NCBI RefSeq assembly: GCF_007990525.1
Contig: NZ_AP019823.1
Span: 248,001 to 312,000, forward strand
Direction of reading: 5' to 3'
DNA length: 64,000 bases
DNA from: Leptotrichia hofstadii
GTDB lineage: Bacteria > Fusobacteriota > Fusobacteriia > Fusobacteriales > Leptotrichiaceae
Part shown: positions 1-64,000 of the stretch, piece after piece
How positions within the stretch are numbered: position 1 is the stretch's first letter
Layout of the letters: each line of letters opens with the position of its first letter
Notes under the pieces: generated by a model
Told to the model about the DNA's origin: nothing
Seen by the model: the letters and a program-made list of their open reading frames with translations, nothing else
Database searches by the model: none
Position numbers and translations under genes: made by a program

Positions 1-1
1 A

Positions 2-274
2 AACATTTTACTGGGAACTATAAAAATAAGCAATATGATTCCAATTTTTGATAAAGCTGTAATTAAATATTATGATATTCACAAGGAAACGGATGAATGC
101 TACAAGAAATTAATTTTAAAGGAATTAAGATTTATTTATGCTAATAAAGAAAAAATTAAAAAAACAGCAATAAAATTATACAATCAAAAAATAAATAATA
201 TGTCAATGGACTATATAAAGCATACGATTGATTTTTTATTATTGGAAGAAAAGGCAAAATTGTATGAAAAATAG
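2..274 (+). CDS. 3' end of an unrecognised gene (partial)
   Basis: The reading frame is open from the window edge to the TAA ending at 274, so this is probably the C-terminal end of a longer protein. An internal ATG at 35 has no Shine-Dalgarno sequence, which argues against a separate small gene. The visible 90 residues are Lys-rich and predicted helical, ending EEKAKLYEK. I do not recognise a family. Confidence 0.5.
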   Translation, partial: NILLGTIKISNMIPIFDKAVIKYYDIHKETDECYKKLILKELRFIYANKEKIKKTAIKLYNQKINNMSMDYIKHTIDFLLLEEKAKLYEK

Positions 275-305
275 TAAAAAAATTTAACTGTATTTTGGGA
301 AAATA

Positions 306-314
306 TGTTAAAAT
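306..314 (+). promoter_or_regulatory. Extended -10 promoter of the FtsZ-like gene
   Basis: TGtTAAAAT lies about 33 bases upstream of the start codon. No good -35 hexamer sits at normal spacing (TTAACT at 284-289 is 19 bases away), so this would rely on the extended TG. Seen in sequence; function inferred. Confidence 0.4.
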
Positions 315-346
315 ATAGAAAATTTTACAATTAAAGGAGAAGAAAA

Positions 347-1195
347 ATGGATGGTGTTGGAATAAAAGTTGTCGGAATCGGTACAGTGGGAAATGAGGTC
401 TTGAATAAGATGATGAAAAAAGAGATTGCGGAAGTTGAATTTGTGGGAATTGACACAAATCAAGGGAATTTGGATAAACTGAATGTAGGAACAAAAATAT
501 TGGTTTCTGAAGATTTAAGTGAAAAAGTGCAGAGTGCATTCAAAAGTACAGATTTAGTATTTATTTTGACAGAAATGTCGGAAAAGAAAAATAACGAGAT
601 AGCCTGCATTGTTTCAGAAGTTGTAAAAACAATGGGAATATTCACAGTAGTTGTAGTTGCTACATCAATTAATTTAAATGGAGGAACTGAAGAAATCAAG
701 AAATTAGAAGAAGTTTCTGATACTGTTATAGTTTTGCCTCTTAAAAAATTAGTGGAAGCATATTCTAGTGCAACTTTTGATAAATTATTTGAAAAAAGAG
801 ATGAAATTTTTATAAAAAATGTAGAATTTATAACAAATCTAATAAAAAAACAAGGTATAGTGAATCTTGATTTTGATGATGTAAAAATAATGCTAGGAAA
901 TTCAGGAGAAGGCATAACAGCATTTGGTAAAGGTGAAGGGCAGGATAAGGTAAAACTTGCTACAGAACAAATAATAAACAGCCCTTTTATAAAAAATCTT
1001 CCAAAAGCGAGAAAGATACTGTTAAGCATTACAGCAGGACCAGACATTGGATTAACGGATTTACAGGAAATAACTATGATTATAAATGAAAAATTTGGAG
1101 CAGACCAGATAAATATACTATGGGGATACATTATGGATGTTGAGCTTGAAGATAAAATTGAAGTGGAAATGCTGATAACGGATTTTTATAAATAA
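347..1195 (+). CDS. Degenerate FtsZ-like protein (cell-division paralogue)
   Basis: A 282-residue protein that aligns end to end with the tubulin-like core of FtsZ but has lost its nucleotide-binding signatures. Residues 5-20 (GIKVVGIGTVGNEVLN) match the first FtsZ strand and loop, but the glycine run is reduced. The GAGANP loop is deleted. The tubulin signature GGGTGTG after DMVFI is replaced by EMSEKKNNE (about 76-84). By contrast the T7 loop GIVNLDFDDVKIML (170-183) keeps the N, D, D pattern (N173, D175, D178) that completes the GTPase site of a neighbouring subunit, and the C-terminal subdomain (SPFI...ILLSITAGPDIGL) is well kept. It ends after the core, with no FtsA/ZipA-binding tail. 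AAAGGAG precedes the ATG. It probably cannot bind GTP and may act on canonical FtsZ; no ftsA or other division gene is adjacent. Homology is confident, role inferred. Confidence 0.8.
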   Translation: MDGVGIKVVGIGTVGNEVLNKMMKKEIAEVEFVGIDTNQGNLDKLNVGTKILVSEDLSEKVQSAFKSTDLVFILTEMSEKKNNEIACIVSEVVKTMGIFTVVVVATSINLNGGTEEIKKLEEVSDTVIVLPLKKLVEAYSSATFDKLFEKRDEIFIKNVEFITNLIKKQGIVNLDFDDVKIMLGNSGEGITAFGKGEGQDKVKLATEQIINSPFIKNLPKARKILLSITAGPDIGLTDLQEITMIINEKFGADQINILWGYIMDVELEDKIEVEMLITDFYK

Positions 1196-1256
1196 ATGTA
1201 TATAAAATAATACTAAAATTGAAGTATGTAGTATATATATATTATGAAAAAAGTAA

Positions 1257-1727
1257 ATGTCAAAAATTAGAAGTTATAGAGGTAAAAGTGTGATAAGAGA
1301 GATTAATGTACTAGATGCGAAGGATATACAAGAAATTTGTAAAGATGAGTTAGGATATAATGTTGATATTAATACTGTCAAGACGCAAATTGAAAAATTA
1401 TCTATTGATTATGAACATCATATTATCGCAGTATATGAAGATAAAAAAACAAGTAAGGTTGTTGGTTTTGTTCATGCAGAGATGTATGAAAGTTTATACA
1501 GTGATATTGGATTAAATATATTAGGATTAGCAGTAAGTTCCAATTTTCAAGGCAAGGGTATAGGAAAAAAACTGATGGTTTTTGTTGAAGAGTATGCTTT
1601 AAACAATAATATTAATTTTATTAGATTAAATTCTGGTTCTCATCGTTTAGAAGCACATAAATTTTATGAAAATATTGGTTATACTTGTAATAAAATTCAA
1701 AAACGTTTTATAAAAATATTTCGATAA
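1257..1727 (+). CDS. GNAT family N-acetyltransferase
   Basis: A 156-residue GCN5-related acetyltransferase. The acetyl-CoA pyrophosphate-binding motif is visible as SNFQGKGIGKKL (about residues 98-109), after the beta-4 strand GLNILGLAVS. The C-terminal SGSHRLEAHKFYENIGY is the usual late GNAT motif, where a Tyr often serves as general acid. The substrate cannot be told. The ATG at 1257 has only a weak purine-rich site; an upstream ATG at 1244 is out of frame and stops at once. It lies alone between the FtsZ-like gene and a terminator, so it may be read through from that promoter. Confidence 0.85.
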   Translation: MSKIRSYRGKSVIREINVLDAKDIQEICKDELGYNVDINTVKTQIEKLSIDYEHHIIAVYEDKKTSKVVGFVHAEMYESLYSDIGLNILGLAVSSNFQGKGIGKKLMVFVEEYALNNNINFIRLNSGSHRLEAHKFYENIGYTCNKIQKRFIKIFR

Positions 1728-1760
1728 ATAGGTGCTAATAATAAAATTTTAAAATTTCAG

Positions 1761-1800
1761 AGAAGTAAAAGCAGTAAGCTGATACTTCTTCTTTTTCTTT
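1761..1800 (+). terminator. Rho-independent terminator after the acetyltransferase
   Basis: Inverted repeat AGAAGTA (1761-1767) and TACTTCT (1783-1789), followed by a T-rich tract TCTTTTTCTTTTTT. Confidence 0.6.
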
Positions 1801-1903
1801 TTTGATAAAAAAATTGTGAGAATATACGTATACTAAAGTTCATTTAAATAACGAAATTATAGTAAAACTTATTTAAAATCAAACTCAAAAGCTATGACTA
1901 TTT

Positions 1904-1960
1904 TACTCAAACCATAAATTTATATAATTTTAGCAGTTTAATTTAAAATAGGTTTGAGTA
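1904..1960. repeat. Long-loop inverted repeat in the 1728-2278 gap
   Basis: TACTCAAACC (1904-1913) is perfectly complementary to GGTTTGAGTA (1951-1960), across a 37-base AT-rich loop. The same CTCAA / TTGAG pairing recurs at 2866-2919 and, less perfectly, at about 2177-2219, always beside a dispersed repeat. It is probably part of that repeat family. The gap holds no credible gene. Confidence 0.5.
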
Positions 1961-1981
1961 TATTACAAACTTTTTTAAGAA

Positions 1982-2043
1982 AGGATAGAAACCTTTATTG
2001 CAAGGTAAGGATTTACGGCAATGAGCAATCCTACGAAAATAAA
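1982..2043 (+). repeat. Dispersed repeat family 1, copy a
   Basis: Contains the core GGCAATGAGCAATCCT followed by ACGAAAATAAA, shared with 2949-2983 and, inverted, with 58711-58745. The left part (AAACCTTTATTGCAAGGTAA) also matches the inverted copy. The core can fold with an AGGATT / AATCCT stem around an unpaired GCAATGAGC loop. No coding potential seen. Confidence 0.7.
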
Positions 2044-2158
2044 AAAGAAAAAATATTTATCGATCAAATATCTAAAAAATAATAAAATCAAATTGTTGAA
2101 ATTTGAAAAAATAAAAGTTGAAAAAAATTAGAAAAATTTTCTTTTTTTGGAAAAAATG

Positions 2159-2167
2159 TGGTATAAT
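2159..2167 (+). promoter_or_regulatory. Extended -10 promoter of rfaE2
   Basis: TGgTATAAT lies about 110 bases upstream of rfaE2. The same TGgTATAAT is found before lptD, another lipopolysaccharide gene. No convincing -35 hexamer. Confidence 0.5.
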
Positions 2168-2278
2168 TTGATGTATGCTCAAACCTTTTTAAAATTAAAT
2201 AAACTTAGGGATTGAGTAAATTATGAATTAAAAACATTATAATTATAAATAGAATAGATAAATATATTGGAGAGAAAA

Positions 2279-2773
2279 TTGGAAAAAAGTTTTAAAGATA
2301 ATTTGCTGACTGCTGATGAAATGAGATATGAAATAGTGAGATTGCAGAAGGCTGGGAAAAAGGTAGTTTTTACTAATGGAGTTTTTGATATTTTACATGT
2401 TGGGCATTTGACTTATCTGGAGGAAGCCAGAAATTTAGGCGATATTTTGGTTGTAGGTGTAAATAGCGATGCTTCAGTTAAAGTGAACAAGGGAGATAAA
2501 AGACCTATAAATAGTGAAACAAATAGAGCTTTTGTGCTTTTGGGTACAAAGTTTGTAGACTATACAGTAATTTTTAACGAAAAAACACCAGAAAAACTGC
2601 TGGATATTTTAAAGCCAGATATTCACGTAAAAGGCGGAGATTACAAAAAAGAAGACTTGCCAGAAACAAAAGTTGTTGAAAAAAATGGCGGAGAAGTAAA
2701 GATTTTATCCTTCGTGGATAACATTTCCACAACGGAGATTATTAATAAAATTATTGAAGTTTATAAAAAATAA
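2279..2773 (+). CDS. rfaE2: D-glycero-beta-D-manno-heptose 1-phosphate adenylyltransferase
   Basis: Transfers AMP from ATP to heptose 1-phosphate, giving ADP-heptose for the lipopolysaccharide inner core. The protein is the stand-alone nucleotidyltransferase half of the two-domain HldE enzyme. It shows the cytidylyltransferase-type motif TNGVFDILHVGHLTYL, the ribose-binding region GVNSDASV, and the C-terminal NISTTEII, which matches the usual ISTT signature. Length of 164 residues is normal for the split form. I chose the TTG at 2279 because GGAG (2269-2272) sits six bases before it; another in-frame TTG at 2267 overlaps that ribosome site. The kinase half (RfaE1) and isomerase (GmhA) are not in this window. 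Confidence 0.9.
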   Translation: MEKSFKDNLLTADEMRYEIVRLQKAGKKVVFTNGVFDILHVGHLTYLEEARNLGDILVVGVNSDASVKVNKGDKRPINSETNRAFVLLGTKFVDYTVIFNEKTPEKLLDILKPDIHVKGGDYKKEDLPETKVVEKNGGEVKILSFVDNISTTEIINKIIEVYKK

Positions 2774-2794
2774 TTTATAGATTTACTTTTCTAG

Positions 2795-2829
2795 TATTTT
2801 GTTAAAAATGGTTATACTATAACAAAATA
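2795..2829. terminator. Perfect inverted repeat after rfaE2
   Basis: TATTTTGTTA (2795-2804) pairs perfectly with TAACAAAATA (2820-2829), followed by ACTTTTTTAG. Its position just after rfaE2 suggests a terminator, although the stem is AT-rich. Confidence 0.45.
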
Positions 2830-2865
2830 ACTTTTTTAGTTTTAATAAACTGACGAAGCTTTTAG

Positions 2866-2983
2866 TTGCTCAACTATGATTGTTTGACGACTGAAAGGAG
2901 GAGTTTCGGAGTTGAGTAAATAAAAGTCGTAGTCTAGCCATAGGTGCAGGATTTGCGGCAATGAGCAATCCTGCGAAAATAAA
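2866..2983 (+). repeat. Dispersed repeat family 1, copy b
   Basis: Begins with an inverted repeat TTGCTCAACT / AGTTGAGTAA (2866-2875, 2910-2919), passes through CGTAGTCTAGCCATAGGT (also found inverted at 58803-58822) and ends with the family core GCGGCAATGAGCAATCCTGC plus GAAAATAAA. Here the core hairpin is best: GCAGGATT pairs with AATCCTGC. It fills most of the gap between rfaE2 and tsaE. Confidence 0.7.
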
Positions 2984-3081
2984 TGAAGAAAAACTTAAAA
3001 ATGATAGAAGAAATATTTGTTAATAAAATATATTTTTATTTAAAAATATAATTTAATTGAAATTTAGAAGTGAGAAAAATT

Positions 3082-3534
3082 ATGAAAAATAAAATATTAA
3101 CATTTGATAAGATAGATAAATTAGCAAAAAAATTAGCAGAAAAATTAAAAAATGGAGGCTGTCTAGGACTTATTGGAGATTTGGGAGCGGGGAAGACTAC
3201 GTTTACTAAGAAGATTTGTGAATGTTACAATGTTACAGAGAATGTGAAAAGTCCGACTTTTACCTATGTTATTGAGTATAGCTCTGGAGATGTGCCTGTG
3301 TATCATTTTGATGTTTACAGGATTAATGATTCTGAGGAAATTTATGAGATTGGGTTTGAGGATTATATTGGGGAAGATGGAAGTGTTGTGATTATTGAGT
3401 GGGTGGACAAGATTTTGGATGAGATGCCTGAGGATGCGGTGTTTGTTGAGATAAATCATTATTCTGATACGGCTCGTGAAGTTTCTGTTTATACACTTAA
3501 AAATGATAAAAAAATAGATTTTGAAATAGAATAA
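3082..3534 (+). CDS. tsaE: tRNA t6A37 biosynthesis ATPase TsaE
   Basis: The ATPase of the bacterial complex that installs threonylcarbamoyl-adenosine at position 37 of ANN-decoding tRNAs. A Walker A motif GDLGAGKTT is at residues 32-40, followed by the family-specific KSPTFTYVIEY and HFDVYRI, then the acidic EWVDKI. Length of 150 residues is normal. An in-frame GTG at 3070 is possible, but the ATG at 3082 is preceded by GTGAG at better spacing. It is followed by tsaB, its complex partner; tsaC lies on the other strand at about 40 kb, and tsaD is not in this window. Confidence 0.92.
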   Translation: MKNKILTFDKIDKLAKKLAEKLKNGGCLGLIGDLGAGKTTFTKKICECYNVTENVKSPTFTYVIEYSSGDVPVYHFDVYRINDSEEIYEIGFEDYIGEDGSVVIIEWVDKILDEMPEDAVFVEINHYSDTAREVSVYTLKNDKKIDFEIE

Positions 3535-3677
3535 TTTAGTTTTTAATATTTGGATTTTATACTAAATTGATTACTGGATTAAGTGAAATTAGTTTTTGAG
3601 CGGAATATTAATTATTGGATTTGATTTTAAAGAAGTTTTATTGTAAAAGTGAAGAAAATTGAAAAATGGAGAAAAAT

Positions 3678-4418
3678 ATGTTGATATTTGCGATAACGAC
3701 TACAACTAAGCTGGCTGGATTGTCGCTTTATGAGAAAGATAAGCTGTTAGGGGAAATACATGTGGAAATGGCAAAAACACATTCTACTACGATTTTGGAG
3801 CAGATTGACAGCCTTTTGAAATGGACAGGGAAAAAGCTGGATGAAATTGAAAATGTAATTGTTTCGATAGGACCTGGTTCATTTACGGGTGTTAGAATAG
3901 CAATTTCAGTTGTAAAGGGGCTTTTTTTTGGACGGAATGTAAATTTTTATGAAGTGAATGAACTGGATGCACTTGGATTTCAGGGGTATTATAATTTGAA
4001 AACAAGTTTGGGAAATGATGAAGATGTGAAAATATATTCGATGATTGATTCGCGAAAGGAAAAGATTTATTGTGCGGGTTATGAAACTTTAAGTGAAAAT
4101 AAACTAAAATTGGTAAAAAATTATGAAGTTACAAAACTTGACAATGTAATTGATGAAATAATTGAAAATAAGGGAAATAATAAAAAAGTTTATCTAATTG
4201 GGGACGCAGTTTTTAATTATAAGGCTAAGATATTGGATAAATTGGGAAATTGTTTAAAAATATTTGAAGATAAAAATTTGACAATTAATACGATGACATT
4301 TGTGCAGATGCTTTTAGATAAAAATTTGGAAAATGCTGGTGTGGTAAGAAAGACTGATATTTTTAATCTGAAACCAGATTATCTGGAAAAATCACAGGCG
4401 GAAAGGGATAAAAAATAA
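3678..4418 (+). CDS. tsaB: tRNA t6A37 biosynthesis protein TsaB
   Basis: ASKHA-fold partner of TsaD and TsaE in t6A synthesis. Recognised by the N-terminal LIFAITTTTKLAGLSLYE, the KTHSTTIL region and the signature IGPGSFTGVRIAIS with GLFFG. Length of 246 residues is normal. The ATG at 3678 is chosen because GGAG (3668-3671) lies six bases before it, whereas the ATG at 3666 has no proper ribosome site. The stop codon overlaps the ftsY start (TAATG), so the two are translationally coupled. Confidence 0.92.
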   Translation: MLIFAITTTTKLAGLSLYEKDKLLGEIHVEMAKTHSTTILEQIDSLLKWTGKKLDEIENVIVSIGPGSFTGVRIAISVVKGLFFGRNVNFYEVNELDALGFQGYYNLKTSLGNDEDVKIYSMIDSRKEKIYCAGYETLSENKLKLVKNYEVTKLDNVIDEIIENKGNNKKVYLIGDAVFNYKAKILDKLGNCLKIFEDKNLTINTMTFVQMLLDKNLENAGVVRKTDIFNLKPDYLEKSQAERDKK

Positions 4419-5608
4419 TGCTGAAAAATTTTTTTAAATTTGGAAAAAAGAAAAAAGATGAAGACCAGAAGGACACTTTGGAAAATCAAATAGAAAAAGA
4501 AATTGAGGAAAGCCAAAGTGAAATAGATAAAATTAAAGCTGAAACTGAAAAGGAAATAAAAGAAACAGCTGAAGAAATTTTGGGAAAAAATCGTAAAAAA
4601 TCTGAAAATAAAGATAAAAATTTAAAAATAGGAAAAAGTGAAAATGAAATAGAAAAAATAGAAGAAACATCAGATGAAAAAATAAAAAGCAAACCTAAAT
4701 TAAAGCCTTTAAAAGATAGGCTGGCAACTCCAAAAAAAGGATTTTTTGGAAAATTGAAGGAAATGCTTCTGGGTAAAGCTATAGATGATGATTTGTACGA
4801 AGAATTGGAAGAATTGCTTATTCAGTCAGATATTGGGATGAATATGACAATGCAGCTTGTGGAGGAGCTGGAAAAATCAGTTTCACGAAAAAAACTGAAA
4901 ACGTCGGAGCAAATTTACGATGAATTAAAGGAATTGCTTAAAGCAAAACTTATTTACAATGATGAAAGCAGCACAAAATTAAAATTGCAGGATGGAAAGC
5001 TTAATATTCTTTTGGTTGTGGGAGTAAATGGTGTTGGAAAGACTACTTCTATTGGTAAAATTGCCAAAAAATTGAAGGATAGCGGGAAAAAGGTTATTAT
5101 TGGGGCTGGAGATACGTTTAGAGCTGCTGCGATTGAGCAAGTTGAGGAATGGGGAAAACGGACTGGAGTGGAAGTTGTAAAGCAGGCACATGGGAGCGAT
5201 CCTGCCGCTGTAATTTTTGATACAGTAAAAACTGCAAAAAATCGTGGATTTGATGTGGCAATACTGGATACGGCTGGAAGACTTCATAATAAACGTGATT
5301 TGATGAAGGAGCTTGAAAAAATAAATAAAATTATACGTGAACAGTCTGGAGAAACGGATTTTGAAACTTTACTTGTAATTGACAGCACAACTGGGCAGAA
5401 TGGATTGGAACAGGCTAGAATATTTAATGAAATTGTAGATTTGACAGGAATTATTTTGACAAAATTTGACGGGACGGCAAAAGGAGGGATTATTTTCCCG
5501 ATTACAGAAGAGCTGAAAAAACCGATTAAATTTATAGGTGTCGGAGAAGGAATCGAGGATTTGCGGGAATTTGATACAAAGGAATTTGTTGAAGCTATGT
5601 TTGATTAA
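4418..5608 (+). CDS. ftsY: Signal recognition particle receptor FtsY
   Basis: GTPase that docks SRP-ribosome complexes at the membrane. Residues 1 to about 100 form a very charged Lys/Glu-rich A domain with coiled-coil character. The N domain follows, then the G domain with GVNGVGKTT (202-210), GDTFRAAAIEQ, DTAGRLHNK, TKFDGTAKGG and the closing GVGEGIEDL. The length of 396 is within the range for FtsY proteins with a long acidic leader. It starts on the last base of the tsaB stop. Confidence 0.95.
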   Translation: MLKNFFKFGKKKKDEDQKDTLENQIEKEIEESQSEIDKIKAETEKEIKETAEEILGKNRKKSENKDKNLKIGKSENEIEKIEETSDEKIKSKPKLKPLKDRLATPKKGFFGKLKEMLLGKAIDDDLYEELEELLIQSDIGMNMTMQLVEELEKSVSRKKLKTSEQIYDELKELLKAKLIYNDESSTKLKLQDGKLNILLVVGVNGVGKTTSIGKIAKKLKDSGKKVIIGAGDTFRAAAIEQVEEWGKRTGVEVVKQAHGSDPAAVIFDTVKTAKNRGFDVAILDTAGRLHNKRDLMKELEKINKIIREQSGETDFETLLVIDSTTGQNGLEQARIFNEIVDLTGIILTKFDGTAKGGIIFPITEELKKPIKFIGVGEGIEDLREFDTKEFVEAMFD

Positions 5609-5640
5609 TAAAAAAAGAAAATTGAAAAGGAGAGGAAATT

Positions 5641-6645
5641 ATGAACACATTAGCAAATGAATTAAAAGAAAAAGCAAAAAAACTGAACAAGACAATCATT
5701 TTACCTGAAACAGAAGATGAAAGAGTTTTGCGGGCAACAGAAAAAATCATTAATGAAGGAATCGCAAAAATAGCGCTGGTCGGAGATGAGAAAAAGTTAA
5801 AGGAAAAAGCGGCTGAACTGGGGGTTTCGTTGGAAGGAGCGATTTTCTATAATCCTGATTCGTGTGCAACAATTGACGCTATGTCGGAACTTTTGAGAAA
5901 AAGAAGAGAGAAAAAAGGTATGACATTAGAAACTGCAAAAGCAACACTTATGTCAGATCCAAGATATTTTGCGGCAATGCTTGTACATCAAGGAAGAGTT
6001 GACGGAATGGTAGCAGGTTCGGCTTCACCAACAGCCCATGTTTTAAGAGCGGCAATTCACATAATTGGACCAAAGGAAGGACTGAAGACAGTATCGAGTT
6101 CTTTTATTATGATAACAAATACGCCTGAATTTGGAGATAACGGAACTCTTGTGTATTCTGATGGTGGGGTAATACCTAGTCCTACTGCTATGCAGCTTGC
6201 TGATATTGCTATTTCTGCAGCAGAAAAAGCTAGATTTACTGCTGGAATAAAAGAGCCTAAAGTGGCATTTCTATCATTTTCTACAAAGGGAAGTGCAGAT
6301 GGAGTGTCTGTAAGCAAAGTTAGAGAAGCTATCGAAATTTTAAAAGTTAGAAATGTTGATTTTGAATTTGATGGGGAATTACAGCTGGATGCCGCGATTA
6401 TTCCTGAAGTAGCTGCTGCAAAAGCGCCTGGCTCAAAAGTGGCAGGACAGGCAAATGTATTGATTTTCCCTGACTTAGATTCAGGAAATATCGGTTATAA
6501 ATTAACACAGAGATTGGCTAAGGCAAAAGCATTAGGGCCTTTAATTCAAGGATTGGCACGTCCAGTTCACGATCTTTCAAGAGGATGCAGCGTGGAAGAT
6601 ATTGTGGAAGTCGTGGCAATTACTGCCGTTGAATCAGAAATGTAA
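5641..6645 (+). CDS. pta: Phosphate acetyltransferase
   Basis: Converts acetyl-CoA and phosphate to acetyl phosphate, first step of acetate formation with ATP gain. The 334-residue single-domain form matches the short bacterial Pta type. Visible motifs are ILPETEDERVLRA at the start, GRVDGMVAGSASPTAHVLRA in the middle, and FPDLDSGNIGYKL and GLARPVHDLSRG near the end. AAAGGAG precedes the ATG. It is followed at 42 bases by ackA, so the two form the standard acetate operon. Confidence 0.96.
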   Translation: MNTLANELKEKAKKLNKTIILPETEDERVLRATEKIINEGIAKIALVGDEKKLKEKAAELGVSLEGAIFYNPDSCATIDAMSELLRKRREKKGMTLETAKATLMSDPRYFAAMLVHQGRVDGMVAGSASPTAHVLRAAIHIIGPKEGLKTVSSSFIMITNTPEFGDNGTLVYSDGGVIPSPTAMQLADIAISAAEKARFTAGIKEPKVAFLSFSTKGSADGVSVSKVREAIEILKVRNVDFEFDGELQLDAAIIPEVAAAKAPGSKVAGQANVLIFPDLDSGNIGYKLTQRLAKAKALGPLIQGLARPVHDLSRGCSVEDIVEVVAITAVESEM

Positions 6646-6687
6646 AACATAAATAAAAATACAAATAAAAAATTTGGAGGGAAATTT

Positions 6688-7884
6688 ATGAAAATTTTGG
6701 TAATAAATTGTGGAAGTTCATCAGCAAAATTTGAACTTATTGACATGACAAATGAGCAATCACTAGCTAAAGGAAACTGTGAAAGAATAGGAATTGCCAA
6801 TCCTATTTTCAGTTATAAAAATCTGCTTACTGGCGAAAAAATTGATAAAATGGAAGTTCCGATGGAAAACCATACAGTTGCGGTAGAATTGATTCTAAAA
6901 ACGCTTCAAGATGAGAAAATAGGGGTAATTTCAAGCGTGGATGAAATAGATTCAATAGGACATAGAATTGTCCACGGTGGAGAATATTATGAAAAATCTG
7001 TAATTGTAGATGACGAAGTTATGAAAAATCTTGAAGAGATAGCGCCACTTGCACCTTTACATAACCCAGCGCATATAATGGGAATAAAAGTTGTCCAAAA
7101 ATTGCTTCCGGGTAAAAAGAATGTAGTTGTATTTGACACGGCTTTCCATCAAACAATGCCAGGAAAAGCATATATGTATCCATATCCTTATGAAGACTAT
7201 ACTGATTTGAAAGTTAGAAAATATGGATTTCATGGGACTTCTCACAGATATGTAAGTGAAGTGGCAAGAGAAATGTTAGGAAAAGAGGATTCTAAAATTA
7301 TAGTTTGCCACCTTGGAAATGGAGCGAGCATTTCAGCAGTTCAGAATGGTAAAGTTGTAGATACATCAATGGGAATGACACCGCTTGCAGGAATTATGAT
7401 GGGAACAAGAACTGGAGATGCAGATCCTGCCTCTGTTATTTATATAATGAGAAAAAGAGGTCTTTCTTTGGATGAAATGAATACGAGAATGAATAAGCAG
7501 TCTGGAATTTTGGGAATATTTGGAGAAAGTTCAGATTTTCGTGATTTAGATACAGCGAGAAGAGGAGGGAACGAAAGGGCTATTTTAGCTTATGAAATGT
7601 TCTGTTACAGAGTGCAGCTTTATATCGGAGCTTATGTCGCAGCGATGAACGGAATTGACGCAATCGCATTTACAGGTGGAATAGGGGAAAATTCGGTTGG
7701 AGTAAAACAGGATATTTGTGAATCGCTTTCATATTTTGGAATTGAGCTGGATGAAGAAAAAAATGCACAAAGATTACCAGGAAATGTTGAATTGTCAACA
7801 AAAGATTCAAAAGTTAAAATTTATAAGATTGAAACAGCAGAAGAACTTGTAATTGCAAGGGATACTTACAGATTAACAAAATAA
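6688..7884 (+). CDS. ackA: Acetate kinase
   Basis: Transfers phosphate from acetyl phosphate to ADP. The 398-residue length is typical. Signature 1 is at the N-terminus (VINCGSSSAKFELI). Signature 2 is visible as YGFHGTSHRYV, with the HLGNGAS phosphate-binding loop, the TPLAGIMMGTRTGD segment and FTGGIGENS of the ASKHA fold. TTGGAGGG precedes the ATG. A terminator follows at 7892. Confidence 0.97.
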   Translation: MKILVINCGSSSAKFELIDMTNEQSLAKGNCERIGIANPIFSYKNLLTGEKIDKMEVPMENHTVAVELILKTLQDEKIGVISSVDEIDSIGHRIVHGGEYYEKSVIVDDEVMKNLEEIAPLAPLHNPAHIMGIKVVQKLLPGKKNVVVFDTAFHQTMPGKAYMYPYPYEDYTDLKVRKYGFHGTSHRYVSEVAREMLGKEDSKIIVCHLGNGASISAVQNGKVVDTSMGMTPLAGIMMGTRTGDADPASVIYIMRKRGLSLDEMNTRMNKQSGILGIFGESSDFRDLDTARRGGNERAILAYEMFCYRVQLYIGAYVAAMNGIDAIAFTGGIGENSVGVKQDICESLSYFGIELDEEKNAQRLPGNVELSTKDSKVKIYKIETAEELVIARDTYRLTK

Positions 7885-7891
7885 AAAAAAT

Positions 7892-7920
7892 AGCCAGACT
7901 TTATAGTTTGGCTTTAAATA
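7892..7920 (+). terminator. Terminator of pta-ackA
   Basis: Nine-pair stem AGCCAGACT (7892-7900) with AGTTTGGCT (7905-7913), a TTAT loop and one G-T pair, followed by an AT-rich run ending in six T. Confidence 0.75.
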
Positions 7921-7952
7921 ATTTTTTAAACTATAAAGAAAAGAGGAAAATA

Positions 7953-8375
7953 ATGGCAACATTAAATATAATTTATTACACAGGTACTGGAAATACTGCA
8001 GATATGGCAAAATACATTGGTGAAGGGGCAGAAAACTCTGGAGCCGCTGTAAAACTGATAAATGTGGAAGAAGCTGATGAAAGTGCAGTAAATGCTGATT
8101 TTGTAGCATTTGGATCGCCTGCTGTCGGAGCAGAAGAAATTGCACCAGAAATGGTTGAATTCTTTGAAGGGATAAAAGAACAGATTGTTGGGAAAACAGT
8201 TGGACTTTTTGGTTCTTATGACTGGGGACAAGGCGGCTGGATGGAAACTTGGCGTGAAGAAATGATAAATGAAGGATTTTCGATTGTAAATGACGGATTG
8301 ACAGTTCATCTGGCTGTTGATGATGATGAGAAAATTGAAAAATGTAGAGAGTATGGAAGAGCAATTGTTGGATAA
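7953..8375 (+). CDS. Flavodoxin (short chain)
   Basis: A 140-residue FMN-binding electron carrier. The phosphate-binding loop is the classic YYTGTGNTADMAKYI near the N-terminus; later FMN-contact loops are FGSPAVGAEEIAP and LFGSYDWGQGGWMETWR. Flavodoxins of this length donate electrons in place of ferredoxin in anaerobes. The start at 7953 follows AGAGGA at proper spacing; the frame is open upstream into the ackA terminator but without a ribosome site. It is likely transcribed alone. Confidence 0.93.
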   Translation: MATLNIIYYTGTGNTADMAKYIGEGAENSGAAVKLINVEEADESAVNADFVAFGSPAVGAEEIAPEMVEFFEGIKEQIVGKTVGLFGSYDWGQGGWMETWREEMINEGFSIVNDGLTVHLAVDDDEKIEKCREYGRAIVG

Positions 8376-8453
8376 TCTAAAAATATAAAATATTATAATC
8401 TTTGAATAAAAGTTTATAATAATTTTTTGTGAGTTATAAATTTGGAGGAAAAA

Positions 8454-9080
8454 TTGGGAAATTTATTAATACAGCTTGCTATAATGGTCTTTGTTGGAAC
8501 GCTTATAGGATGGTTTACAAATTATCTGGCAATAAAGCTATTATTTAGACCTTATAAGGAAGTAAACTTTCTATTTTTTAAAATACAGGGATTAATTCCT
8601 AAAAATCGAGACAGAATATCAGAAAACCTTGCTGAAACAATTGAAAAGGAGCTTATTTCAGTAGAGCATATTACAGCAAAGCTAAAAGACAGTGATGTTA
8701 TTAATGATGATGTTTTAGATAAACTGCTTGATAAAGTTATAGGAGAAAAGCTTAAAAATAGTGTGTTAGAAAAAAATCCACTATTAAAGATGTTTTTAAA
8801 TGATTCATTAATTGAAAAAATAAAATCATATTTTAAAAAGTCGATTTTGGAAAACAAAGAAGAAATAGTGGAAGAAATAATAAAAATCGCAGAAGACAAA
8901 ATAGACTTCAAAGAAATTATGCTGGAAAAAATGAAAAATTTTTCATTAGAAGAAATGGAAAAAATTATTTTGTCTGTGTCTAAAAATGAATTGAAACATA
9001 TTGAGATTATTGGTGGGGTATTAGGAGGAATAATTGCATTATTTCAGTTTTTTATAATGTTATTATTAAAACAGATATAA
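8454..9080 (+). CDS. DUF445 family membrane protein
   Basis: A 208-residue protein of the DUF445 (YheB-like) family of unknown function. The family hallmark is at the start: a membrane segment with LIGWFTNYLAIKLLFRPYKE, then the cytoplasmic IQGLIPKNRDRISENLAETI. A long charged helical region follows and a C-terminal membrane segment (GGVLGGIIALFQFFIMLLL). The TTG at 8454 is selected because GGAGG (8444-8448) is five bases upstream; an in-frame TTG at 8442 would overlap it. Confidence 0.85.
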   Translation: MGNLLIQLAIMVFVGTLIGWFTNYLAIKLLFRPYKEVNFLFFKIQGLIPKNRDRISENLAETIEKELISVEHITAKLKDSDVINDDVLDKLLDKVIGEKLKNSVLEKNPLLKMFLNDSLIEKIKSYFKKSILENKEEIVEEIIKIAEDKIDFKEIMLEKMKNFSLEEMEKIILSVSKNELKHIEIIGGVLGGIIALFQFFIMLLLKQI

Positions 9081-9091
9081 AATTTTTAACG

Positions 9092-9292
9092 TAAGGGCAT
9101 CAGTCGCCATGCCCTTACAACCCGGCTTATGCAAAACTTTCTTATAAAAGAAAAATAGAACTCGCTTTTGAATAAAGATAATTTCTAATATGAATAATTT
9201 TATTTAATTTAAAATTTATTCCAAAAGCTCAAACAGCTATTTTTCTTTTAACGAAATTTTGCTTGGTAATTTTTTTAATAAAATGACCATTA
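9092..9292 (+). repeat. Dispersed repeat family 3, copy a (fills much of the 9081-9719 gap)
   Basis: Starts with a perfect 10-pair hairpin GTAAGGGCAT / ATGCCCTTAC (9092-9101, 9110-9119) with loop CAGTCGCC, then carries AACTCGCTTTTGA and, about 80 bases later, AAAAGCTCAAACAG. The same elements in the same order are found inverted at about 59036-59204. No coding potential. The rest of the gap to 9719 is AT-rich and I see no gene in it. Confidence 0.65.
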
Positions 9293-9719
9293 TAATTAAA
9301 CTAAAATTATTGTGATTTCTTTGGAATAAAAGCTATGAAATATATTTATGTGTTTCTTTCGTCAGAATCTTTATAATAAATATACTTTAGAGAAGAGAGT
9401 TTCATTTTCGTAGTAATTCAGATTTATCTGAATAATAAATGTTTAGACTGCTTTTCTAAATAAAATTTAGGAATATTAAAAAAATGTTTAGAGAAGTTGG
9501 GATTAGTATGTAATATTTTCGCTAAAATCTTTAGATATTATAATTTGAAGAGATTGAAATAACTAATGTTGCGAAATAAAAGAGGATGGTAATTGCTCTC
9601 CTTTGCTTTATAAAAAGGATAAAAAAATAGAAAAAATAACTAAATTAGAGTATTTAAGAAATTAATTTATAAATAAAAAAATTAGATAAAGAAATAAAGA
9701 AAAATATTGAGGAGAAGGA

Positions 9720-10730
9720 ATGAATGAGGAAAGAATATTGGAACCTAAGGAATTAGGGGAGGACAATATTCAAAGAAGTTTACGGCCAAAAACTTTTAAG
9801 GAATATATTGGCCAGCAAGATTTAAAAGAAAAAATGAATATATTTATAAAAGCTGCTAAAATGAGAAATGAATCGCTTGATCATATTTTATTGTATGGGC
9901 CTCCAGGACTTGGGAAAACTACGCTTGCAGGAGTTATTGCCACAGAAATGGGAGTGAACTTGAAGATAACAACAGGGCCTGTGCTGGAGAAAGCGGGAGA
10001 TTTAGCGGCTATTTTGACTTCTTTGGAGGAAAATGATATTTTGTTTATTGATGAGATTCATAGATTGAATACATCGGTAGAGGAAATTTTGTATCCTGCG
10101 ATGGAAGATGGGGAACTGGATATTCTTATTGGAAAAGGGCCGTCTGCAAGAAGTATACGTGTAGAATTACCACAATTTACATTAATTGGAGCAACTACGA
10201 GAGCAGGACAGTTAAGTACGCCGCTTCGTGACAGATTTGGAGTTACTCATAGGATGGAATATTACCAATTGGAAGACTTGAAGGAAATTATACGAAGAGG
10301 GGCAAATATTCTGAATATTTCCTATGATGAAGACGGAATTACAGAAATTGCCAAAAGAAGCCGAGGAACTCCTAGAATAGCGAACAGGCTTTTAAAAAGA
10401 GCAAGGGATTTTGCATTGGTGGAAGGTTCGGGTGTTTTGGAAAAAGAAAGCGTTGATGGGATTTTGAGGCTTTTGGGAGTAGATGATAACGGACTTGATG
10501 AATTAGATAGAAATATTTTGCTTTCAATTATAAATGTGTACAACGGAGGACCTGTTGGAATTGAGACATTGTCACTTTTACTTGGGGAAGACAGACGAAC
10601 AATTGAAGAAGTTTATGAGCCATATTTAGTAAAAATAGGGTTTATAAAAAGGACTCCACGTGGAAGAGTTGTAACCGAATTTGGATATAAGCATTTAGGA
10701 ATTGAAAAAATATTTAGTGAAAAAGAATAA
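9720..10730 (+). CDS. ruvB: Holliday junction branch migration ATPase RuvB
   Basis: Motor subunit that, with RuvA, drives branch migration at Holliday junctions. It begins with the conserved leader [19 protein letters not shown]. Walker [10 protein letters not shown] is at about 60-68, Walker B as FIDEIHRLN, sensor [17 protein letters not shown] with the arginine finger region, and the winged-helix C-terminus [15 protein letters not shown]. The length of 336 is standard. GAGGAGAAGG lies just before the ATG. ruvA and ruvC are not adjacent. Confidence 0.97.
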
Positions 10731-10858
10731 AATATGATAATATTATTTTGAAACAAGACTTAAAAATTATGATTAATTTTGCACGCTCTATTCTTTGAAA
10801 TTTTTATGCAGATAGGGCTAAAATACGATAAAAAGTAAAAAAATGAGGTGAAAAACTG

Positions 10859-11572
10859 TTGTTGACAGTAATAGCGGAAAAAGAAAATATTGATGAAAAT
10901 AATGGAAAGATTCTGATAAATGATAAGTCAGACTGTAATCATATTCAAAATGTATATCGACTTAATGCAGGAAATGAATTAAGAATAATAGATGGAGAAT
11001 ATGAATATCTTACTGAAATTATTCAAATTTCAAAAAAGGAAGTTTTTGTAAAAATATTAGAAAAAAAAGAAGACAGCTATTCTTTAAATGTAAACATTGA
11101 TGTTGCAATGGGAATTTTAAAAAATGATAAAATGAATCTGGCAATACAGAAACTGACGGAAATCGGTGTAAATAGGATAATTCCTTTAAAGACTGAACGG
11201 GTTGTTGTAAAGATTAATGAAAAAAAAGAAAAATGGGATGTAGTTGTAAGGGAAACACTAAAACAGTGCAGAGGAATAAAATTTACTGAAATTACGCCTG
11301 TGAAAAAACTTGCAGAAATTGACTATTCTAAATATGATAAAATAATCTTTGCTTATGAAAATAGCGGTGAATCAAAATCCTTGTCAGAAATAATAGAAAA
11401 AGGAGATAAGGACATTTTATATATAATTGGTCCCGAAGGCGGAATCACACAAGAGGAAGTTGATTTTTTAAAAAATAACAAGGCAATGGAAATTAGCCTA
11501 GGAAAACGTATTTTAAGGGCGGAAACTGCGGCAATTGTGGTGTGTGGCATTATTGCCAATTTTTATATATAA
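10859..11572 (+). CDS. rsmE: 16S rRNA m3U1498 methyltransferase RsmE
   Basis: SPOUT-class methyltransferase that N3-methylates U1498 of 16S rRNA. The N-terminal PUA-like domain includes HIQNVYRLNAGNELRIIDG. The knotted C-terminal SAM-binding part shows KLTEIGVNRIIPLKTERVVVK, the IIGPEGGITQEEV loop and LGKRILRAETAAIVV, which are the RsmE signatures. Length of 237 is normal. The TTG start at 10859 follows GAGGTG at eight bases. Confidence 0.93.
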   Translation: MLTVIAEKENIDENNGKILINDKSDCNHIQNVYRLNAGNELRIIDGEYEYLTEIIQISKKEVFVKILEKKEDSYSLNVNIDVAMGILKNDKMNLAIQKLTEIGVNRIIPLKTERVVVKINEKKEKWDVVVRETLKQCRGIKFTEITPVKKLAEIDYSKYDKIIFAYENSGESKSLSEIIEKGDKDILYIIGPEGGITQEEVDFLKNNKAMEISLGKRILRAETAAIVVCGIIANFYI

Positions 11573-11603
11573 TTTTTTATTTTCATAAAATGTAAGAAAT
11601 AAA

Positions 11604-11632
11604 TTGAAAATTAGTCAAATATATAATATAAT
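11604..11632 (+). promoter_or_regulatory. Promoter of the rsfS-mrdA-rnj run
   Basis: TTGAAA (11604-11609), 17-base spacer, TATAAT (11627-11632). Transcription would start near 11640, leaving a leader of about 120 bases that begins with a small ATACC / GGTAT hairpin. Confidence 0.65.
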
Positions 11633-11757
11633 ATACCTTAGTAGTGGTATCGTAATAATTTTTTTGTAAAATTTTGATAAATAAAAAATTTTAAAATAAA
11701 AAATTGAAATAGATTTAATAAATAAAAATAATATAAAAAAGAAAGGAAATTTAGAGA

Positions 11758-12123
11758 ATGAGTGAAGTGAATAATAATTATGAAAAAGAAGTTCAAGAGA
11801 TAATTAATATTATGGAAGATAAGAAAGCACAGGATATAAAGGTATATGATATGAGAGGGAAATCTCCGTTTTTTGATTATTCAATTTTATGTACCGGGAG
11901 TTCTTCCAGAAATATTGAAGCAATAGCGACTGATATAAAGAAAAGCCTTGAGAATGTGAAAAGTGTGGAAGGGCTTGATGAGGCAAATTGGGTTTTAATT
12001 GATGCTGGGGATTTGATTATTAGCGTGTTTAGTAAGGATGCTAGGGAATATTACAGATTAGACGATTTTTATAATGGTGTAAATGAAGAAAATAGTGAAA
12101 TTGATGAAAATGATGGGGAATAG
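11758..12123 (+). CDS. rsfS: Ribosome silencing factor RsfS (Iojap family)
   Basis: Binds protein uL14 on the 50S subunit and blocks subunit joining, lowering translation under nutrient shortage. The 121-residue protein has the family core DKKAQDIKVYDMRGKSPFFDYSILCTG, SSRNIEAIA, and GLDEANWVLIDAGDLIISVF with the closing REYYRLD. Its acidic tail (EENSEIDENDGE) is slightly longer than usual. GAAAGGAAA precedes the ATG. It heads the run leading to the penicillin-binding protein. Confidence 0.93.
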   Translation: MSEVNNNYEKEVQEIINIMEDKKAQDIKVYDMRGKSPFFDYSILCTGSSSRNIEAIATDIKKSLENVKSVEGLDEANWVLIDAGDLIISVFSKDAREYYRLDDFYNGVNEENSEIDENDGE

Positions 12124-12200
12124 AGTCTGTTTTACTGAAATAATATATTTTAGGGTATTTAATTGAGGGAAAAATGCAATAAGATATGAAGAGGAAAATT

Positions 12201-14171
12201 ATGAGAGAATTAGATAAAGAAGAAAAAAGTGTACGGTTTGTTGCCTTTCTTATTCTTGTGGGAATAATCTTTTTGATAATGGTGGCACAGCTGTTTTCAT
12301 TGCAGATATTAAATGCTTCGCAGTATGCAGAACAAGCATTGCAGAATAGAATTAGAACAAATGTAATAAAAGCAACACGTGGAGAAATTTACGACAGGGA
12401 AGGGAAGCTTCTTGCCAAAAATACTACAGGTTACCAGCTGATACATTCGCATACTCAAATGCTGGAGCCAAAAGATCTGGCGCTTTTAAATGAAGTAAAG
12501 AATATGAAAACAGTACAAGAAATTGATGCTAGACTTTCCAGCGAGCGTCCTGCAGTTGCTAAACGTATTAGGGAGACAATATTTGATATAAACAAGATAA
12601 GCCAGCTAACAGCTTATCCGGTAGACTATCTAATAGACAGATTTTTTAAGCAGCCGAGAATGGGAACGGATAAAAAGATACTTGTTATTGAAGATTTAGA
12701 TAAGCAAGTGGCATTAAGGGCAATTGAGAAAATTGACAATGACAGAATTGACATTGTTGAATACAACAAGAGATACTATCCGGAAGACTCGCTTGCTTCA
12801 CATGTTATTGGATACGTAAAGCCGATTAGCGAAAAGGAATACGAGCAGCTGAAAAAAGATGGCTACAGAAACAGTGACCTGATTGGTAAAAAAGGTGTGG
12901 AACGTTCTTATGACAAGGAAATGAAAGGGCAGGACGGAAAGGAAAATGTAGAAGTCGATGCCAAAGGAAATGTTATAAGACAGATGGAAACAACGGAAAG
13001 TATTGCGGGGAAAAATGTCTATCTTTCTATTGATATGGAATTGCAAAAATATATGACAGAAGCTTTTGAAGGAAAGAGCGGGGCATTTATCGCAATGGAG
13101 GCGAAAACTGGAAAAATTATTGCATTTGTAAGTAATCCGGAAATCAGCCTAAATCTTTTAAGTTCAAGAATACCTGACAACCAATGGAACGAACTTGTAA
13201 ATTCAAAAGCAAAGCCTCTTGTAAATAAAGGTATTGCAGGGCTTTATCCACCAGGATCAACTTTCAAGGCGATTACTGGGATGGGAATACTGGAATCTGG
13301 AATTTCCCCAAATGCGACTGTAACTTCGACAGGGCAGTACAGATATGGAAATCTTATCTTCAGGGATTCACATAAATCAGGAAATGGAGTTACGAATTTT
13401 GCAAAATCTATCGAACAGTCTGTAAATACTTATTATTATGTATTTTCTCAAAAAGCTGGAATAAAGAATATAGTAAAATATGCAAAGGAATTTGGAATAG
13501 GGTCTAAAACAGGAATTGATATTCCTGGAGAAATGACTGGTACTTTGCCAAGTCCTGAATGGAAGAAAAATAGATTTAAGAAAAAACAGGATCAGAAATG
13601 GCTTCCGGGAGATTTGATAAATATGTCAATTGGGCAAGGATATGTTCTAGTTACGCCAATACAGATGGCTTCGGCATATCAGGCAATCGCAAACAATGGA
13701 ATTCAGCTAAAACCTACACTTGTTGACAGATTTGTAAGCTATACTGGAAAAGTTGAAAATAATACGCCAAAAGTTCAAAGAAAACTGAATGTAAGCGCAA
13801 AAAATCTAAAACTATTACAAAATGCACTAAAACTGCCTGTAAGTGGTTATGGAGGGACTGCAAAGCTGTTAAAAATTGAAGGATATCCAGTTTCTGCAAA
13901 AACAGGAACAGCACAGAATACAGGATTTAAGGATCACCACTCGTGGATAGCGGGATATTTTCCATCAGATAACCCTCAAATTGTATTTGTATCCATTGTA
14001 GAAGGTGGAGGATATGGAGGAGTAGCCTCTGGAAACATGGCTCTTAAATTTATATTGAAATATAGGGAGAAATACGTTATTAAAAAAGCTCAAGCGGAAA
14101 TGCAGAAAAAGAAAGAGGAAGAAGAAAAGAAAAAACAGCAAGAAAATAATAAAAATGTGGCAAAACGATAA
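12201..14171 (+). CDS. mrdA: Penicillin-binding protein 2 (peptidoglycan transpeptidase)
   Basis: Elongation-specific class B transpeptidase. One N-terminal membrane segment (FVAFLILVGIIFLIMVAQLF) is followed by the dimerisation domain with ATRGEIYDREGKLLA and by the transpeptidase domain. The three catalytic motifs are present: STFK (nucleophile S353), SVN (S407) and KTGT (K567). The closing region is a charged Lys/Glu coil. I prefer the ATG at 12201, which has GAGG six bases upstream, over the ATG at 12186. It fits PBP2 (rod elongation) rather than PBP3; rodA and mreBCD are not in the window. Confidence 0.92.
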   Translation: MRELDKEEKSVRFVAFLILVGIIFLIMVAQLFSLQILNASQYAEQALQNRIRTNVIKATRGEIYDREGKLLAKNTTGYQLIHSHTQMLEPKDLALLNEVKNMKTVQEIDARLSSERPAVAKRIRETIFDINKISQLTAYPVDYLIDRFFKQPRMGTDKKILVIEDLDKQVALRAIEKIDNDRIDIVEYNKRYYPEDSLASHVIGYVKPISEKEYEQLKKDGYRNSDLIGKKGVERSYDKEMKGQDGKENVEVDAKGNVIRQMETTESIAGKNVYLSIDMELQKYMTEAFEGKSGAFIAMEAKTGKIIAFVSNPEISLNLLSSRIPDNQWNELVNSKAKPLVNKGIAGLYPPGSTFKAITGMGILESGISPNATVTSTGQYRYGNLIFRDSHKSGNGVTNFAKSIEQSVNTYYYVFSQKAGIKNIVKYAKEFGIGSKTGIDIPGEMTGTLPSPEWKKNRFKKKQDQKWLPGDLINMSIGQGYVLVTPIQMASAYQAIANNGIQLKPTLVDRFVSYTGKVENNTPKVQRKLNVSAKNLKLLQNALKLPVSGYGGTAKLLKIEGYPVSAKTGTAQNTGFKDHHSWIAGYFPSDNPQIVFVSIVEGGGYGGVASGNMALKFILKYREKYVIKKAQAEMQKKKEEEEKKKQQENNKNVAKR

Positions 14172-14193
14172 AAAATAAGGAGGTGTTTACTAA

Positions 14194-16065
14194 ATGTCAG
14201 AAAAAGAAAAAGCTGAGTTCGGAAACCAAACTTTTAAAAGAAACTTTTCTAAAAAAGAAGACATTAATAAAATAAAATCTGGAATGAAAAGATTTAGAAG
14301 AAAAAGTACGAACAGAAGACATTTAGATGAAAAAAATGAAATACGTTATATTCCAAGAGTAAATGACAGGAATAGGCATATAGACAAGGAAGTGGATGGG
14401 AAAGAAGAAAAGATGTATGTAATCCCGCTTGGAGGCATTGAGGAAGTTGGGAAAAATATGACAGCTTTTCAATACAAGGATGAAATTATTGTAGTGGATG
14501 CAGGGCTAACTTTCCCTGAGGACGAGCATTTAGGGATAGATGTTATCATTCCAGACTTTTCATATCTGGAATCAAACAGACATAAAATAAAAGGCTTGCT
14601 TTTGACTCATGGACATGAAGATCACATAGGGGCAATTCCTTATTTTTACCAAAAATTAGGTACAGAAAATATTCCGATGTATGGTGGAAGATTGACACTT
14701 GCACTTGCAAAGGCAAAATTTGAGAAAAAAGATGCAAAACTTCCAAAAGAAAAAGTAATTAGCGGCAGAACAATCTTAAAAGTATCAAAATACTTTACAG
14801 TGGAATTTATAAGTGTGACACACAGTATTGCAGACTGTTATGCGATTTGTATAAAAACTCCTGCAGCGACAATTTTGCATTCTGGAGATTTTAAAGTAGA
14901 TTTAACGCCAGTTGATGGAGAAGGATTTGATTTTGGAAGATTGGCTCAATTAGGTGAGGAAGGTGTCGATTTACTGCTTTCAGACAGTACAAATGCACAA
15001 GTTCCTGGATTTACGCCATCAGAAAGAACAGTTGGAGAAAGTCTAAAAGATGAGTTTGTAAAGGCTAATGGGAGAATTATTTTGGCCGCATTTGCTTCGC
15101 ATGTGCATAGATTACAGCAAATTGTAAATATTGCAGAAAAAAATGGAAGAAAAATCGCAATTGATGGAAGAAGCATGGTAAAAATATTTGAAATCTGTTC
15201 AAATCTTGGGTATTTGAAAATACCAAAAGATATAATGATTGATATTGATAAAGTTGAAACGTACCCAGCTGATAAAGTGCTTATTTTGTGTACAGGAACA
15301 CAAGGGGAACCGCTTGCGGCGCTTTCAAGAATAGCTAATGGAACGCACAAGTATATTTCATTAAGGGAAGGGGATACAGTTGTAATTTCAGCAACACCTA
15401 TTCCAGGAAATGAAAAGGCTGCGACTAAAAATATAAATCAGCTTATGAAACGTGAAGCAAGCGTTGTATTTGAAAAAGGAATCGGGATACACGTATCAGG
15501 GCATGGTTGCCAGGAAGAGCAGAAGTTAATGATAAATCTTGTAAAACCTAAGTTCTTTTTGCCAGTGCATGGTGAATATGCGATGATAAAAAAACACAAG
15601 GAACTGGCAATGGCTGTTGGAGTACCTGAAAAAAATGTTATTTTGTCAGAAAATGGCGCAAAGCTGGAATTATCTAAGAGCCAATTCAGACACGTTGGAA
15701 AAGTGCCTAGCGGAGCGACATTTATTGATGGATTTGGAATCGGAGATATTGGGAATGCCGTGTTGAAAGATAGACAAAATTTGGCAGATGATGGAATAGT
15801 AATTATTTCAATTTCTCAATATAGAAACGGGAAGTTTAATAAGCAGGTTGAGCTTGTAACACGTGGCTTTGTATATAATAAAGATGCGGAAAGCCTATTG
15901 TCGGAAACAAAAGAGCTGATTAAGATGGAACTTAGCAGCATGGAAAATGAAGGAATAAAAGAGATTGGTAAGATTAAACAGAGAATAAGAGCAAAAATAG
16001 GAGAGTTCCTAAATAAGGAAACAGACAGAGAGCCTATTATTTTACCAATTATAATGGAGGTTTAG
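14194..16065 (+). CDS. rnj: Ribonuclease J
   Basis: Metallo-beta-lactamase/beta-CASP nuclease with 5'-exo and endonuclease activity in mRNA turnover and RNA maturation. The zinc motif HGHEDHIGAIPY begins at H139; further ligands are in VTHSIADCYA and HSGDFK, and the beta-CASP part has the conserved HVSGHGCQEEQKLM and PVHGEY. At 623 residues it is about 65 longer at the N-terminus than B. subtilis RNase J1, in a basic, Arg/Lys-rich stretch (for example KRFRRKSTNRRH). AAGGAGGTG precedes the start. The stop is one base from the yhbY start codon. Confidence 0.94.
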   Translation: MSEKEKAEFGNQTFKRNFSKKEDINKIKSGMKRFRRKSTNRRHLDEKNEIRYIPRVNDRNRHIDKEVDGKEEKMYVIPLGGIEEVGKNMTAFQYKDEIIVVDAGLTFPEDEHLGIDVIIPDFSYLESNRHKIKGLLLTHGHEDHIGAIPYFYQKLGTENIPMYGGRLTLALAKAKFEKKDAKLPKEKVISGRTILKVSKYFTVEFISVTHSIADCYAICIKTPAATILHSGDFKVDLTPVDGEGFDFGRLAQLGEEGVDLLLSDSTNAQVPGFTPSERTVGESLKDEFVKANGRIILAAFASHVHRLQQIVNIAEKNGRKIAIDGRSMVKIFEICSNLGYLKIPKDIMIDIDKVETYPADKVLILCTGTQGEPLAALSRIANGTHKYISLREGDTVVISATPIPGNEKAATKNINQLMKREASVVFEKGIGIHVSGHGCQEEQKLMINLVKPKFFLPVHGEYAMIKKHKELAMAVGVPEKNVILSENGAKLELSKSQFRHVGKVPSGATFIDGFGIGDIGNAVLKDRQNLADDGIVIISISQYRNGKFNKQVELVTRGFVYNKDAESLLSETKELIKMELSSMENEGIKEIGKIKQRIRAKIGEFLNKETDREPIILPIIMEV

Positions 16066-16066
16066 A

Positions 16067-16405
16067 ATGATACAGCTTTCAAGTAAAGAGAGAGCTTTTT
16101 TAAAGAAATTGGCACACAATCTGGATCCGATTGTAAGAATTGGAAAGGATGGAATTGATGAAAATGTACTAAAATCAATTTCTGAAGTTGTGAAAAAAAG
16201 AGAATTGATAAAGGTAAAAATCTTGCAAAATTCATCAGTTGAATTTGACAGGGAAATGGCAACTGAAATTGCTCAAAAAACAAAATCAGTATTTGTAGAT
16301 AAAATAGGAAGTGTGTTAATATTTTTCAAGCCTAAAACTACAAAGGATGCAAAAATTACGCCTGAATTTAATGAATTTAGAAAAAGTAAAAAAAATAAAA
16401 AGTAA
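16067..16405 (+). CDS. yhbY: YhbY family ribosome-assembly RNA-binding protein
   Basis: A 112-residue CRM-domain protein, family known to associate with pre-50S particles. It has the expected start LSSKERAFLKKLAHNLDPIVRIGKDGI, containing the GxxG-type RNA-binding loop, and VFVDKIGSVLIFF at the end of the domain. A short basic tail (KSKKNKK) follows. It begins one base after the rnj stop and is preceded by GGAGG within the end of rnj. Confidence 0.92.
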   Translation: MIQLSSKERAFLKKLAHNLDPIVRIGKDGIDENVLKSISEVVKKRELIKVKILQNSSVEFDREMATEIAQKTKSVFVDKIGSVLIFFKPKTTKDAKITPEFNEFRKSKKNKK

Positions 16406-16437
16406 ATTTTTTAAGGAAAATAGAGAGGAAAAAGTAA

Positions 16438-16899
16438 ATGAGTGGAGGAATACTGTTTGGAAATAGACTTCTTGATGTTGCGGCGATTTCATGCTTTTCA
16501 GCACAGTTTTACAAAGTTTTTTTTCCTGTATTCAAGGGACAGAAACCCCAGTGGGCAAGACTTATCCAGACAGGTGGAATGCCAAGTTCCCACGCCTCAA
16601 CGGTTGTTTCCCTTGTGACGGGCGTATCTTTGCTGAAGGGGCTTAGTTCCATTGAATTTGCAATTTCCATGGTATTTGCAGGAATTGTCCTATATGATGC
16701 GACAGGAGTACGTCAGCAGGCTGGAAAACATGCAAAAGCCTTGAATACGCTTATAGAGGCAATTGAGCATCACGAAGGAATAGAAATAATTAATGAAAAA
16801 TTTAAGGAGCTGCTGGGACATACGCCGGTGGAAGTGTTTTGGGGAAGTGTGCTGGGAGTTGCCGTAGGACTTTTATTTAAGGGCTATATATTGGGATAA
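16438..16899 (+). CDS. Divergent PAP2 family membrane protein (DUF212)
   Basis: A 153-residue integral membrane protein of the DUF212/YuiD family. The phosphatase-like motif GGMPSSHASTVVSLVTG is intact, as are YDATGVRQQAGKHAKALN and LLGHTPVEVFWGSVLGVAVG. Relatives are related to PAP2 phosphatases, but their substrate is not established. It is slightly richer in GC than its neighbours. It ends the run that starts with rsfS; a terminator follows. Confidence 0.88.
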   Translation: MSGGILFGNRLLDVAAISCFSAQFYKVFFPVFKGQKPQWARLIQTGGMPSSHASTVVSLVTGVSLLKGLSSIEFAISMVFAGIVLYDATGVRQQAGKHAKALNTLIEAIEHHEGIEIINEKFKELLGHTPVEVFWGSVLGVAVGLLFKGYILG

Positions 16900-16915
16900 A
16901 TATTTTAATGTAGAG

Positions 16916-16946
16916 ATCACAGTTATTAAGTTAGCTGTGATTTTTT
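16916..16946 (+). terminator. Terminator after the DUF212 gene
   Basis: ATCACAG (16916-16922) pairs with CTGTGAT (16935-16941), followed by six T. Confidence 0.75.
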
Positions 16947-17004
16947 ATCAGTTTTAAAGGATTTTGGTTAAAAAGACTAATAAAAATACAAAAAATATGA
17001 TAAA

Positions 17005-17175
17005 ATATATTGTATATTCAAATTCTTTTGAAATTATGCGTGAATGCTTTCAAAATGGAATTGATGAAAACTGAAAAAAACAATGAAAGTTGAGTTTGAA
17101 AAATTCTGCTATATAGCATCTAGTTTAAAATGGGATTGGAAGGTTAAGCTGTATCTATAGCCAATCCATTGCTTT
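17005..17175 (+). other. Structured non-coding stretch before der, possible small RNA
   Basis: The 382-base gap between the DUF212 gene and der holds no gene. It contains a palindrome TGCTATATAGCA (17107-17118) and a GGATTGG / CCAATCC stem (about 17134-17167) after a weak TAAAAT -10. The GC-richer pairing elements stand out from the AT-rich flanks, but no known RNA family is recognised and no clear T-run follows. Confidence 0.25.
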
Positions 17176-17281
17176 TCACATATTTTTATTTCAATTTTTA
17201 AGTGGAGTTACTATAAATTGTAAAAAAATTTGGATTGATAATTTTAAAAGGGAAAAAATAAATAAAAAGACGGAGGAAAAT

Positions 17282-18607
17282 ATGAAACACACAGTAGCGA
17301 TTGTTGGTAGACCTAATGTGGGAAAATCAACGTTATTTAATAAGCTGGTAGGGGACAGGCTGTCTATCGTAAAGGATGAGCCGGGAGTTACAAGAGATAG
17401 GCTTTACCGTGAGATGGAGTGGAGCGGAAAAGAATTTATTTTAGTTGACACGGGAGGGCTTGAACCACGAACAGAGGACTTTATGATGGGGAAAATTAAG
17501 CAGCAGGCACAAGTTGCAATTGACGAGGCGGACGTAATTATATTTCTGGTGGACGGAAAAGCTGGGATTACTGGGCTTGACGAGGATGTGGCAACAGTGC
17601 TTAGAAGACAGGATAAAAAGGTTGTTGTGGCTGTAAACAAGATTGACAATTATATGCGTGACCAGGAAAATATTTTTGAATTTTATGGACTGGGATTTGA
17701 AGAAGTTATTGGAATTTCTGGAGAGCATAAGACGAATCTTGGGGATTTGCTGGATGCTGTAATTAACAAATTTGAAGATAAAAAGATAAAACAAACTGAA
17801 AACGGAATTAATATTGCAATTCTTGGAAGACCAAATGCAGGAAAATCTTCACTTGTAAATAAGCTTTTGAATGAGGAACGTTCAATTGTAAGTGATATTG
17901 CAGGAACAACTAGGGATACAATTGATTCAAGCTTAAAATACAATGGAGAAACTTATACGTTAATTGATACAGCAGGAATCCGTAGAAAATCGAAAGTGGA
18001 TGACGATATTGAATATTATAGCGTACTGCGTGCCATAAAGGCAATAAAAAGGGCAGATGTGTGTGTGTTAATGCTGGATGCGACAGAGCTTTTGACAGAT
18101 CAGGATAAAAGGATTGCTGGAATGATTTATGAGGAAAGAAAGCCAATTATTATTGCAGTAAATAAATGGGATTTAATTGAAAAAAATAATAACAGCGTGA
18201 AGGAATTTACAGAATTGGTAAAAGCTGACTTGGCATTTTTAGATTATGCTCCGATTGTTACGATTTCTGCATTGACTGGAAAAAGAACGCTGAATATACT
18301 GGAACAGGCTAAATTTATTAACGAGGAATATCATAAAAAGATAACGACAGGGCTTCTGAATCAAATTTTGGCAGAAATGATAGCGCAAAATCCAGTTCCT
18401 ACCAGAAAAGGAAGAGCAGTAAAAATAAATTATGCAACACAAGTAAGCCAAGCGCCGCCAAAATTTGCATTTTTTGCGAATAATCCAGAATTAATACATT
18501 TCTCGTACCAAAGATATATTGAAAATAAGTTAAGGGAATATTTTGGATTTGAAGGATGCCCAATTGACATTGTGTTTAACAAGAAAAGTGAAAAATCGTT
18601 TGGATAG
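17282..18607 (+). CDS. der: Ribosome-assembly GTPase Der (EngA)
   Basis: Essential GTPase for 50S maturation with two tandem G domains and a KH-like C-terminus. G domain 1 has GRPNVGKST near the start, DTGGLE and NKID; G domain 2 has GRPNAGKSS, DTAGIRRKSKV and NKWD. The KH-like end includes PTRKGRAVKINYATQ and EGCPIDIVF. Length of 441 is standard. A GGAGG lies just before the ATG. Confidence 0.97.
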   Translation: MKHTVAIVGRPNVGKSTLFNKLVGDRLSIVKDEPGVTRDRLYREMEWSGKEFILVDTGGLEPRTEDFMMGKIKQQAQVAIDEADVIIFLVDGKAGITGLDEDVATVLRRQDKKVVVAVNKIDNYMRDQENIFEFYGLGFEEVIGISGEHKTNLGDLLDAVINKFEDKKIKQTENGINIAILGRPNAGKSSLVNKLLNEERSIVSDIAGTTRDTIDSSLKYNGETYTLIDTAGIRRKSKVDDDIEYYSVLRAIKAIKRADVCVLMLDATELLTDQDKRIAGMIYEERKPIIIAVNKWDLIEKNNNSVKEFTELVKADLAFLDYAPIVTISALTGKRTLNILEQAKFINEEYHKKITTGLLNQILAEMIAQNPVPTRKGRAVKINYATQVSQAPPKFAFFANNPELIHFSYQRYIENKLREYFGFEGCPIDIVFNKKSEKSFG

Positions 18608-18634
18608 GCTTTAATAGGCAGAAAGGAAGAATAA

Positions 18635-19837
18635 ATGAAGTTTTATGACGAAGAGAAGCTATTAAAAATTCGAAATGTTCTGATTGTGGCAGTTTTGGCG
18701 CTTTTAACGATATTGCTGTTTTTTAAAGTTTATGATAATTTTGCAAAACAGTTGAGGCTTGTAACAAGTACAATATTTCCGTTTATTTTGTCATTTGTAA
18801 TTGTGTACTGTCTTATGCCGTTTATCGATATGATAAGTGAAAAGAATGAGGACAGCGCTTTTATGAACGGCAGTAGGCTGAATGCACTGGAAAAAGTGGA
18901 AAAAATGGATATAAGCAATAAAGAAAAAATAAAAAAGATGAAAGTATTTAATGAAATTTCACATAAGGATAAAAAGAAAAAAATTCGTCTAAACCGTACA
19001 TTTGCGATTTTACTTGTTTTATCAATATTTTTTGTAATTTTTCTTTATATAATTTTGACAATTGTGCCAATAATTACAAGACAAGTATCAAGTCTGACAA
19101 ATTTTCTATTAAAAAATCAGGAAAAACTTCAAAATAACTTTTTTGGTTTTCTTGAAAGCAATAGTATTGACTTGCGAAGCTCGCTTATGAACTCCAAGGA
19201 TGTAATCGTTTCTAATGCGATAACTGTTGTAAGTTCAAGCTTTTCGTTGATAAGCAGTACATTCAGCTTGCTGTTTATGACGCCTATTTTTACGATAATG
19301 CTGATTTTCAGCTATGATAACATTGAAAATGGGGTAAAACGGATTTTACGCAATATGGACAGGGAAGATATAATAGTGCTTGTAAAGCACATGGATGAAA
19401 CAATTGGAAAATATATCCTTGTAACGGCACTTGACAGTATGATAGTTGGAATTGTATCATTTGTGATATTTTACTTCCTGAAAATGGATTATAGCATGCT
19501 TTTTTCGATAATCGTAGGATTTGGGAATGTGATTCCGTTTATTGGACCTTTTATTGGGCTGATTCCTGCTATACTGTATGCTTTTACAAAATCTTTCAAG
19601 CTTGTAATCCTGATAGTAGTACTGATTACAATTGTTCAGACAATAGAAGCAAATATTGTAAAACCGTGGCTGACAGGAAAATCTGTAGAAATGCATCCGA
19701 TTACTACACTTCTGGTAGTTCTTGTTGGAGGAGCATTATTTGGTATTGGCGGGGCATTTGTCGCTATTCCTGTGTATATTGTCATCAAGCTGACATGGCT
19801 GTTCTGCTGGAAAAAATATATGGAAAAAAATGAATAA
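18635..19837 (+). CDS. AI-2E family transporter-like permease
   Basis: A 400-residue multi-span membrane protein of the AI-2E exporter (PF01594, YdbI/PerM) superfamily. Two N-terminal spans flank a charged loop of about 60 residues (80-130). The family core lies in the C-terminal half: FVIFYFLKMDYSMLFSIIVG, GFGNVIPFIGPFIGLIPA and the late HPITTLLVVLVGGALFGIGG. Members export various small molecules or ions, so the AI-2 name is only a family label. AAAGGAAG precedes the ATG, 28 bases after der. Confidence 0.85.
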   Translation: MKFYDEEKLLKIRNVLIVAVLALLTILLFFKVYDNFAKQLRLVTSTIFPFILSFVIVYCLMPFIDMISEKNEDSAFMNGSRLNALEKVEKMDISNKEKIKKMKVFNEISHKDKKKKIRLNRTFAILLVLSIFFVIFLYIILTIVPIITRQVSSLTNFLLKNQEKLQNNFFGFLESNSIDLRSSLMNSKDVIVSNAITVVSSSFSLISSTFSLLFMTPIFTIMLIFSYDNIENGVKRILRNMDREDIIVLVKHMDETIGKYILVTALDSMIVGIVSFVIFYFLKMDYSMLFSIIVGFGNVIPFIGPFIGLIPAILYAFTKSFKLVILIVVLITIVQTIEANIVKPWLTGKSVEMHPITTLLVVLVGGALFGIGGAFVAIPVYIVIKLTWLFCWKKYMEKNE

Positions 19838-19855
19838 AAAAATGAAAATAAGGAA

Positions 19856-20353
19856 GTGAACAAGTTTATGATGAATAACGGAAAAATGGAGATTCAAAAA
19901 TGTATTTATTTTACGATTTCAAAAATGTTTAGAATGATTAATAAAATGGCGGAGGAGTCATTTGAAAAGCTGGATATTTATCCAACGCACGGCTTTCTTA
20001 TGATTATACTAAAAGAAGAAGAAAATGGACTTACAGTAAATCAGATATCAGAAACACTTGCCATAGCTCCTTCGACAGTCACAAGATTTGTTGACAAGCT
20101 AATCTCAAAGGGATATGTGGAAAGACAGAAGGCTGGTAAGAACTCATTTACAAAAATAACAGAGGAAGGGCTTAAAATAATGCCTGATATTTATAAGGCG
20201 TGGAATGGAATTTCTGAAAAAGTTGAAGAAGTCGTGGGAAATGAGGAGTATCTCAGAAAAGCGGGAGAAGATTTGAGAGAATTTGCGGATAAAATAGGAA
20301 AAGATAAAAAATATGATCAGGTTTGTGAAGATTTTGACTTTTGGATCATTTAA
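19856..20353 (+). CDS. MarR family transcriptional regulator
   Basis: A winged-helix regulator of about 165 residues. The DNA-binding part is visible as GLTVNQISETLAIAPSTVTRFVDKLISKGYVERQKAG, with helices on both sides for dimerisation. The start is uncertain: the GTG at 19856 lies directly against the AAGGAAG ribosome site, while ATGs at 19868 and 19871 are 13 or more bases away. It sits between the permease and ktrB, all on one strand, so it may control either. The ligand cannot be told. Confidence 0.85.
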   Translation: MNKFMMNNGKMEIQKCIYFTISKMFRMINKMAEESFEKLDIYPTHGFLMIILKEEENGLTVNQISETLAIAPSTVTRFVDKLISKGYVERQKAGKNSFTKITEEGLKIMPDIYKAWNGISEKVEEVVGNEEYLRKAGEDLREFADKIGKDKKYDQVCEDFDFWII

Positions 20354-20404
20354 AAATAAAAAATAAAAAATAATTTTATATAAACAGAAAGTTAGGCGAT
20401 TCTG

Positions 20405-21742
20405 ATGTTAGTAAAACGAAAGAAAATTTCCCCTTATACCATAATCTTAGTATCATTTATAATAATTATATTAATAGGCGGCTTTTTGCTTTCTTTGCCA
20501 ATTGCAATAGAAAATGGACAAAAAACAAATTTACTTGAGGGTATGTTTACAGCAACGTCAGCTGTCTGTGTAACGGGACTTACAGTAAATGATGTGAGCA
20601 AAGTCTATAATTTATTTGGAAAAACAGTTATTATGGTATTAATTCAGCTTGGTGGAATTGGAATTATCACATTCTCAACAGTAGTTGTAACAATGATTTC
20701 AAAAAAAGTTGGATATTTTACTAAAAAATTGATACAGGAAGATATAAACACAAATACAACATTTGAAATACAAAAATTTGTAAAAAAAGTTTTGACTACG
20801 GTTTTTATAATAGAAATTATCGGGGCTGCAATATTATTTTTAAAATTTATAAAAATATTTGATTATAAGACAGCGGCTTATTATGCTATATTTCATTCTA
20901 TTTCCGCATTTTGTAATGCCGGGTTTGCATTATTTTCAAATAATTTAAGTGATTTTAAAAACAGTATAATAATAAACACTGTAATTCCTGTCTTAATTTT
21001 TTTAGGTGGAATAGGTTTTGCAGCAATTCTTAATATTTATCAATATTTTCTAAAAAAAGATAAAAGGCTTACTACTACTACAAGAATAGCTATAAAAATG
21101 TCAATTTTTCTAATAATATTTGGGACAATTATAACATTTATCCTAGAATATTCAAACAATAAAACATTAGGAACATTGCCATTTTTTGAAAAGATAGGAG
21201 CCGCCTTTTTTCAAAGTGTAACAACAAGAACGGCTGGATTTAATACAATTTCCATAGCTGAACTGCGGGAACCTACAGTTTTTCTGTTTGTAGTATTAAT
21301 GTTTATCGGAGCCTCACCTGGCTCAACAGGTGGTGGAATAAAAACTACTACAGCCGGATTGATATTTTTTGGAATAGTTACAACTATAAAAAATAAGGAA
21401 CATCTGGAATACAACAAGAGAAGAATCAGCTGGAAAATATATAATAAAGCTATGGTTATTGTTTTTATATCAATTATGTATGTTGCTGTAGTATTATTTT
21501 TATTAATTTGGCTGGAGGATATAAGAGTTATAGAATTAGGATTTGAACTGGTATCTGCTTTTGGAACGGTGGGATTATCACGGGATTTAACGCCGCAATT
21601 ATCGAGCATTTCTAAACTGTTAATTATGATTACGATGTTTGTTGGACGAGTCGGGCCACTAACAATAACATTGGCCTTGTCCAGAATGAAAAATCCAAAA
21701 GGAAGATATGTTTATCCAAAGGAAGACATTTTGATAGGATAA
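20405..21742 (+). CDS. ktrB: Potassium uptake channel subunit KtrB (TrkH family)
   Basis: Pore-forming subunit of a Na+-dependent K+ uptake system. The 445-residue protein has the four-fold M1-P-M2 repeats: filter-like glycines appear in ATSAVCVTGLTV, SAFCNAGFALF, TTRTAGFNTI and SAFGTVGLSRDL. The end FVGRVGPLTITLALS is typical of KtrB. It is followed at 14 bases by the ktrA gate subunit, confirming a Ktr rather than Trk arrangement. Confidence 0.92.
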   Translation: MLVKRKKISPYTIILVSFIIIILIGGFLLSLPIAIENGQKTNLLEGMFTATSAVCVTGLTVNDVSKVYNLFGKTVIMVLIQLGGIGIITFSTVVVTMISKKVGYFTKKLIQEDINTNTTFEIQKFVKKVLTTVFIIEIIGAAILFLKFIKIFDYKTAAYYAIFHSISAFCNAGFALFSNNLSDFKNSIIINTVIPVLIFLGGIGFAAILNIYQYFLKKDKRLTTTTRIAIKMSIFLIIFGTIITFILEYSNNKTLGTLPFFEKIGAAFFQSVTTRTAGFNTISIAELREPTVFLFVVLMFIGASPGSTGGGIKTTTAGLIFFGIVTTIKNKEHLEYNKRRISWKIYNKAMVIVFISIMYVAVVLFLLIWLEDIRVIELGFELVSAFGTVGLSRDLTPQLSSISKLLIMITMFVGRVGPLTITLALSRMKNPKGRYVYPKEDILIG

Positions 21743-21756
21743 GGAAGAGGTGAAAA

Positions 21757-22419
21757 ATGGCAGGATATTTAGTAATTGGGCTTGGAACATTTGGTAGAAG
21801 TGTAACTCAGACATTATATGAAAATGGTAAAATGGTACTGGCAATAGATCAAAGGGAGGATCGTGTACAAAAGGTAATTGATGATGAAATCGCAAGTGAT
21901 GCAATTACATTGGATGTGACAGACGAAAATTCAATCAGGAAAGTAATAAATGATGACTTTGACACTGCTTTTGTCTGTATTGGAGACAATACCCAGTCCA
22001 GTGTATTTGTTACGGTAATTTTAAAGGAAATGGGAATAAAAACTATCATTTGTAAGGCAAAAAATGAATTACAGGGGAAAATTTTAAAAAAGATTGGTGC
22101 AACTTCCGTTGTTTATCCAGAAGAAACGATGGCCAAGGAAACAGCACTTGGGGTAATAAGGCCCAATATAACGGAACATTTTAAATTTTCAGAAAAATAT
22201 AGAGTGTTTGAAATAAAAGCACCAAAGGATTTTGATGGAAAAAATCTTATAGAATTAAATTTGAGAAATAAATATGAAATGAATATTATCGGGATAAAAG
22301 ATGAAAAAGAACTAAATATTATGCCACTTCCAAATACTATAATAAGAGAAAATAATGTACTATTAGTTATCGCAAATATAGAAAAAATGATGTTATTTGG
22401 GAAAAAATACGTTTTGTAG
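21757..22419 (+). CDS. ktrA: Potassium uptake regulatory subunit KtrA (RCK domains)
   Basis: Cytoplasmic gating ring of the Ktr K+ system. An N-terminal RCK_N Rossmann fold starts with YLVIGLGTFGRSVTQTL, a nucleotide-binding GxGxxG motif, and the acidic LAIDQRED. RCK_C follows about residue 135 (VFEIKAPKDFDGKNLIELNLR). Length of 220 is normal. GGAAGAGG precedes the ATG. Confidence 0.92.
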   Translation: MAGYLVIGLGTFGRSVTQTLYENGKMVLAIDQREDRVQKVIDDEIASDAITLDVTDENSIRKVINDDFDTAFVCIGDNTQSSVFVTVILKEMGIKTIICKAKNELQGKILKKIGATSVVYPEETMAKETALGVIRPNITEHFKFSEKYRVFEIKAPKDFDGKNLIELNLRNKYEMNIIGIKDEKELNIMPLPNTIIRENNVLLVIANIEKMMLFGKKYVL

Positions 22420-22457
22420 TAAAAAACTTAATTAAAGCCTTTCAAATGTAAAATAAA

Positions 22458-22486
22458 TTGTTATAAGTATAAAAGTATGGTATAAT
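22458..22486 (+). promoter_or_regulatory. Promoter of lptD
   Basis: TTGTTA (22458-22463), 17-base spacer, TATAAT (22481-22486) with an extended TG two bases upstream. It lies about 35 bases before the lptD start. Confidence 0.65.
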
Positions 22487-22521
22487 TTAGCAAAACTCTA
22501 ATAAAATAAAAGGTTGAAAAA

Positions 22522-25500
22522 ATGAAAAGAATTAGATACAAAGTATTGTTTATTTTACTGTTTTATATTATACTTTTTGGCAAGATGAATGCTGCTGGAC
22601 AAGTTATAGAACTGGAAACAGAAAAATCTACAATAAATCTGGAAACAGAGGAAATAAATACCGAAGGTAATGTTACCGTAAAATATGGAGATTTTACAAT
22701 AAACGCAGATAAATTGAAAAAAATTGCCAACAAGAACATTCTTTCAGGATCTGGAAATGTTGAATTTACTCAAGGTTCTCAAATTATAAAAGCTGATAAC
22801 CTTATTTTTGATATGGACACAAAATTGGCGAAAATATTTAATTCAGAAAGTTATGACACTAAGATAAAATTACGTTATGGCGGCGAGGAGACGCTGGCTG
22901 AAGGGAATAAGGCCATTTTTATAAAAAATGGATGGTTTACAACGAGTCCATACGAAAATCCAAGCTATAAGATAAATGCTGAAGAGCTGGAAATATATCC
23001 CAACAGAAAGGCTATTGCGAGAAATATCGGAATCTTCGCAGGAGGAAAGACATGGGTTAAGCTGCCGTATTATGTAACCTCCCTAAAACCTTCTACCCAA
23101 AGGGCAACATTATTTCCGTATATTGGAATGGACAGTGACAGGGGCTTTTTTGGGATAATGGGATTTGACTATGATTTAGGTCCGCTTGCACAGGGATTTG
23201 TGGACTTTGAGCTAAGTACGAAGCAGAAATTGGCAATAAAATTCTCAAATGACTATGCCTTCTGGGGGAATAATTCAGGAAATATATTTATAAACAGGTT
23301 TGTCGTTCCAATCGGAAATCATCGTAAGGAATGGGATTTCAAGTGGAATCACAAAGTAAGAAATACTCCCAAGAAGGAAAAGGAAGACAGGAAGTTCTAT
23401 GATGCTGGATACGGAATATGGGATTTGAACTATCAGAATATTACAACAAATCTGATGTATGCCGTCAATGGAAACGAGCTGAAGGATGATTACACAGAAT
23501 TTGTGGATAAATACAAACAAATTGGATTCTGGAATCTGAATATCAATCAGGAGCTTGGGCAGAATGGGGAATTGAATGCGAAATATTACTGGACGCAGGA
23601 TAAGCACGCGCTTAAAGCGTTGACTGAAATAAATGATAAAATTATGGATGATGACAATTTGGATCCGCGTAGAACAGATGTTGATTTATATAAAAACATA
23701 AAATATACAAATGGAAACAATAATGTTGCGATAACGGTTGATAATGAAGATTTTCGGGATATTAACCCAGGATATGTGGGAGATTTAAATTCATACAGAA
23801 AAAAACGTAACTATGGAATTGATTTTAGAGGACCGAAAATAAAATTTGATTATCTTGATTCCGATAAGGATGAATACGGAGAACTGCTTGGAATGCGTGA
23901 TCGTGGAGATGATAAGACGATTCACTGGGTACAGAATGTTGCCTACGATAAGAGAAAGGAATGGGGGTTGACTTTTGGAAATTACTATCCGTTCAGGGAA
24001 AGTAATTTTTTTGGCTATCAGCCTAGAACAGGTTATCAGAATCTGACAAATACTTTGTATTTCGGAGCGCAGGTAAAGCAGGTCGATATAAGAAAAAAAG
24101 AATATGAGTATGACTACACCAGAGATAACGAAAATTATAATGCCTTATTCTTAAATCCGGCAACTACTGATGAAAGCAGAATATATAAAGTTTACGAGGA
24201 TAACGTGACGATTCGCCGTCCAAAGAAAATCATCTACGAAAAATACAGGCTGCAGAAGTTTAATGCGGGAAATGACAGGATTGATATTCCGTTCAAGGAT
24301 TCGTTTATTGGATATAATCTGGCATTTGAAAACAGGGATTACAGCAGTCTGGGAGTACCTGAATTTGTTAACGGGCGAAAAGTGGAGGATCTGGATTCTC
24401 AGACAGGATACAGGGTAGCAAAGGACTCGAGCGGAGAAATTATAAGGCAAAGTCCGTCAATAAGAATTTTTACGCTTGATACACGTCTATTTACGACATT
24501 TTTTGATAATACATCAAAGAAAAATAACAAATATGATGTGAAAGTTACAAACGATGCGACTGTTACATTTCAGAGAACAACAGCGGGAAGTGCAACATAC
24601 AACGGCTTTGATATTGTGGAAGTGCCGACAAATGCACTGGGGCTTAGAAATGACTTCAATTATCATATAGGTAATGTAACATTCAATTATAACCTGACAA
24701 TGAGGGATGACAGACATTTTAAGGATAACTGGCTAAAAAACAGATATGTCAGAAATTATTTCAAGGCTGACATTGCAAACAAAAGATTTGTAAGCTTTGA
24801 CTTTGCCAATAATGAAGAATATGAATTTGAAAATTTCAAGTCCGTAAGGGATTTTAACAGGGAGATTCAATATGGATACCTTTCGGATGCAGGAGATAAC
24901 TTCCTGTACCGTTTTGGAGAAAAGAATAAACAGCTATTCCCTTACAATACAAGCCTTGGGTGGAATCAGAAAGTTTACAAGGAATCCATGAAGGAAAGAA
25001 CTTTTGGAATAAACTTTAACGAATGGGGATTTGAGTACACAAATCTTGTAAATAAGGCAAATGACATCTATGGGGATAATCCAAACTTTGGCTATCCTGC
25101 GTTAAAACTAAAAACAAATTACCACAGGCTGGGATTTGTCTACGATACATCAAAAATGAAAAATAAAAAATTTGAGTCAGATCACTATTTCAGAGTAAAT
25201 TTTGGATTTGGTAAAAAGATATACAGGGACTTGAACAATACACCGATAAATACTGCAGATGACAGATATATCCGTGGGAATGACTATACGACAATAGGAT
25301 TCCTGTATAGATATGAAAATAATGCTCAGCCTAGATTTGCTGCGGATGTGGAGAAGAAAGAAAAGGCAAAGGAAAAGGAAATTATCGAATCTGAAAATCA
25401 GATTAAGGACATAAACATAGTAAAAAATTCAAATACGCAGGAATTTTCCATTAACAATGCAAATAAATCCTCAATTGACAAAATTGTTGTCAATAGTGAC

Positions 25501-26202
25501 GACAGGCTTTTTCTTAGCAGTGAAGAAGAGGAAGCGTATAAAAGTTATGTCGAAGAGGAAAATTACCGTCAAAACAAGTTCAGCCTGAATGACTTCAATA
25601 CGAAATTACAGAATTTAAGAAGCCATAAAAAATATTTCCAGATTGGAATGGACATGCAGATAGATGGATCTGATGCCGCTAATCCAAGCGGAATGAAAGG
25701 ATTTGACAAAATTAATGACTTGTCCTTCAAGATTGAGGCTGGATATTTGGAAAAAATGTTTATCAGATATGCTTTTATAATGGAAAGACCTGATAGAATA
25801 TATAGAAATAATCCGACACGTAACAGCACTTTTGATTTTAGAAAGCATGAACTTGAAGGAAAATACATGTTTTCAAGGGATCCTGACAAGCCTTGGTGGG
25901 TTGGAGGAAAATTCCAGTATGTTCAAAATGGAGCTCCAAAAGCTTCTGATCCTGAAATTTACGAAAGTTCATGGTATGCTAAAAAAGTTAATAAGCTAAC
26001 ATTGGGAATGGCAACTTTGAGCCATCGTTTTGAAAATATTGAATGGGAAATCGGAGCAGGAATGAAATGGGACAAGCCAAACAACAAAAAGCTGGGCTAC
26101 TATCCAGTAGTGTCTCTTAAATTTGGAATAACACCGTTCCCTGAAAAAAATGCACAGTTTAAATATTCTGGAAAAGGATTTGAATTTGGAGCAGGATTAT
26201 AA
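22522..26202 (+). CDS. lptD: LPS-assembly outer membrane protein LptD (very long form)
   Basis: Outer membrane translocon subunit that inserts lipopolysaccharide in the outer leaflet. After a signal peptide ending near NAAG (about residue 25), residues 30-185 form the OstA/LptA-like periplasmic slide (ETEEINTEGNVTVKYGDFTINADKLK, ADNLIFDMDTKLAKIFN). The rest is a long beta barrel rich in aromatic, alternating strands, closing with KFGITPFPEKNAQF and GFEFGAGL. At 1226 residues it is much longer than the usual 750-900. Extra length includes an acidic, low-complexity stretch (about 950-1025). I find no cysteine anywhere in the protein, so the disulfides used in the E. coli protein cannot form. 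Monocistronic. Confidence 0.88.
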   Translation: MKRIRYKVLFILLFYIILFGKMNAAGQVIELETEKSTINLETEEINTEGNVTVKYGDFTINADKLKKIANKNILSGSGNVEFTQGSQIIKADNLIFDMDTKLAKIFNSESYDTKIKLRYGGEETLAEGNKAIFIKNGWFTTSPYENPSYKINAEELEIYPNRKAIARNIGIFAGGKTWVKLPYYVTSLKPSTQRATLFPYIGMDSDRGFFGIMGFDYDLGPLAQGFVDFELSTKQKLAIKFSNDYAFWGNNSGNIFINRFVVPIGNHRKEWDFKWNHKVRNTPKKEKEDRKFYDAGYGIWDLNYQNITTNLMYAVNGNELKDDYTEFVDKYKQIGFWNLNINQELGQNGELNAKYYWTQDKHALKALTEINDKIMDDDNLDPRRTDVDLYKNIKYTNGNNNVAITVDNEDFRDINPGYVGDLNSYRKKRNYGIDFRGPKIKFDYLDSDKDEYGELLGMRDRGDDKTIHWVQNVAYDKRKEWGLTFGNYYPFRESNFFGYQPRTGYQNLTNTLYFGAQVKQVDIRKKEYEYDYTRDNENYNALFLNPATTDESRIYKVYEDNVTIRRPKKIIYEKYRLQKFNAGNDRIDIPFKDSFIGYNLAFENRDYSSLGVPEFVNGRKVEDLDSQTGYRVAKDSSGEIIRQSPSIRIFTLDTRLFTTFFDNTSKKNNKYDVKVTNDATVTFQRTTAGSATYNGFDIVEVPTNALGLRNDFNYHIGNVTFNYNLTMRDDRHFKDNWLKNRYVRNYFKADIANKRFVSFDFANNEEYEFENFKSVRDFNREIQYGYLSDAGDNFLYRFGEKNKQLFPYNTSLGWNQKVYKESMKERTFGINFNEWGFEYTNLVNKANDIYGDNPNFGYPALKLKTNYHRLGFVYDTSKMKNKKFESDHYFRVNFGFGKKIYRDLNNTPINTADDRYIRGNDYTTIGFLYRYENNAQPRFAADVEKKEKAKEKEIIESENQIKDINIVKNSNTQEFSINNANKSSIDKIVVNSDDRLFLSSEEEEAYKSYVEEENYRQNKFSLNDFNTKLQNLRSHKKYFQIGMDMQIDGSDAANPSGMKGFDKINDLSFKIEAGYLEKMFIRYAFIMERPDRIYRNNPTRNSTFDFRKHELEGKYMFSRDPDKPWWVGGKFQYVQNGAPKASDPEIYESSWYAKKVNKLTLGMATLSHRFENIEWEIGAGMKWDKPNNKKLGYYPVVSLKFGITPFPEKNAQFKYSGKGFEFGAGL

Positions 26203-26220
26203 AAAATATAATAATGGAAT

Positions 26221-26262
26221 AAACATTAGAAATACTAATAAACTGTATTTTCTAATGTTTTT
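26221..26262 (+). terminator. Terminator of lptD
   Basis: AAACATTAGAAATAC (26221-26235) pairs with GTATTTTCTAATGTTT (26245-26260), one bulge, running into a TTTTTTC tract. Confidence 0.75.
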
Positions 26263-26371
26263 TCATATTGTATCTGGGAATGCTGAACTGATAAAATTAT
26301 ACAGGCTTGCAGTTTTTGAAGGGTAGCCATGACTTTTAAATTTATTTTGTTTAATGAAGGAGATGGGAAGA

Positions 26372-27133
26372 ATGAAAAAATATACTCTTGAAATATGTGT
26401 GGATAGCGTAGAATCAGCGATAAATGCACAAAGAGGCGGAGCGGCAAGGCTGGAGCTTTGCAGCGGCTTGATAATAGGGGGAACTACTCCTACAAAAAGC
26501 TTGTTTGAAGAAGTAAGAAAAAATGTGGATATTCCAATAAATGTTTTGATACGTCCTAGATTTGGGGATTTCTTGTATTCAGACTATGAGATAAATATTA
26601 TAAGGAATGAAATAAAAATGTTTAGAGAAGCGGGAGTTGATGGAATAGTTGCAGGAGTTTTAACTAAAGATGGGGAAATTGATATGGAAAACATGAAAAG
26701 ATTTATAGATGAAGCTCAAAATATTCCAATAACGTTTCACAGGGCATTTGACGTATGTAAAAATCCGATAAAGGCATTTCATCAGCTACAGGAATTGAAG
26801 GTTCGGAATATATTGACATCAGGACAGGCGCAAGATTGCCTGAAAGGTAAAAAGCTGCTAAAAGAACTGGTTGATCTTTCAAACAAGAATAATGAAAATA
26901 AAACGGAAATACTTGTTGGGGCAGGACTGAATATTAAAAATATTGAGGAAATAGCAGATTTTACAGGTGCAGTTAATTTTCATTTTTCTGCAAAAAGAAT
27001 TAAGCAAAGCAAAATGGAGTACAAAAAACAGGATGTAAATATGGGATTAAAAGAATTTGATGAGTTTAAAATTTTGGAGACAGATGAGGAGCTGGTAAGG
27101 GAAATGGCTGATTATTTGCAGAAAAGATTTTAA
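26372..27133 (+). CDS. cutC: CutC family protein (copper homeostasis family)
   Basis: A 253-residue TIM-barrel protein of the CutC family. It begins LEICVDSVESAINAQRGGAARLELCSGL and has IGGTTPTKSL, VLIRPRFGDFLYS, EAGVDGIVAGVLTKDGEID, FHRAFDV and RNILTSGQA, all family signatures. CutC was linked to copper tolerance in E. coli, but the role is not firm in other bacteria. The ATG at 26372 is preferred; GGAG lies nine bases upstream, and the ATGs at 26354 and 26363 have none at proper spacing. Confidence 0.9.
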   Translation: MKKYTLEICVDSVESAINAQRGGAARLELCSGLIIGGTTPTKSLFEEVRKNVDIPINVLIRPRFGDFLYSDYEINIIRNEIKMFREAGVDGIVAGVLTKDGEIDMENMKRFIDEAQNIPITFHRAFDVCKNPIKAFHQLQELKVRNILTSGQAQDCLKGKKLLKELVDLSNKNNENKTEILVGAGLNIKNIEEIADFTGAVNFHFSAKRIKQSKMEYKKQDVNMGLKEFDEFKILETDEELVREMADYLQKRF

Positions 27134-27143
27134 AAATATCTGA

Positions 27144-27177
27144 AAAAAGCCAGATTTTTTAAGTTTGGCTTTTTTTA
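27144..27177. terminator. Bidirectional terminator between cutC and the DeoR gene
   Basis: Stem AGCCAGATTT (27148-27157) with AAGTTTGGCT (27161-27170), flanked by A5 on the left and T7 on the right, so it can serve both convergent genes. Confidence 0.75.
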
Positions 27178-27208
27178 TGTCCGTTATTTAAGCAGGAAAT
27201 ATTATAAA

Positions 27209-27979
27209 TTATAAGATTTCAACTTCAAATTCATCAAATCCCTTTTTATAGTTTTCTAAAAAATCTTTTTTATCTTTTTCACAAATAAATATATCAAAAT
27301 TCGATAAATTGCTAAATTTATAATTTCCCAAAATTCCTAATTTTCTATATTCAGTAGCTAAAAAAATCTTTTTGGAAATATTCATTATTTCTTTTTTTGT
27401 ATTTCCGTCATTTGCTTCAAAATTCATTACTTTTCCAGCTTCCAGATCAATCCCGGCGCTTCCGATGAAAGATTTGTCAACATTATATTTTTTTATGTAG
27501 TTAATTGCCTCAATTCCCACATTTCCTCCGATTTCCTTATTGTACTCTCCACCAATCATAATAATAGTTACTTTTGAATTTTTATTGAAGTGAGTGGTAA
27601 TGCTAGGCATGTTCGTTATGAGGGTTATTTCTTTTGAGGAATTTGCAAGGTATTCGGCGGCGATGTAATTTATGCTTGTAATGTCAAAAAATATTGTTTC
27701 GCCATCTTCAATATTGTCAATGATTTTTCTGGCAATAATCTCCTTGTGTGCTGTCCTGTTGATGATTCTTTCCTCAAGAGTGCTTGTGTGAGCGAGTTCC
27801 TGCAGCAGAATAGCTCCTCCGTGGGTTCTTTTCAGCCTTCCTTCCTGTTCCAGCCTTTTCAGGTTTTTTCTTATGATAACTTCTGAAACATTGAATTTTT
27901 TGGCCAAGTCAGTAACTTTTACTTTTTTCTCACTTTTTAAAATTTCCAGTATTTTTTCCAGTCTTTCATCTAAAAACAT
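27209..27979 (-). CDS. DeoR family transcriptional regulator
   Basis: A 256-residue sugar-metabolism type repressor. The N-terminal helix-turn-helix is seen in RLEKILEILKSEKKVKVTDLAKKFNVSEVIIRKNLKRLEQEGRLKRTHGGAIL. The C-terminal DeoRC effector domain includes FFDITSINYIAAEYLA, ITNMPSITTHF, IMIGGEYNKEIGGNVG and SFIGSAGIDLEAG, where phosphorylated sugars bind in relatives. No sugar operon is adjacent: it is alone between cutC and a MITE-like repeat, so its target cannot be inferred here. Confidence 0.9.
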   Translation of the reverse strand: MFLDERLEKILEILKSEKKVKVTDLAKKFNVSEVIIRKNLKRLEQEGRLKRTHGGAILLQELAHTSTLEERIINRTAHKEIIARKIIDNIEDGETIFFDITSINYIAAEYLANSSKEITLITNMPSITTHFNKNSKVTIIMIGGEYNKEIGGNVGIEAINYIKKYNVDKSFIGSAGIDLEAGKVMNFEANDGNTKKEIMNISKKIFLATEYRKLGILGNYKFSNLSNFDIFICEKDKKDFLENYKKGFDEFEVEIL

Positions 27980-28017
27980 GTTAAATCTCCAATATTTGTT
28001 ATAAATTAATAAAGCGG

Positions 28018-28216
28018 CTTTATACTAAACCCCGTTTAAAAAATAGAAATAAAATTCTATAAGAAGAATATCTTATATGAATACTTAATGATAAAATTCA
28101 ATTAAAGGCTATTATATATAATTAATAAGCAAGCATAACAGCATATCTTGTAAAAAATGGCTTTAATTTCATGGATTTTTTGATTTCTGCTATTTAAACA
28201 GGATTTAATATTAAAA
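28018..28216. repeat. MITE-like element, family 2 copy A
   Basis: About 200 bases bounded by imperfect terminal inverted repeats: TACTAAACCCCGTTTAAAAA at the left and, on the other strand, TATTAAATCCTGTTTAAATA at the right. Internal text such as GGCTTTAATTTCATG and TTTCTGCTATTTAAA recurs in the copy at 54232-54452. No transposase inside. Fills the gap between the DeoR gene and the aminopeptidase. Confidence 0.65.
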
Positions 28217-28261
28217 CTAAAAAAATATATAAGGGAAATCAATGCCCTTGCATTAATGATT

Positions 28262-29497
28262 TTAAAATGCCCAATTTCCTTTTCTAAACACAGGAACTCT
28301 TGTCCCATCTTCCAAAATTCCGTCAATATCCATTTCCGCATCGCCAATCATAAAGTCAACGTGGGAAATAGACTGATTAATGTGAGCTTTCTCCAATTCT
28401 TCTTCAGTCATTTTTGTACCATCTTTTAGGGTAGTTGGATATGCAGCGCCCAATGCCAGATGGTTTGAGGCGTTTTCATCAAACAATGTCTGGTAATAAA
28501 GAAGCCCAGAGTTAGAAATAGGGGAGTCGTTCGGCACAAGGGCAACTTCTCCAATTCGTCTCGAACCTTCATCAGTATCAAGCAGCTGCTTCAAAATCTC
28601 ATATCCTTGCTCCGCTTCAAAATCCACAACTTTTCCATCCTTAAAAGTCAATTTGAAGTTATCAATAATGTTCCCTTGATAAGAAAGCGGCTTTTTATTT
28701 GAAACATAACCATCTGCACGGTCTCTGTCTCCAGCCGTAAATACTTCTTCTGTCGGCATATTTGGCAAGAAATCCGCTCCTTTTGCATTTTTACTTCCAG
28801 CCGCTACCCAAATGTGATTTTTAGGAAGTCCTACTGTCAAGTCAGTACCTTTTGAAGTATAGTGAAGCGCTACAAAGTTTTTATTGTTCAAAAATTCAGC
28901 TTTTTCAGTCAAGTTTTGCCTATGATCCTCCCAAGCCTTAACCGGATCAGCTTTATCAATTCTTACAGTTTTTAATATTGCATCAAGCAGTTTTTCCTGT
29001 GCAATATCAGTATTTGCTTCATCTGGGAATACAAGTTTTGCCCAGTCTGCCGAAGGATAGCTTGCGATTGTCCAAGAATTTACATCTGTCATAATGCATG
29101 TTCTGTAATGTTTATAGGCTTCCCCAGCATTTTTTGTCAATGCTCCCAGCTTTTCAGCATCAATTCCAGCAAATAAATTTGGAGAACTGCTTAAAATGTG
29201 TATAAATACGACATTATTATCAAGATAATCATTTCTTTCGTCAATTGCCCATTGTGGGATGTGTGAATAGACTTCTTTCGATTGATATTCAGCATGAAGT
29301 CTTGATAATTTGTCATCTGTCAATTTAACATGAACATCACTTGCTCCCACTTGATAAGCTAATTCTGTAACCTTATAGACTAACGGTAAAGCATCAGTTG
29401 TACAGTTTACCCAGACTTTCTGCCCTTTCTGTACATTTGCCCCAATTTTTACAATTACCTCGGCATATTTATTTAATTTTTCTTCAAAGTTGTTCAT
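28262..29497 (-). CDS. pepS: M29 family aminopeptidase (PepS/AmpS type)
   Basis: A 411-residue metalloaminopeptidase of the thermophilic aminopeptidase family M29. It opens with NFEEKLNKYAEVIVKIGANVQKGQKVWVNC, then shows GTDLTVGLPKNHIW, NMPTEEVFTAGDRDRADGYV (conserved E ligands), EVALVPNDSPISNSGLLYYQTLFDENASNHLALG with the metal-site Glu and His, and ends HVDFMIGDAEMDIDGI. No signal peptide, so cytosolic. It is last in a five-gene minus-strand series starting at the thioredoxin gene; a weak CCCTT-type hairpin follows. Confidence 0.93.
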   Translation of the reverse strand: MNNFEEKLNKYAEVIVKIGANVQKGQKVWVNCTTDALPLVYKVTELAYQVGASDVHVKLTDDKLSRLHAEYQSKEVYSHIPQWAIDERNDYLDNNVVFIHILSSSPNLFAGIDAEKLGALTKNAGEAYKHYRTCIMTDVNSWTIASYPSADWAKLVFPDEANTDIAQEKLLDAILKTVRIDKADPVKAWEDHRQNLTEKAEFLNNKNFVALHYTSKGTDLTVGLPKNHIWVAAGSKNAKGADFLPNMPTEEVFTAGDRDRADGYVSNKKPLSYQGNIIDNFKLTFKDGKVVDFEAEQGYEILKQLLDTDEGSRRIGEVALVPNDSPISNSGLLYYQTLFDENASNHLALGAAYPTTLKDGTKMTEEELEKAHINQSISHVDFMIGDAEMDIDGILEDGTRVPVFRKGNWAF

Positions 29498-29526
29498 TTT
29501 TATTTCTTTCCTTTCAAAATTTTTTA

Positions 29527-30132
29527 CTATTCATATTTAAGAGCATACCCAAAATCTAACGATATTGCTGCTCCGCTTAACATAATATTATCTCTATAAT
29601 GCTTAGCAGGGCTGGAGTATGTTCTTTTTGCCTTTGCTGATGTGCTGGCACTTAAACCGACTGAAAATCTTTCTTTTCTAACTCCAATACCAAAAGCGGC
29701 ATATCCAGTCAGAGGTCTGGCTTTTATTTTTCCAGTACCTCCATTGCTGTCAGTCCATTTTACGCTCCCATTTCTAAGTGCAAAACCTAATGAAAGTTTT
29801 GTGTATACTCCGTTATCTGTACCAGTTCCGAATATTAAATAAAATGGTATGGAAACTAAATTTCCAGAATTGCTGTTTATACCGTTTCCCTTAACTTTCA
29901 AAGAGTTATATGTTATTCCTGTTCCTAAACCCATTACAGCATCGCCATCAATTCCAGATATTCCTTCGGCTGCAATTTTAACACCGCTTCCCAGTGCATA
30001 CTTCCCAGCTTTTTGCTGATTACTTTCACTTTTTGGTTTAGCATAAATAGGACTTACAATAATCTCGCCTCTCTCTCCATATGCCATAGCAAGCGGCGTT
30101 AATAACATAAACATCAAAAATAATTTTTTCAT
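29527..30132 (-). CDS. Small outer membrane beta-barrel-like protein
   Basis: A 201-residue exported protein. The signal peptide is MKKLFLMFMLLTPLAMAYG, cleaved near AYG-ER. The mature part has alternating Gly/aromatic strands (GLGTGITYNSLKV, VYTKLSLGFALRNG, FGIGVRKERFSVGLS) and ends with an aromatic-rich strand (ISLDFGYALKYE), typical of an eight-strand barrel, though the last residue is Glu rather than Phe. It recalls the outer membrane insertion signal or OmpW/adhesin-like barrels; I cannot name a family. It lies 29 bases before the aminopeptidase gene. Confidence 0.7.
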   Translation of the reverse strand: MKKLFLMFMLLTPLAMAYGERGEIIVSPIYAKPKSESNQQKAGKYALGSGVKIAAEGISGIDGDAVMGLGTGITYNSLKVKGNGINSNSGNLVSIPFYLIFGTGTDNGVYTKLSLGFALRNGSVKWTDSNGGTGKIKARPLTGYAAFGIGVRKERFSVGLSASTSAKAKRTYSSPAKHYRDNIMLSGAAISLDFGYALKYE

Positions 30133-30169
30133 AAAAAGTTCTCCTTGTATAATACTATATTTTTATTTA

Positions 30170-31195
30170 TTATTGATAAAAGATTTTCATTTTCTCGTTT
30201 TTCTCATTATCTTTATAAAATTGTAAGTCATGATATTTTTCGGATTCAAAAATATATAGTTCATCATTATCTGAATAAGAATTATTACTTTTTAGTTTTT
30301 TTAGTCCTTTATAGAAAATTTTTGTATATGTTTTTGTCTTTTTTAAATATAATTTATAATTATCAATATCCAGTTTTTCATTTTCAATCTCCGAATCTTT
30401 TATTTTCTCAGCTTGAGATATTGCTAATTTAAGATCTTTTTCTAGCATTTTCAGTTGATTTATAAAGTTATTATTTTTTTCTTCTTTAAAAACCAAAAGA
30501 TTATCAATTTTTTTATTAATTAAAGAAATGATAAATTTTATTCGGAAAATATTATATGCGGCAGTTTGTCCACTATTTTTTAAATTATTTAGTAAATATT
30601 TTGCCGAGAGGGACTCTAAATTTTGAAATTCTGATACAAGACTACTGTCATAATAACTGTATGACATAAGAATTTCTTCGTATTCTTTGTCTAAAATTTT
30701 ACCTTTCTGAAAATTATCTTTTTTATATTCGTTACTTTTATAATAATTCTCAATTTCTTTCATTTTTGAAATTTTCTTTTCAGAATACTCAAAATATTCA
30801 TTTAATGGTTTTTCAAAGTCTTTTAGGATACTGTTGTTTTGAATCATGTTTTTTAAATATTCTTTCGTTTCAAAATATTCTTTTTCTATTGGAGTTACTG
30901 GGTATTTTTCCACAAGTTCTCGTATATTTATTTCTGAAGGAATAAAAAACTCTTCTTTTTCACCTCTTTTTATCCTAAAATACATGCTATATTTTGAATC
31001 ATATTCAGAGAATACATCATCATACGAATTAATAGTTTTTAATACCCCTAAAAATGGCGACATATTCTGAAGTTTTTCAAATTTTACCTTTTCTTCTTCA
31101 GTCATTTTATCAGATTGAGTTTCTTTTAAATTAGAACCATTATTGCAGCTAAAAATAAAAATAGCTGTAAAAATTAACAAAAAAATTTTTTTCAT
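30170..31195 (-). CDS. Lipoprotein, DUF3829-like
   Basis: A 341-residue lipoprotein: the signal MKKIFLLIFTAIFIFSC ends in a lipobox Cys17, so the mature protein is lipid-anchored. The rest is mostly helical, Lys/Glu-rich, with a region (ISKMKEIENYYKSNEYKKDNF and the following DKEYEEILMSY) that resembles DUF3829 lipoproteins such as YiiG, in which a Tyr-rich helical bundle is typical. The match is by eye only. Function unknown. It lies 18 bases after galE. Confidence 0.65.
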   Translation of the reverse strand: MKKIFLLIFTAIFIFSCNNGSNLKETQSDKMTEEEKVKFEKLQNMSPFLGVLKTINSYDDVFSEYDSKYSMYFRIKRGEKEEFFIPSEINIRELVEKYPVTPIEKEYFETKEYLKNMIQNNSILKDFEKPLNEYFEYSEKKISKMKEIENYYKSNEYKKDNFQKGKILDKEYEEILMSYSYYDSSLVSEFQNLESLSAKYLLNNLKNSGQTAAYNIFRIKFIISLINKKIDNLLVFKEEKNNNFINQLKMLEKDLKLAISQAEKIKDSEIENEKLDIDNYKLYLKKTKTYTKIFYKGLKKLKSNNSYSDNDELYIFESEKYHDLQFYKDNEKNEKMKIFYQ

Positions 31196-31213
31196 AGTAT
31201 CTCCGTAAAAAAA

Positions 31214-32233
31214 TTAGTCTTCAAATCCATTTGGATTTTTTTTCTGCCAGTTCCAGGAATCTCTGCACATATCTTCGATAGTATATTTTGCTTCCCAGTT
31301 TAATAATTTTTTGGCTTTTGAGGCATCGGCATAGGAAACGGCAATATCTCCTGCTCTACGGCCGTCAATTACATACGGGATAGTTTTTCCAACGGCTTTT
31401 TCAAAGTTTTTTAGAATTTCAAGGACGCTGTAACCTTTTTCACTTCCCAGGTTTATTGCTTCAAATCCAATATTTCCGCTAAATAAATAGTTTATCGCAG
31501 CCGAATGTCCTGCCGCCAAGTCGTTTACATGGACAAAATCTCTTATGCAAGTTCCGTCAGGAGTGTCATAATCATTTCCAAAAACGTGCAGTTTTTCCAG
31601 TTTTCCTACTGCCACCTGAGTTATGTAAGGGGCAAGGTTGTTTGGAATGCCGTTTGGGTCTTCTCCGATTCTTCCACTTTCGTGAGCCCCTAATGGATTA
31701 AAGTATCTAAGGGCAATAATATTCCAGGAATCATCAGAAGTTGCCAAATCAACTAAAATATTTTCAATCATCAGTTTTGTACGTCCATAAGGATTTGTCG
31801 CACCCATTGGATCGCCTTCGACTAAAGGCATTTTTTCAGGAATACCGTAAACAGTGGCAGAAGAGCTGAATACAATATTTTTTACATCAAATTCCTTCAT
31901 CACTTCAAGTAAAGTAATCATACCAAATAAATTATTTTCATAGTACATAAGTGGTTTTTCCACAGATTCCCCAACAGCCTTAAATCCTGCAAAGTTAATT
32001 ACAGCATCAATTTTGTTTTCACTAAAGATTTTTCTCAAGCCTTTCTTATTTTTTATATCAAGCTCATAAAAAGATATTTTCGTTCCAGAAAGTTCTTCTA
32101 AAATTGAAATAACCTTTCTGCTTGAATTACTAAAATCATCAGCTATAATCGGATGAAATCCTTTCTTTATCAAGTCTAAAACAGTGTGAGAGCCGATATA
32201 TCCAGCTCCTCCTGGGACTAAAACTGTCTTCAT
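31214..32233 (-). CDS. galE: UDP-glucose 4-epimerase
   Basis: Interconverts UDP-glucose and UDP-galactose, feeding galactose use and surface polysaccharides. A short-chain dehydrogenase fold is shown by the NAD motif GGAGYIGSHTVLDL at the N-terminus, NFAGFKAVGESVEKPL, FSSSATVYG, the catalytic YGRTK (YxxxK), NPLGAHESGRIGEDP and RDFVHVNDLAAGH. Length of 339 is standard. AAGGAAG precedes the ATG. It follows thioredoxin in the same minus-strand series. Confidence 0.95.
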   Translation of the reverse strand: MKTVLVPGGAGYIGSHTVLDLIKKGFHPIIADDFSNSSRKVISILEELSGTKISFYELDIKNKKGLRKIFSENKIDAVINFAGFKAVGESVEKPLMYYENNLFGMITLLEVMKEFDVKNIVFSSSATVYGIPEKMPLVEGDPMGATNPYGRTKLMIENILVDLATSDDSWNIIALRYFNPLGAHESGRIGEDPNGIPNNLAPYITQVAVGKLEKLHVFGNDYDTPDGTCIRDFVHVNDLAAGHSAAINYLFSGNIGFEAINLGSEKGYSVLEILKNFEKAVGKTIPYVIDGRRAGDIAVSYADASKAKKLLNWEAKYTIEDMCRDSWNWQKKNPNGFED

Positions 32234-32300
32234 AAAAACATCACTTCCTTCTAAAATTTTATATTTCCATATCTAAAAAGCAAATTTTAAAATTATCAAA

Positions 32301-32618
32301 TTAACTATGTAAATTAATTTTTTCCATAATTTCATCAAAAGTTTGAAATCCATTCAAAGTTTCTACAATTTCTCCATCCTTAAAAAGAACAAGCATAGGA
32401 AGTCCTCTTATCTTAAATTTAGTTCCAAACTCAGGGTAATCGTCAACATCAACTCTGACAATCGTGCACTCGGAACTGCTGGCCACCTCAGCAAGAACCT
32501 TTTCAAGCATTTGGCAAGGTCCGCACCAGATGGCATAAAAATCCACAAGTGTAAGTCCAGTATGCGAAATTATTTCATTTTCAAAGTCTTCTCCAGCATA
32601 ATTGATGATTTTACTCAT
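32301..32618 (-). CDS. trxA: Thioredoxin
   Basis: A 105-residue thioredoxin with the redox-active WCGPCQ motif (about residues 31-36), LVDFYAIWC before it, VDVDDYPEFGTKFKIRGLPMLVLF with the cis-Pro after it, and a Gly near the C-terminus. It lacks an export signal, so it serves cytosolic disulfide reduction. AGAGGTG precedes the ATG. It heads the minus-strand series that continues with galE. Thioredoxin reductase is not adjacent. Confidence 0.94.
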   Translation of the reverse strand: MSKIINYAGEDFENEIISHTGLTLVDFYAIWCGPCQMLEKVLAEVASSSECTIVRVDVDDYPEFGTKFKIRGLPMLVLFKDGEIVETLNGFQTFDEIMEKINLHS

Positions 32619-32710
32619 ATTTTCACCTCTTAATTTTTATAAATTTATATTTTTCATTATTATACCAATTTTAATTAGTTTGTGCAATTTTATTTTTTCT
32701 ATCAGAAAAA

Positions 32711-32842
32711 TTGATTTCTATTGTTTGGAAAGGTATAATATGGTAAAATTAAGAAAGATAGGAAAATTTTTTATCAACAAAAATATTTTGATTATCAAAA
32801 TAAAAAAATTTAATTGTAAAAAGTGCAAAAACATTATATAAT
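32711..32842 (+). promoter_or_regulatory. Two tandem promoters before the unknown gene at 32874
   Basis: P1: TTGATT (32711-32716), 17 bases, TATAAT (32734-32739). P2: TTGTAA (32814-32819), 17 bases, TATAAT (32837-32842). Both face right, away from the divergent trx gene. Confidence 0.6.
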
Positions 32843-32873
32843 TAATTAAAAAACAATAATAAAGGAGGTTTTT

Positions 32874-33341
32874 ATGTTTGAAAAATTTCGGCTGAAAAAG
32901 TTATCAAAGGTTATACAGTCGGTTATACTGAATCTTTTTGGACAGTTTGGGAAAAACGGATGTTTTGACACTTTTTCTAAAATAAATTTTTTAAATATTG
33001 AAAATGTTGCTTTATTATATAAAAAAAATAAAAATATTATACTAGGAAAAAGTGACGAATTTCTTAAATTACTGGATAAGTATATTTCCAATTCAGGCAT
33101 GGACTTGTCTTTTCTGGAAAATGTCGATTTGAAAAAACTCATAGAAAATTTTGAGAGGCTCTGTTCCAACGGATATATAAACTTTATTGAAAATGATATA
33201 AGAAAAAAAATAATTGAAAAAATTACAAAGCTCATAAATATTTTGCCAAAGCTGCATTTTTGCAGCGTTATATTGAATTATACTTCAATAAGTAAAAATA
33301 TAAAAATTGGCAGAGCTCCGCCATATAATTTTTACAAGTAA
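32874..33341 (+). CDS. Unknown helical protein
   Basis: A 155-residue protein with no recognised family, export signal or clear membrane span. AAAGGAGG lies at good spacing before the ATG, and two promoters precede it, so expression seems real. The sequence is Lys/Ile/Asn/Phe-rich and mostly helical, beginning MFEKFRLKKLSKVIQSV, with three cysteines. It is separate from the next gene, which has its own ribosome site and TTG start at 33388. Confidence 0.6.
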   Translation: MFEKFRLKKLSKVIQSVILNLFGQFGKNGCFDTFSKINFLNIENVALLYKKNKNIILGKSDEFLKLLDKYISNSGMDLSFLENVDLKKLIENFERLCSNGYINFIENDIRKKIIEKITKLINILPKLHFCSVILNYTSISKNIKIGRAPPYNFYK

Positions 33342-33387
33342 TTATGCAGTAATTATCTATAAAAATTATAAATTGGAGGAAATCAAA

Positions 33388-34536
33388 TTGAATGAAATAA
33401 CAGAAATTAAAGAAGAAATTCTGGAAGAATCGAAGGGGAAAAGTAAAATAGAACTAAAGGGAATAAAAATTGGGAAATATTTTATTGAAAAGCCGATAGT
33501 TCAAGGTGGAATGGGTGTTGGAATCAGCTGGGACCAGCTTGCTGGAAATGTAGCTAAAAATGGATGCCTTGGAACAATAAGCGCCATCTGTACTGGATAC
33601 TACCAAAATATGAGATTCGTAAAAAAAGCCGTAAATGGTCGTCCTCTTGGGACAGAAAATGCCTACAACCGTGAAGCACTTTTTGAAATATTTAAAAATG
33701 CAAGAAAAATTTGTGGAGATAAACCGCTTGCGTGCAATATTCTTCATGCAATAAATGATTATGAGAGAGTGGTAAAGGATGCTCTTGAGGCTGGGGCAAA
33801 TATTATTGTTACAGGAGCAGGGCTTCCGTTGGAACTTCCAAGGCTTGTAAAGGATTATCCGGATGTGGAAATCGTGCCGATAGTTTCATCAGCCAGAGCT
33901 TTGAAAATAATCTGCAAAAAATGGAAAGCTGCTGGGAGAATGCCGGGAGCTGTAATTGTGGAAGGGCCAAAAAGTGGTGGACATCAAGGTGCAAAATATG
34001 AAGAATTATTTGCTCCTGAACATCAGCTGGAAGCGATTTTGCCGCCAATTAAGGAGGAACGTGATAAATGGGGAGATTTTCCTATTATAGCGGCAGGTGG
34101 AATATGGGACAATAACGATATAAAAAATATTATGGCGCTTGGAGCCGATGCCGTTCAAATGGGGACAAGATTTATCGGAACTTACGAATGTGATGCAAGC
34201 GATGTTCTAAAACAGGTTCTGCTCGATGCAAAAGAAGAGGACATAGTAATTGTAAGTTCGCCAGTTGGCTATCCAGGACGTGCTGTAAAAACGAACTTAG
34301 TTCAGACGTTGGAGCCAAATACAAAGAAAATAAAATGTATAAGCAACTGTGTATTTCCGTGTGAACGTGGAAAAGGTGCAAATAGAGTGGGATACTGTAT
34401 TGCAGACAGCTTAGGAGATGCCTATTTAGGTAGGCTTCAAAGTGGATTGTTCTTCTCGGGAGCTAACGGATGGAGATTAAAGGAAATAGTGCATGTAAAA
34501 GATCTGATAGATGAGCTTATGACGGAGATTGATTAA
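33388..34536 (+). CDS. Nitronate monooxygenase / FabK-like FMN enzyme
   Basis: A 382-residue TIM-barrel flavoenzyme of the 2-nitropropane dioxygenase superfamily, which includes nitronate monooxygenases and the enoyl-ACP reductase FabK. Visible are IEKPIVQGGMGVGIS, ANIIVTGAGLPLELP, VEGPKSGGHQGAK (with the conserved His), PIIAAGGIWDNNDI and LGADAVQMGTRFI, which bind FMN phosphate. Near the C-terminus is a four-Cys pattern (C317, C321, C325, C337) ending GYCIAD. The TTG at 33388 follows GGAGGA at eight bases; the open frame upstream has no ribosome site and overlaps the preceding gene. No fatty-acid genes are nearby, so FabK function is not supported. Confidence 0.82.
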   Translation: MNEITEIKEEILEESKGKSKIELKGIKIGKYFIEKPIVQGGMGVGISWDQLAGNVAKNGCLGTISAICTGYYQNMRFVKKAVNGRPLGTENAYNREALFEIFKNARKICGDKPLACNILHAINDYERVVKDALEAGANIIVTGAGLPLELPRLVKDYPDVEIVPIVSSARALKIICKKWKAAGRMPGAVIVEGPKSGGHQGAKYEELFAPEHQLEAILPPIKEERDKWGDFPIIAAGGIWDNNDIKNIMALGADAVQMGTRFIGTYECDASDVLKQVLLDAKEEDIVIVSSPVGYPGRAVKTNLVQTLEPNTKKIKCISNCVFPCERGKGANRVGYCIADSLGDAYLGRLQSGLFFSGANGWRLKEIVHVKDLIDELMTEID

Positions 34537-34556
34537 GAGTATAATAAAAATCAGGA

Positions 34557-34591
34557 ACAAGGGGCGAATACAGGGAAATCCCCTTGTTTTC
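34557..34591 (+). terminator. Terminator after the nitronate monooxygenase gene
   Basis: ACAAGGGG (34557-34564) pairs with CCCCTTGT (34580-34587), followed by TTTTC. Confidence 0.75.
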
Positions 34592-34756
34592 TACTTATTT
34601 TAATGAAACGGATATAGATTTTGAATTTCGTTTTTAAGCAGTTTTGCCATATTTGAGTCTTGCAGAAAATTTGTGCATTGAATCTGTTTTATCTTTTACT
34701 GGAAGATTGAAATATGGCGGTATAGACACTCGTAAAACAAAAATAAAAAACAGAAA

Positions 34757-36151
34757 ATGGAGAAAAAAATGACTAGAAACATAAGTATAAAAAGGGTAAT
34801 AAACATTCTTATGAACAAAGATGCCGATGAAACCGAAGATAATAAAGGAAGAAAAGTCAGAAAAAATGAAAAGCGTGAGCCGATGAAACCTAGGACAAAA
34901 AATACAGAACTAAAGGAACTTCAGGATTCAGAACTTTTATATGTGCCTCTTTCACAGCATATAGGAAGTCCTGCAATTCCAGTGGTGGAAATAGGTGATT
35001 ATGTAAAAAAATATGAAAAGATTGGGGAATCTTCAGGGGTTATTTCGGCTAATATACATTCGCCTGTTTCGGGGGACATCGCTGATATTGTGGAACATTC
35101 ACTTCCAAATGGAAATAAAGTGAAAACCGTCATAATTGCAAATGATTTTCAGAATAAGCAGGAAAAACTTGTCAAAAGGGAACTGAATGATTTAAAGCTA
35201 ATCAAGAAGGAAGAAATTTTCAGCATAATAAAGGAAGCCGGAATTGTAGGGCTTGGAGGAGCTCAGTTTCCAACACATGTAAAGTATGACATAAAATTCA
35301 GGAAAGTAGACACGCTTATAATAAATGGAGCTGAATGCGAGCCATACTTAACTTCAGATTATTCTGTCATGAAAAATCATACGAAGGAAATAATTAATGG
35401 GCTGAAAGTCATACAAAAGCTCTTAAATCCTAAAGAAGTTGTAATTGGAATAGAAGAGGAAAACAGGGAGCTTGTGGAAGTGGTTGAGGAAATGGGAAGA
35501 AAGGAAAAATTTCAAATAAAAGTAAAGCTTCTTCCTACAATTTATCCACAGGGGAGTGAATTACAGCTAATAAACACGGTTACAGGGATAAAGGTGCGAA
35601 AAGGGGAGCTTCCTTTGGAAAAAGGCGTTGTTGTAAGTAATGTAAGCACAGTCAAGGCAATCTATGATGCATTTTTTGAAGGGAAACCGCTTATTGAAAG
35701 AGTAGTTACAATTTCTGGAGAGGAAGCAAGGAATATTGGAAATTACAGGATAAAATTCGGCACACCGCTTTACCATATTGTAAAGCAGCTGAAAATTACG
35801 AATGAGGAAAAGGTAATTTTTGGAGGGCCTATGATGGGGATAGAGGTATTTGATTCGAGAGTGCCTGTAATAAAAGGAACTTCAGGAATATTATTTTTAA
35901 GCACGGAGGAAATCGAAAGAAATAACTGTATTTCGTGTGGATACTGTGTTGAAGCCTGCCCAATGAATCTTATGCCATTTGAATTTGCAGATTATTATGA
36001 AAAGGGAAAATATGAAAAAATGGTAAAAGCTAACATTCAGAACTGTATTGAGTGCGGAGCATGTGAATTTGTCTGTCCGTCCAGAGTTCCTCTAATGGAG
36101 AGCATAAAGACCGGAAAGGCAGTTCTTTCAGAAATGGGGGAAAACAGGTAA
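34757..36151 (+). CDS. rnfC: Electron transport complex subunit RnfC
   Basis: The NADH-side subunit of Rnf, which couples ferredoxin-NAD electron transfer to ion pumping. The 464-residue protein shows a biotinyl/lipoyl-like N-terminal part (GDYVKKYEKIGESSGVISANIHSPVSG), the NADH/FMN-binding region GLGGAQFPTHVKY and NGAECEPYLTSDY, the SLBB-type region, and two ferredoxin-like clusters CISCGYCVEACP and CIECGACEFVCP for two [4Fe-4S] centres. A charged leader of about 50 residues precedes the core. The stop overlaps or abuts the rnfD start (36151). rnfG, rnfE, rnfA and rnfB do not follow. Confidence 0.9.
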   Translation: MEKKMTRNISIKRVINILMNKDADETEDNKGRKVRKNEKREPMKPRTKNTELKELQDSELLYVPLSQHIGSPAIPVVEIGDYVKKYEKIGESSGVISANIHSPVSGDIADIVEHSLPNGNKVKTVIIANDFQNKQEKLVKRELNDLKLIKKEEIFSIIKEAGIVGLGGAQFPTHVKYDIKFRKVDTLIINGAECEPYLTSDYSVMKNHTKEIINGLKVIQKLLNPKEVVIGIEEENRELVEVVEEMGRKEKFQIKVKLLPTIYPQGSELQLINTVTGIKVRKGELPLEKGVVVSNVSTVKAIYDAFFEGKPLIERVVTISGEEARNIGNYRIKFGTPLYHIVKQLKITNEEKVIFGGPMMGIEVFDSRVPVIKGTSGILFLSTEEIERNNCISCGYCVEACPMNLMPFEFADYYEKGKYEKMVKANIQNCIECGACEFVCPSRVPLMESIKTGKAVLSEMGENR

Positions 36152-37773
36152 TGGCAGATGATAAATCTTTGCTTGAGGATATACTGAATGTAAGAAAAAA
36201 AAGATTTAAAGATGCACTTTTTGATAATGATGGCTCACAAATTTCTAAAAACAACTTTGTAAGTGAAAATGAAAATGAAAATAAAAATAAAATAGACATG
36301 GATGATAAGCATATGGATTTGAAAAATAAAAAAACAAATGAAATTAATGAAAAAGTAAAAACTAACAGCGGAAAAATAATAAAGCTTGAAAAAATAAGAG
36401 AACAGAAAGCCAAAAGAGAAAGGCTAGAAAAAGGTTTTATACAGCCAAAAGAATCAGAAAACGTAAATAAAGACAATCAAAATACTGAAAATTTGAAAAA
36501 AATTGAAAAAACACAAGAAAAGACAGCAAAATTAAATAATCAAAATGAAAACGTAAATTTAAGGAAAAATTCCGATAAATCGGTAAAAACAGATACAAAA
36601 ACAGTAAATACAGCCCAAAAGGAAAAAGCTGCTAAAAAGACAGACAGAAATTCGATAATAAAAAATTTCTTTAAAAATCGAAAAAATAAAAAACTGTCAT
36701 TTACACCTTATATCCGTACGGAAGTTGATATAAGAAGCGTTATGAAGGATGTGATTATATCACTTATTCCTGCTATTGTCGCGGCATCTCTGGTATATGG
36801 AGCAAAAGCTCTTCTAGTAATTGTAACTTCTATTTTTTCAGCAGTAGTAACTGAAAAATTATTTTCAATAATATTTTTGAATGACAAGGATTCTGCACAT
36901 GATTTATCAGCAGTAATCACAGGGATTTTGATGGCTTTGACTTTGGCGCCTCTGACTTCATTGCCAGTTGTCGCTTTTGGAGCGGGCATGGCTATAATTT
37001 TTGGGAAACTGATGTACGGAGGAATTGGGAAAAATGTACTTAATCCCGCAGTAGTAGGACGTGAATTTATGACAGTTTTCTTTCCGGCGGCGATGTCTTC
37101 TGGAACTATTTGGTTTAGTCAAGAAGCACTAAGACTATCAAAAATAAATTTCTTCGTAAATTTTCAGAAAACACCGATTATGAGCTATTTAGATGAACTG
37201 CTGCTAACTTCTTCAGGCTCATTGGGTTCATATTCTGCATTTGCATTAATTCTGGGAGGATTGTATTTATTATTAAAAAACCGTATTTCATGGCATATCC
37301 CTGTAACTTTATTTGCCACATCATTTATAGCCGCAATGGTTTTAAAGGATGGAATTTCTGTTTCAACGGGAGGACTTTTATTAACAGGAATATTTATGGC
37401 CACTGATATGCCGACAAGTCCATCATTTGCAGGCGGAAAGATTTATTATGGAATAATGCTGGGTGTTGTGATTGCGCTTCTGTCAGTGCTTGGAGTAAAA
37501 AATGAAACATTATCGTATGTATTGCTAATTTTGAATCCATTTACGAGATTTATAAATAAAGTGTTCCGTCCAGTTGTATTTGGATACGATGTGAAGGAAG
37601 AAGTTGTAAAGCAAGGTGGAAAAGCAATATTGCTGACACTTGGAATTATTGTTTTTGCATTAATTTTTATAGGTTTACATAAGATAGGGGCTATTCCATA
37701 TTTAGTTTATTTATATATTTTAGTGTTAACATTGCAATTAATAAGAAGTGATAGAAATAAAAAATTTAATTAA
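36151..37773 (+). CDS. rnfD: RnfD-like membrane subunit with long N-terminal extension
   Basis: A 540-residue protein. Residues 1 to about 180 are a soluble, Lys/Asn/Glu-rich low-complexity extension; the RnfD/NqrB membrane core runs from about 183 (SFTPYIRTEVDIRSVMKDV). Core signatures are HDLSAVITGILMALTLAP, GGIGKNVLNPAVVGREF and the late FMATDMPTSPSFAGGKIYYG, where family members usually have MATDPVTSP. The (S/T)GAT motif whose Thr carries covalent FMN in RnfD and NqrB is absent: no GAT triplet occurs anywhere, and the expected region reads SSGTIWFSQEALRLS. It starts right at the rnfC stop and is followed by a terminator, so the operon ends here. Confidence 0.85.
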   Translation: MADDKSLLEDILNVRKKRFKDALFDNDGSQISKNNFVSENENENKNKIDMDDKHMDLKNKKTNEINEKVKTNSGKIIKLEKIREQKAKRERLEKGFIQPKESENVNKDNQNTENLKKIEKTQEKTAKLNNQNENVNLRKNSDKSVKTDTKTVNTAQKEKAAKKTDRNSIIKNFFKNRKNKKLSFTPYIRTEVDIRSVMKDVIISLIPAIVAASLVYGAKALLVIVTSIFSAVVTEKLFSIIFLNDKDSAHDLSAVITGILMALTLAPLTSLPVVAFGAGMAIIFGKLMYGGIGKNVLNPAVVGREFMTVFFPAAMSSGTIWFSQEALRLSKINFFVNFQKTPIMSYLDELLLTSSGSLGSYSAFALILGGLYLLLKNRISWHIPVTLFATSFIAAMVLKDGISVSTGGLLLTGIFMATDMPTSPSFAGGKIYYGIMLGVVIALLSVLGVKNETLSYVLLILNPFTRFINKVFRPVVFGYDVKEEVVKQGGKAILLTLGIIVFALIFIGLHKIGAIPYLVYLYILVLTLQLIRSDRNKKFN

Positions 37774-37782
37774 ATAAAAAAG

Positions 37783-37866
37783 GAAATTAGCTAAATAATT
37801 AACTTAATTTCCTAAAAAACAAATTTGTGCAAGGATAATGGAAATAAAAATCCTTGCATTTTTTGT
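37783..37866. terminator. Paired terminators between convergent rnfD and the GspE-like gene
   Basis: First hairpin: AGGAAATTA with TTAATTTCCT (about 37783-37813), serving rnfD. Second: GCAAGGAT (37829-37836) with ATCCTTGC (37850-37857) followed by ATTTTTTG. Both can act on converging transcripts. Confidence 0.75.
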
Positions 37867-39083
37867 TAAAAAATAATACTCGTCTTTTCCCTTTCAAAAA
37901 TCAAATTTTTCTCAATTTTTTCATCTGCATCTTCCATAAAATCAATGAAGTGCTTTTGATTTTTAGATTTTTGATTCAGCATTTTCAGTTTATTTTTAGT
38001 TTCAGAACCGAGATGGTTGTCTTCTTTTAAAATATTTCGCACATCCTGATTCAGCACAAGTACTTCATTTATCGAAATTCTGCCGCTGTATCCATTGGAG
38101 CATTCACTACAACCTTCTCCCATACATTTCTGGCATTTTTTTCCAACCAGCCGTTGTCCAATCACGCCAATTAACGAATCTAATATCAAATATTTTGGAA
38201 TACCCATATCCACTAGCCTAATTAATGTGGAAACAGCGTCGTTTGTGTGAATTGTGGATATAACAAGATGTCCTGTTAATGCGGCTCTTACAGCAATTTC
38301 TGCAGTAACTTCATCACGAATTTCTGAGATTACTATAATATCAGGATCGTTTCTTAACGTAGCTTTCAAAACTTCAGCAAATGTTACTCCAATATTCTGA
38401 TTTACCTGTACCTGAACAATTCCCTCAATTTTACTTTCAACAGGATCTTCTACAGTTATGATTTTTTTTCTTCCGTCATTTAACATAGTTATTAGGGATT
38501 TTAAAGTTGTGGATTTTCCAGATCCTGTCGGACCGCTTACCAAAATCATTCCATATTTTCTAGTTAAAATTTCTTTTAACATTGCTATGCTTTGATTTGA
38601 AAATCCAAGTGTTTCAAGATTTATATCTTCCAGATAATTTTCAAGAATACGTAAAACCATAGTTTCACCACCGATTGTTGGCATGTAGGCAGCTCTTATG
38701 TCGTAACGTTTATTAAGATTTTTTATATTAAATAAAAAAGAAAAGCTGCCATCTTGCGGCTTTCTTTTCTCTGCAACATTCATTCCCGCCAAAATTTTTA
38801 TTCTGGCAATAATTTCCGTGATATTTTTTTCCAGCACTTTTTTATTCACAGTTTCATATAATTGTTGGCTTTCCATAAGGTATCCATCAACTCGATACTT
38901 TATTTCCATTCCTTCAAGCAAGTCAAATTTTATGTGAATATCACTGGCACGCTCCTTAAATCCAGCTTTTACAATTTCATTTAGATAAGAAACCGTGTCG
39001 TTTGATAATATATTGTTTTTATTATCTGCAAAGTCTTTAAGTTTTACTTTTTCGTTTAACTTTTCGTTTATTTTTTTATTCAT
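37866..39083 (-). CDS. Type II/IV secretion (GspE/PilB) family ATPase, short form
   Basis: A hexameric traffic ATPase of the type that powers pilus assembly or type II secretion. The 405-residue protein has the N2-type domain with ERASDIHIKF and KYRVDGYL, Walker A GPTGSGKS (184-191), the Asp box TVEDPVE, Walker B DPDIIVISEIRD, the His box GHLVISTIHTNDA, and a zinc motif KKCQKCMGEGCSECSNGYSGR shape (CxxC and CxxC). It lacks the N1/MshEN domain of full-length PilB and GspE. No pilin, secretin or inner membrane platform genes are nearby. Start chosen at the ATG 39083 after GAGG; a TTG at 39092 is also possible. Confidence 0.85.
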   Translation of the reverse strand: MNKKINEKLNEKVKLKDFADNKNNILSNDTVSYLNEIVKAGFKERASDIHIKFDLLEGMEIKYRVDGYLMESQQLYETVNKKVLEKNITEIIARIKILAGMNVAEKRKPQDGSFSFLFNIKNLNKRYDIRAAYMPTIGGETMVLRILENYLEDINLETLGFSNQSIAMLKEILTRKYGMILVSGPTGSGKSTTLKSLITMLNDGRKKIITVEDPVESKIEGIVQVQVNQNIGVTFAEVLKATLRNDPDIIVISEIRDEVTAEIAVRAALTGHLVISTIHTNDAVSTLIRLVDMGIPKYLILDSLIGVIGQRLVGKKCQKCMGEGCSECSNGYSGRISINEVLVLNQDVRNILKEDNHLGSETKNKLKMLNQKSKNQKHFIDFMEDADEKIEKNLIFEREKTSIIF

Positions 39084-39126
39084 TGTCCTCAATTTTCCTT
39101 CCCGCTTTTATATTTTTATATTTTAT

Positions 39127-39600
39127 TTATTTCTTTTTAACACTTCCAGAATTAAATTCTTCCAGCACTGCTTCTGTCTGTTTTGTCAATGTTTTAAATA
39201 ATGCTTTCTTAATCAAATTGTACCATTTTAAAGTAGCACGTTGAGCATCAATCCCTTTTAATGTTTCTTTTAGCTGCAATTTAAAAAAGTCAACTTCTTC
39301 GTAAGAAAGTTTCACATTTTTAGTTTTTTCCTTTTTGTTTGCCTTTGTTATTTTTACTTCATTTTCTAAATATTTGAAAAAAGCAAATACATTTGGAAGC
39401 TGCTTTTCGTATTGACTCATCATTTTTCTCATTTCCTCGATCATTCTTGTCAGATAACTTCTTGACATTTTAGAAAACGTAACATTAACTTTTCTTTTTC
39501 CTTTTCCAACTTTCTGCACAATCTGCTGCATTTTCGCTTGTGATTTTGCATTTATTAAATCCATATTGCTAACAGTATTTGGATTTACCATTTTTGCCAT
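39127..39600 (-). CDS. Unknown basic helical protein
   Basis: A 157-residue Lys-rich protein with no recognised domain, no signal peptide and no membrane span. It begins MAKMVNPNTVSNMDLINAKS and contains long amphipathic helices (SYLTRMIEEMRKMMSQYEKQLP). GGAAAGGAG precedes the ATG. It lies 43 bases before the GspE-like ATPase on the same strand and 105 after tsaC, so it may be cotranscribed with the ATPase. Function unknown. Confidence 0.6.
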   Translation of the reverse strand: MAKMVNPNTVSNMDLINAKSQAKMQQIVQKVGKGKRKVNVTFSKMSRSYLTRMIEEMRKMMSQYEKQLPNVFAFFKYLENEVKITKANKKEKTKNVKLSYEEVDFFKLQLKETLKGIDAQRATLKWYNLIKKALFKTLTKQTEAVLEEFNSGSVKKK

Positions 39601-39705
39601 AAAAGACTCCTTTCCATTTATTATTTTTATATTTATAATAATTTATTAAAATTATAATTATTCTACTCAAATATCTAACTTTTGTCAATTTAATCTTAAA
39701 TATCA

Positions 39706-40308
39706 TCATCTAAAATTATTGATTATTTCTTCAAATGCAATATTTCCTTCTCTTAGCAATGTCAATTTTCCATCTTCATATTTCACAATTGTAGAAGGTT
39801 TTCCTGTCAGTTTCACTTTTTCATTTGAAATAATTATATCTGCATTTTTTATTAATTCCTCGCTCAGTTTTTCTACTTTAGTGACAGCATTTTCGCCTGA
39901 AATATTTGCACTTGTGGTTAATAAAACGCCTCCAGATTTTTTTATTATTTCAAGGGCAGTTTCATTTTTTGGAATACGAATTCCAATTGTTTCCATATTT
40001 TTATCAAAATGTTTTGTAAAATTCTGATTTGCACGAAAGATAACAGTCAATTCTCCCGGCCAATATTTTTTGAGTATATTTTCAATTTTTTTTATATTTT
40101 CATCAGTTTCGTTTATTAATTCTGCTAATTTATTTTTATCACTGATTAAAGCGATTATTTTTTTTGAAAAATCCCTTTTTTTTATTTTATAAATTTTTTC
40201 CATGTATTCTTTTTTGGGAAGAGTGCCTATTCCATAAACAGTGTCCGTTGGAAATATGGCAACTCCTCCCTTTTTTAAAATATTTACTGCATTTTGAATT
40301 TTAGTCAT
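39706..40308 (-). CDS. tsaC: L-threonylcarbamoyladenylate synthase (TsaC/Sua5 family)
   Basis: First step of t6A37 synthesis: makes threonylcarbamoyl-AMP from Thr, bicarbonate and ATP. The 200-residue YrdC-domain protein starts TKIQNAVNILKKGGVAIFPTDTVYGIG and has KIKKRDFSKK, WPGELTVIF, IRIPKNETA, LTTSANISGE and TGKPSTIVKYEDGKLTLLREG, all family signatures. The ATG at 40308 overlaps the prs stop by eight bases (GATGACTAA), suggesting coupling. An open extension to 40335 exists but lies inside prs. Confidence 0.92.
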   Translation of the reverse strand: MTKIQNAVNILKKGGVAIFPTDTVYGIGTLPKKEYMEKIYKIKKRDFSKKIIALISDKNKLAELINETDENIKKIENILKKYWPGELTVIFRANQNFTKHFDKNMETIGIRIPKNETALEIIKKSGGVLLTTSANISGENAVTKVEKLSEELIKNADIIISNEKVKLTGKPSTIVKYEDGKLTLLREGNIAFEEIINNFR

Positions 40309-41293
40309 CGTTACCATCATCAACCGGCATTTCAAATAAGTCGCTTATTGGATTATTTGTAGCAATTCTTTTTATTATTTCCGCCAACATTTTACTTGTT
40401 GATAAAATTTTCAATTTGTCGAATTTTCTGTCTTCGGGCAATTGGATTGTGTCAGTTACCACAACTTCTGTAAAGGCTGAGTTTTTTAATCTTTCGATTG
40501 CAGGATCTGAGAATACGGCGTGTGTAGCACATGCGTAAACTTCCGATGCCCCTTTGTCAATCAGAGCCTGCGCCGCATTGCAAATTGTTCCCGCTGTGTC
40601 AATCATATCGTCAATTAAGATGGCTTTTTTCCCTTTTATATCTCCAATAATATTCATAACTTCCGAAACATTTGCCTTCGCACGTCTTTTGTCAATTATC
40701 GCAAGCGGTGTATGAAGCCAGTTTGCAAGCCCTCTTGCTCTTTTTACGCCTCCAACGTCAGGTGAAACAACAACAGTATCTTCCGGGTGGAATCCATATT
40801 TTATAAAGTGTTTAGCCAAAATTGGCAATGCTTCCATGTGATCCACTGGAATGTCAAAAAATCCTTGAATTTGTCTTGCATGTAAATCCATTGTAACTAC
40901 TCTTGTAGCTCCTGCAACAGTAAGCAGATTTGCAACAAGTTTTGATGTGATCGGCTCACGTGGACTTGCCTTTCTGTCCTGCCTTGCATATCCGTAATAA
41001 GGAATTATCGCAATAATTTCTCTGGCTGATGACCTTTTAATCGCATCAATAAAAACTAAAAGCTCCATAATACTTTCATTTACAGGTTTTGAAGTAGATT
41101 GGATGATAAACACCTTGCATCCCCGTACACTTTCATTTGACTTTGCAAAAGTTTCTCCATCAGCAAATCTTACAATTTCAGCAGATGATAAATCCATATC
41201 CAAATATTTTACAATTTTTTGTGCTAAAACTTCACTTGATGTTCCTGCAAATATTCTTATTCTGCTCTTGTCTTCCTTGGTTAATGTTATCAT
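40301..41293 (-). CDS. prs: Ribose-phosphate pyrophosphokinase (PRPP synthase)
   Basis: Makes PRPP from ribose 5-phosphate and ATP for nucleotide, His and Trp synthesis. The class I enzyme of 330 residues shows ADGETFAKSNESVRG, YYGYARQDRKASPREPITSKLVANLL with the flexible catalytic loop, TMDLHARQIQGFFDIPVDH (metal-binding His), VVSPDVGGVKRARGLA, and the PRPP loop AILIDDMIDTAGTI. The ATG at 41293 follows AAAGGGAA; a 19-residue open extension upstream is unlike other Prs N-termini. Followed by tsaC and preceded by glmU on the same strand, an arrangement (glmU-prs) common in bacteria. Confidence 0.95.
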   Translation of the reverse strand: MITLTKEDKSRIRIFAGTSSEVLAQKIVKYLDMDLSSAEIVRFADGETFAKSNESVRGCKVFIIQSTSKPVNESIMELLVFIDAIKRSSAREIIAIIPYYGYARQDRKASPREPITSKLVANLLTVAGATRVVTMDLHARQIQGFFDIPVDHMEALPILAKHFIKYGFHPEDTVVVSPDVGGVKRARGLANWLHTPLAIIDKRRAKANVSEVMNIIGDIKGKKAILIDDMIDTAGTICNAAQALIDKGASEVYACATHAVFSDPAIERLKNSAFTEVVVTDTIQLPEDRKFDKLKILSTSKMLAEIIKRIATNNPISDLFEMPVDDGNDD

Positions 41294-41426
41294 TTCATTT
41301 CCCTTTCTCTCTATATTTTGAATTTTTATTAAAATATTTTTATTTTCCATTAAGTTATAAGGTATTAAATTTACATAATAAATGTTTTATAACATTTTCT
41401 GATTTTTTGACATTTTTCAAAATGTT

Positions 41427-42764
41427 TTACTTATTTTTTTCTTTATTTACCTGTTTTGCCCTTCCAAATGCAAGTGCTTCATTAGGAATATTCTTTGTAA
41501 TAACAGAACCTGCGGCAGTTAGCACTTTGTCTCCAATTTCTACAGGTGCTACAATTATTGAATTGCTTCCAATAAAGGCATTTTTTCCAATTTTAGTCTT
41601 ATGTTTATTTTTCCCGTCATAGTTACAAGTAATTGTTCCTGCGCCAATATTTGTATCTTCCCCAACTTCAGCATCTCCAATATAAGTCAAATGCCCTGTT
41701 TTCACACCTTTTTCAAGCGTAGCATTTTTTATTTCCACAAAGTTTCCCACATGTACAGTTTCTTTCAAATGCGCCTTTGGACGTAAATGTGCAAAAGGTC
41801 CCACAGTTACCCCTTCCTCAAGAGTAGACTGCTCAACAACAGAAGCCTCTATTTTCACATTATCAGCAATCACAGAATTTTCAATTCTCGTATTTCCCAA
41901 GATTTCGCAGTTTTTCCCAATTTTCGTATTACCTTGAATTGTAACATTTGGATGAATTACAGTATCCTGTCCAATCTCAACGTTATCTTCAATATAAGTT
42001 GTATCTGGGTCAATCAGAATTACTCCGTTATCCATAAGTTCAGTATTTTTTCTGTTTCTTGAAATTTTGCTTGCCTGTGCTAACTGAGCTTTTGAGTTTA
42101 CTCCTAAGATTTCATCTTCATCTTCAATTTGAAAGCTGTCAACACTGTAACCTTCATTTGTCAATATTTTTATAGCATCGGTTAAATAATATTCACCTTT
42201 TGAATTGTTGTTGTCAATTTTTTCTATCGCATAAAGCAGACTTTGATTTTTGAAAATATAGACTCCAGTATTAATTTCATCTATTTTTTTCTCACTTTTG
42301 CTTGCTTCCTTTTCTTCGACAATATTTGAAATTTTGCCATTTTCCTTAACAATCCGTCCATATCCAAATGGATTTTTAACTTTACATGAAAGCACAATAC
42401 AGTCAAGATTTTTTTCATCAAAGTTATCCTTTAATTTTTTCAAAGTTTCTTCTTTTAAAAGAGGCGTATCTCCGCAAGTGATGAGCACATCTTCACCGTA
42501 TTCCTTGATTTTATCCTTTGCAATTAGAATAGCGTGTCCTGTTCCAAGCTGTTCTTCTTGTGTGACATAAACGACATTTCCCATTTCAGCTAGAACATCT
42601 TCCTTTTTGTGTCCTAGAATAAAAATATTTTTTTCATTCCCGATATTTTCCAGCACATTGACAACTCTTCTAATCATAGGAACACCATTTACCTTGTGTA
42701 AAACCTTCGATTGATCGGACTTCATACGAGTCCCTTTCCCTGCCGCCAAAATTAACGAAATCAT
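41427..42764 (-). CDS. glmU: Bifunctional UDP-GlcNAc pyrophosphorylase / GlcN-1-P acetyltransferase
   Basis: Makes UDP-GlcNAc for peptidoglycan and lipopolysaccharide. N-terminal uridyltransferase domain: [32 protein letters not shown] and CGDTPLL. From about residue 250 a left-handed beta-helix of hexapeptide repeats follows ([20 protein letters not shown]), with acetyltransferase motifs [32 protein letters not shown] and [14 protein letters not shown]. The 445-residue length is normal. The ATG at 42764 is five bases after GGAGG; an ATG directly before it is two bases away. An IR, AACATTTT / AAAATGTT, follows the stop. Confidence 0.95.
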
Positions 42765-42985
42765 CATTCCTCCTTCAATTTAATTATTAACAATAAAATA
42801 TTCGTTTTCATTTTACTCAAGCTATAAAAAATCTAGTGTTTAAAAAAACTCAAATTTTTGAATTTAACAAAATTACTTTACGTTCTAATTATATCAATTT
42901 TTTCCGATTTATTCAAATGTTATGAAAAAGTTTTTTATTTGTTAAAATATATTGCAAAAAACTTTAACTTTAACGAGATGTAACC

Positions 42986-43933
42986 TTATATATAGCAATA
43001 ATTTGTTATATAAAAAATATCAATATCTAAATAATTTATATTCAAAATTTCAATAAATTGAAAATTTTTATCCAATAGTTTTAATTGTAATTTTTTATTT
43101 TCCAATTTTGTTACTATCCCAACTTTACTATCTTCAAAATCTTCATTGTCAATAAAAACAAATAAATTATTTTCCTGACAAATTTTTAAAATTGAAAGAT
43201 AATCTAGCTTATTAATATTTTCAAAATATTTATTTAAGTTTATTTTGTCAATATATTTAACTTTAGTAAATGGTTTAGATATTTCTTCAATAAATTCTTT
43301 TCGGATAACTGTTACAAATTTTTCAGTTGCAAAATCGAAAATTTCTTTTAAAACTAGAAACTTTTCATTTTCCATAACAATATTTCCAATATAAGTTTTT
43401 TCAGCAAATAATTTAATTTTATGAATCTCAAAATCTTTATTTATTTTTTTCCTGTCAAAAAATTTTATCAAACGGATATAATTTTTAGAAATAATTTCTC
43501 TAGAAGTTACATTTAGATTATAATCCAGTATTTCCAAAAGATAGTTTTCTCCAATTTTTTTGGTAATATAGCAAATTTCTGTTGTTTCGTCCTTTAAATG
43601 TAAAAAAACTAAAGTTCTGTATTTTATAATATTTTCTAAAATATCGTCAATGGAATTTAAGTTTTTTGTATACAGCCATTCGTAACTGCTTTCCGTTTTA
43701 TCTAATAAGTTGCTTCCTAAATTTTTTATATAATCTGAATCCAAAATAATTCTTTGAATTTTATCAATTTGATAAATTTTCATTCCATCTTCATTATTTT
43801 CAGTATCATAAGATTTTAAAAGTAGATAATTGTCCCAGATTTTTATTATATTTCCAACAGAAAATCCATCAGTATCAAATCTGTAAATTCCAATTTTATC
43901 AATACTTTCCAAATTTAATAAAAATTTTTTCAT
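42986..43933 (-). CDS. Unknown protein with four internal beta-rich repeats
   Basis: A 315-residue protein with no signal or membrane span. I see four diverged copies of a module of about 50 residues, each with the pattern GxI-x(5-8)-LxL-x-D/F...I-x(3)-I: GNIIKIWDNYLLLKSYD near 28, CYITKKIGENYLLEILDY near 120, GNIVMENEKFLVLKEIFDF near 180 and GIVTKLENKKLQLKLLDK near 278, each closing with an Ile-rich strand such as DKIQRI, KNYIRLI, KEFIEEI and NYLDI. This resembles small SH3- or Sm-like barrels strung together. GGAGAAAG precedes the ATG. I cannot name a family or role. Confidence 0.65.
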   Translation of the reverse strand: MKKFLLNLESIDKIGIYRFDTDGFSVGNIIKIWDNYLLLKSYDTENNEDGMKIYQIDKIQRIILDSDYIKNLGSNLLDKTESSYEWLYTKNLNSIDDILENIIKYRTLVFLHLKDETTEICYITKKIGENYLLEILDYNLNVTSREIISKNYIRLIKFFDRKKINKDFEIHKIKLFAEKTYIGNIVMENEKFLVLKEIFDFATEKFVTVIRKEFIEEISKPFTKVKYIDKINLNKYFENINKLDYLSILKICQENNLFVFIDNEDFEDSKVGIVTKLENKKLQLKLLDKNFQFIEILNINYLDIDIFYITNYCYI

Positions 43934-43985
43934 TCTTTCTCCATCAAAATATTTATAATTTATGTATGTTCAATGATTCTAGTTT

Positions 43986-44405
43986 TTATTTATTTTTTTT
44001 CTTAATTTCATTATCATTTTCATTATAATTCAAATGAATCCTTAATGCCTCTAGTGAAATCTGAATTTCTAACAATGAAAATATTAACGAAATTATGAGC
44101 GACACTAGACTTATCCCAAAACTTATATATCCAATAAAATTTATTTGAAAAAACAGGAATAACATTGAAACAGCACACATTAACAAGCTAAAAACCCCAA
44201 AATATTGCATTCTTTTAATGTACTTCAATCTTTTCCTCAGGTTTTTAACCTGATAAAATTCATGTTCAATTTCACCACTCGAGTCCATTTGTCTTACAAT
44301 TGCTGTAAGTGCCAAAAATCTGTTAGTATATGCAAGTAAAAGTAAAGATACCGTAGGAAAAAGAACGGCAGGCGTAGTTATTTCCAAAGTCATATTTTTC
44401 ATCAT
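43986..44405 (-). CDS. DUF2721 family membrane protein
   Basis: A 139-residue integral membrane protein. The N-terminal segment TPAVLFPTVSLLLLAYTNRFLALTAIVRQM, then a basic loop (KNLRKRLKYIKRM) and two further spans (FGVFSLLMCAVSMLFLFF and ISFGISLVSLIISLIFSLLE) ending EIQISLEALRIHL, match the DUF2721 pattern. Function is unknown for the family. AAAGG sits just before the first of two adjacent ATGs (44405, 44402). It precedes the repeat protein at 43933 on the same strand and may be cotranscribed. Confidence 0.8.
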   Translation of the reverse strand: MMKNMTLEITTPAVLFPTVSLLLLAYTNRFLALTAIVRQMDSSGEIEHEFYQVKNLRKRLKYIKRMQYFGVFSLLMCAVSMLFLFFQINFIGYISFGISLVSLIISLIFSLLEIQISLEALRIHLNYNENDNEIKKKNK

Positions 44406-44499
44406 CCTTTCAACTTTTTATAATATGTATTTATTTAACAACTTAAATATTATGCTTTATTTTTATTATAATTGAAATTACTAAAAAATGCAAAAAAAT

Positions 44500-44530
44500 G
44501 CAAGGACTAAAATTTTGCCCTTGCTTAAAA
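44500..44530 (-). terminator. Terminator of gpmA
   Basis: On the minus strand GCAAGGGC (44517-44524) pairs with GTCCTTGC (44500-44507), followed by ATTTTTTTG. Confidence 0.7.
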
Positions 44531-44549
44531 GATTTTATTTTTATTAAGA

Positions 44550-45236
44550 TTAGAATGAATCTGGTGATGACAATACTTTTAAATCTTTATCTATTTCAAA
44601 TACCAAAGGTTTTCCTGTTGTTAAATTCAGTTTTAAAATATCGTCATCTGAAATATTTAACAAATATTTTATTAAAGCACGCAAACTGTTTCCGTGAGCT
44701 GCTACAATAACATTTTTTCCTTCCTGCAAACTTTTTGAAATATGTGAGTGCCAGTAAGGCAGAACTCTTTCAATAGTATCTTTAAGGCTTTCTCCAAGTG
44801 GCGCTTCAGAATCAGATAAATCTGCATATCTTCTATCTGATTTTGGATAATATTCGCTTGATTTGTCTATTGCAGGCGGGGCGACATCAAAGCTTCTTCT
44901 CCAGATAAGGACTTGCTCGTCTCCATATTTTTTAGCAGTTTCAGCTTTGTTTAATCCTTGTAATGCTCCGTAATGACGTTCATTCAATCTCCAAGATTTG
45001 TAAACTGGAATGTATAATTCATCCAATTCTTCCAAAACGTAATTAAGAGTTTTAATAGCTCTTTTCAAATAAGACGTGTAAGCAATGTCAAAAACTAATC
45101 CCATTTCCTTTAATGCTTTACCGCCAGCCTTTGCCTCTTCCACTCCTTTTGGACTCAAGTCAACATCCTTCCATCCAGTGAATTTGTTTTCCAAGTTCCA
45201 TTGGCTTTCACCGTGTCGAATTAATACTAGTTTCAT
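44550..45236 (-). CDS. gpmA: 2,3-bisphosphoglycerate-dependent phosphoglycerate mutase
   Basis: Glycolytic interconversion of 3- and 2-phosphoglycerate. The 228-residue protein opens with [21 protein letters not shown], which holds the catalytic phospho-His (RHGE). It also has [29 protein letters not shown], the PPAI segment and [15 protein letters not shown] with the second His. AAAGGAGG precedes the ATG. Together with enolase at the right edge of the window it covers two adjacent steps of lower glycolysis, though in different operons. Confidence 0.96.
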
Positions 45237-45299
45237 TGTTTTCCTCCTTTTGATAAAGTCGTTTTATATTTGAACTAATAAAAAAGCGACTTTATTTTA

Positions 45300-45587
45300 T
45301 TATTTTGTTTCAGTTTCTACAACTGCTTCTGCAGTAGCTGTGTTTGTAGATAATTCTTTTTCAGCAATTAAATCTTCAAGATGTTCCTTTGTTGTCATCA
45401 ATTCTTCAAGGTTCATATTATCATAAGTTGCTTCTGAAGATGTTTTTATATTTATTCCTTGTTTTCTTAAAAAACTGTCAACTTTATTTTGATTCTTTTT
45501 ATATAGGTAATAACCTACTGCCACAGTTCCTACTCCAATTGCTGCTCCTACTAAATGTTCCTTTTTAATGTTTCCAAATTTTATCAT
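45300..45587 (-). CDS. Small single-span membrane protein of the metal-ATPase cluster
   Basis: A 95-residue protein: a basic N-terminus, one Gly/Ala-rich membrane helix (LVGAAIGVGTVAVGYYLY), then a helical tail with EELMTTKEHLEDLIAEKE and an acidic, Thr/Ala-rich end. No His or Cys is seen in the tail. It is last in the minus-strand run that contains the metal P-type ATPase. By position and shape it recalls PacL1 (DUF1490), the small membrane partner of mycobacterial CtpC, but PacL1 has a Asp/Glu/His metal motif that is not seen here. Strong TTGGAGG site. Confidence 0.65.
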   Translation of the reverse strand: MIKFGNIKKEHLVGAAIGVGTVAVGYYLYKKNQNKVDSFLRKQGINIKTSSEATYDNMNLEELMTTKEHLEDLIAEKELSTNTATAEAVVETETK

Positions 45588-45638
45588 TTTTATACCTCCA
45601 AATTTTTATTTATTATTATTTTTATCATTTATTAATTT

Positions 45639-46385
45639 TTATTGCAAAGCGATGTATTTGTCATCCGACTCATTACCTGCCCTGTTATTGAAAAATATAT
45701 GGTCTATCAAATCGCTCAGGTTTTCAATGGAATTATCGTTTTTTACATCTACAACGTAATGAAATTTCCCATTATCAGCTTTTAAACGGTAAATTCTTAC
45801 TTCCTTATTGGAAAAATTATTTAATACAAGATGCCGTCCAAAAGTTGTAAACCACATAAGCGCTATCGCTGTAACCGATCTGTTTGCCAGATACGATTTG
45901 AGCAAATATAATGCAGGTAATATTTCAATGTCAAAAAAACCTTTACGCTGTGTTTCCCTGTAAGCATGCTCGATAATTGCTGCGGTTGTCAGCCCTGCTG
46001 TAAAGTTATTTATGCCTATTTGAAATTTTTCAACTTTACTTTTGCCAAGCCCATACAAGAAAGAAAGTAATATTGCGGCTCCAGAATAAACAGACAGTAA
46101 ATCTATTGATTTTTCTTCAAAATCTTCAACAAGTTTTACTGAAGTCATGCCATGTTCAACTGATAAGGCAGTCGCAGTTCGGTAAATTACTTCATCTATT
46201 GAAATTTCTTCAGGCTCAAATGTAACGAGCAAAGTATTTATAGTCTGATTATACCGTAAAGTTGTATTTTTAGTTTCAACTTTTACTGTTTCAAAAAATT
46301 TTTTTGTATTGGCAATATCGTGTGAAATTTTGAATCTGACACGATTCGGTAATTTATGCAGTATTATTAAGGTTAGTTTTTTCAT
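45639..46385 (-). CDS. HMA-like membrane protein of the metal-ATPase cluster
   Basis: A 248-residue protein. Residues 1-85 look like a ferredoxin-like HMA_2 domain: LTLIILHKLPNRVRFKISHD carries the basic NRVRFK motif in place of the metal-binding CxxC, and TLLVTFEPEEISIDEVIYR follows. About residues 95-185 hold two or three hydrophobic segments (LSVYSGAAILLSFLYGLG, SVTAIALMWFTTFGRHLVL). The C-terminus returns to a soluble EVRIYRLK...FHYVVDVKND strand pattern. That resembles the A-domain start of P-type ATPases, so this may be a truncated relative of their N-terminal half. It is encoded right after the ATPase. Confidence 0.65.
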   Translation of the reverse strand: MKKLTLIILHKLPNRVRFKISHDIANTKKFFETVKVETKNTTLRYNQTINTLLVTFEPEEISIDEVIYRTATALSVEHGMTSVKLVEDFEEKSIDLLSVYSGAAILLSFLYGLGKSKVEKFQIGINNFTAGLTTAAIIEHAYRETQRKGFFDIEILPALYLLKSYLANRSVTAIALMWFTTFGRHLVLNNFSNKEVRIYRLKADNGKFHYVVDVKNDNSIENLSDLIDHIFFNNRAGNESDDKYIALQ

Positions 46386-46421
46386 ATCTTAATTCAAACT
46401 CCTTCAAAAACACAAAAATTT

Positions 46422-48602
46422 TTATTTATTAACATCGTATTTTAATAGTCGCAATGAATTTCCAACTACTAAAATTGTGATAGAGTTATGCAAAATTGAA
46501 CTGTATATTGCAGGCAGAAGTCCTGTTGCACCTAATACAAGGGCAAAACTATTTATTCCAATTGCCATTGCAAAATTCTGCTTTATTATTTTTACAGTGT
46601 TTTTTGCTAAACCAATTACACCTGGTATTAGTAATGGGTCGTCTGAAGTTATTGTAACATCAGCAGCTTCCATCGCAATGTCGGTACGTGAACTTCCTAG
46701 AGCTATTCCTACATTTGCATAGGAAAGGGCAGGAGCGTCGTTTATTCCGTCACCTATCATAATAACTTTTGAACCAATTGAACGGAATTTTAAAATATCT
46801 TTAGCCTTGTCCTCAGGCATCAGTTCAGACTCGTATCTATCCATTGACATTCTTGAAGCGATAGTTTCAGCCTGCTGTCTCAAATCTCCCGTTAACAGTA
46901 CAATATCATCTATTCCTTGATTTCTTAGCCGATTCATTGCCTTTTTTATATTTTCCCTAGGCGGATCTGAAACACCGATAACACCTATTAAATCATTATT
47001 TTTAGCCACGTAAATTACAATTTCTCCACGATTTTGCATTCCCTTCACTATATCACTTGCCACTTCTAGTGAAATATCATTCTCTTCCATGTATTTCAGG
47101 CTTCCTACACGAATAATATCCTTATTTACAAAAGTTTCTATCCCTCTTGCAACTTTAATAACGGATTCCTTATGTTTTGGAATTTTTAATCCTCTATTTT
47201 TAATTTCATTCAAAATTGCACTTGCTAAAGGATGTGATGAAGTTTCTTCAGCCGCGGCAGCCAGTGCAAGCATTCTGTTATCCTTCATATTTTTTCCAAA
47301 AGTCTTTAGCGTTTGAATTTTAGGCTTTCCTTCGGTAATTGTACCTGTTTTGTCAAATATTACTGTGTCAGATTTTGAAAGTTCTTCCAGATAGTTGCTT
47401 CCTTTAATCAAAATTCCATTTTTAGCCGCTGTATTAATTGAAGCTGAAAATGCTGTTGCTGTTGACAGCCTTATTCCGCATGAATAGTCAATTACAAGCA
47501 TACTAAGGGCTTTTTGCAAGTTTTTCGTTGAAACATAGACAATTCCGGCGAGCAGAAAGTTAAGCGGGATTAACTGTGCAGAAAATGTATCGGCATAAGA
47601 TTGAATATCAGCCTTGTTAAAAGCGGCATCTTCCACTAATTTTATAATTCTGGAAGCTGTTCTGTCATCTCCAACCTTCTCAGCTTTTACAGTAATATTT
47701 CCACTTTTTAAAAGCGTTCCTGCAAAAACTTCTTCTCCAGCCTTTTTCGTAACAGGCATATATTCCCCAGTAATTGCCGACTGATCAATTATCGCCTCAC
47801 CTTTTTCAATCGTTCCATCCACACTTATTTTTTCCCCAGTTTGAACAAGTATAAAATCTCCCTTGCTAATTTCTTCAATTGGAACTTTTTTGGCCGTATT
47901 TCCATCATCAGACTGCTTCCAGACATAGTTTTCTCCAACACTTAACATGTCTTTAATTACGCCACGTGTCTTTTTCATTGTATAAACAGTCAGAAGCTCT
48001 GCAAATTTTTCTAAAATCATAATTGTCAAAGCTGTTCGTTCACTTCCTAAAATAATGCTGCTGACAATAGCTGTAGAACTTAGAGTATCTGCGTTGGGAC
48101 GCTTATTTTGAATAAGAGAATAAATTCCATTTTTTAAAACAGGCAGGGCTAAAGAAACTGTTGATAAAGTTTTGTAGTTAAATAGCCGCCTGATTCCTGT
48201 TAATTTTATCTTTGGATTTGGCAGTAGCAGTAAAAGTACAGCAGCACCAATATTTTTAATAATTTCCTGTGGAGATTCTTCCTGCAGACGTCTTTCAATC
48301 ACATATTTATTTGATATTTGTTTTTTTTCGTTTTTGTATATATCTACTAGATATGTATTTAATGTATTTTGAAGTAAAGATATTAAGTTTTCACCAGTTA
48401 ATGAGAAATTGTCAAAATAAACAAGAATAGTTCCTGTAATACTTGAAATTTCAACACTTTGGATATAATGAACCTGCATTAGCTGCTTTGTTATCTCTTC
48501 CTTATGAATTCCAAGATATTTTAAAGCTCTTGATTTTATTCTGATTCTTCCACGAATTTCGTGTAAAATCTTGCAGTCCAGCAAATAATCTTTATTTAAC
48601 AT
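46422..48602 (-). CDS. Metal P-type ATPase, CtpC-like
   Basis: A 726-residue P1B-type ATPase. The N-terminal HMA-like domain has EIRGRIRIKS (RGRIRIK at 17-23) rather than CxxC. The A domain has SAITGEYMPVTKKAG, the P domain FDKTGTITEGKP with phosphorylated D417, the N domain the SSHPLASAI His-Pro motif, and GDGINDAPALSYANVGIALG follows. The transport-site helix reads IDYSCGIRLSTATAF (C375) where CPC or SPC is usual. The C-terminal LHNSITILVVGNSLRLLKY is strikingly like that of mycobacterial CtpC (LHNASSVAVVANSSRL), linked to Zn or Mn export. Metal not determinable; DYSC departs from known selectivity motifs. AAAGGG site. Confidence 0.85.
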   Translation of the reverse strand: MLNKDYLLDCKILHEIRGRIRIKSRALKYLGIHKEEITKQLMQVHYIQSVEISSITGTILVYFDNFSLTGENLISLLQNTLNTYLVDIYKNEKKQISNKYVIERRLQEESPQEIIKNIGAAVLLLLLPNPKIKLTGIRRLFNYKTLSTVSLALPVLKNGIYSLIQNKRPNADTLSSTAIVSSIILGSERTALTIMILEKFAELLTVYTMKKTRGVIKDMLSVGENYVWKQSDDGNTAKKVPIEEISKGDFILVQTGEKISVDGTIEKGEAIIDQSAITGEYMPVTKKAGEEVFAGTLLKSGNITVKAEKVGDDRTASRIIKLVEDAAFNKADIQSYADTFSAQLIPLNFLLAGIVYVSTKNLQKALSMLVIDYSCGIRLSTATAFSASINTAAKNGILIKGSNYLEELSKSDTVIFDKTGTITEGKPKIQTLKTFGKNMKDNRMLALAAAAEETSSHPLASAILNEIKNRGLKIPKHKESVIKVARGIETFVNKDIIRVGSLKYMEENDISLEVASDIVKGMQNRGEIVIYVAKNNDLIGVIGVSDPPRENIKKAMNRLRNQGIDDIVLLTGDLRQQAETIASRMSMDRYESELMPEDKAKDILKFRSIGSKVIMIGDGINDAPALSYANVGIALGSSRTDIAMEAADVTITSDDPLLIPGVIGLAKNTVKIIKQNFAMAIGINSFALVLGATGLLPAIYSSILHNSITILVVGNSLRLLKYDVNK

Positions 48603-48635
48603 AAAAATCCCTTTCTTTTTTCATTTTGGCAATAA

Positions 48636-49007
48636 TTAAAGTTCTTTAATTATGTTATAAAAAGTATCCAAATTATCTTCTATTTCCTTTAAGGATTTAT
48701 TTTCATATAATTCAGAATGATTAATCATAGTTTTCCATACTTTGTTCAGCCAGTCCAGTATTTGTTTTTCTGAAATTAATTTTACATCATAGTAAATCAG
48801 AATTTTATTTGTCACATACGAATACTCAATACTTTTTATGCCTTTTTTTGATAAAATAAGTTCTGTAACTCGATAATCATATTTTTTTAATTCTTCTGGA
48901 ATTTTTGATAAATTTGGGACAGAAAGCCTTAATCTGCCAGGAATACTGTGTACAACCTTTATCTGATTAAACATCAGATATGTAGCCTTAAATAAATTTT
49001 CCAACAT
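48636..49007 (-). CDS. Small HMA-like protein without CxxC
   Basis: A 123-residue protein. IKVVHSIPGRLRLSVPNLSK contains the GRLRL motif shared with the ATPase N-terminus; ILSKKGIKSIEYSYVTNKILIYYDVKLISEKQILDWL gives the second half of the ferredoxin-like fold. No Cys is seen in a CxxC arrangement, so it is unlikely to be a classic copper-type chaperone. The ATG at 49007 overlaps the stop of the upstream gene (TAATG), with AAGGGAA before it; it is 33 bases before the ATPase gene. Confidence 0.7.
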   Translation of the reverse strand: MLENLFKATYLMFNQIKVVHSIPGRLRLSVPNLSKIPEELKKYDYRVTELILSKKGIKSIEYSYVTNKILIYYDVKLISEKQILDWLNKVWKTMINHSELYENKSLKEIEDNLDTFYNIIKEL

Positions 49008-49492
49008 TATTTTCTTTTCCCTTCTGATAAAAAAATAAAAGCCCACCATAACAGAGTGGCACCTGTAGGCAATTTTGGAAATTGTCTTAATTTTTTAATG
49101 CCATAAAAAGCAAAAATTCCTGCAACTAATGTCTTTAAGTCCAGATAACCTCTACTTTTATTGTAAATAGCCATATCAACAGATTCAAATGCCTGTTTTA
49201 ACATTTTTTTTACTTTTCCAGGCTTATTTTTTAAGGCTTCTTCTTCCAGATGGAGCAATTTTAGAACGATTAAATACAAAAACGAACTCTCAATAATTTT
49301 TTCATCAAAATAAATTAAGATGCTTCCAATAATGGAATTAACGCTTACTGAGTGTATTCCCGATAATTGACGCATATTATTTAAAAATTCCTGTTCTAAC
49401 TCCTCATTCTCTTTTAATGCATCTGTTTGAAGTCTCAACCGTCCATTCTGGTAATGTTTTACTTGAATAACGCCATAAAAATTTTGTAACAT
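49007..49492 (-). CDS. HMA-like protein with C-terminal membrane segment, first gene of the cluster
   Basis: A 161-residue protein. VIQVKHYQNGRLRLQTDALK carries the same NGRLRL motif, and IHSVSVNSIIGSILIYFDE matches the ISGIxxVxxxxxTGxxxIxYD half of an HMA fold. No CxxC is present. From about residue 85 a linker leads to two short hydrophobic segments (LKTLVAGIFAFYGI and TLLWWAFIFLSE) and a basic end. TAAGGAG precedes the ATG. It opens the minus-strand cluster of five genes; its stop overlaps the next start. Confidence 0.7.
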   Translation of the reverse strand: MLQNFYGVIQVKHYQNGRLRLQTDALKENEELEQEFLNNMRQLSGIHSVSVNSIIGSILIYFDEKIIESSFLYLIVLKLLHLEEEALKNKPGKVKKMLKQAFESVDMAIYNKSRGYLDLKTLVAGIFAFYGIKKLRQFPKLPTGATLLWWAFIFLSEGKRK

Positions 49493-49601
49493 AACTGACT
49501 CCTTAAATATTTTTATAAATCATTATATACCTTTTTATTTTAAATTTCAAGGATTTAATTAAATAAAATAAAACGGACTTTAAAATAATTTTATCAAAAA
49601 A

Positions 49602-49626
49602 ATAAGGGCATTTCTAACGCCCTTAT
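49602..49626 (-). terminator. Terminator of the DUF262 gene
   Basis: Perfect eight-pair stem ATAAGGGC / GCCCTTAT (49602-49609, 49619-49626), followed on the minus strand by six T. Confidence 0.8.
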
Positions 49627-49644
49627 CCTAAAAAATTATTAAAT

Positions 49645-51354
49645 TTAAAATTCATATTCCCCATTCCACGTAATGAACAATTTAACAAGCTCTTCTGCTA
49701 CTTTTTTGTTTCTTATATTAATGTCTTCAAAAGTCCAGTCAGTCTTATCTGCTGGGATTAGTTCACGTACATATTTAATTTTAGATTTTTCATAACTTGC
49801 TTTTTTCTTGTCAAAAAAGTTTTCTGAAGCTTTAATCGACAATTTCTTTTCAAAAGGAATCTTGTTTCCAATATAATTTATATATTCTTTAACCTGTTTA
49901 TTTTCAATACTTTCTGAGAAACGGTTACTCCATTTTTGTGGCAATATATATTCAATTTCCCATTTTTCAGGCAGTAATTCATCCTGATTGTTATACACAA
50001 CCATTTTTAAAATCATACGTACAAGATTTTTGTTTGGTGTTTTTACTTTTTCCTGAAGTACAGAAATTGGAATATTTTTGAATGCAATTTTTGGAGAAAT
50101 ATTATCAACAATATCAACATTAAGTTTAAGAATATCAGCTTTTACAGCGGCAACACTCGGTGTTACAAGATAATTTGCTGTCAATTCCAAAAATAGCTTT
50201 CTTAAAAATTTTAAGAAATAAGTTTCAAAATTTTCTTTTTCGCCATGTGACAAATAATAGACAACAACAGGATATTTCCAAGATTCATTTGGATAAGCTG
50301 ATAAAGTATCCAAAATCTTTATAATCTGTATATTTTCTGTCCAAGGCTTGTCATCAATTGATTCACGCCTGTTCATAACTACCCATAAATCCAAAATTTG
50401 ATCCAGATGTTTCAATAAGTTTGATTTATAAAGCCGTGTAAATCCGCCTTTTGAATAAAAACGTCTAAGTCCAAGTGTAGTCGTTGCGACATCCTTTTCA
50501 GAAGCTCTTAAATAAAACATATAATAATAAAACAATTGTTTTACATTTTCTTTAGCATAAATTGCCCGTTCGCTTAAATTTTTCCATTGTTTAATAAACA
50601 ATTTTTTATATTCTTTTTTGATTCGGTTATACATTTTTGCCTTAAAAATATCTGCTTCAGAAAGAGGCAATCCTCTATCATTCAAAGTAGAAAATACGCT
50701 TAAAGCGTCATCTTGCGAATCTGTTTTTATTGGGAAAACAACCGCTCTGTTCAGCGTGTAATAAATAAATTCCAGCATTAATGTTGGACTGAGTTCACAA
50801 AGCTTTTCAAATAGTTTCTGAAATAAAATGTAGTTTTTGGAATAATTATCAGTTGCTTTAGGATCAGCAATCCCGCTTTCCAAAATATTTTGTAAAATTT
50901 TATTTCCTTCATTGTCAATAACTCTGGAAGTAATCAAAACACTAGTATAATCAACTTCTCCAGTGAGTTTTGCCTGTTTCCATAACGCTGGCTCAATTTG
51001 TCTTATAAAATTTTCCTGTTCTACAGTTTTGTTTTCATAAGAAGTTAATTTTGTGTAAATTGCCCGTAAAAGTAAAAATAAGGAAGTTATTCTTTGCTGT
51101 CCGTCGATAATTTCCTGTTCGCCATCTTCATTTTCATAGGAAACAATACTTCCCAAAAAGTATGTGCCTTCTGTTTCGTTAGTTCTTTTAGTTTCATTTT
51201 CTGTAAATTCCAGTAAATCATAAAATAACGTTTTAGTTTCATTTTCAGTCCAGGAATACGGTCTTTGGTATTCAGGTATTAAAAACGTCTGATCTTTTCC
51301 GCTTTCCAGCAACTGCTTTATGCTTTGCTTGTTAACTTGTATTGTTGCAACCAT
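49645..51354 (-). CDS. DUF262/DUF1524 (GmrSD-like) protein with altered nuclease motif
   Basis: A 569-residue protein. The N-terminal DUF262 (ParB-like/GmrS) domain shows FLIPEYQRPYSWTENET, GTYFLGSIV and IIDGQQRITSLFLLL with D84 of DGQQR, the nucleotide-hydrolysis motif. The C-terminus matches DUF1524 (GmrD, HNH-like): WEIEYILPQKW, INYIGNKIPFEKKLS and FFDKKKASYEKSKIKYVREL. The catalytic His of the usual E-H-I-x-P-Q is Tyr469 here; CAT to TAT is a single base change. GmrSD-type proteins cut modified phage DNA, so a restriction role was probable for its ancestors. It stands alone with its own promoter and terminator. Confidence 0.85.
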   Translation of the reverse strand: MVATIQVNKQSIKQLLESGKDQTFLIPEYQRPYSWTENETKTLFYDLLEFTENETKRTNETEGTYFLGSIVSYENEDGEQEIIDGQQRITSLFLLLRAIYTKLTSYENKTVEQENFIRQIEPALWKQAKLTGEVDYTSVLITSRVIDNEGNKILQNILESGIADPKATDNYSKNYILFQKLFEKLCELSPTLMLEFIYYTLNRAVVFPIKTDSQDDALSVFSTLNDRGLPLSEADIFKAKMYNRIKKEYKKLFIKQWKNLSERAIYAKENVKQLFYYYMFYLRASEKDVATTTLGLRRFYSKGGFTRLYKSNLLKHLDQILDLWVVMNRRESIDDKPWTENIQIIKILDTLSAYPNESWKYPVVVYYLSHGEKENFETYFLKFLRKLFLELTANYLVTPSVAAVKADILKLNVDIVDNISPKIAFKNIPISVLQEKVKTPNKNLVRMILKMVVYNNQDELLPEKWEIEYILPQKWSNRFSESIENKQVKEYINYIGNKIPFEKKLSIKASENFFDKKKASYEKSKIKYVRELIPADKTDWTFEDINIRNKKVAEELVKLFITWNGEYEF

Positions 51355-51380
51355 AACGCCTCCTACAGTTCTTTTTATAA

Positions 51381-51410
51381 ATTATACACTATTTCAAGGG
51401 TATTTTTCAA
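51381..51410 (-). promoter_or_regulatory. Promoter of the DUF262 gene
   Basis: Minus strand TTGAAA (51405-51410), 18-base spacer, TATAAT (51381-51386), about 30 bases upstream of the start codon. Confidence 0.65.
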
Positions 51411-51644
51411 CAGAAAAAATTTTTTAGGTGCATAAATTTTGATTTTTGATTAAAAACAAGTTAGATAACTCTTTTAGTTATGTCTTTTCAACAATTTAGA
51501 ATCTCAAAACAAAAATAATTAACAATATTCACACTTTATAATAGATTTTTTTTAAAATGTATAGTAAAATAATTTTAAGAAAAAGTGATTGAATAGAATA
51601 ATGCAGAGAAGGTTTTATTTGATACTGGGAGGATGGGATACGAG

Positions 51645-53906
51645 ATGGATGAAAAGAAAGTGCCGAAAAATGAATGGAAGATGACGGATGATGATATAGT
51701 GGATACCAAAGTACCTGCAATTGTGAATAAGAGCTATGATGAGCTGTTTAAAGACCTGACTGACAGAATTAAAGAGAACAGGCTGGATGTGGACACGAAT
51801 AAAATTGAACATGCTTTTATACTTGCGTATGAGTCACATATAGGACAAAAGAGAAAAAGCGGGGAGGATTATATTTTGCATCCTGTGGAAGTTGCTGAAA
51901 TACTGGCTGATATGAAAATGGATACAGATACTATTGTGGCTGGGCTTTTGCACGATGTAGTTGAGGATACTCTTATAGTTCTGGAGGATATTGAGGATAA
52001 TTTTGGAAAAGATGTGAAAAAGTTGGTGGATGGGGTTACAAAACTTAGGAATTTGCCGAGAACTGACAGCAAAAAATTGGAAAATAAAAGAAAAATGGTA
52101 ATCGCAATGTCAGAGGACATTCGGGTTGTAATTATAAAACTGGCGGACAGGCTTCACAATATGCGAACGTTAAAGTACATGAAACCTGAAAAGCAGCAGG
52201 AAAAATCAAAGGAAACAATTGAAATTTATGCGCCAATTGCTCACAGAATAGGGATGGCTAGGATAAAATGGGAATTGGAGGACATAAGTTTTAGGTTTTT
52301 ATATCCAAATGATTATTATGAGATTAAAGAGCTTGTAAATACAAAAAGACGCGAGAGGGAAGAATATACAGCAAAATTTATTGAAAAAATAAAAATAGAA
52401 CTCAAAAAAAATAATATAAAGGGTGAAGTTACAGGGCGTCCAAAGCATTTGTACAGTATTTATAGGAAAATGAATGAGAAGCAAAAAAGATTTATGGATT
52501 TATATGACCTGATTGCAATACGAATTATTGTTGAGAAAAAGAATGAATGTTACAATGTACTGGGAATAATTCACGATTTATTTATACCTGTTTTTGATAG
52601 ATTCAAAGATTATGTTTCACAACCAAAGCCAAATGGCTACCAGTCAATTCATACAACAGTGAAAGGGCCTAATAATCAGAATGTGGAAATTCAAATTAGA
52701 ACTCAAGAAATGCACGAAATAGCAGAAGAAGGAGTTGCGGCGCACTGGAAATATAAAGAAAAAAAATCAAAATCTAAAAATGAAAAATTTTATGCAGATG
52801 TAAAAAAATTGAAAGATTCTGTTCAAAATAAAAAGGAGAATAAAAAACAAGTCGGATTTGCACAGGAAGTTACAGGCGATGTACTAAAACAAACAATATT
52901 TGTGTTTACACCAAAGGACGATATTGTGGAAATGCCACGAAATTCCACTGCACTTGATTTTGCATTTCAAGTACATACGCAAATTGGGTACAGAACGATT
53001 GGGGCAAAAGTGGATGGAAAGATTGTTCAGCTTAATCAAGTATTAAAAACTGGAGATAAAGTTGAAGTTATAACTTCTAAAAATATGAAAGGACCGGGAA
53101 AAGACTGGATTGAAATGGTAAACAACCATAGTTCCCGTGTGAAAATCCGAAAATGGTTCAAGGACAAGGAATTTGAAGAAAAATCAAAGGAAGGGGAACA
53201 GATTCTAGAAAAGGAATTTGACCGTCTTGGGCTTAAATTAAAGGATATGCTGGAAGATGAGCGTGTTTTTCTTTATATGAAAAAATACAACATTGGTGAT
53301 AATAAAACTTTATTTTACAGATTTGGAACTGGAGATTTGTCACTTGACGGCTTTATGAATAAATTTGAGGTAAAAGAGGAAAAGGCATTAGAAAAGGTGC
53401 TTGAGGAGGAAACTGAAAAAGGGCATCGTCAAAAGGAACGAAATCAAGGTGGAGTAAAAATTTCTGGGACAGAAAATACAATGTACCGTTTTGCAAAATG
53501 CTGCAGTCCTCTTCCTGGAGATGAAATACGTGGTTATGTGACACGTGGACGTGGAATCGCAATTCATCGTGTTGACTGCGATAATTTTATTTCTCTTATG
53601 CAAAAAGAGCCAGAAAGAGAAGTTGATGTCTATTGGGACGAATCTGCAAGTTCATCAAACAGTACATACGAATTTAATTTCACGATAAAAGCCTCAGATA
53701 GAAATGGACTATTGCTGGATATTATCCGAATTTTAAATGAATACAAAATGAATCTAATAACTGTAAATACGAATAACTTTAAAGAAAATGGGAACAAGCG
53801 AATTTTTATACATCTAAGAATAACTATTAGAAGCCGAGATGATTTTGATAGATTGGCAAATAACTTAAAATCAATGCCGGAAATAATAGATGTAATAAAG
53901 AAATAA
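51645..53906 (+). CDS. rel: (p)ppGpp synthetase/hydrolase Rel
   Basis: Bifunctional stringent-response enzyme of 753 residues. The HD hydrolase domain has EDYILHPVEVAEILADM, LLHDVVEDT and RLHNMRTLKYM, so hydrolysis is likely intact. The synthetase domain shows GRPKHLYSIYRKM, DLIAIRIIV and PNGYQSIHTTV. TGS (FVFTPKDDIVEMPRNSTALDFAFQVHT), a zinc-finger/helical part with KCCSPLPGDEIRGYVTRGRGIAIHRVDC and a C-terminal ACT domain complete the long form. GGGAGG (51627-51632) abuts an ATG at 51633 and is 12 bases from the in-frame ATG at 51645; the latter is preferred. Confidence 0.94.
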   Translation: MDEKKVPKNEWKMTDDDIVDTKVPAIVNKSYDELFKDLTDRIKENRLDVDTNKIEHAFILAYESHIGQKRKSGEDYILHPVEVAEILADMKMDTDTIVAGLLHDVVEDTLIVLEDIEDNFGKDVKKLVDGVTKLRNLPRTDSKKLENKRKMVIAMSEDIRVVIIKLADRLHNMRTLKYMKPEKQQEKSKETIEIYAPIAHRIGMARIKWELEDISFRFLYPNDYYEIKELVNTKRREREEYTAKFIEKIKIELKKNNIKGEVTGRPKHLYSIYRKMNEKQKRFMDLYDLIAIRIIVEKKNECYNVLGIIHDLFIPVFDRFKDYVSQPKPNGYQSIHTTVKGPNNQNVEIQIRTQEMHEIAEEGVAAHWKYKEKKSKSKNEKFYADVKKLKDSVQNKKENKKQVGFAQEVTGDVLKQTIFVFTPKDDIVEMPRNSTALDFAFQVHTQIGYRTIGAKVDGKIVQLNQVLKTGDKVEVITSKNMKGPGKDWIEMVNNHSSRVKIRKWFKDKEFEEKSKEGEQILEKEFDRLGLKLKDMLEDERVFLYMKKYNIGDNKTLFYRFGTGDLSLDGFMNKFEVKEEKALEKVLEEETEKGHRQKERNQGGVKISGTENTMYRFAKCCSPLPGDEIRGYVTRGRGIAIHRVDCDNFISLMQKEPEREVDVYWDESASSSNSTYEFNFTIKASDRNGLLLDIIRILNEYKMNLITVNTNNFKENGNKRIFIHLRITIRSRDDFDRLANNLKSMPEIIDVIKK

Positions 53907-53939
53907 AAAGACAAATTCTATAAAAAGGGGGGATTGAAA

Positions 53940-54077
53940 ATGGAACTGAAATTGATAATAGGAATAATTATATTGTTTTTTTTATTAAAGTTTTTTATAA
54001 ACATTACTAAAAAAGTGCTGTTTTTCTTTTTTATAATTATTATTTTTATGATTGCTATAAATTATTTAAAATTGTAA
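53940..54077 (+). CDS. 45-residue hydrophobic membrane peptide
   Basis: A small gene 33 bases after rel. GGGGGG at 53927-53932 gives a strong ribosome site eight bases before the ATG. The peptide is almost entirely hydrophobic in two stretches (LIIGIIILFFLLKFF and VLFFFFIIIIFMIAI) separated by a short polar turn with NITKK, predicting one hairpin or two tight membrane helices. It may be cotranscribed with rel. No family is recognised, and the AT-rich composition favours Phe/Ile codons by chance, so the ribosome site is the main support. Confidence 0.5.
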   Translation: MELKLIIGIIILFFLLKFFINITKKVLFFFFIIIIFMIAINYLKL

Positions 54078-54231
54078 TTTTTAGTTATTACAATTTATAT
54101 AGCTACGTTGGAACTGGTTAAAAATTCTAATTTAAAAACGTTACCTTTTCTATGTAAGGATATAAAAATAATAAAGCCTTAGAATAGGACAAAGAGCTGT
54201 TCGGCAACGAAAAAAATTAAAATTTTATAAC

Positions 54232-54452
54232 AACACTTCATTTAAAAAATAGAAAAAACTATTATTAATCATAACTTATAAATAGAATTATAAAAATCCC
54301 TTATGTGGATACTGAATGATTAAATTTAATTAAGGACATTTTAATAATTACATAGGCTGTATAATAGTATAATCAGTATAATCTTTTAAAAAAGGCTTTA
54401 ATTCCATGAATTTTCTAATTTCTGCTATTTAAATGGGAAATAGTATTAAATG
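54232..54452. repeat. MITE-like element, family 2 copy B
   Basis: Matches the element at 28018-28216 over most of its length: TTTAAAAAATAGAAA at the left, ATGTGGATACTGAATGAT, GGCTTTAATTCCATGAATTT and TTTCTGCTATTTAAA at the right. The left end is degenerate, lacking CCCCG. It fills most of the 54078-54491 gap; the part before it (54078-54231) holds nothing I recognise. Confidence 0.65.
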
Positions 54453-54491
54453 TTATAAAAGCAGGTATTAGAGCAGCTGTTTACAAATAAA

Positions 54492-54513
54492 AAAGGACTA
54501 ATTCAAGCCCTTT
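54492..54513 (-). terminator. Terminator of the OmpA-like gene
   Basis: On the minus strand AAAGGGC (54507-54513) pairs with GTCCTTT (54492-54498), followed by a run of T. Confidence 0.7.
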
Positions 54514-54521
54514 TTTTATTT

Positions 54522-55040
54522 TTACATAAATTGTATTTCAATTCTTCTGTTTGCCGCTCTTCCTTCTTCTGTGTCATTTGTTGCTACTGGATTGGCATCT
54601 CCATTTCCTTTTGTTTCAATTATTCTTTCAGGGGAAAGTCCAAGATCTATTAATTTTTCTTCAAGACTTTCAGCTCTTCTTAGGGACAGTTCCCTGTTGT
54701 ACTCTCTTGTACCTTTGGAATCTGTGTAGCCTATAATTGAAATTTTCTGATTTTTAGCTTCTATATAATCCTTCAGCTTTTTTAATGCTGGAGTATATTC
54801 TTCCTTGATTGTTGCGCTATTAAAGTCGAATTTAAGCTGATTTGCATCTAGCACTACAACGTCTGAATCTGCACTTTCCTTTGTCGCTTCCAGTTCACCC
54901 AGCTCAGATCCTTCCACTTCAATTGCAGTTGACCTCATTGCATTGTCACGCAGGTTTGATGTTGTGATTTTCTTAGCTGTAGTTGGAGCAGAAACTAACA
55001 AGACAGATAACATTGCAGTTATTTTTGATTTTTTCTCCAT
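54522..55040 (-). CDS. OmpA family peptidoglycan-binding protein
   Basis: A 172-residue exported protein. The N-terminal hydrophobic segment (ITAMLSVLLVSAPTTA) is a likely signal peptide, with no lipobox. Residues about 60-172 form the OmpA C-terminal domain: LKFDFNSATIKEEYTPALKKL, IIGYTDSKGTREYNRELSLRRAESL, and GNGDANPVATNDTEEGRAANRRIEI. The conserved Asp and Arg that hold the diaminopimelate of peptidoglycan are in the TDSKG and NRRIEI segments. There is no barrel domain, so it anchors by itself or through a partner. Terminator directly follows. Confidence 0.9.
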   Translation of the reverse strand: MEKKSKITAMLSVLLVSAPTTAKKITTSNLRDNAMRSTAIEVEGSELGELEATKESADSDVVVLDANQLKFDFNSATIKEEYTPALKKLKDYIEAKNQKISIIGYTDSKGTREYNRELSLRRAESLEEKLIDLGLSPERIIETKGNGDANPVATNDTEEGRAANRRIEIQFM

Positions 55041-55226
55041 ATAAAACCTCTTTTCCTTTTTATTTTATATTTTTTATTATATTTAAATTATACTTTCCTT
55101 TATTAAGTATAGCATATTTTTTTTAATTTTCATAGCCTTTATTTAAATTTCTTTTTTAAAATCTGTTTAATTTTGTTTTCTATTTAATTAATTTTATCAG
55201 CTTAACGCAGAAGAATTGAACATGTA

Positions 55227-55256
55227 TTGACAAAAACTTTGAATGTTTTGTATAAT
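55227..55256 (+). promoter_or_regulatory. Consensus promoter of the acyltransferase gene
   Basis: TTGACA (55227-55232), 18-base spacer, TATAAT (55251-55256). Both hexamers are perfect consensus; the start codon is only 26 bases further, so the leader is very short. Confidence 0.75.
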
Positions 55257-55281
55257 TTAGGAAAAAGGAGAGAAAAGTACG

Positions 55282-56214
55282 ATGGCGATTGATATTATAA
55301 GGATTTTTGCATTCATTTTTATTGTATTTCTGCATACTTTGAACAGGCAGTTTGGAGTGGATATATGGATGGGAGGCTATGCCGTTATTTCGATAGGAGT
55401 TAATTTGTTTATTATGATTAGCGGATATTTGCTGCTTGATAAAACGGAAGAGGCGATGGTATTTTTTAAAAAAAGGATTTTAAATATTTTGCCACTTTTT
55501 TTAGTATTTAATATTGTCTATATTTATGTTGGAAAAATTCCGATTATGCCAGTTTTGAAAGGGAAAGTGATTACAGCATCGCATTTTTGGTATATTTATA
55601 TGATATTGGGTCTGTATCTTCTTACGCCGTGGCTGCAGAAGGTGTTGAAATATGCAGAAAAAGAGACCTTTTTTGCAGTTTTCCTATGGTTTTTGTATAA
55701 TATTCTGAATCCGTATTTCCGATATTTTAATCTTGCTGAAATTCCTTTTTCTAATTTTCCGTTGACAGGCTTTATAGGATATTATATTTTAGGATATTTT
55801 GTGAAGAAATACGATAAAAAAATGAAAAAAATTCCATTTTCTTTGATAATAGCTGTTTATCTTTTAGGCTTTTCGCTGAGTTTTTTATCTGCAAAATATG
55901 TTTTAGCAACAACAGGGAAACGTATATCTGACTTCTTTGACAAAAATTCGCTCGGAACTTTTATTATGACAATTTCCTTTTTTATATTTTGGTGCAAATT
56001 TAATTTTGCTAAAAGGAACAGGATTGTAAAAATGATAGCGGATTCTACGTATTTTGCATTTCTGGTTCATCTAATAATCCTTAATTCTGTTATAAGGATA
56101 AGTGATGAAATGATTTTTAAATCGGCAATGACAATTGGGCTAAGTATAATCTCGGGAATTTTGTATAATTTTTTGAAACAGGTTAGCAGATTAATTTTAA
56201 AAGCTAATAAATAA
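55282..56214 (+). CDS. Acyltransferase family 3 membrane protein
   Basis: A 310-residue polytopic protein of the acyltransferase 3 family (WecH, OatA and OafA relatives), which O-acetylates sugars of surface glycans. The N-terminal IDIIRIFAFIFIVFLHTLNR carries the conserved R and H of the family, followed by INLFIMISGYLLLDKTEE and HFWYIYMILGLYLLTPWLQ. About eight to ten membrane segments are visible. The start at 55282 has AAGGAGAG just before it and a perfect promoter upstream. No glycan genes are next to it, so the acceptor is unknown. Confidence 0.87.
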   Translation: MAIDIIRIFAFIFIVFLHTLNRQFGVDIWMGGYAVISIGVNLFIMISGYLLLDKTEEAMVFFKKRILNILPLFLVFNIVYIYVGKIPIMPVLKGKVITASHFWYIYMILGLYLLTPWLQKVLKYAEKETFFAVFLWFLYNILNPYFRYFNLAEIPFSNFPLTGFIGYYILGYFVKKYDKKMKKIPFSLIIAVYLLGFSLSFLSAKYVLATTGKRISDFFDKNSLGTFIMTISFFIFWCKFNFAKRNRIVKMIADSTYFAFLVHLIILNSVIRISDEMIFKSAMTIGLSIISGILYNFLKQVSRLILKANK

Positions 56215-56256
56215 CTTTTAACATAGATGCATAAAAAAATGAACGGCAATAAAAAC

Positions 56257-56290
56257 AGGGGCAGTACAATTAAAGCCCCTTTTCTTTTAA
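56257..56290 (+). terminator. Terminator of the acyltransferase gene
   Basis: AGGGGC (56257-56262) with GCCCCT (56275-56280), followed by TTTTCTTTT. Confidence 0.75.
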
Positions 56291-56346
56291 AGTATTAAAT
56301 TTTTCAAATTTTAAAAGAATAAACAAAATTTCTTATTTAGTTAAAG

Positions 56347-56595
56347 CTATCTTCTTCTTCCAGCAGCTATTCTTGCACGTCTTTGTCTACGGGAAGGCTC
56401 TCTTTTCACATATACAACTTTCTTTCTTCTTGGAACTCTTACAAAAATATATCTTCTTCTTATTACTCTACGGGAAGGTTCTTTTTTTACATATACAATT
56501 CTGTTGTTTTTTCTAGTTGCAGCAAATGAAGTAACCGAAATACCAAGTATTCCTAAAATTAAAATTAGCTTTTTCATAAAGTTTTTTACATTCAT
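56347..56595 (-). CDS. Secreted arginine-rich peptide with an internal repeat
   Basis: An 82-residue protein. MNVKNFMKKLILILGILGISVTSFA is a typical signal peptide cleaved near SFA-AT. The mature part of about 57 residues has 19 Arg and 6 Lys against 2 Glu. It contains two copies of VYVK(K/R)EPSRR with RRR and RVPRRKK between, and ends ARIAAGRRR. It is not a ribosomal or known DNA-binding protein, and the signal argues for the periplasm or outside. GAAGGAGAG precedes the ATG by seven bases. Its own extended -10 promoter and a hairpin lie upstream. Function unknown. Confidence 0.75.
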   Translation of the reverse strand: MNVKNFMKKLILILGILGISVTSFAATRKNNRIVYVKKEPSRRVIRRRYIFVRVPRRKKVVYVKREPSRRQRRARIAAGRRR

Positions 56596-56629
56596 TTTAT
56601 TCTCTCCTTCTTTATTTTGATAAAAATTT

Positions 56630-56665
56630 CTTTTTGATAATTCAAAAAGTATTAAAAAAATTATA
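56630..56665 (-). promoter_or_regulatory. Promoter and leader hairpin of the arginine-rich peptide gene
   Basis: On the minus strand an extended -10 TGtTATAAT is at 56660-56668. Just downstream of the expected start a perfect eight-pair inverted repeat CTTTTTGA / TCAAAAAG (56630-56637, 56642-56649) with a four-base loop follows. It could be an operator or a stabilising 5' stem. Confidence 0.45.
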
Positions 56666-56806
56666 ACATAGTTTTATTTTAAAATATTGTAAAATTTATT
56701 TGAAATCTATGTTTTTGAAAAAATTTATTTTTTTTGCTATTTTTTTTGGAGAAATCAAGTTATAATTATATTGAGAAATACAAATTTTTTTCAAGGAGGA
56801 AAAGTT

Positions 56807-58597
56807 ATGAAAAAATTAATGTTATTGGGACTGGCAGTCTCATTATTTTCTACAGCAGGTTTGGAGGCAAAAACAATTCAAAGGGCAAAAAAACAAAGTT
56901 CATCAACTTCATTTGAGCTGAATGTAGCTCACATTAACGATCACCATTCACATCTGGAAGAGGAAAAAATGCCTCTTAAACTCAACGGAAAAACTGTTAC
57001 GGTACATATTGGAGGATTGCCAAGAGTCGCACAGGCAATCAAAAATTTTAGACAAGGCAATAAGAATACTCTTGTACTCCACGCAGGAGACGCGCTGACA
57101 GGGACGCTTTATTACACATTATTTGAAGGAAAAGCTGATGCTGAGCTTATGAATGCAATAAATTTTGATGTTTTTACATTGGGAAATCACGAATTTGACG
57201 ATGGAAACAAACTTTTAAAATCATTTTTAGATGTCTTGAAAATACCAGTAGTTTCAGCAAATGTTGTGCCTGATAAAGGAAGCATTCTGGAAGGAAAATG
57301 GAAACCGTACATGATAAAAAATGTTGGCGGGCAAAATATTGGAATTATTGGACTGGATGTTGTGAAAAAAACTAAGGAATCTTCTAGTCCGGGAGATGAC
57401 ATTAAATTCCTTGATGAAGTTGAAACAGCGAGAAAATATGTAAATGAGCTGCAAGGCAAAGGAATAAATAAAATAATAATTGTATCCCATTCAGGATACG
57501 AAAAAAATGTGGAAATTGGGGAGAAGGTTGACGGAGTTGATTTGATCATAACTGGGGACACTCATTATTTATTAGGGAAAGAATTTGAACAATTTGGATT
57601 AGTTCCTGAAAAAGAGGATTACCCTAAAAAAGTAAATTCACCTAACGGAAATCCAGTTTATATTGCAGAAGCATGGAATTATTCGTATTTATTAGGGCAA
57701 ATGAAAGCAAAATTTGACAAGAATGGCGTAATTACCGAATTAATCCCAACACCGAAAGTTCTAATTGGAGATGACTTTTTTGAAGTGAAAAATGCTGAAG
57801 GGAAGGCAGTTCAGTTAGATGCGAAAGAAAAAAATGCAATGTTAAACTCAATAAAGAACAATAAAAATATAGCTGCCATCAAAAATGACCCAACTTTAGC
57901 AAAGCTTCTCGAAAGATACCAAAAAGAAAAAACAGAACTTGGAAAACGTACAATTGGTAAAATTACAGAAGAAATTCCAGGAGGTTCAGACAACAGAGTA
58001 CCAGGACCTCACAATAAAGACGGTTCTTTTGCAACAACACTTGTAGCTGAATCAGTTTTACATAAATTAAGAAATACAGGAACTGGAAACGTTGACTTTG
58101 TAATTGTAAACGCAGGTAACGTAAGAATCACATTAAATCCAGGTGTATTCACTTATGATTTGGCATATTCATTACTGCCATTTACTTCAAACACAGTATT
58201 TATAACAGACATTACAGGTGCAGAAGTGAAACAGACATTAGAAGACGCAATTGACTATGTTCTAAATGGAGGTTCAAGCGGTGCATTCCCTTATGGTGCA
58301 GGAATTAGATACGAAGCTACAAAAGAAGGAACACTTGGTACAAGAGTCAAAAAAATAGAAGTATTCGACTTTAAAGCAAACAAATGGGTGCCAATTGACG
58401 CTAAAAAAACATATATGTTAGCTGTAAACTCTTACATCGCCAAAGGAAAAGACGGCTACACAACATTAGGAAAAATCACATCCCAAAAACGTGGAAGAGA
58501 TACTCATTTAAGCGATACTAAAATATTTATTGACTATTTGAAAGAGAAAAAAGAAATAGGAAAACCAAAATCTACAAACGTAATCTTCAAATACTAA
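56807..58597 (+). CDS. Secreted 5'-nucleotidase / UshA-like phosphoesterase
   Basis: Exported metallophosphoesterase that dephosphorylates nucleotides. The signal peptide MKKLMLLGLAVSLFSTAGLEA is followed by a metal-binding N-terminal domain (AHINDHHSHLE, LHAGDALTGTLYYTLF, TLGNHEFDDGN, IVSHSGYEKN, TGDTHYLLG) and the 5'_nucleotid_C substrate domain (VIVNAGNVRITL, GGSSGAFPYGAGIRYE, with IAKGKDGYTTL). Length of 596 is normal. The ATG at 56807 is preceded by AAGGAGG; the frame extends further up but not with a signal. A TATAAT is at 56761-56766. Likely role is salvage of extracellular nucleotides. Confidence 0.92.
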   Translation: MKKLMLLGLAVSLFSTAGLEAKTIQRAKKQSSSTSFELNVAHINDHHSHLEEEKMPLKLNGKTVTVHIGGLPRVAQAIKNFRQGNKNTLVLHAGDALTGTLYYTLFEGKADAELMNAINFDVFTLGNHEFDDGNKLLKSFLDVLKIPVVSANVVPDKGSILEGKWKPYMIKNVGGQNIGIIGLDVVKKTKESSSPGDDIKFLDEVETARKYVNELQGKGINKIIIVSHSGYEKNVEIGEKVDGVDLIITGDTHYLLGKEFEQFGLVPEKEDYPKKVNSPNGNPVYIAEAWNYSYLLGQMKAKFDKNGVITELIPTPKVLIGDDFFEVKNAEGKAVQLDAKEKNAMLNSIKNNKNIAAIKNDPTLAKLLERYQKEKTELGKRTIGKITEEIPGGSDNRVPGPHNKDGSFATTLVAESVLHKLRNTGTGNVDFVIVNAGNVRITLNPGVFTYDLAYSLLPFTSNTVFITDITGAEVKQTLEDAIDYVLNGGSSGAFPYGAGIRYEATKEGTLGTRVKKIEVFDFKANKWVPIDAKKTYMLAVNSYIAKGKDGYTTLGKITSQKRGRDTHLSDTKIFIDYLKEKKEIGKPKSTNVIFKY

Positions 58598-58710
58598 TTT
58601 TTTAAAAAATTTAAAAACAAATGACATTTTATTTATATATTATTTTATAAAATTTATTATAGACTATTTTAATTATAAATATTTTTTTATATTACTATTT
58701 TTTTCTTTTT

Positions 58711-58905
58711 TATTTTCGTAGGATTGCTCATTGTCGCAAAACCTTATCTTGCAGTAAAGGTTTATCCTAATAATTAAAATTGTGGCAAGATTGCTACGCA
58801 ATAACCTATGGCTAGTCTACAACATTTTTCTGCACTGGCAAAAAACTCGCTATGCTCAAACAGTTTTGCCGGCACAGAAAAATGCTCCGACGAATTAGCT
58901 TATAC
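58711..58905 (-). repeat. Dispersed repeat family 1, copy c (inverted)
   Basis: Reading the minus strand, the element ends in GACAATGAGCAATCCTACG and GAAAATAAAAAAG (58711-58745), preceded by AAACCTTTACTGCAAGATAA as in copy a, and by GTAGACTAGCCATAGGT (58805-58822) as in copy b. It extends through CTGTTTGAGCATAGCGAG to about 58905. Copies a and b thus each share a different part with this longest copy. Confidence 0.7.
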
Positions 58906-58944
58906 TAGATTATGTTTAAAAAATGAAAATTATATTTTAATTAT

Positions 58945-59013
58945 TTGAAAATATTAGGTTTTATAGAATAGATTATAATAAATTCGTTGTTTAAATGGGG
59001 TTTAGTATTAAAA
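58945..59013. repeat. MITE-like element, family 2 copy C (partial)
   Basis: One end only: TTTAAATGGGGTTTAGTATT at about 58990-59009 is the inverted counterpart of the left end of copy A (reading the other strand, TTTAAACGGGGTTTAGTAT). TTTTATAGAATAGATTAT before it resembles the adjoining sequence. No opposite end is seen. Confidence 0.5.
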
Positions 59014-59035
59014 CATTTATTGTAAATTTCCGAGA

Positions 59036-59204
59036 TTTTAATTTTTCAGTAAAAGACAACTTGTTTGAGCTTTTCTATTATTTTTAAATTTATAATAACT
59101 TTATGGAATTAAAATAATTTTTGTTAAAAGCGAGTTTTGTCTTTTGCTGTAAAATTGAAATTCGAGAAGCAGGGATGCAAGGGTATGGCGTTTGATACCC
59201 TTGC
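59036..59204 (-). repeat. Dispersed repeat family 3, copy b (inverted)
   Basis: On the minus strand: 10-pair hairpin GCAAGGGTAT / ATACCCTTGC (59177-59186, 59195-59204), then ATCCCTGCTT, AACTCGCTTTTAAC and AAAAGCTCAAACAAG, in the same order and spacing as at 9092-9292. The loops are both eight bases. The rest of the 58598-59321 gap shows no gene. Confidence 0.65.
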
Positions 59205-59321
59205 TTAAAATAACTTTGAATATAAATAAAATTATAGAAAACGAACTATTGGTTAAAATATTTTGGAAATGCTTGATAAATCAATGAATAAAGATATTTT
59301 GTAAGGTAAGGAGGTAGTTTT

Positions 59322-59720
59322 ATGAATAAAAAAAATAATAACAGTGATGATATGACACTTAAAGAAGTGCAGTATTTGATAAAAAGAATAGAAAAAGGAA
59401 CTCTGGATGAAACAAAGGATGATAAAATTAAGCAGAATAAAAAGGAAAATGGACAAAGACTTGTTTTAAAATTAATTGAGGAATTTGGAGAATTAGCTGA
59501 AAATATTAGAAAAAATGTGAGATATGATGGAGAAAATATAAAAGGTACTATTGAAGAGGAAGTGTTTGATGTTTTTTATTATATTATTGCGATTGCAAAT
59601 GACTATGAGATTGATTTGGAAAAGATTTTTTATATTAAAGATGAATTGAATGAAGTAAAATATGGCAGGGAATTTTCAATTTTTGAAGCTAGAGAAAAAT
59701 GGAAAAATATGAAGAAATAA
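59322..59720 (+). CDS. MazG-like nucleotide pyrophosphohydrolase
   Basis: A 132-residue all-alpha NTP pyrophosphatase relative. The metal-binding motif is visible as LKLIEEFGELAENI (EExxE) and, 20 residues later, GTIEEEVFDVFYYIIAIAN (ExxxD). It is the short single-domain MazG type. The N-terminal 45 residues, Lys/Asn-rich, are outside the domain. Such enzymes remove aberrant or signalling nucleotides. AAGGAGG precedes the ATG. It lies alone after the repeat-rich gap, 130 bases before the next phosphoesterase. Confidence 0.82.
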   Translation: MNKKNNNSDDMTLKEVQYLIKRIEKGTLDETKDDKIKQNKKENGQRLVLKLIEEFGELAENIRKNVRYDGENIKGTIEEEVFDVFYYIIAIANDYEIDLEKIFYIKDELNEVKYGREFSIFEAREKWKNMKK

Positions 59721-59850
59721 ATGTAAAATGCAGTTCACAAAATCTATAACTATTTAATTCTCAAATTTATTTAATTTTAAGAGAATTTAGTATGTTAAAA
59801 AAAATTTTAAGTATAGAAAATAAAAAGACTGAAAAGGAAATATAGATATT

Positions 59851-61506
59851 ATGACAACAGAAAATACGGATACCATTTTAATAAAACGAGAAGTAAGTAT
59901 AAAAATATTGGGAACAAGCGATGTTCATGGTAGAGTGCTTGCTTGGAACTATGCAGCTGATGAAGAGGATAGGTCAGGCTCTTATGCACAGATTTCAACA
60001 TTGGTGAAAAAAATTAGAAAAAAGAATAAAAATGTGATTTTGGTTGAAGTTGGGGATGCGATTCAAGATAATTGGATAGAAAAATTTGCAATGGCTTCAA
60101 AACATCCCATCCCAGAAATACTAAATTACATAGGTTATGATATTTTTGTACCGGGAAATCATGAGTTTAACTTTGGAATGCCAACTTTATCAAATATATT
60201 GCGAGATATGAAATTTAAAAAACTGACTGCTAATTTGTATTACAATGAAAACGCTGAAAATGATACCAATTTTTCAAAAGATAAAAGCAGATATTTAGAT
60301 GCTTCTACGATTATTGAAAAGGATGGTGTGAAGATTGGAATTATTGGATTATCAACTCCAATGTCAGCACAATTTGAAGAAGATACTGGCTATTTGAAGG
60401 ATTTTTATTTTGTGTCGCCTATAAAGGAAACTCAAAAACAAGTAAAAAGACTTAAAAAGGAAGGTGCAAACGCTATTGTTGTAGTAGCTCATATGGGCAT
60501 TGAAAATGAAAATGGAATTCCTGAAACTGGAGTAAAGGATTTAGCAAACGCTGTACCTGAAATTGATGTGATTATAGCAGGACATATGCATCAGAATATA
60601 CCAAAGGAAATAATTAACGGTGTTCTTATTACAGAGCCTCATAGATATGGAACTGTTATTTCAGAAGTAGACCTAAAATTTGAAGTATTGGATGAAAATA
60701 TTAAATTAATAAGTAAAGATTCTACGACTATTCCTGTAAAAGATGAAGAACCTGATAAAAAAATTGAAGAGATTTATAAACCTTTTCACAATAGACTTTG
60801 CAGAATTGCAAATGAAAAAATAGGGAATACGCTAAATGATATGGTTCCCAAAGAAAAATATTATGGTATGTCAGCAGCTTTTGCTAAAGATACAGGACTG
60901 TCGTCATTTATAACTGATGTTGAGCTTTATTACAGCGGTGCAGATGTCGTTTCATTTGCATACAATTATGAAAATGTAAAACTGGATAAAGGGGAAATTA
61001 AGAGAAAAGACATAGTTTACAACTACCGTTACACAGGTGGAGATGTTACAATTTACGAAATGACTGGAAAACAGTTAAAAGACTATATGGAATGGTCTGC
61101 TGACTATTTTGATACAATTAGAACTGGAGATACCGAGTATCACTATAATCCAGAACGTTCTAACGGAAAATATGTAACATTTGATATTTTTGGCGGGGTG
61201 AAATATAAAATTGATTTAAGAAATGAAAAAGGCAATAAAATTACCAACCTGATGTTAGTTAATGGAACTAAAATAACGCCTGAAATGAAATTAAAAGTTG
61301 GAATGAATGCCTATAGGTTTGAACAGCTGGCTAGAAAAGGCGGTATTTTTGATGGTCAGAAAATCCCAGTCTTATGGGCCTCAAAAGAAATAATTGGAAA
61401 TATAAAGGGAACCATTCAGAATATGATGATTGACTATATTCGAGATGTAAAAAATGGTGTAATTGATGGAAAGAGTCATAATAACTGGGAAATAATTGGA
61501 TTATAA
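59851..61506 (+). CDS. Cytosolic 2',3'-cyclic phosphodiesterase / 5'-nucleotidase family protein
   Basis: A 551-residue two-domain metallophosphoesterase like CpdB or the bacterial 5'-nucleotidases. The metal motifs are ILGTSDVHGRVLAW, VEVGDAIQDNW, VPGNHEFNFG, VVVAHMGIE and AGHMHQNI. The C-terminal 5'_nucleotid_C domain includes GLSSFITDVELYYSGADVVSFAYNYENV and YMEWSADYFD. There is no signal peptide: the N-terminus MTTENTDTILIKREVSIK is polar, and an in-frame TGA at 59830-59832 rules out an upstream extension with a signal. It is therefore probably intracellular, unlike UshA at 56.8 kb. Substrate unknown. Confidence 0.87.
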   Translation: MTTENTDTILIKREVSIKILGTSDVHGRVLAWNYAADEEDRSGSYAQISTLVKKIRKKNKNVILVEVGDAIQDNWIEKFAMASKHPIPEILNYIGYDIFVPGNHEFNFGMPTLSNILRDMKFKKLTANLYYNENAENDTNFSKDKSRYLDASTIIEKDGVKIGIIGLSTPMSAQFEEDTGYLKDFYFVSPIKETQKQVKRLKKEGANAIVVVAHMGIENENGIPETGVKDLANAVPEIDVIIAGHMHQNIPKEIINGVLITEPHRYGTVISEVDLKFEVLDENIKLISKDSTTIPVKDEEPDKKIEEIYKPFHNRLCRIANEKIGNTLNDMVPKEKYYGMSAAFAKDTGLSSFITDVELYYSGADVVSFAYNYENVKLDKGEIKRKDIVYNYRYTGGDVTIYEMTGKQLKDYMEWSADYFDTIRTGDTEYHYNPERSNGKYVTFDIFGGVKYKIDLRNEKGNKITNLMLVNGTKITPEMKLKVGMNAYRFEQLARKGGIFDGQKIPVLWASKEIIGNIKGTIQNMMIDYIRDVKNGVIDGKSHNNWEIIGL

Positions 61507-61559
61507 TTTAGAATTGCTGAAGGAATAGAAATAAAAAATACAAAAATGGAGAACAATTC

Positions 61560-62438
61560 ATGAAAAAATTAACAATAGCATTTTTACTGTTAAGCAGTTT
61601 GAGCTTTGCTTACACAAGAAAGGAGCAGATTCAGGAAAATCTTTCAAAAATAGGAATAAAGCAGGCAATAATTGATGAAACGCAAAAAATTGATTATGAA
61701 ATAAGAGATATTGTGGCTTTTGAAAATGATGAAACTGTAATCGGGGAAAAATTGAATAAACTGCTTGCCATCTTGAAAAAAGATGAGCGAAATTACATTG
61801 TATCAGAAGATATTATCACAATTTATGAGTCCAAAATCGGAAAAGATTATGAAAAATATTTAGATTTATTCACAAAATATACTCCTTATGAGTATGAAAA
61901 ATTATTTGCAAAAATGGTGTATTATCGTGGAATTGGGAAAAAGGATAAAAGCGATAGCTATTATAAAGAAATAGAAAAAAAGTATAATAATACTCCTATT
62001 ATGGAAATTGTAAAAATATTTAACATCGCAAACGAAGATAATAGACAGATTCAAATAAAAAAAGTTTTAACTTTATTAAAAAGCGAAGATGTAAAAAGAC
62101 AGGTTGGAATGGCAGATGAAGAAGTACATTCGATGAACTTGACTTACACATTGTCTGAAGTGAGAAAATATTACAATGACGGTAAAATCGAAAAAGCAGT
62201 TTCAGAATATATAAACAACATCGTAAATGCCAATGCATCAAATGAAGTTCACGAATATAACCGCCTAAAAGAAACATTGCTATTATTAAATGTTTTGATG
62301 ATAAATGAAGAAATTACAAATAAAAAATTACGTGAACAAAATAAGCAAAAGTTGGAAAGCACCTATATTTCTAAGGAAATAAAGAAAGCAACTGCAAAAG
62401 ATGCAGATTATATGGATAAATATTTGAATGAGATGTAG
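61560..62438 (+). CDS. Exported helical-repeat protein of unknown function
   Basis: A 292-residue protein with a signal peptide (MKKLTIAFLLLSSLSFAYT) and no lipobox. The mature part is all-helical, with paired helices suggestive of TPR-like repeats (YEKLFAKMVYYRGIGKKDKSDSYYKEIEKKY and the following region). No family is recognised. It lies 53 bases after the phosphodiesterase gene and is followed closely by two more small exported proteins, forming a series of four genes on one strand. Confidence 0.65.
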   Translation: MKKLTIAFLLLSSLSFAYTRKEQIQENLSKIGIKQAIIDETQKIDYEIRDIVAFENDETVIGEKLNKLLAILKKDERNYIVSEDIITIYESKIGKDYEKYLDLFTKYTPYEYEKLFAKMVYYRGIGKKDKSDSYYKEIEKKYNNTPIMEIVKIFNIANEDNRQIQIKKVLTLLKSEDVKRQVGMADEEVHSMNLTYTLSEVRKYYNDGKIEKAVSEYINNIVNANASNEVHEYNRLKETLLLLNVLMINEEITNKKLREQNKQKLESTYISKEIKKATAKDADYMDKYLNEM

Positions 62439-62453
62439 TGAGGAAAATTGAAT

Positions 62454-62930
62454 ATGAAAAAAATATTTTTATTTATATGCTTAATCTTGATGTTTGTTTC
62501 TTGTGGAAAATTTGATAGAAAGAAATATAGCAAGAAAGATTTAAAAAAATTGGATTTTAATAAAAATTATGATTTTAAGCATAAGGAATCTTTTATGGGA
62601 GAATCAGTATATTATGAATGGAATCTTGAATGCATAGAATTAAATTGCAGTATTTCCTATTTAAATGAAGTAAAAAACTATTCAAATAAAATTACTTTAG
62701 TTTTAAAAGATTATAAACAAAAAAATAAAATAATGAAACAGATAGTAAATGGAATGAAAAAACCAGATGAAAATGTGATTGTTAGGGATTATTACCCTGA
62801 GAGTAAGATTGCAATTTACGATAAAAATGAACATTATTCTTTTGAAACTTCTGTAAAAAATGAAGAATTTTATAAAGTATTAGATAATTTGCTTGGAGAA
62901 AATCATGAGAGATTATTGGAAAAATTATAA
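62454..62930 (+). CDS. Small lipoprotein of unknown function
   Basis: A 158-residue protein with the lipoprotein signal KIFLFICLILMFVSC (lipobox VSC, Cys about residue 18), then a basic, Lys-rich stretch (GKFDRKKYSKKDLKKL) and a mixed alpha/beta domain (YYEWNLECIELNCSISYLNEV). The ATG at 62454 is preferred; GAGGA is nine bases upstream, while the TTG at 62448 is only three bases from it. Fifteen bases after the previous stop. Unknown role. Confidence 0.65.
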   Translation: MKKIFLFICLILMFVSCGKFDRKKYSKKDLKKLDFNKNYDFKHKESFMGESVYYEWNLECIELNCSISYLNEVKNYSNKITLVLKDYKQKNKIMKQIVNGMKKPDENVIVRDYYPESKIAIYDKNEHYSFETSVKNEEFYKVLDNLLGENHERLLEKL

Positions 62931-62957
62931 ACAAATTTAAGAAAGGAAATTAAATTT

Positions 62958-63473
62958 ATGAAAAAAATTTTGTTAGTAATGATGTTGATGTTTTCAACGT
63001 TTATGTTTGGAAATCCAGAATTTGAAAAAAGTTATGGAGAAAGTATTACAAGCACTTTAAAATTTGGAATGACAAAACAGGAATTTGCTAAAATTATTCA
63101 GAAAAAAGCTCTGTCAAATTCACATGATGAAGGCAATTATGCGGTTTATTACTATGCTAATGTAAAAGATCCGCTGGGAATTGAAAGGCAGCTGAATAGT
63201 TTTAACTTTGTCGATGGGAGGCTAGTTTCTTCAGTTTTTGACTCACAAACTACCGATGCTGAACATGAACAAATAATAAAAATGTACATAAAAAATCAAA
63301 ACAGGCTTTCTAAGGAAAAAATGACAAAACTGGAAGCAAAAGGAAGGCTGCTGCTTTATAACAGTAAAAAAACAATAGAAATTGCAAGAATGATGGATCA
63401 CACTTTTATTACAGTACAAACTGCGGCGCCAAGGGTATTGGAATATAAAATTAGGTCAATAAAACAAAATTAA
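62958..63473 (+). CDS. Small exported protein of unknown function
   Basis: A 171-residue protein with signal peptide MKKILLVMMLMFSTFMFG. The start of the mature part, TSTLKFGMTKQEFAKIIQKK, resembles the opening helix of BamE/SmpA-type domains (GMTKxEV), but the rest is too diverged to decide. GAAAGGAAA precedes the ATG. It is the last of the small exported genes; no strong terminator follows. The gap at 63474-63719 has no gene. Confidence 0.6.
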   Translation: MKKILLVMMLMFSTFMFGNPEFEKSYGESITSTLKFGMTKQEFAKIIQKKALSNSHDEGNYAVYYYANVKDPLGIERQLNSFNFVDGRLVSSVFDSQTTDAEHEQIIKMYIKNQNRLSKEKMTKLEAKGRLLLYNSKKTIEIARMMDHTFITVQTAAPRVLEYKIRSIKQN

Positions 63474-63719
63474 AGTAAAAACAGAAAAAAGTCTTTTGCC
63501 AGACAAGGACAAAATATAGATGGGAATATATCAAAATATGGATTTAGCCGTTAACAGTCCAGCTGTCAGCAGCTAGGAAATTTAAGGAGAAAACTCTTAT
63601 TTTCAAATTTCTATACTAAAATATAAATAATTAAAAATGAAAAGAACATAAAAATATTTTTATATTATTGAATTTTAATAAATTTTATTAAATTTTTTTG
63701 AAAAAATTGAAATTTTGTT

Positions 63720-63748
63720 TTGAAAATAAGGACACATTGTGATATAAT
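63720..63748 (+). promoter_or_regulatory. Promoter of enolase
   Basis: TTGAAA (63720-63725), 17-base spacer, TATAAT (63743-63748) with a TG two bases upstream; near-consensus, as expected for a strongly expressed glycolytic gene. Confidence 0.75.
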
Positions 63749-63790
63749 TATAGTTGAGAAATATTATAATAAATAAATTTACGGAGGTAA

Positions 63791-64000
<210 letters not shown>

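Follow-up and report, generated by a model that had tools for sequence, protein, structure and literature searches.

The E. coli protein Asr is a disordered periplasmic chaperone that contributes to outer-membrane integrity (PMC10746267). The Leptotrichia protein described here is, like Asr, small and basic, and it is predicted to be Sec-exported and disordered, without a folded domain. It differs in having no sequence match to the Asr family. Hmmscan searches of Pfam-A detected no Asr match for any of the 14 members of the Leptotrichia family to E = 1 or for the query alone to E = 10; the two proteins are comparable, not homologous. Nor is Asr known to carry the VYVK-x-EP motif that recurs in the Leptotrichia protein. 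Protamine- and histone-tail-like polycations share with this protein Arg blocks, predicted disorder and a very high pI, whereas the Leptotrichia protein has a signal for export, and Glu and Pro occur in its conserved motif. Searches of Pfam, NCBIfam (with the query), PHROGs and the PDB gave no match above the cut-off, and the sub-threshold matches of the query were mostly to its signal peptide. The literature searched held nothing on this protein in Leptotrichia. It represents an undescribed lineage-specific family among the small exported basic proteins.

A second family of small exported proteins, rich in Lys and Pro, was also observed in these same genomes, typified by L031 4344-4616 (G000:C1:2182352-2182555) with relatives L032-L040 and L104. 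These proteins have a signal peptide near-identical to that of the query, a similar size and a mature net charge of +14 to +17. One of them, L032, carries IVKHENKKP and IKHEPRR stretches and matches the query at E = 2.7e-8. The family differs in the absence of VYVK-x-EP, in the use of Lys and Pro over Arg, and in promoter region and neighbors, and its homology to the query would rest mainly on the signal peptide. The L031 gene is divergent from a DnaJ-like gene and lies upstream of glycogen-synthesis genes.

The Gene, Its Product, and Its Distribution

The gene lies on the minus strand of the 64,000-nucleotide stretch of Leptotrichia hofstadii DNA that was analyzed (the window), and its features are collected in Table 1. 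The full translation is MNVKNFMKKLILILGILGISVTSFA followed, after the predicted cleavage point, by ATRKNNRIVYVKKEPSRRVIRRRYIFVRVPRRKKVVYVKREPSRRQRRARIAAGRRR. Sequence reading predicts cleavage of the signal peptidase I type after SFA (S-F-A/A) at residue 25. The layout is kept in the other members: the signal peptide is short and ends in SFA, SFS or similar, and roughly 45-64 residues make up the mature part. An earlier sequence-only reading had proposed an exported, arginine-rich peptide at this position, and the export signal and the extreme basicity are borne out. Its counts for the mature part (19 Arg, 6 Lys and 2 Glu in about 57 residues) proved exact on recount, and the ORF is the most Arg-rich of the 120 ATG-started ORFs of at least 50 amino acids in the window, with 23% Arg as against 12% in the runner-up. 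AGA accounts for 16 of the 19 Arg codons, and the GC content of the gene equals that of the window (31%), so that the gene looks native. A phage or plasmid origin was rejected, as there was no match in phages, plasmids or viral contigs.

Table 1. Features of the locus (positions in the window)
Feature	Position	Strand	Details and basis
Gene for exported basic protein	56347..56595	-	ATG 56595, stop TAG 56347; 82 codons; orthologues, dN/dS
Sec-type signal peptide, residues 1-25, MNVKNFMKKLILILGILGISVTSFA	56521..56595	-	Sequence reading; layout kept in orthologues
Mature part, 57 residues, net charge +23, predicted disordered	56350..56520	-	Composition and AlphaFold2
Motif copy 1, VYVKKEPSRR, residues 34-43	56467..56496	-	Repeat comparison, orthologues, motif search
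Motif copy 2, VYVKREPSRR, residues 61-70	56386..56415	-	Repeat comparison, orthologues, motif search
Ribosome-binding site AAGGAGAG, 6 nt before ATG	56602..56609	-	Sequence reading; similar purine-rich sites in orthologues
Extended -10 element TGTTATAAT	56660..56668	-	TG and TATAAT invariant in nine aligned orthologues
Conserved upstream block ATTTCAAATAAATTTTACAATATTTT, possible -35 region or regulator site	56681..56706	-	Only perfect copy in genome
GC-rich hairpin	56257..56280	.	T-rich on both sides; -10 to -13 kcal/mol, z about -1.9

Among 60 related genomes, clear homologues were found in 13 of 13 genomes of the genus and, outside it, in a single genome from a second genus of the family (E = 3e-45 to 4e-7). 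When 98 genomes of the phylum were searched with a profile, the same 14 members were recovered, and these, query included, constitute the family of orthologues. A tblastn scan of contigs matched only two close relatives, perhaps as a result of low-complexity filtering. Matches outside the genus with E values of 1e-4 to 1 were mostly other exported proteins that aligned via the signal peptide alone. The protein is a genus-wide small protein of Leptotrichia. The sequence-only reading had itself suggested a homologue search, and had named a lack of homologues as part of what would mark the frame as a chance one; a match in every member of the genus removes that ground for doubt.

For the nine closest orthologues, pairwise dN/dS was 0.09-0.22 in all pairs shown, indicating that purifying selection acts on the protein sequence. 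The ORF is a real gene and not a chance frame, because it has orthologues across the genus and a dN/dS of ~0.1-0.2. For a frame that is open by chance, or a functional RNA that is open by coincidence, only the short length of the ORF speaks. Per site, synonymous changes exceed non-synonymous changes ~5-10-fold, the locus has no Rfam match, the leader folds no better than shuffled sequences, and the conservation of the reading frame refutes both ideas, whose probability we regard as negligible.

The distribution also bears on the suggestion in the sequence-only reading that the product is an antimicrobial peptide. A bacteriocin secreted against competitors might well be small, highly cationic and exported, as this protein is or is predicted to be. 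Bacteriocins are usually patchy in distribution; this gene is universal in the genus and is under purifying selection. No immunity, transporter, export or processing gene was recognizable alongside it in any of the 14 genome neighborhoods, and AlphaFold2 predicted no amphipathic helix for most of the mature part. Given the universal presence and slow evolution of the gene, a bacteriocin is very unlikely, and the antimicrobial suggestion gains no support.

The Repeated Motif and the Conserved Charge

The duplicated VYVK-EPSRR motif noted in the sequence-only reading was confirmed, and the duplication is also apparent at the DNA level (74% identity across 61 nt). Nearly every family member has two copies of VYVK[KR]EP, and L010 and L011 have three. 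Variant copies are VYVKREN (the third copy of L011), VYIKREP (one copy in L010) and VYVRREP (one copy in L013). The residues that are invariant in the alignment of the mature parts are V34, Y35, V36, K37, E39 and P40 in the first copy, V61, Y62, V63, E66 and P67 in the second, and K59. By this alignment VYVK-x-EP is the near-invariant core of the protein. A DNA pattern for VYVK, a basic or similar residue, and EP was searched in 33 genomes and was confined to this gene in 13 of 13 genus genomes; the reversed control pattern gave no match in the same 33 genomes, and the motif was found nowhere else in the proteomes of the 13 genus genomes. That VYVK-x-EP is invariant points to a specific partner. 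The stretch YIFVRVP between the two copies was considered as a degenerate third repeat and rejected, since ~750-830 of 5000 shuffled sequences match IVYVKREP equally well.

A net charge of +19 to +27 is kept across the family, with a basic fraction of 0.41-0.47 in every member (for L012-L014 this calculation took the mature part to begin a few residues ahead of its proper start, without effect on the charge). The ratio of Arg to Lys ranges from 25:4 to 7:14 in the mature parts and from 25:7 to 7:17 in the whole proteins. The linkers between and after the motif copies drift in sequence and length while the charge stays steady. Among the nine closest members, 10 of the 12 variable columns that contain basic residues vary only between Lys and Arg; with a neutral guess of 0.25-0.35 for the chance rate, the binomial p is 4e-5 to 8e-4. 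Charge is therefore held while Arg and Lys swap freely. What stays constant across the family is predicted export, total positive charge and VYVK-x-EP.

AlphaFold2, run with the 14-member alignment, gave a model with a mean pLDDT of 54.9, comprising a signal-peptide helix, residues 27-64 with pLDDT below 50, and a low-confidence C-terminal helix. The mature chain is probably disordered, low AlphaFold confidence on just 14 sequences being weak evidence for disorder.

Expression Signals and Genomic Neighborhood

Nine orthologues share the upstream block ATTTCAAATnnATTT[TG]ACAATATTTT together with TG-n-TATAAT. The TGnTATAAT element is also found upstream of the gene in L011-L014 and was not seen upstream of the L010 gene. 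These conserved elements support the earlier proposal that the gene has its own promoter. The distance from TTTACA (TT[TG]ACA in the orthologues) to TATAAT is 22 nt, so this is no ordinary -35/-10 pair; an extended -10 element with a conserved upstream site is the best description. There is no second perfect copy of the upstream block in the genome. A promoter regulon shared with other genes was rejected, as the seven genomic sites with 3 mismatches have no TATAAT at the matching offset. The leader hairpin that the sequence-only reading had also proposed fared less well. The leader can be folded into a small A/U hairpin, but in the window the z-score of this hairpin against shuffled sequences is -0.22 and the structure differs between species; with a stability like that of shuffles and no single structure common to the orthologues, it was rejected as a conserved RNA element. 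Downstream, the hairpin at 56257-56280 is likely to be a bidirectional terminator shared with a convergent acyltransferase-like gene. With its own promoter and terminator, the gene would stand alone as a transcription unit.

In 10 of the 14 genomes, a gene for an exported 5'-nucleotidase is divergent from the small gene, with both promoters in one intergenic region. Three genus members with a shorter version of the protein (L012-L014) have the gene near rsmG/mnmG, and in the member from the other genus it lies beside a phosphoenolpyruvate carboxykinase-like gene. The gene is conserved independently of its neighbors.

Other observations concern the surroundings of the gene. The window contains two 5'-nucleotidase/2',3'-cyclic phosphodiesterase-like genes close together, at 56807-58597 and 59851-61506; the product of the former is exported, and its gene is the one divergent from the small gene. 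In L. hongkongensis, a transposase-like helix-turn-helix gene (L096 5335-5760) lies between the 5'-nucleotidase gene and the small gene and leaves the promoter block of the latter intact. Elsewhere in the window, at 45639-49492, the products of three adjoining genes start with similar RGR-type stretches (LxxxRGRIRIK, LPNRVRFKI and QNGRLRLQT). The large gene of this trio is P-type ATPase-sized, and the trio is possibly a metal-handling cluster.

The divergent 5'-nucleotidase gene, with its common intergenic promoter region, would suit an exported protamine-like protein that binds nucleic acid and keeps extracellular DNA or RNA on the cell surface, for a biofilm matrix or as nutrients, and a polycation with RRR blocks would be apt for that task. 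However, the linkage is missing in three genus members and in the other genus and may reflect shared ancestry only, and the invariant Glu and Pro of the motif are unneeded for binding by charge. We consider this explanation unlikely.

Candidate Roles in the Cell Envelope

The explanation that we favor, tentatively, is that the protein is a disordered envelope polycation that combines charge with a docking motif and protects or stabilizes the envelope in a manner like that of Asr. The constancy of predicted export, charge and VYVK-x-EP suits a disordered polycation whose acidic partners lie outside the membrane and which binds them with the help of a short specific element. The Sec pathway would export the small protein and the signal peptide would be removed, leaving a mature part that remains for the most part unfolded, either in the periplasm or on the cell surface. 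There, the polycation (+19 to +27) would bind acidic envelope components or client proteins by charge, while the VYVK-x-EP copies would serve as short docking or self-pairing strands. The outcome would be an envelope protected or stabilized, for example under the acid that Leptotrichia itself makes, as the unrelated E. coli Asr works. The partner, the role in the envelope and any link to acid are our inferences, the last by analogy only; no acid-linked feature was found in the promoter or neighborhood.

A role based purely on charge would leave the invariance of VYVK-x-EP unexplained. A more specific proposal, possible if doubtful, is that one envelope partner is recognized through VYVK-x-EP, a docking motif specific to the genus, and that the protein is a charge-tuned disordered envelope chaperone whose origin in Leptotrichia and a sister genus was independent of Asr.

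The protein might instead be a structural counter-ion associated with lipopolysaccharide or peptidoglycan, with VYV strands that rest against lipid A or against an outer-membrane protein, and basic linkers that bridge phosphates. The alternating hydrophobic/aromatic V-Y-V strand adjoining Lys/Arg is consistent with this idea, and presence throughout the genus and slow evolution fit a structural role. The idea overlaps with the envelope polycation that we favor, from which sequence cannot separate it, and we rate it as improbable. Of the targets that the sequence-only reading had offered, binding of a polyanion outside the membrane is plausible, as charge is kept while Arg and Lys swap; sequence does not separate nucleic acid from lipopolysaccharide.

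Leptotrichia is a mouth bacterium and a common oral genus, and the protein defines a lineage-specific family within it. Selection in this family makes a clear split, fixing the VYVK-x-EP copies and the total charge while the choice of Arg or Lys and the length of the linkers drift. The family thereby provides a simple example, open to testing, of how an exported and probably disordered protein evolves with its charge conserved.
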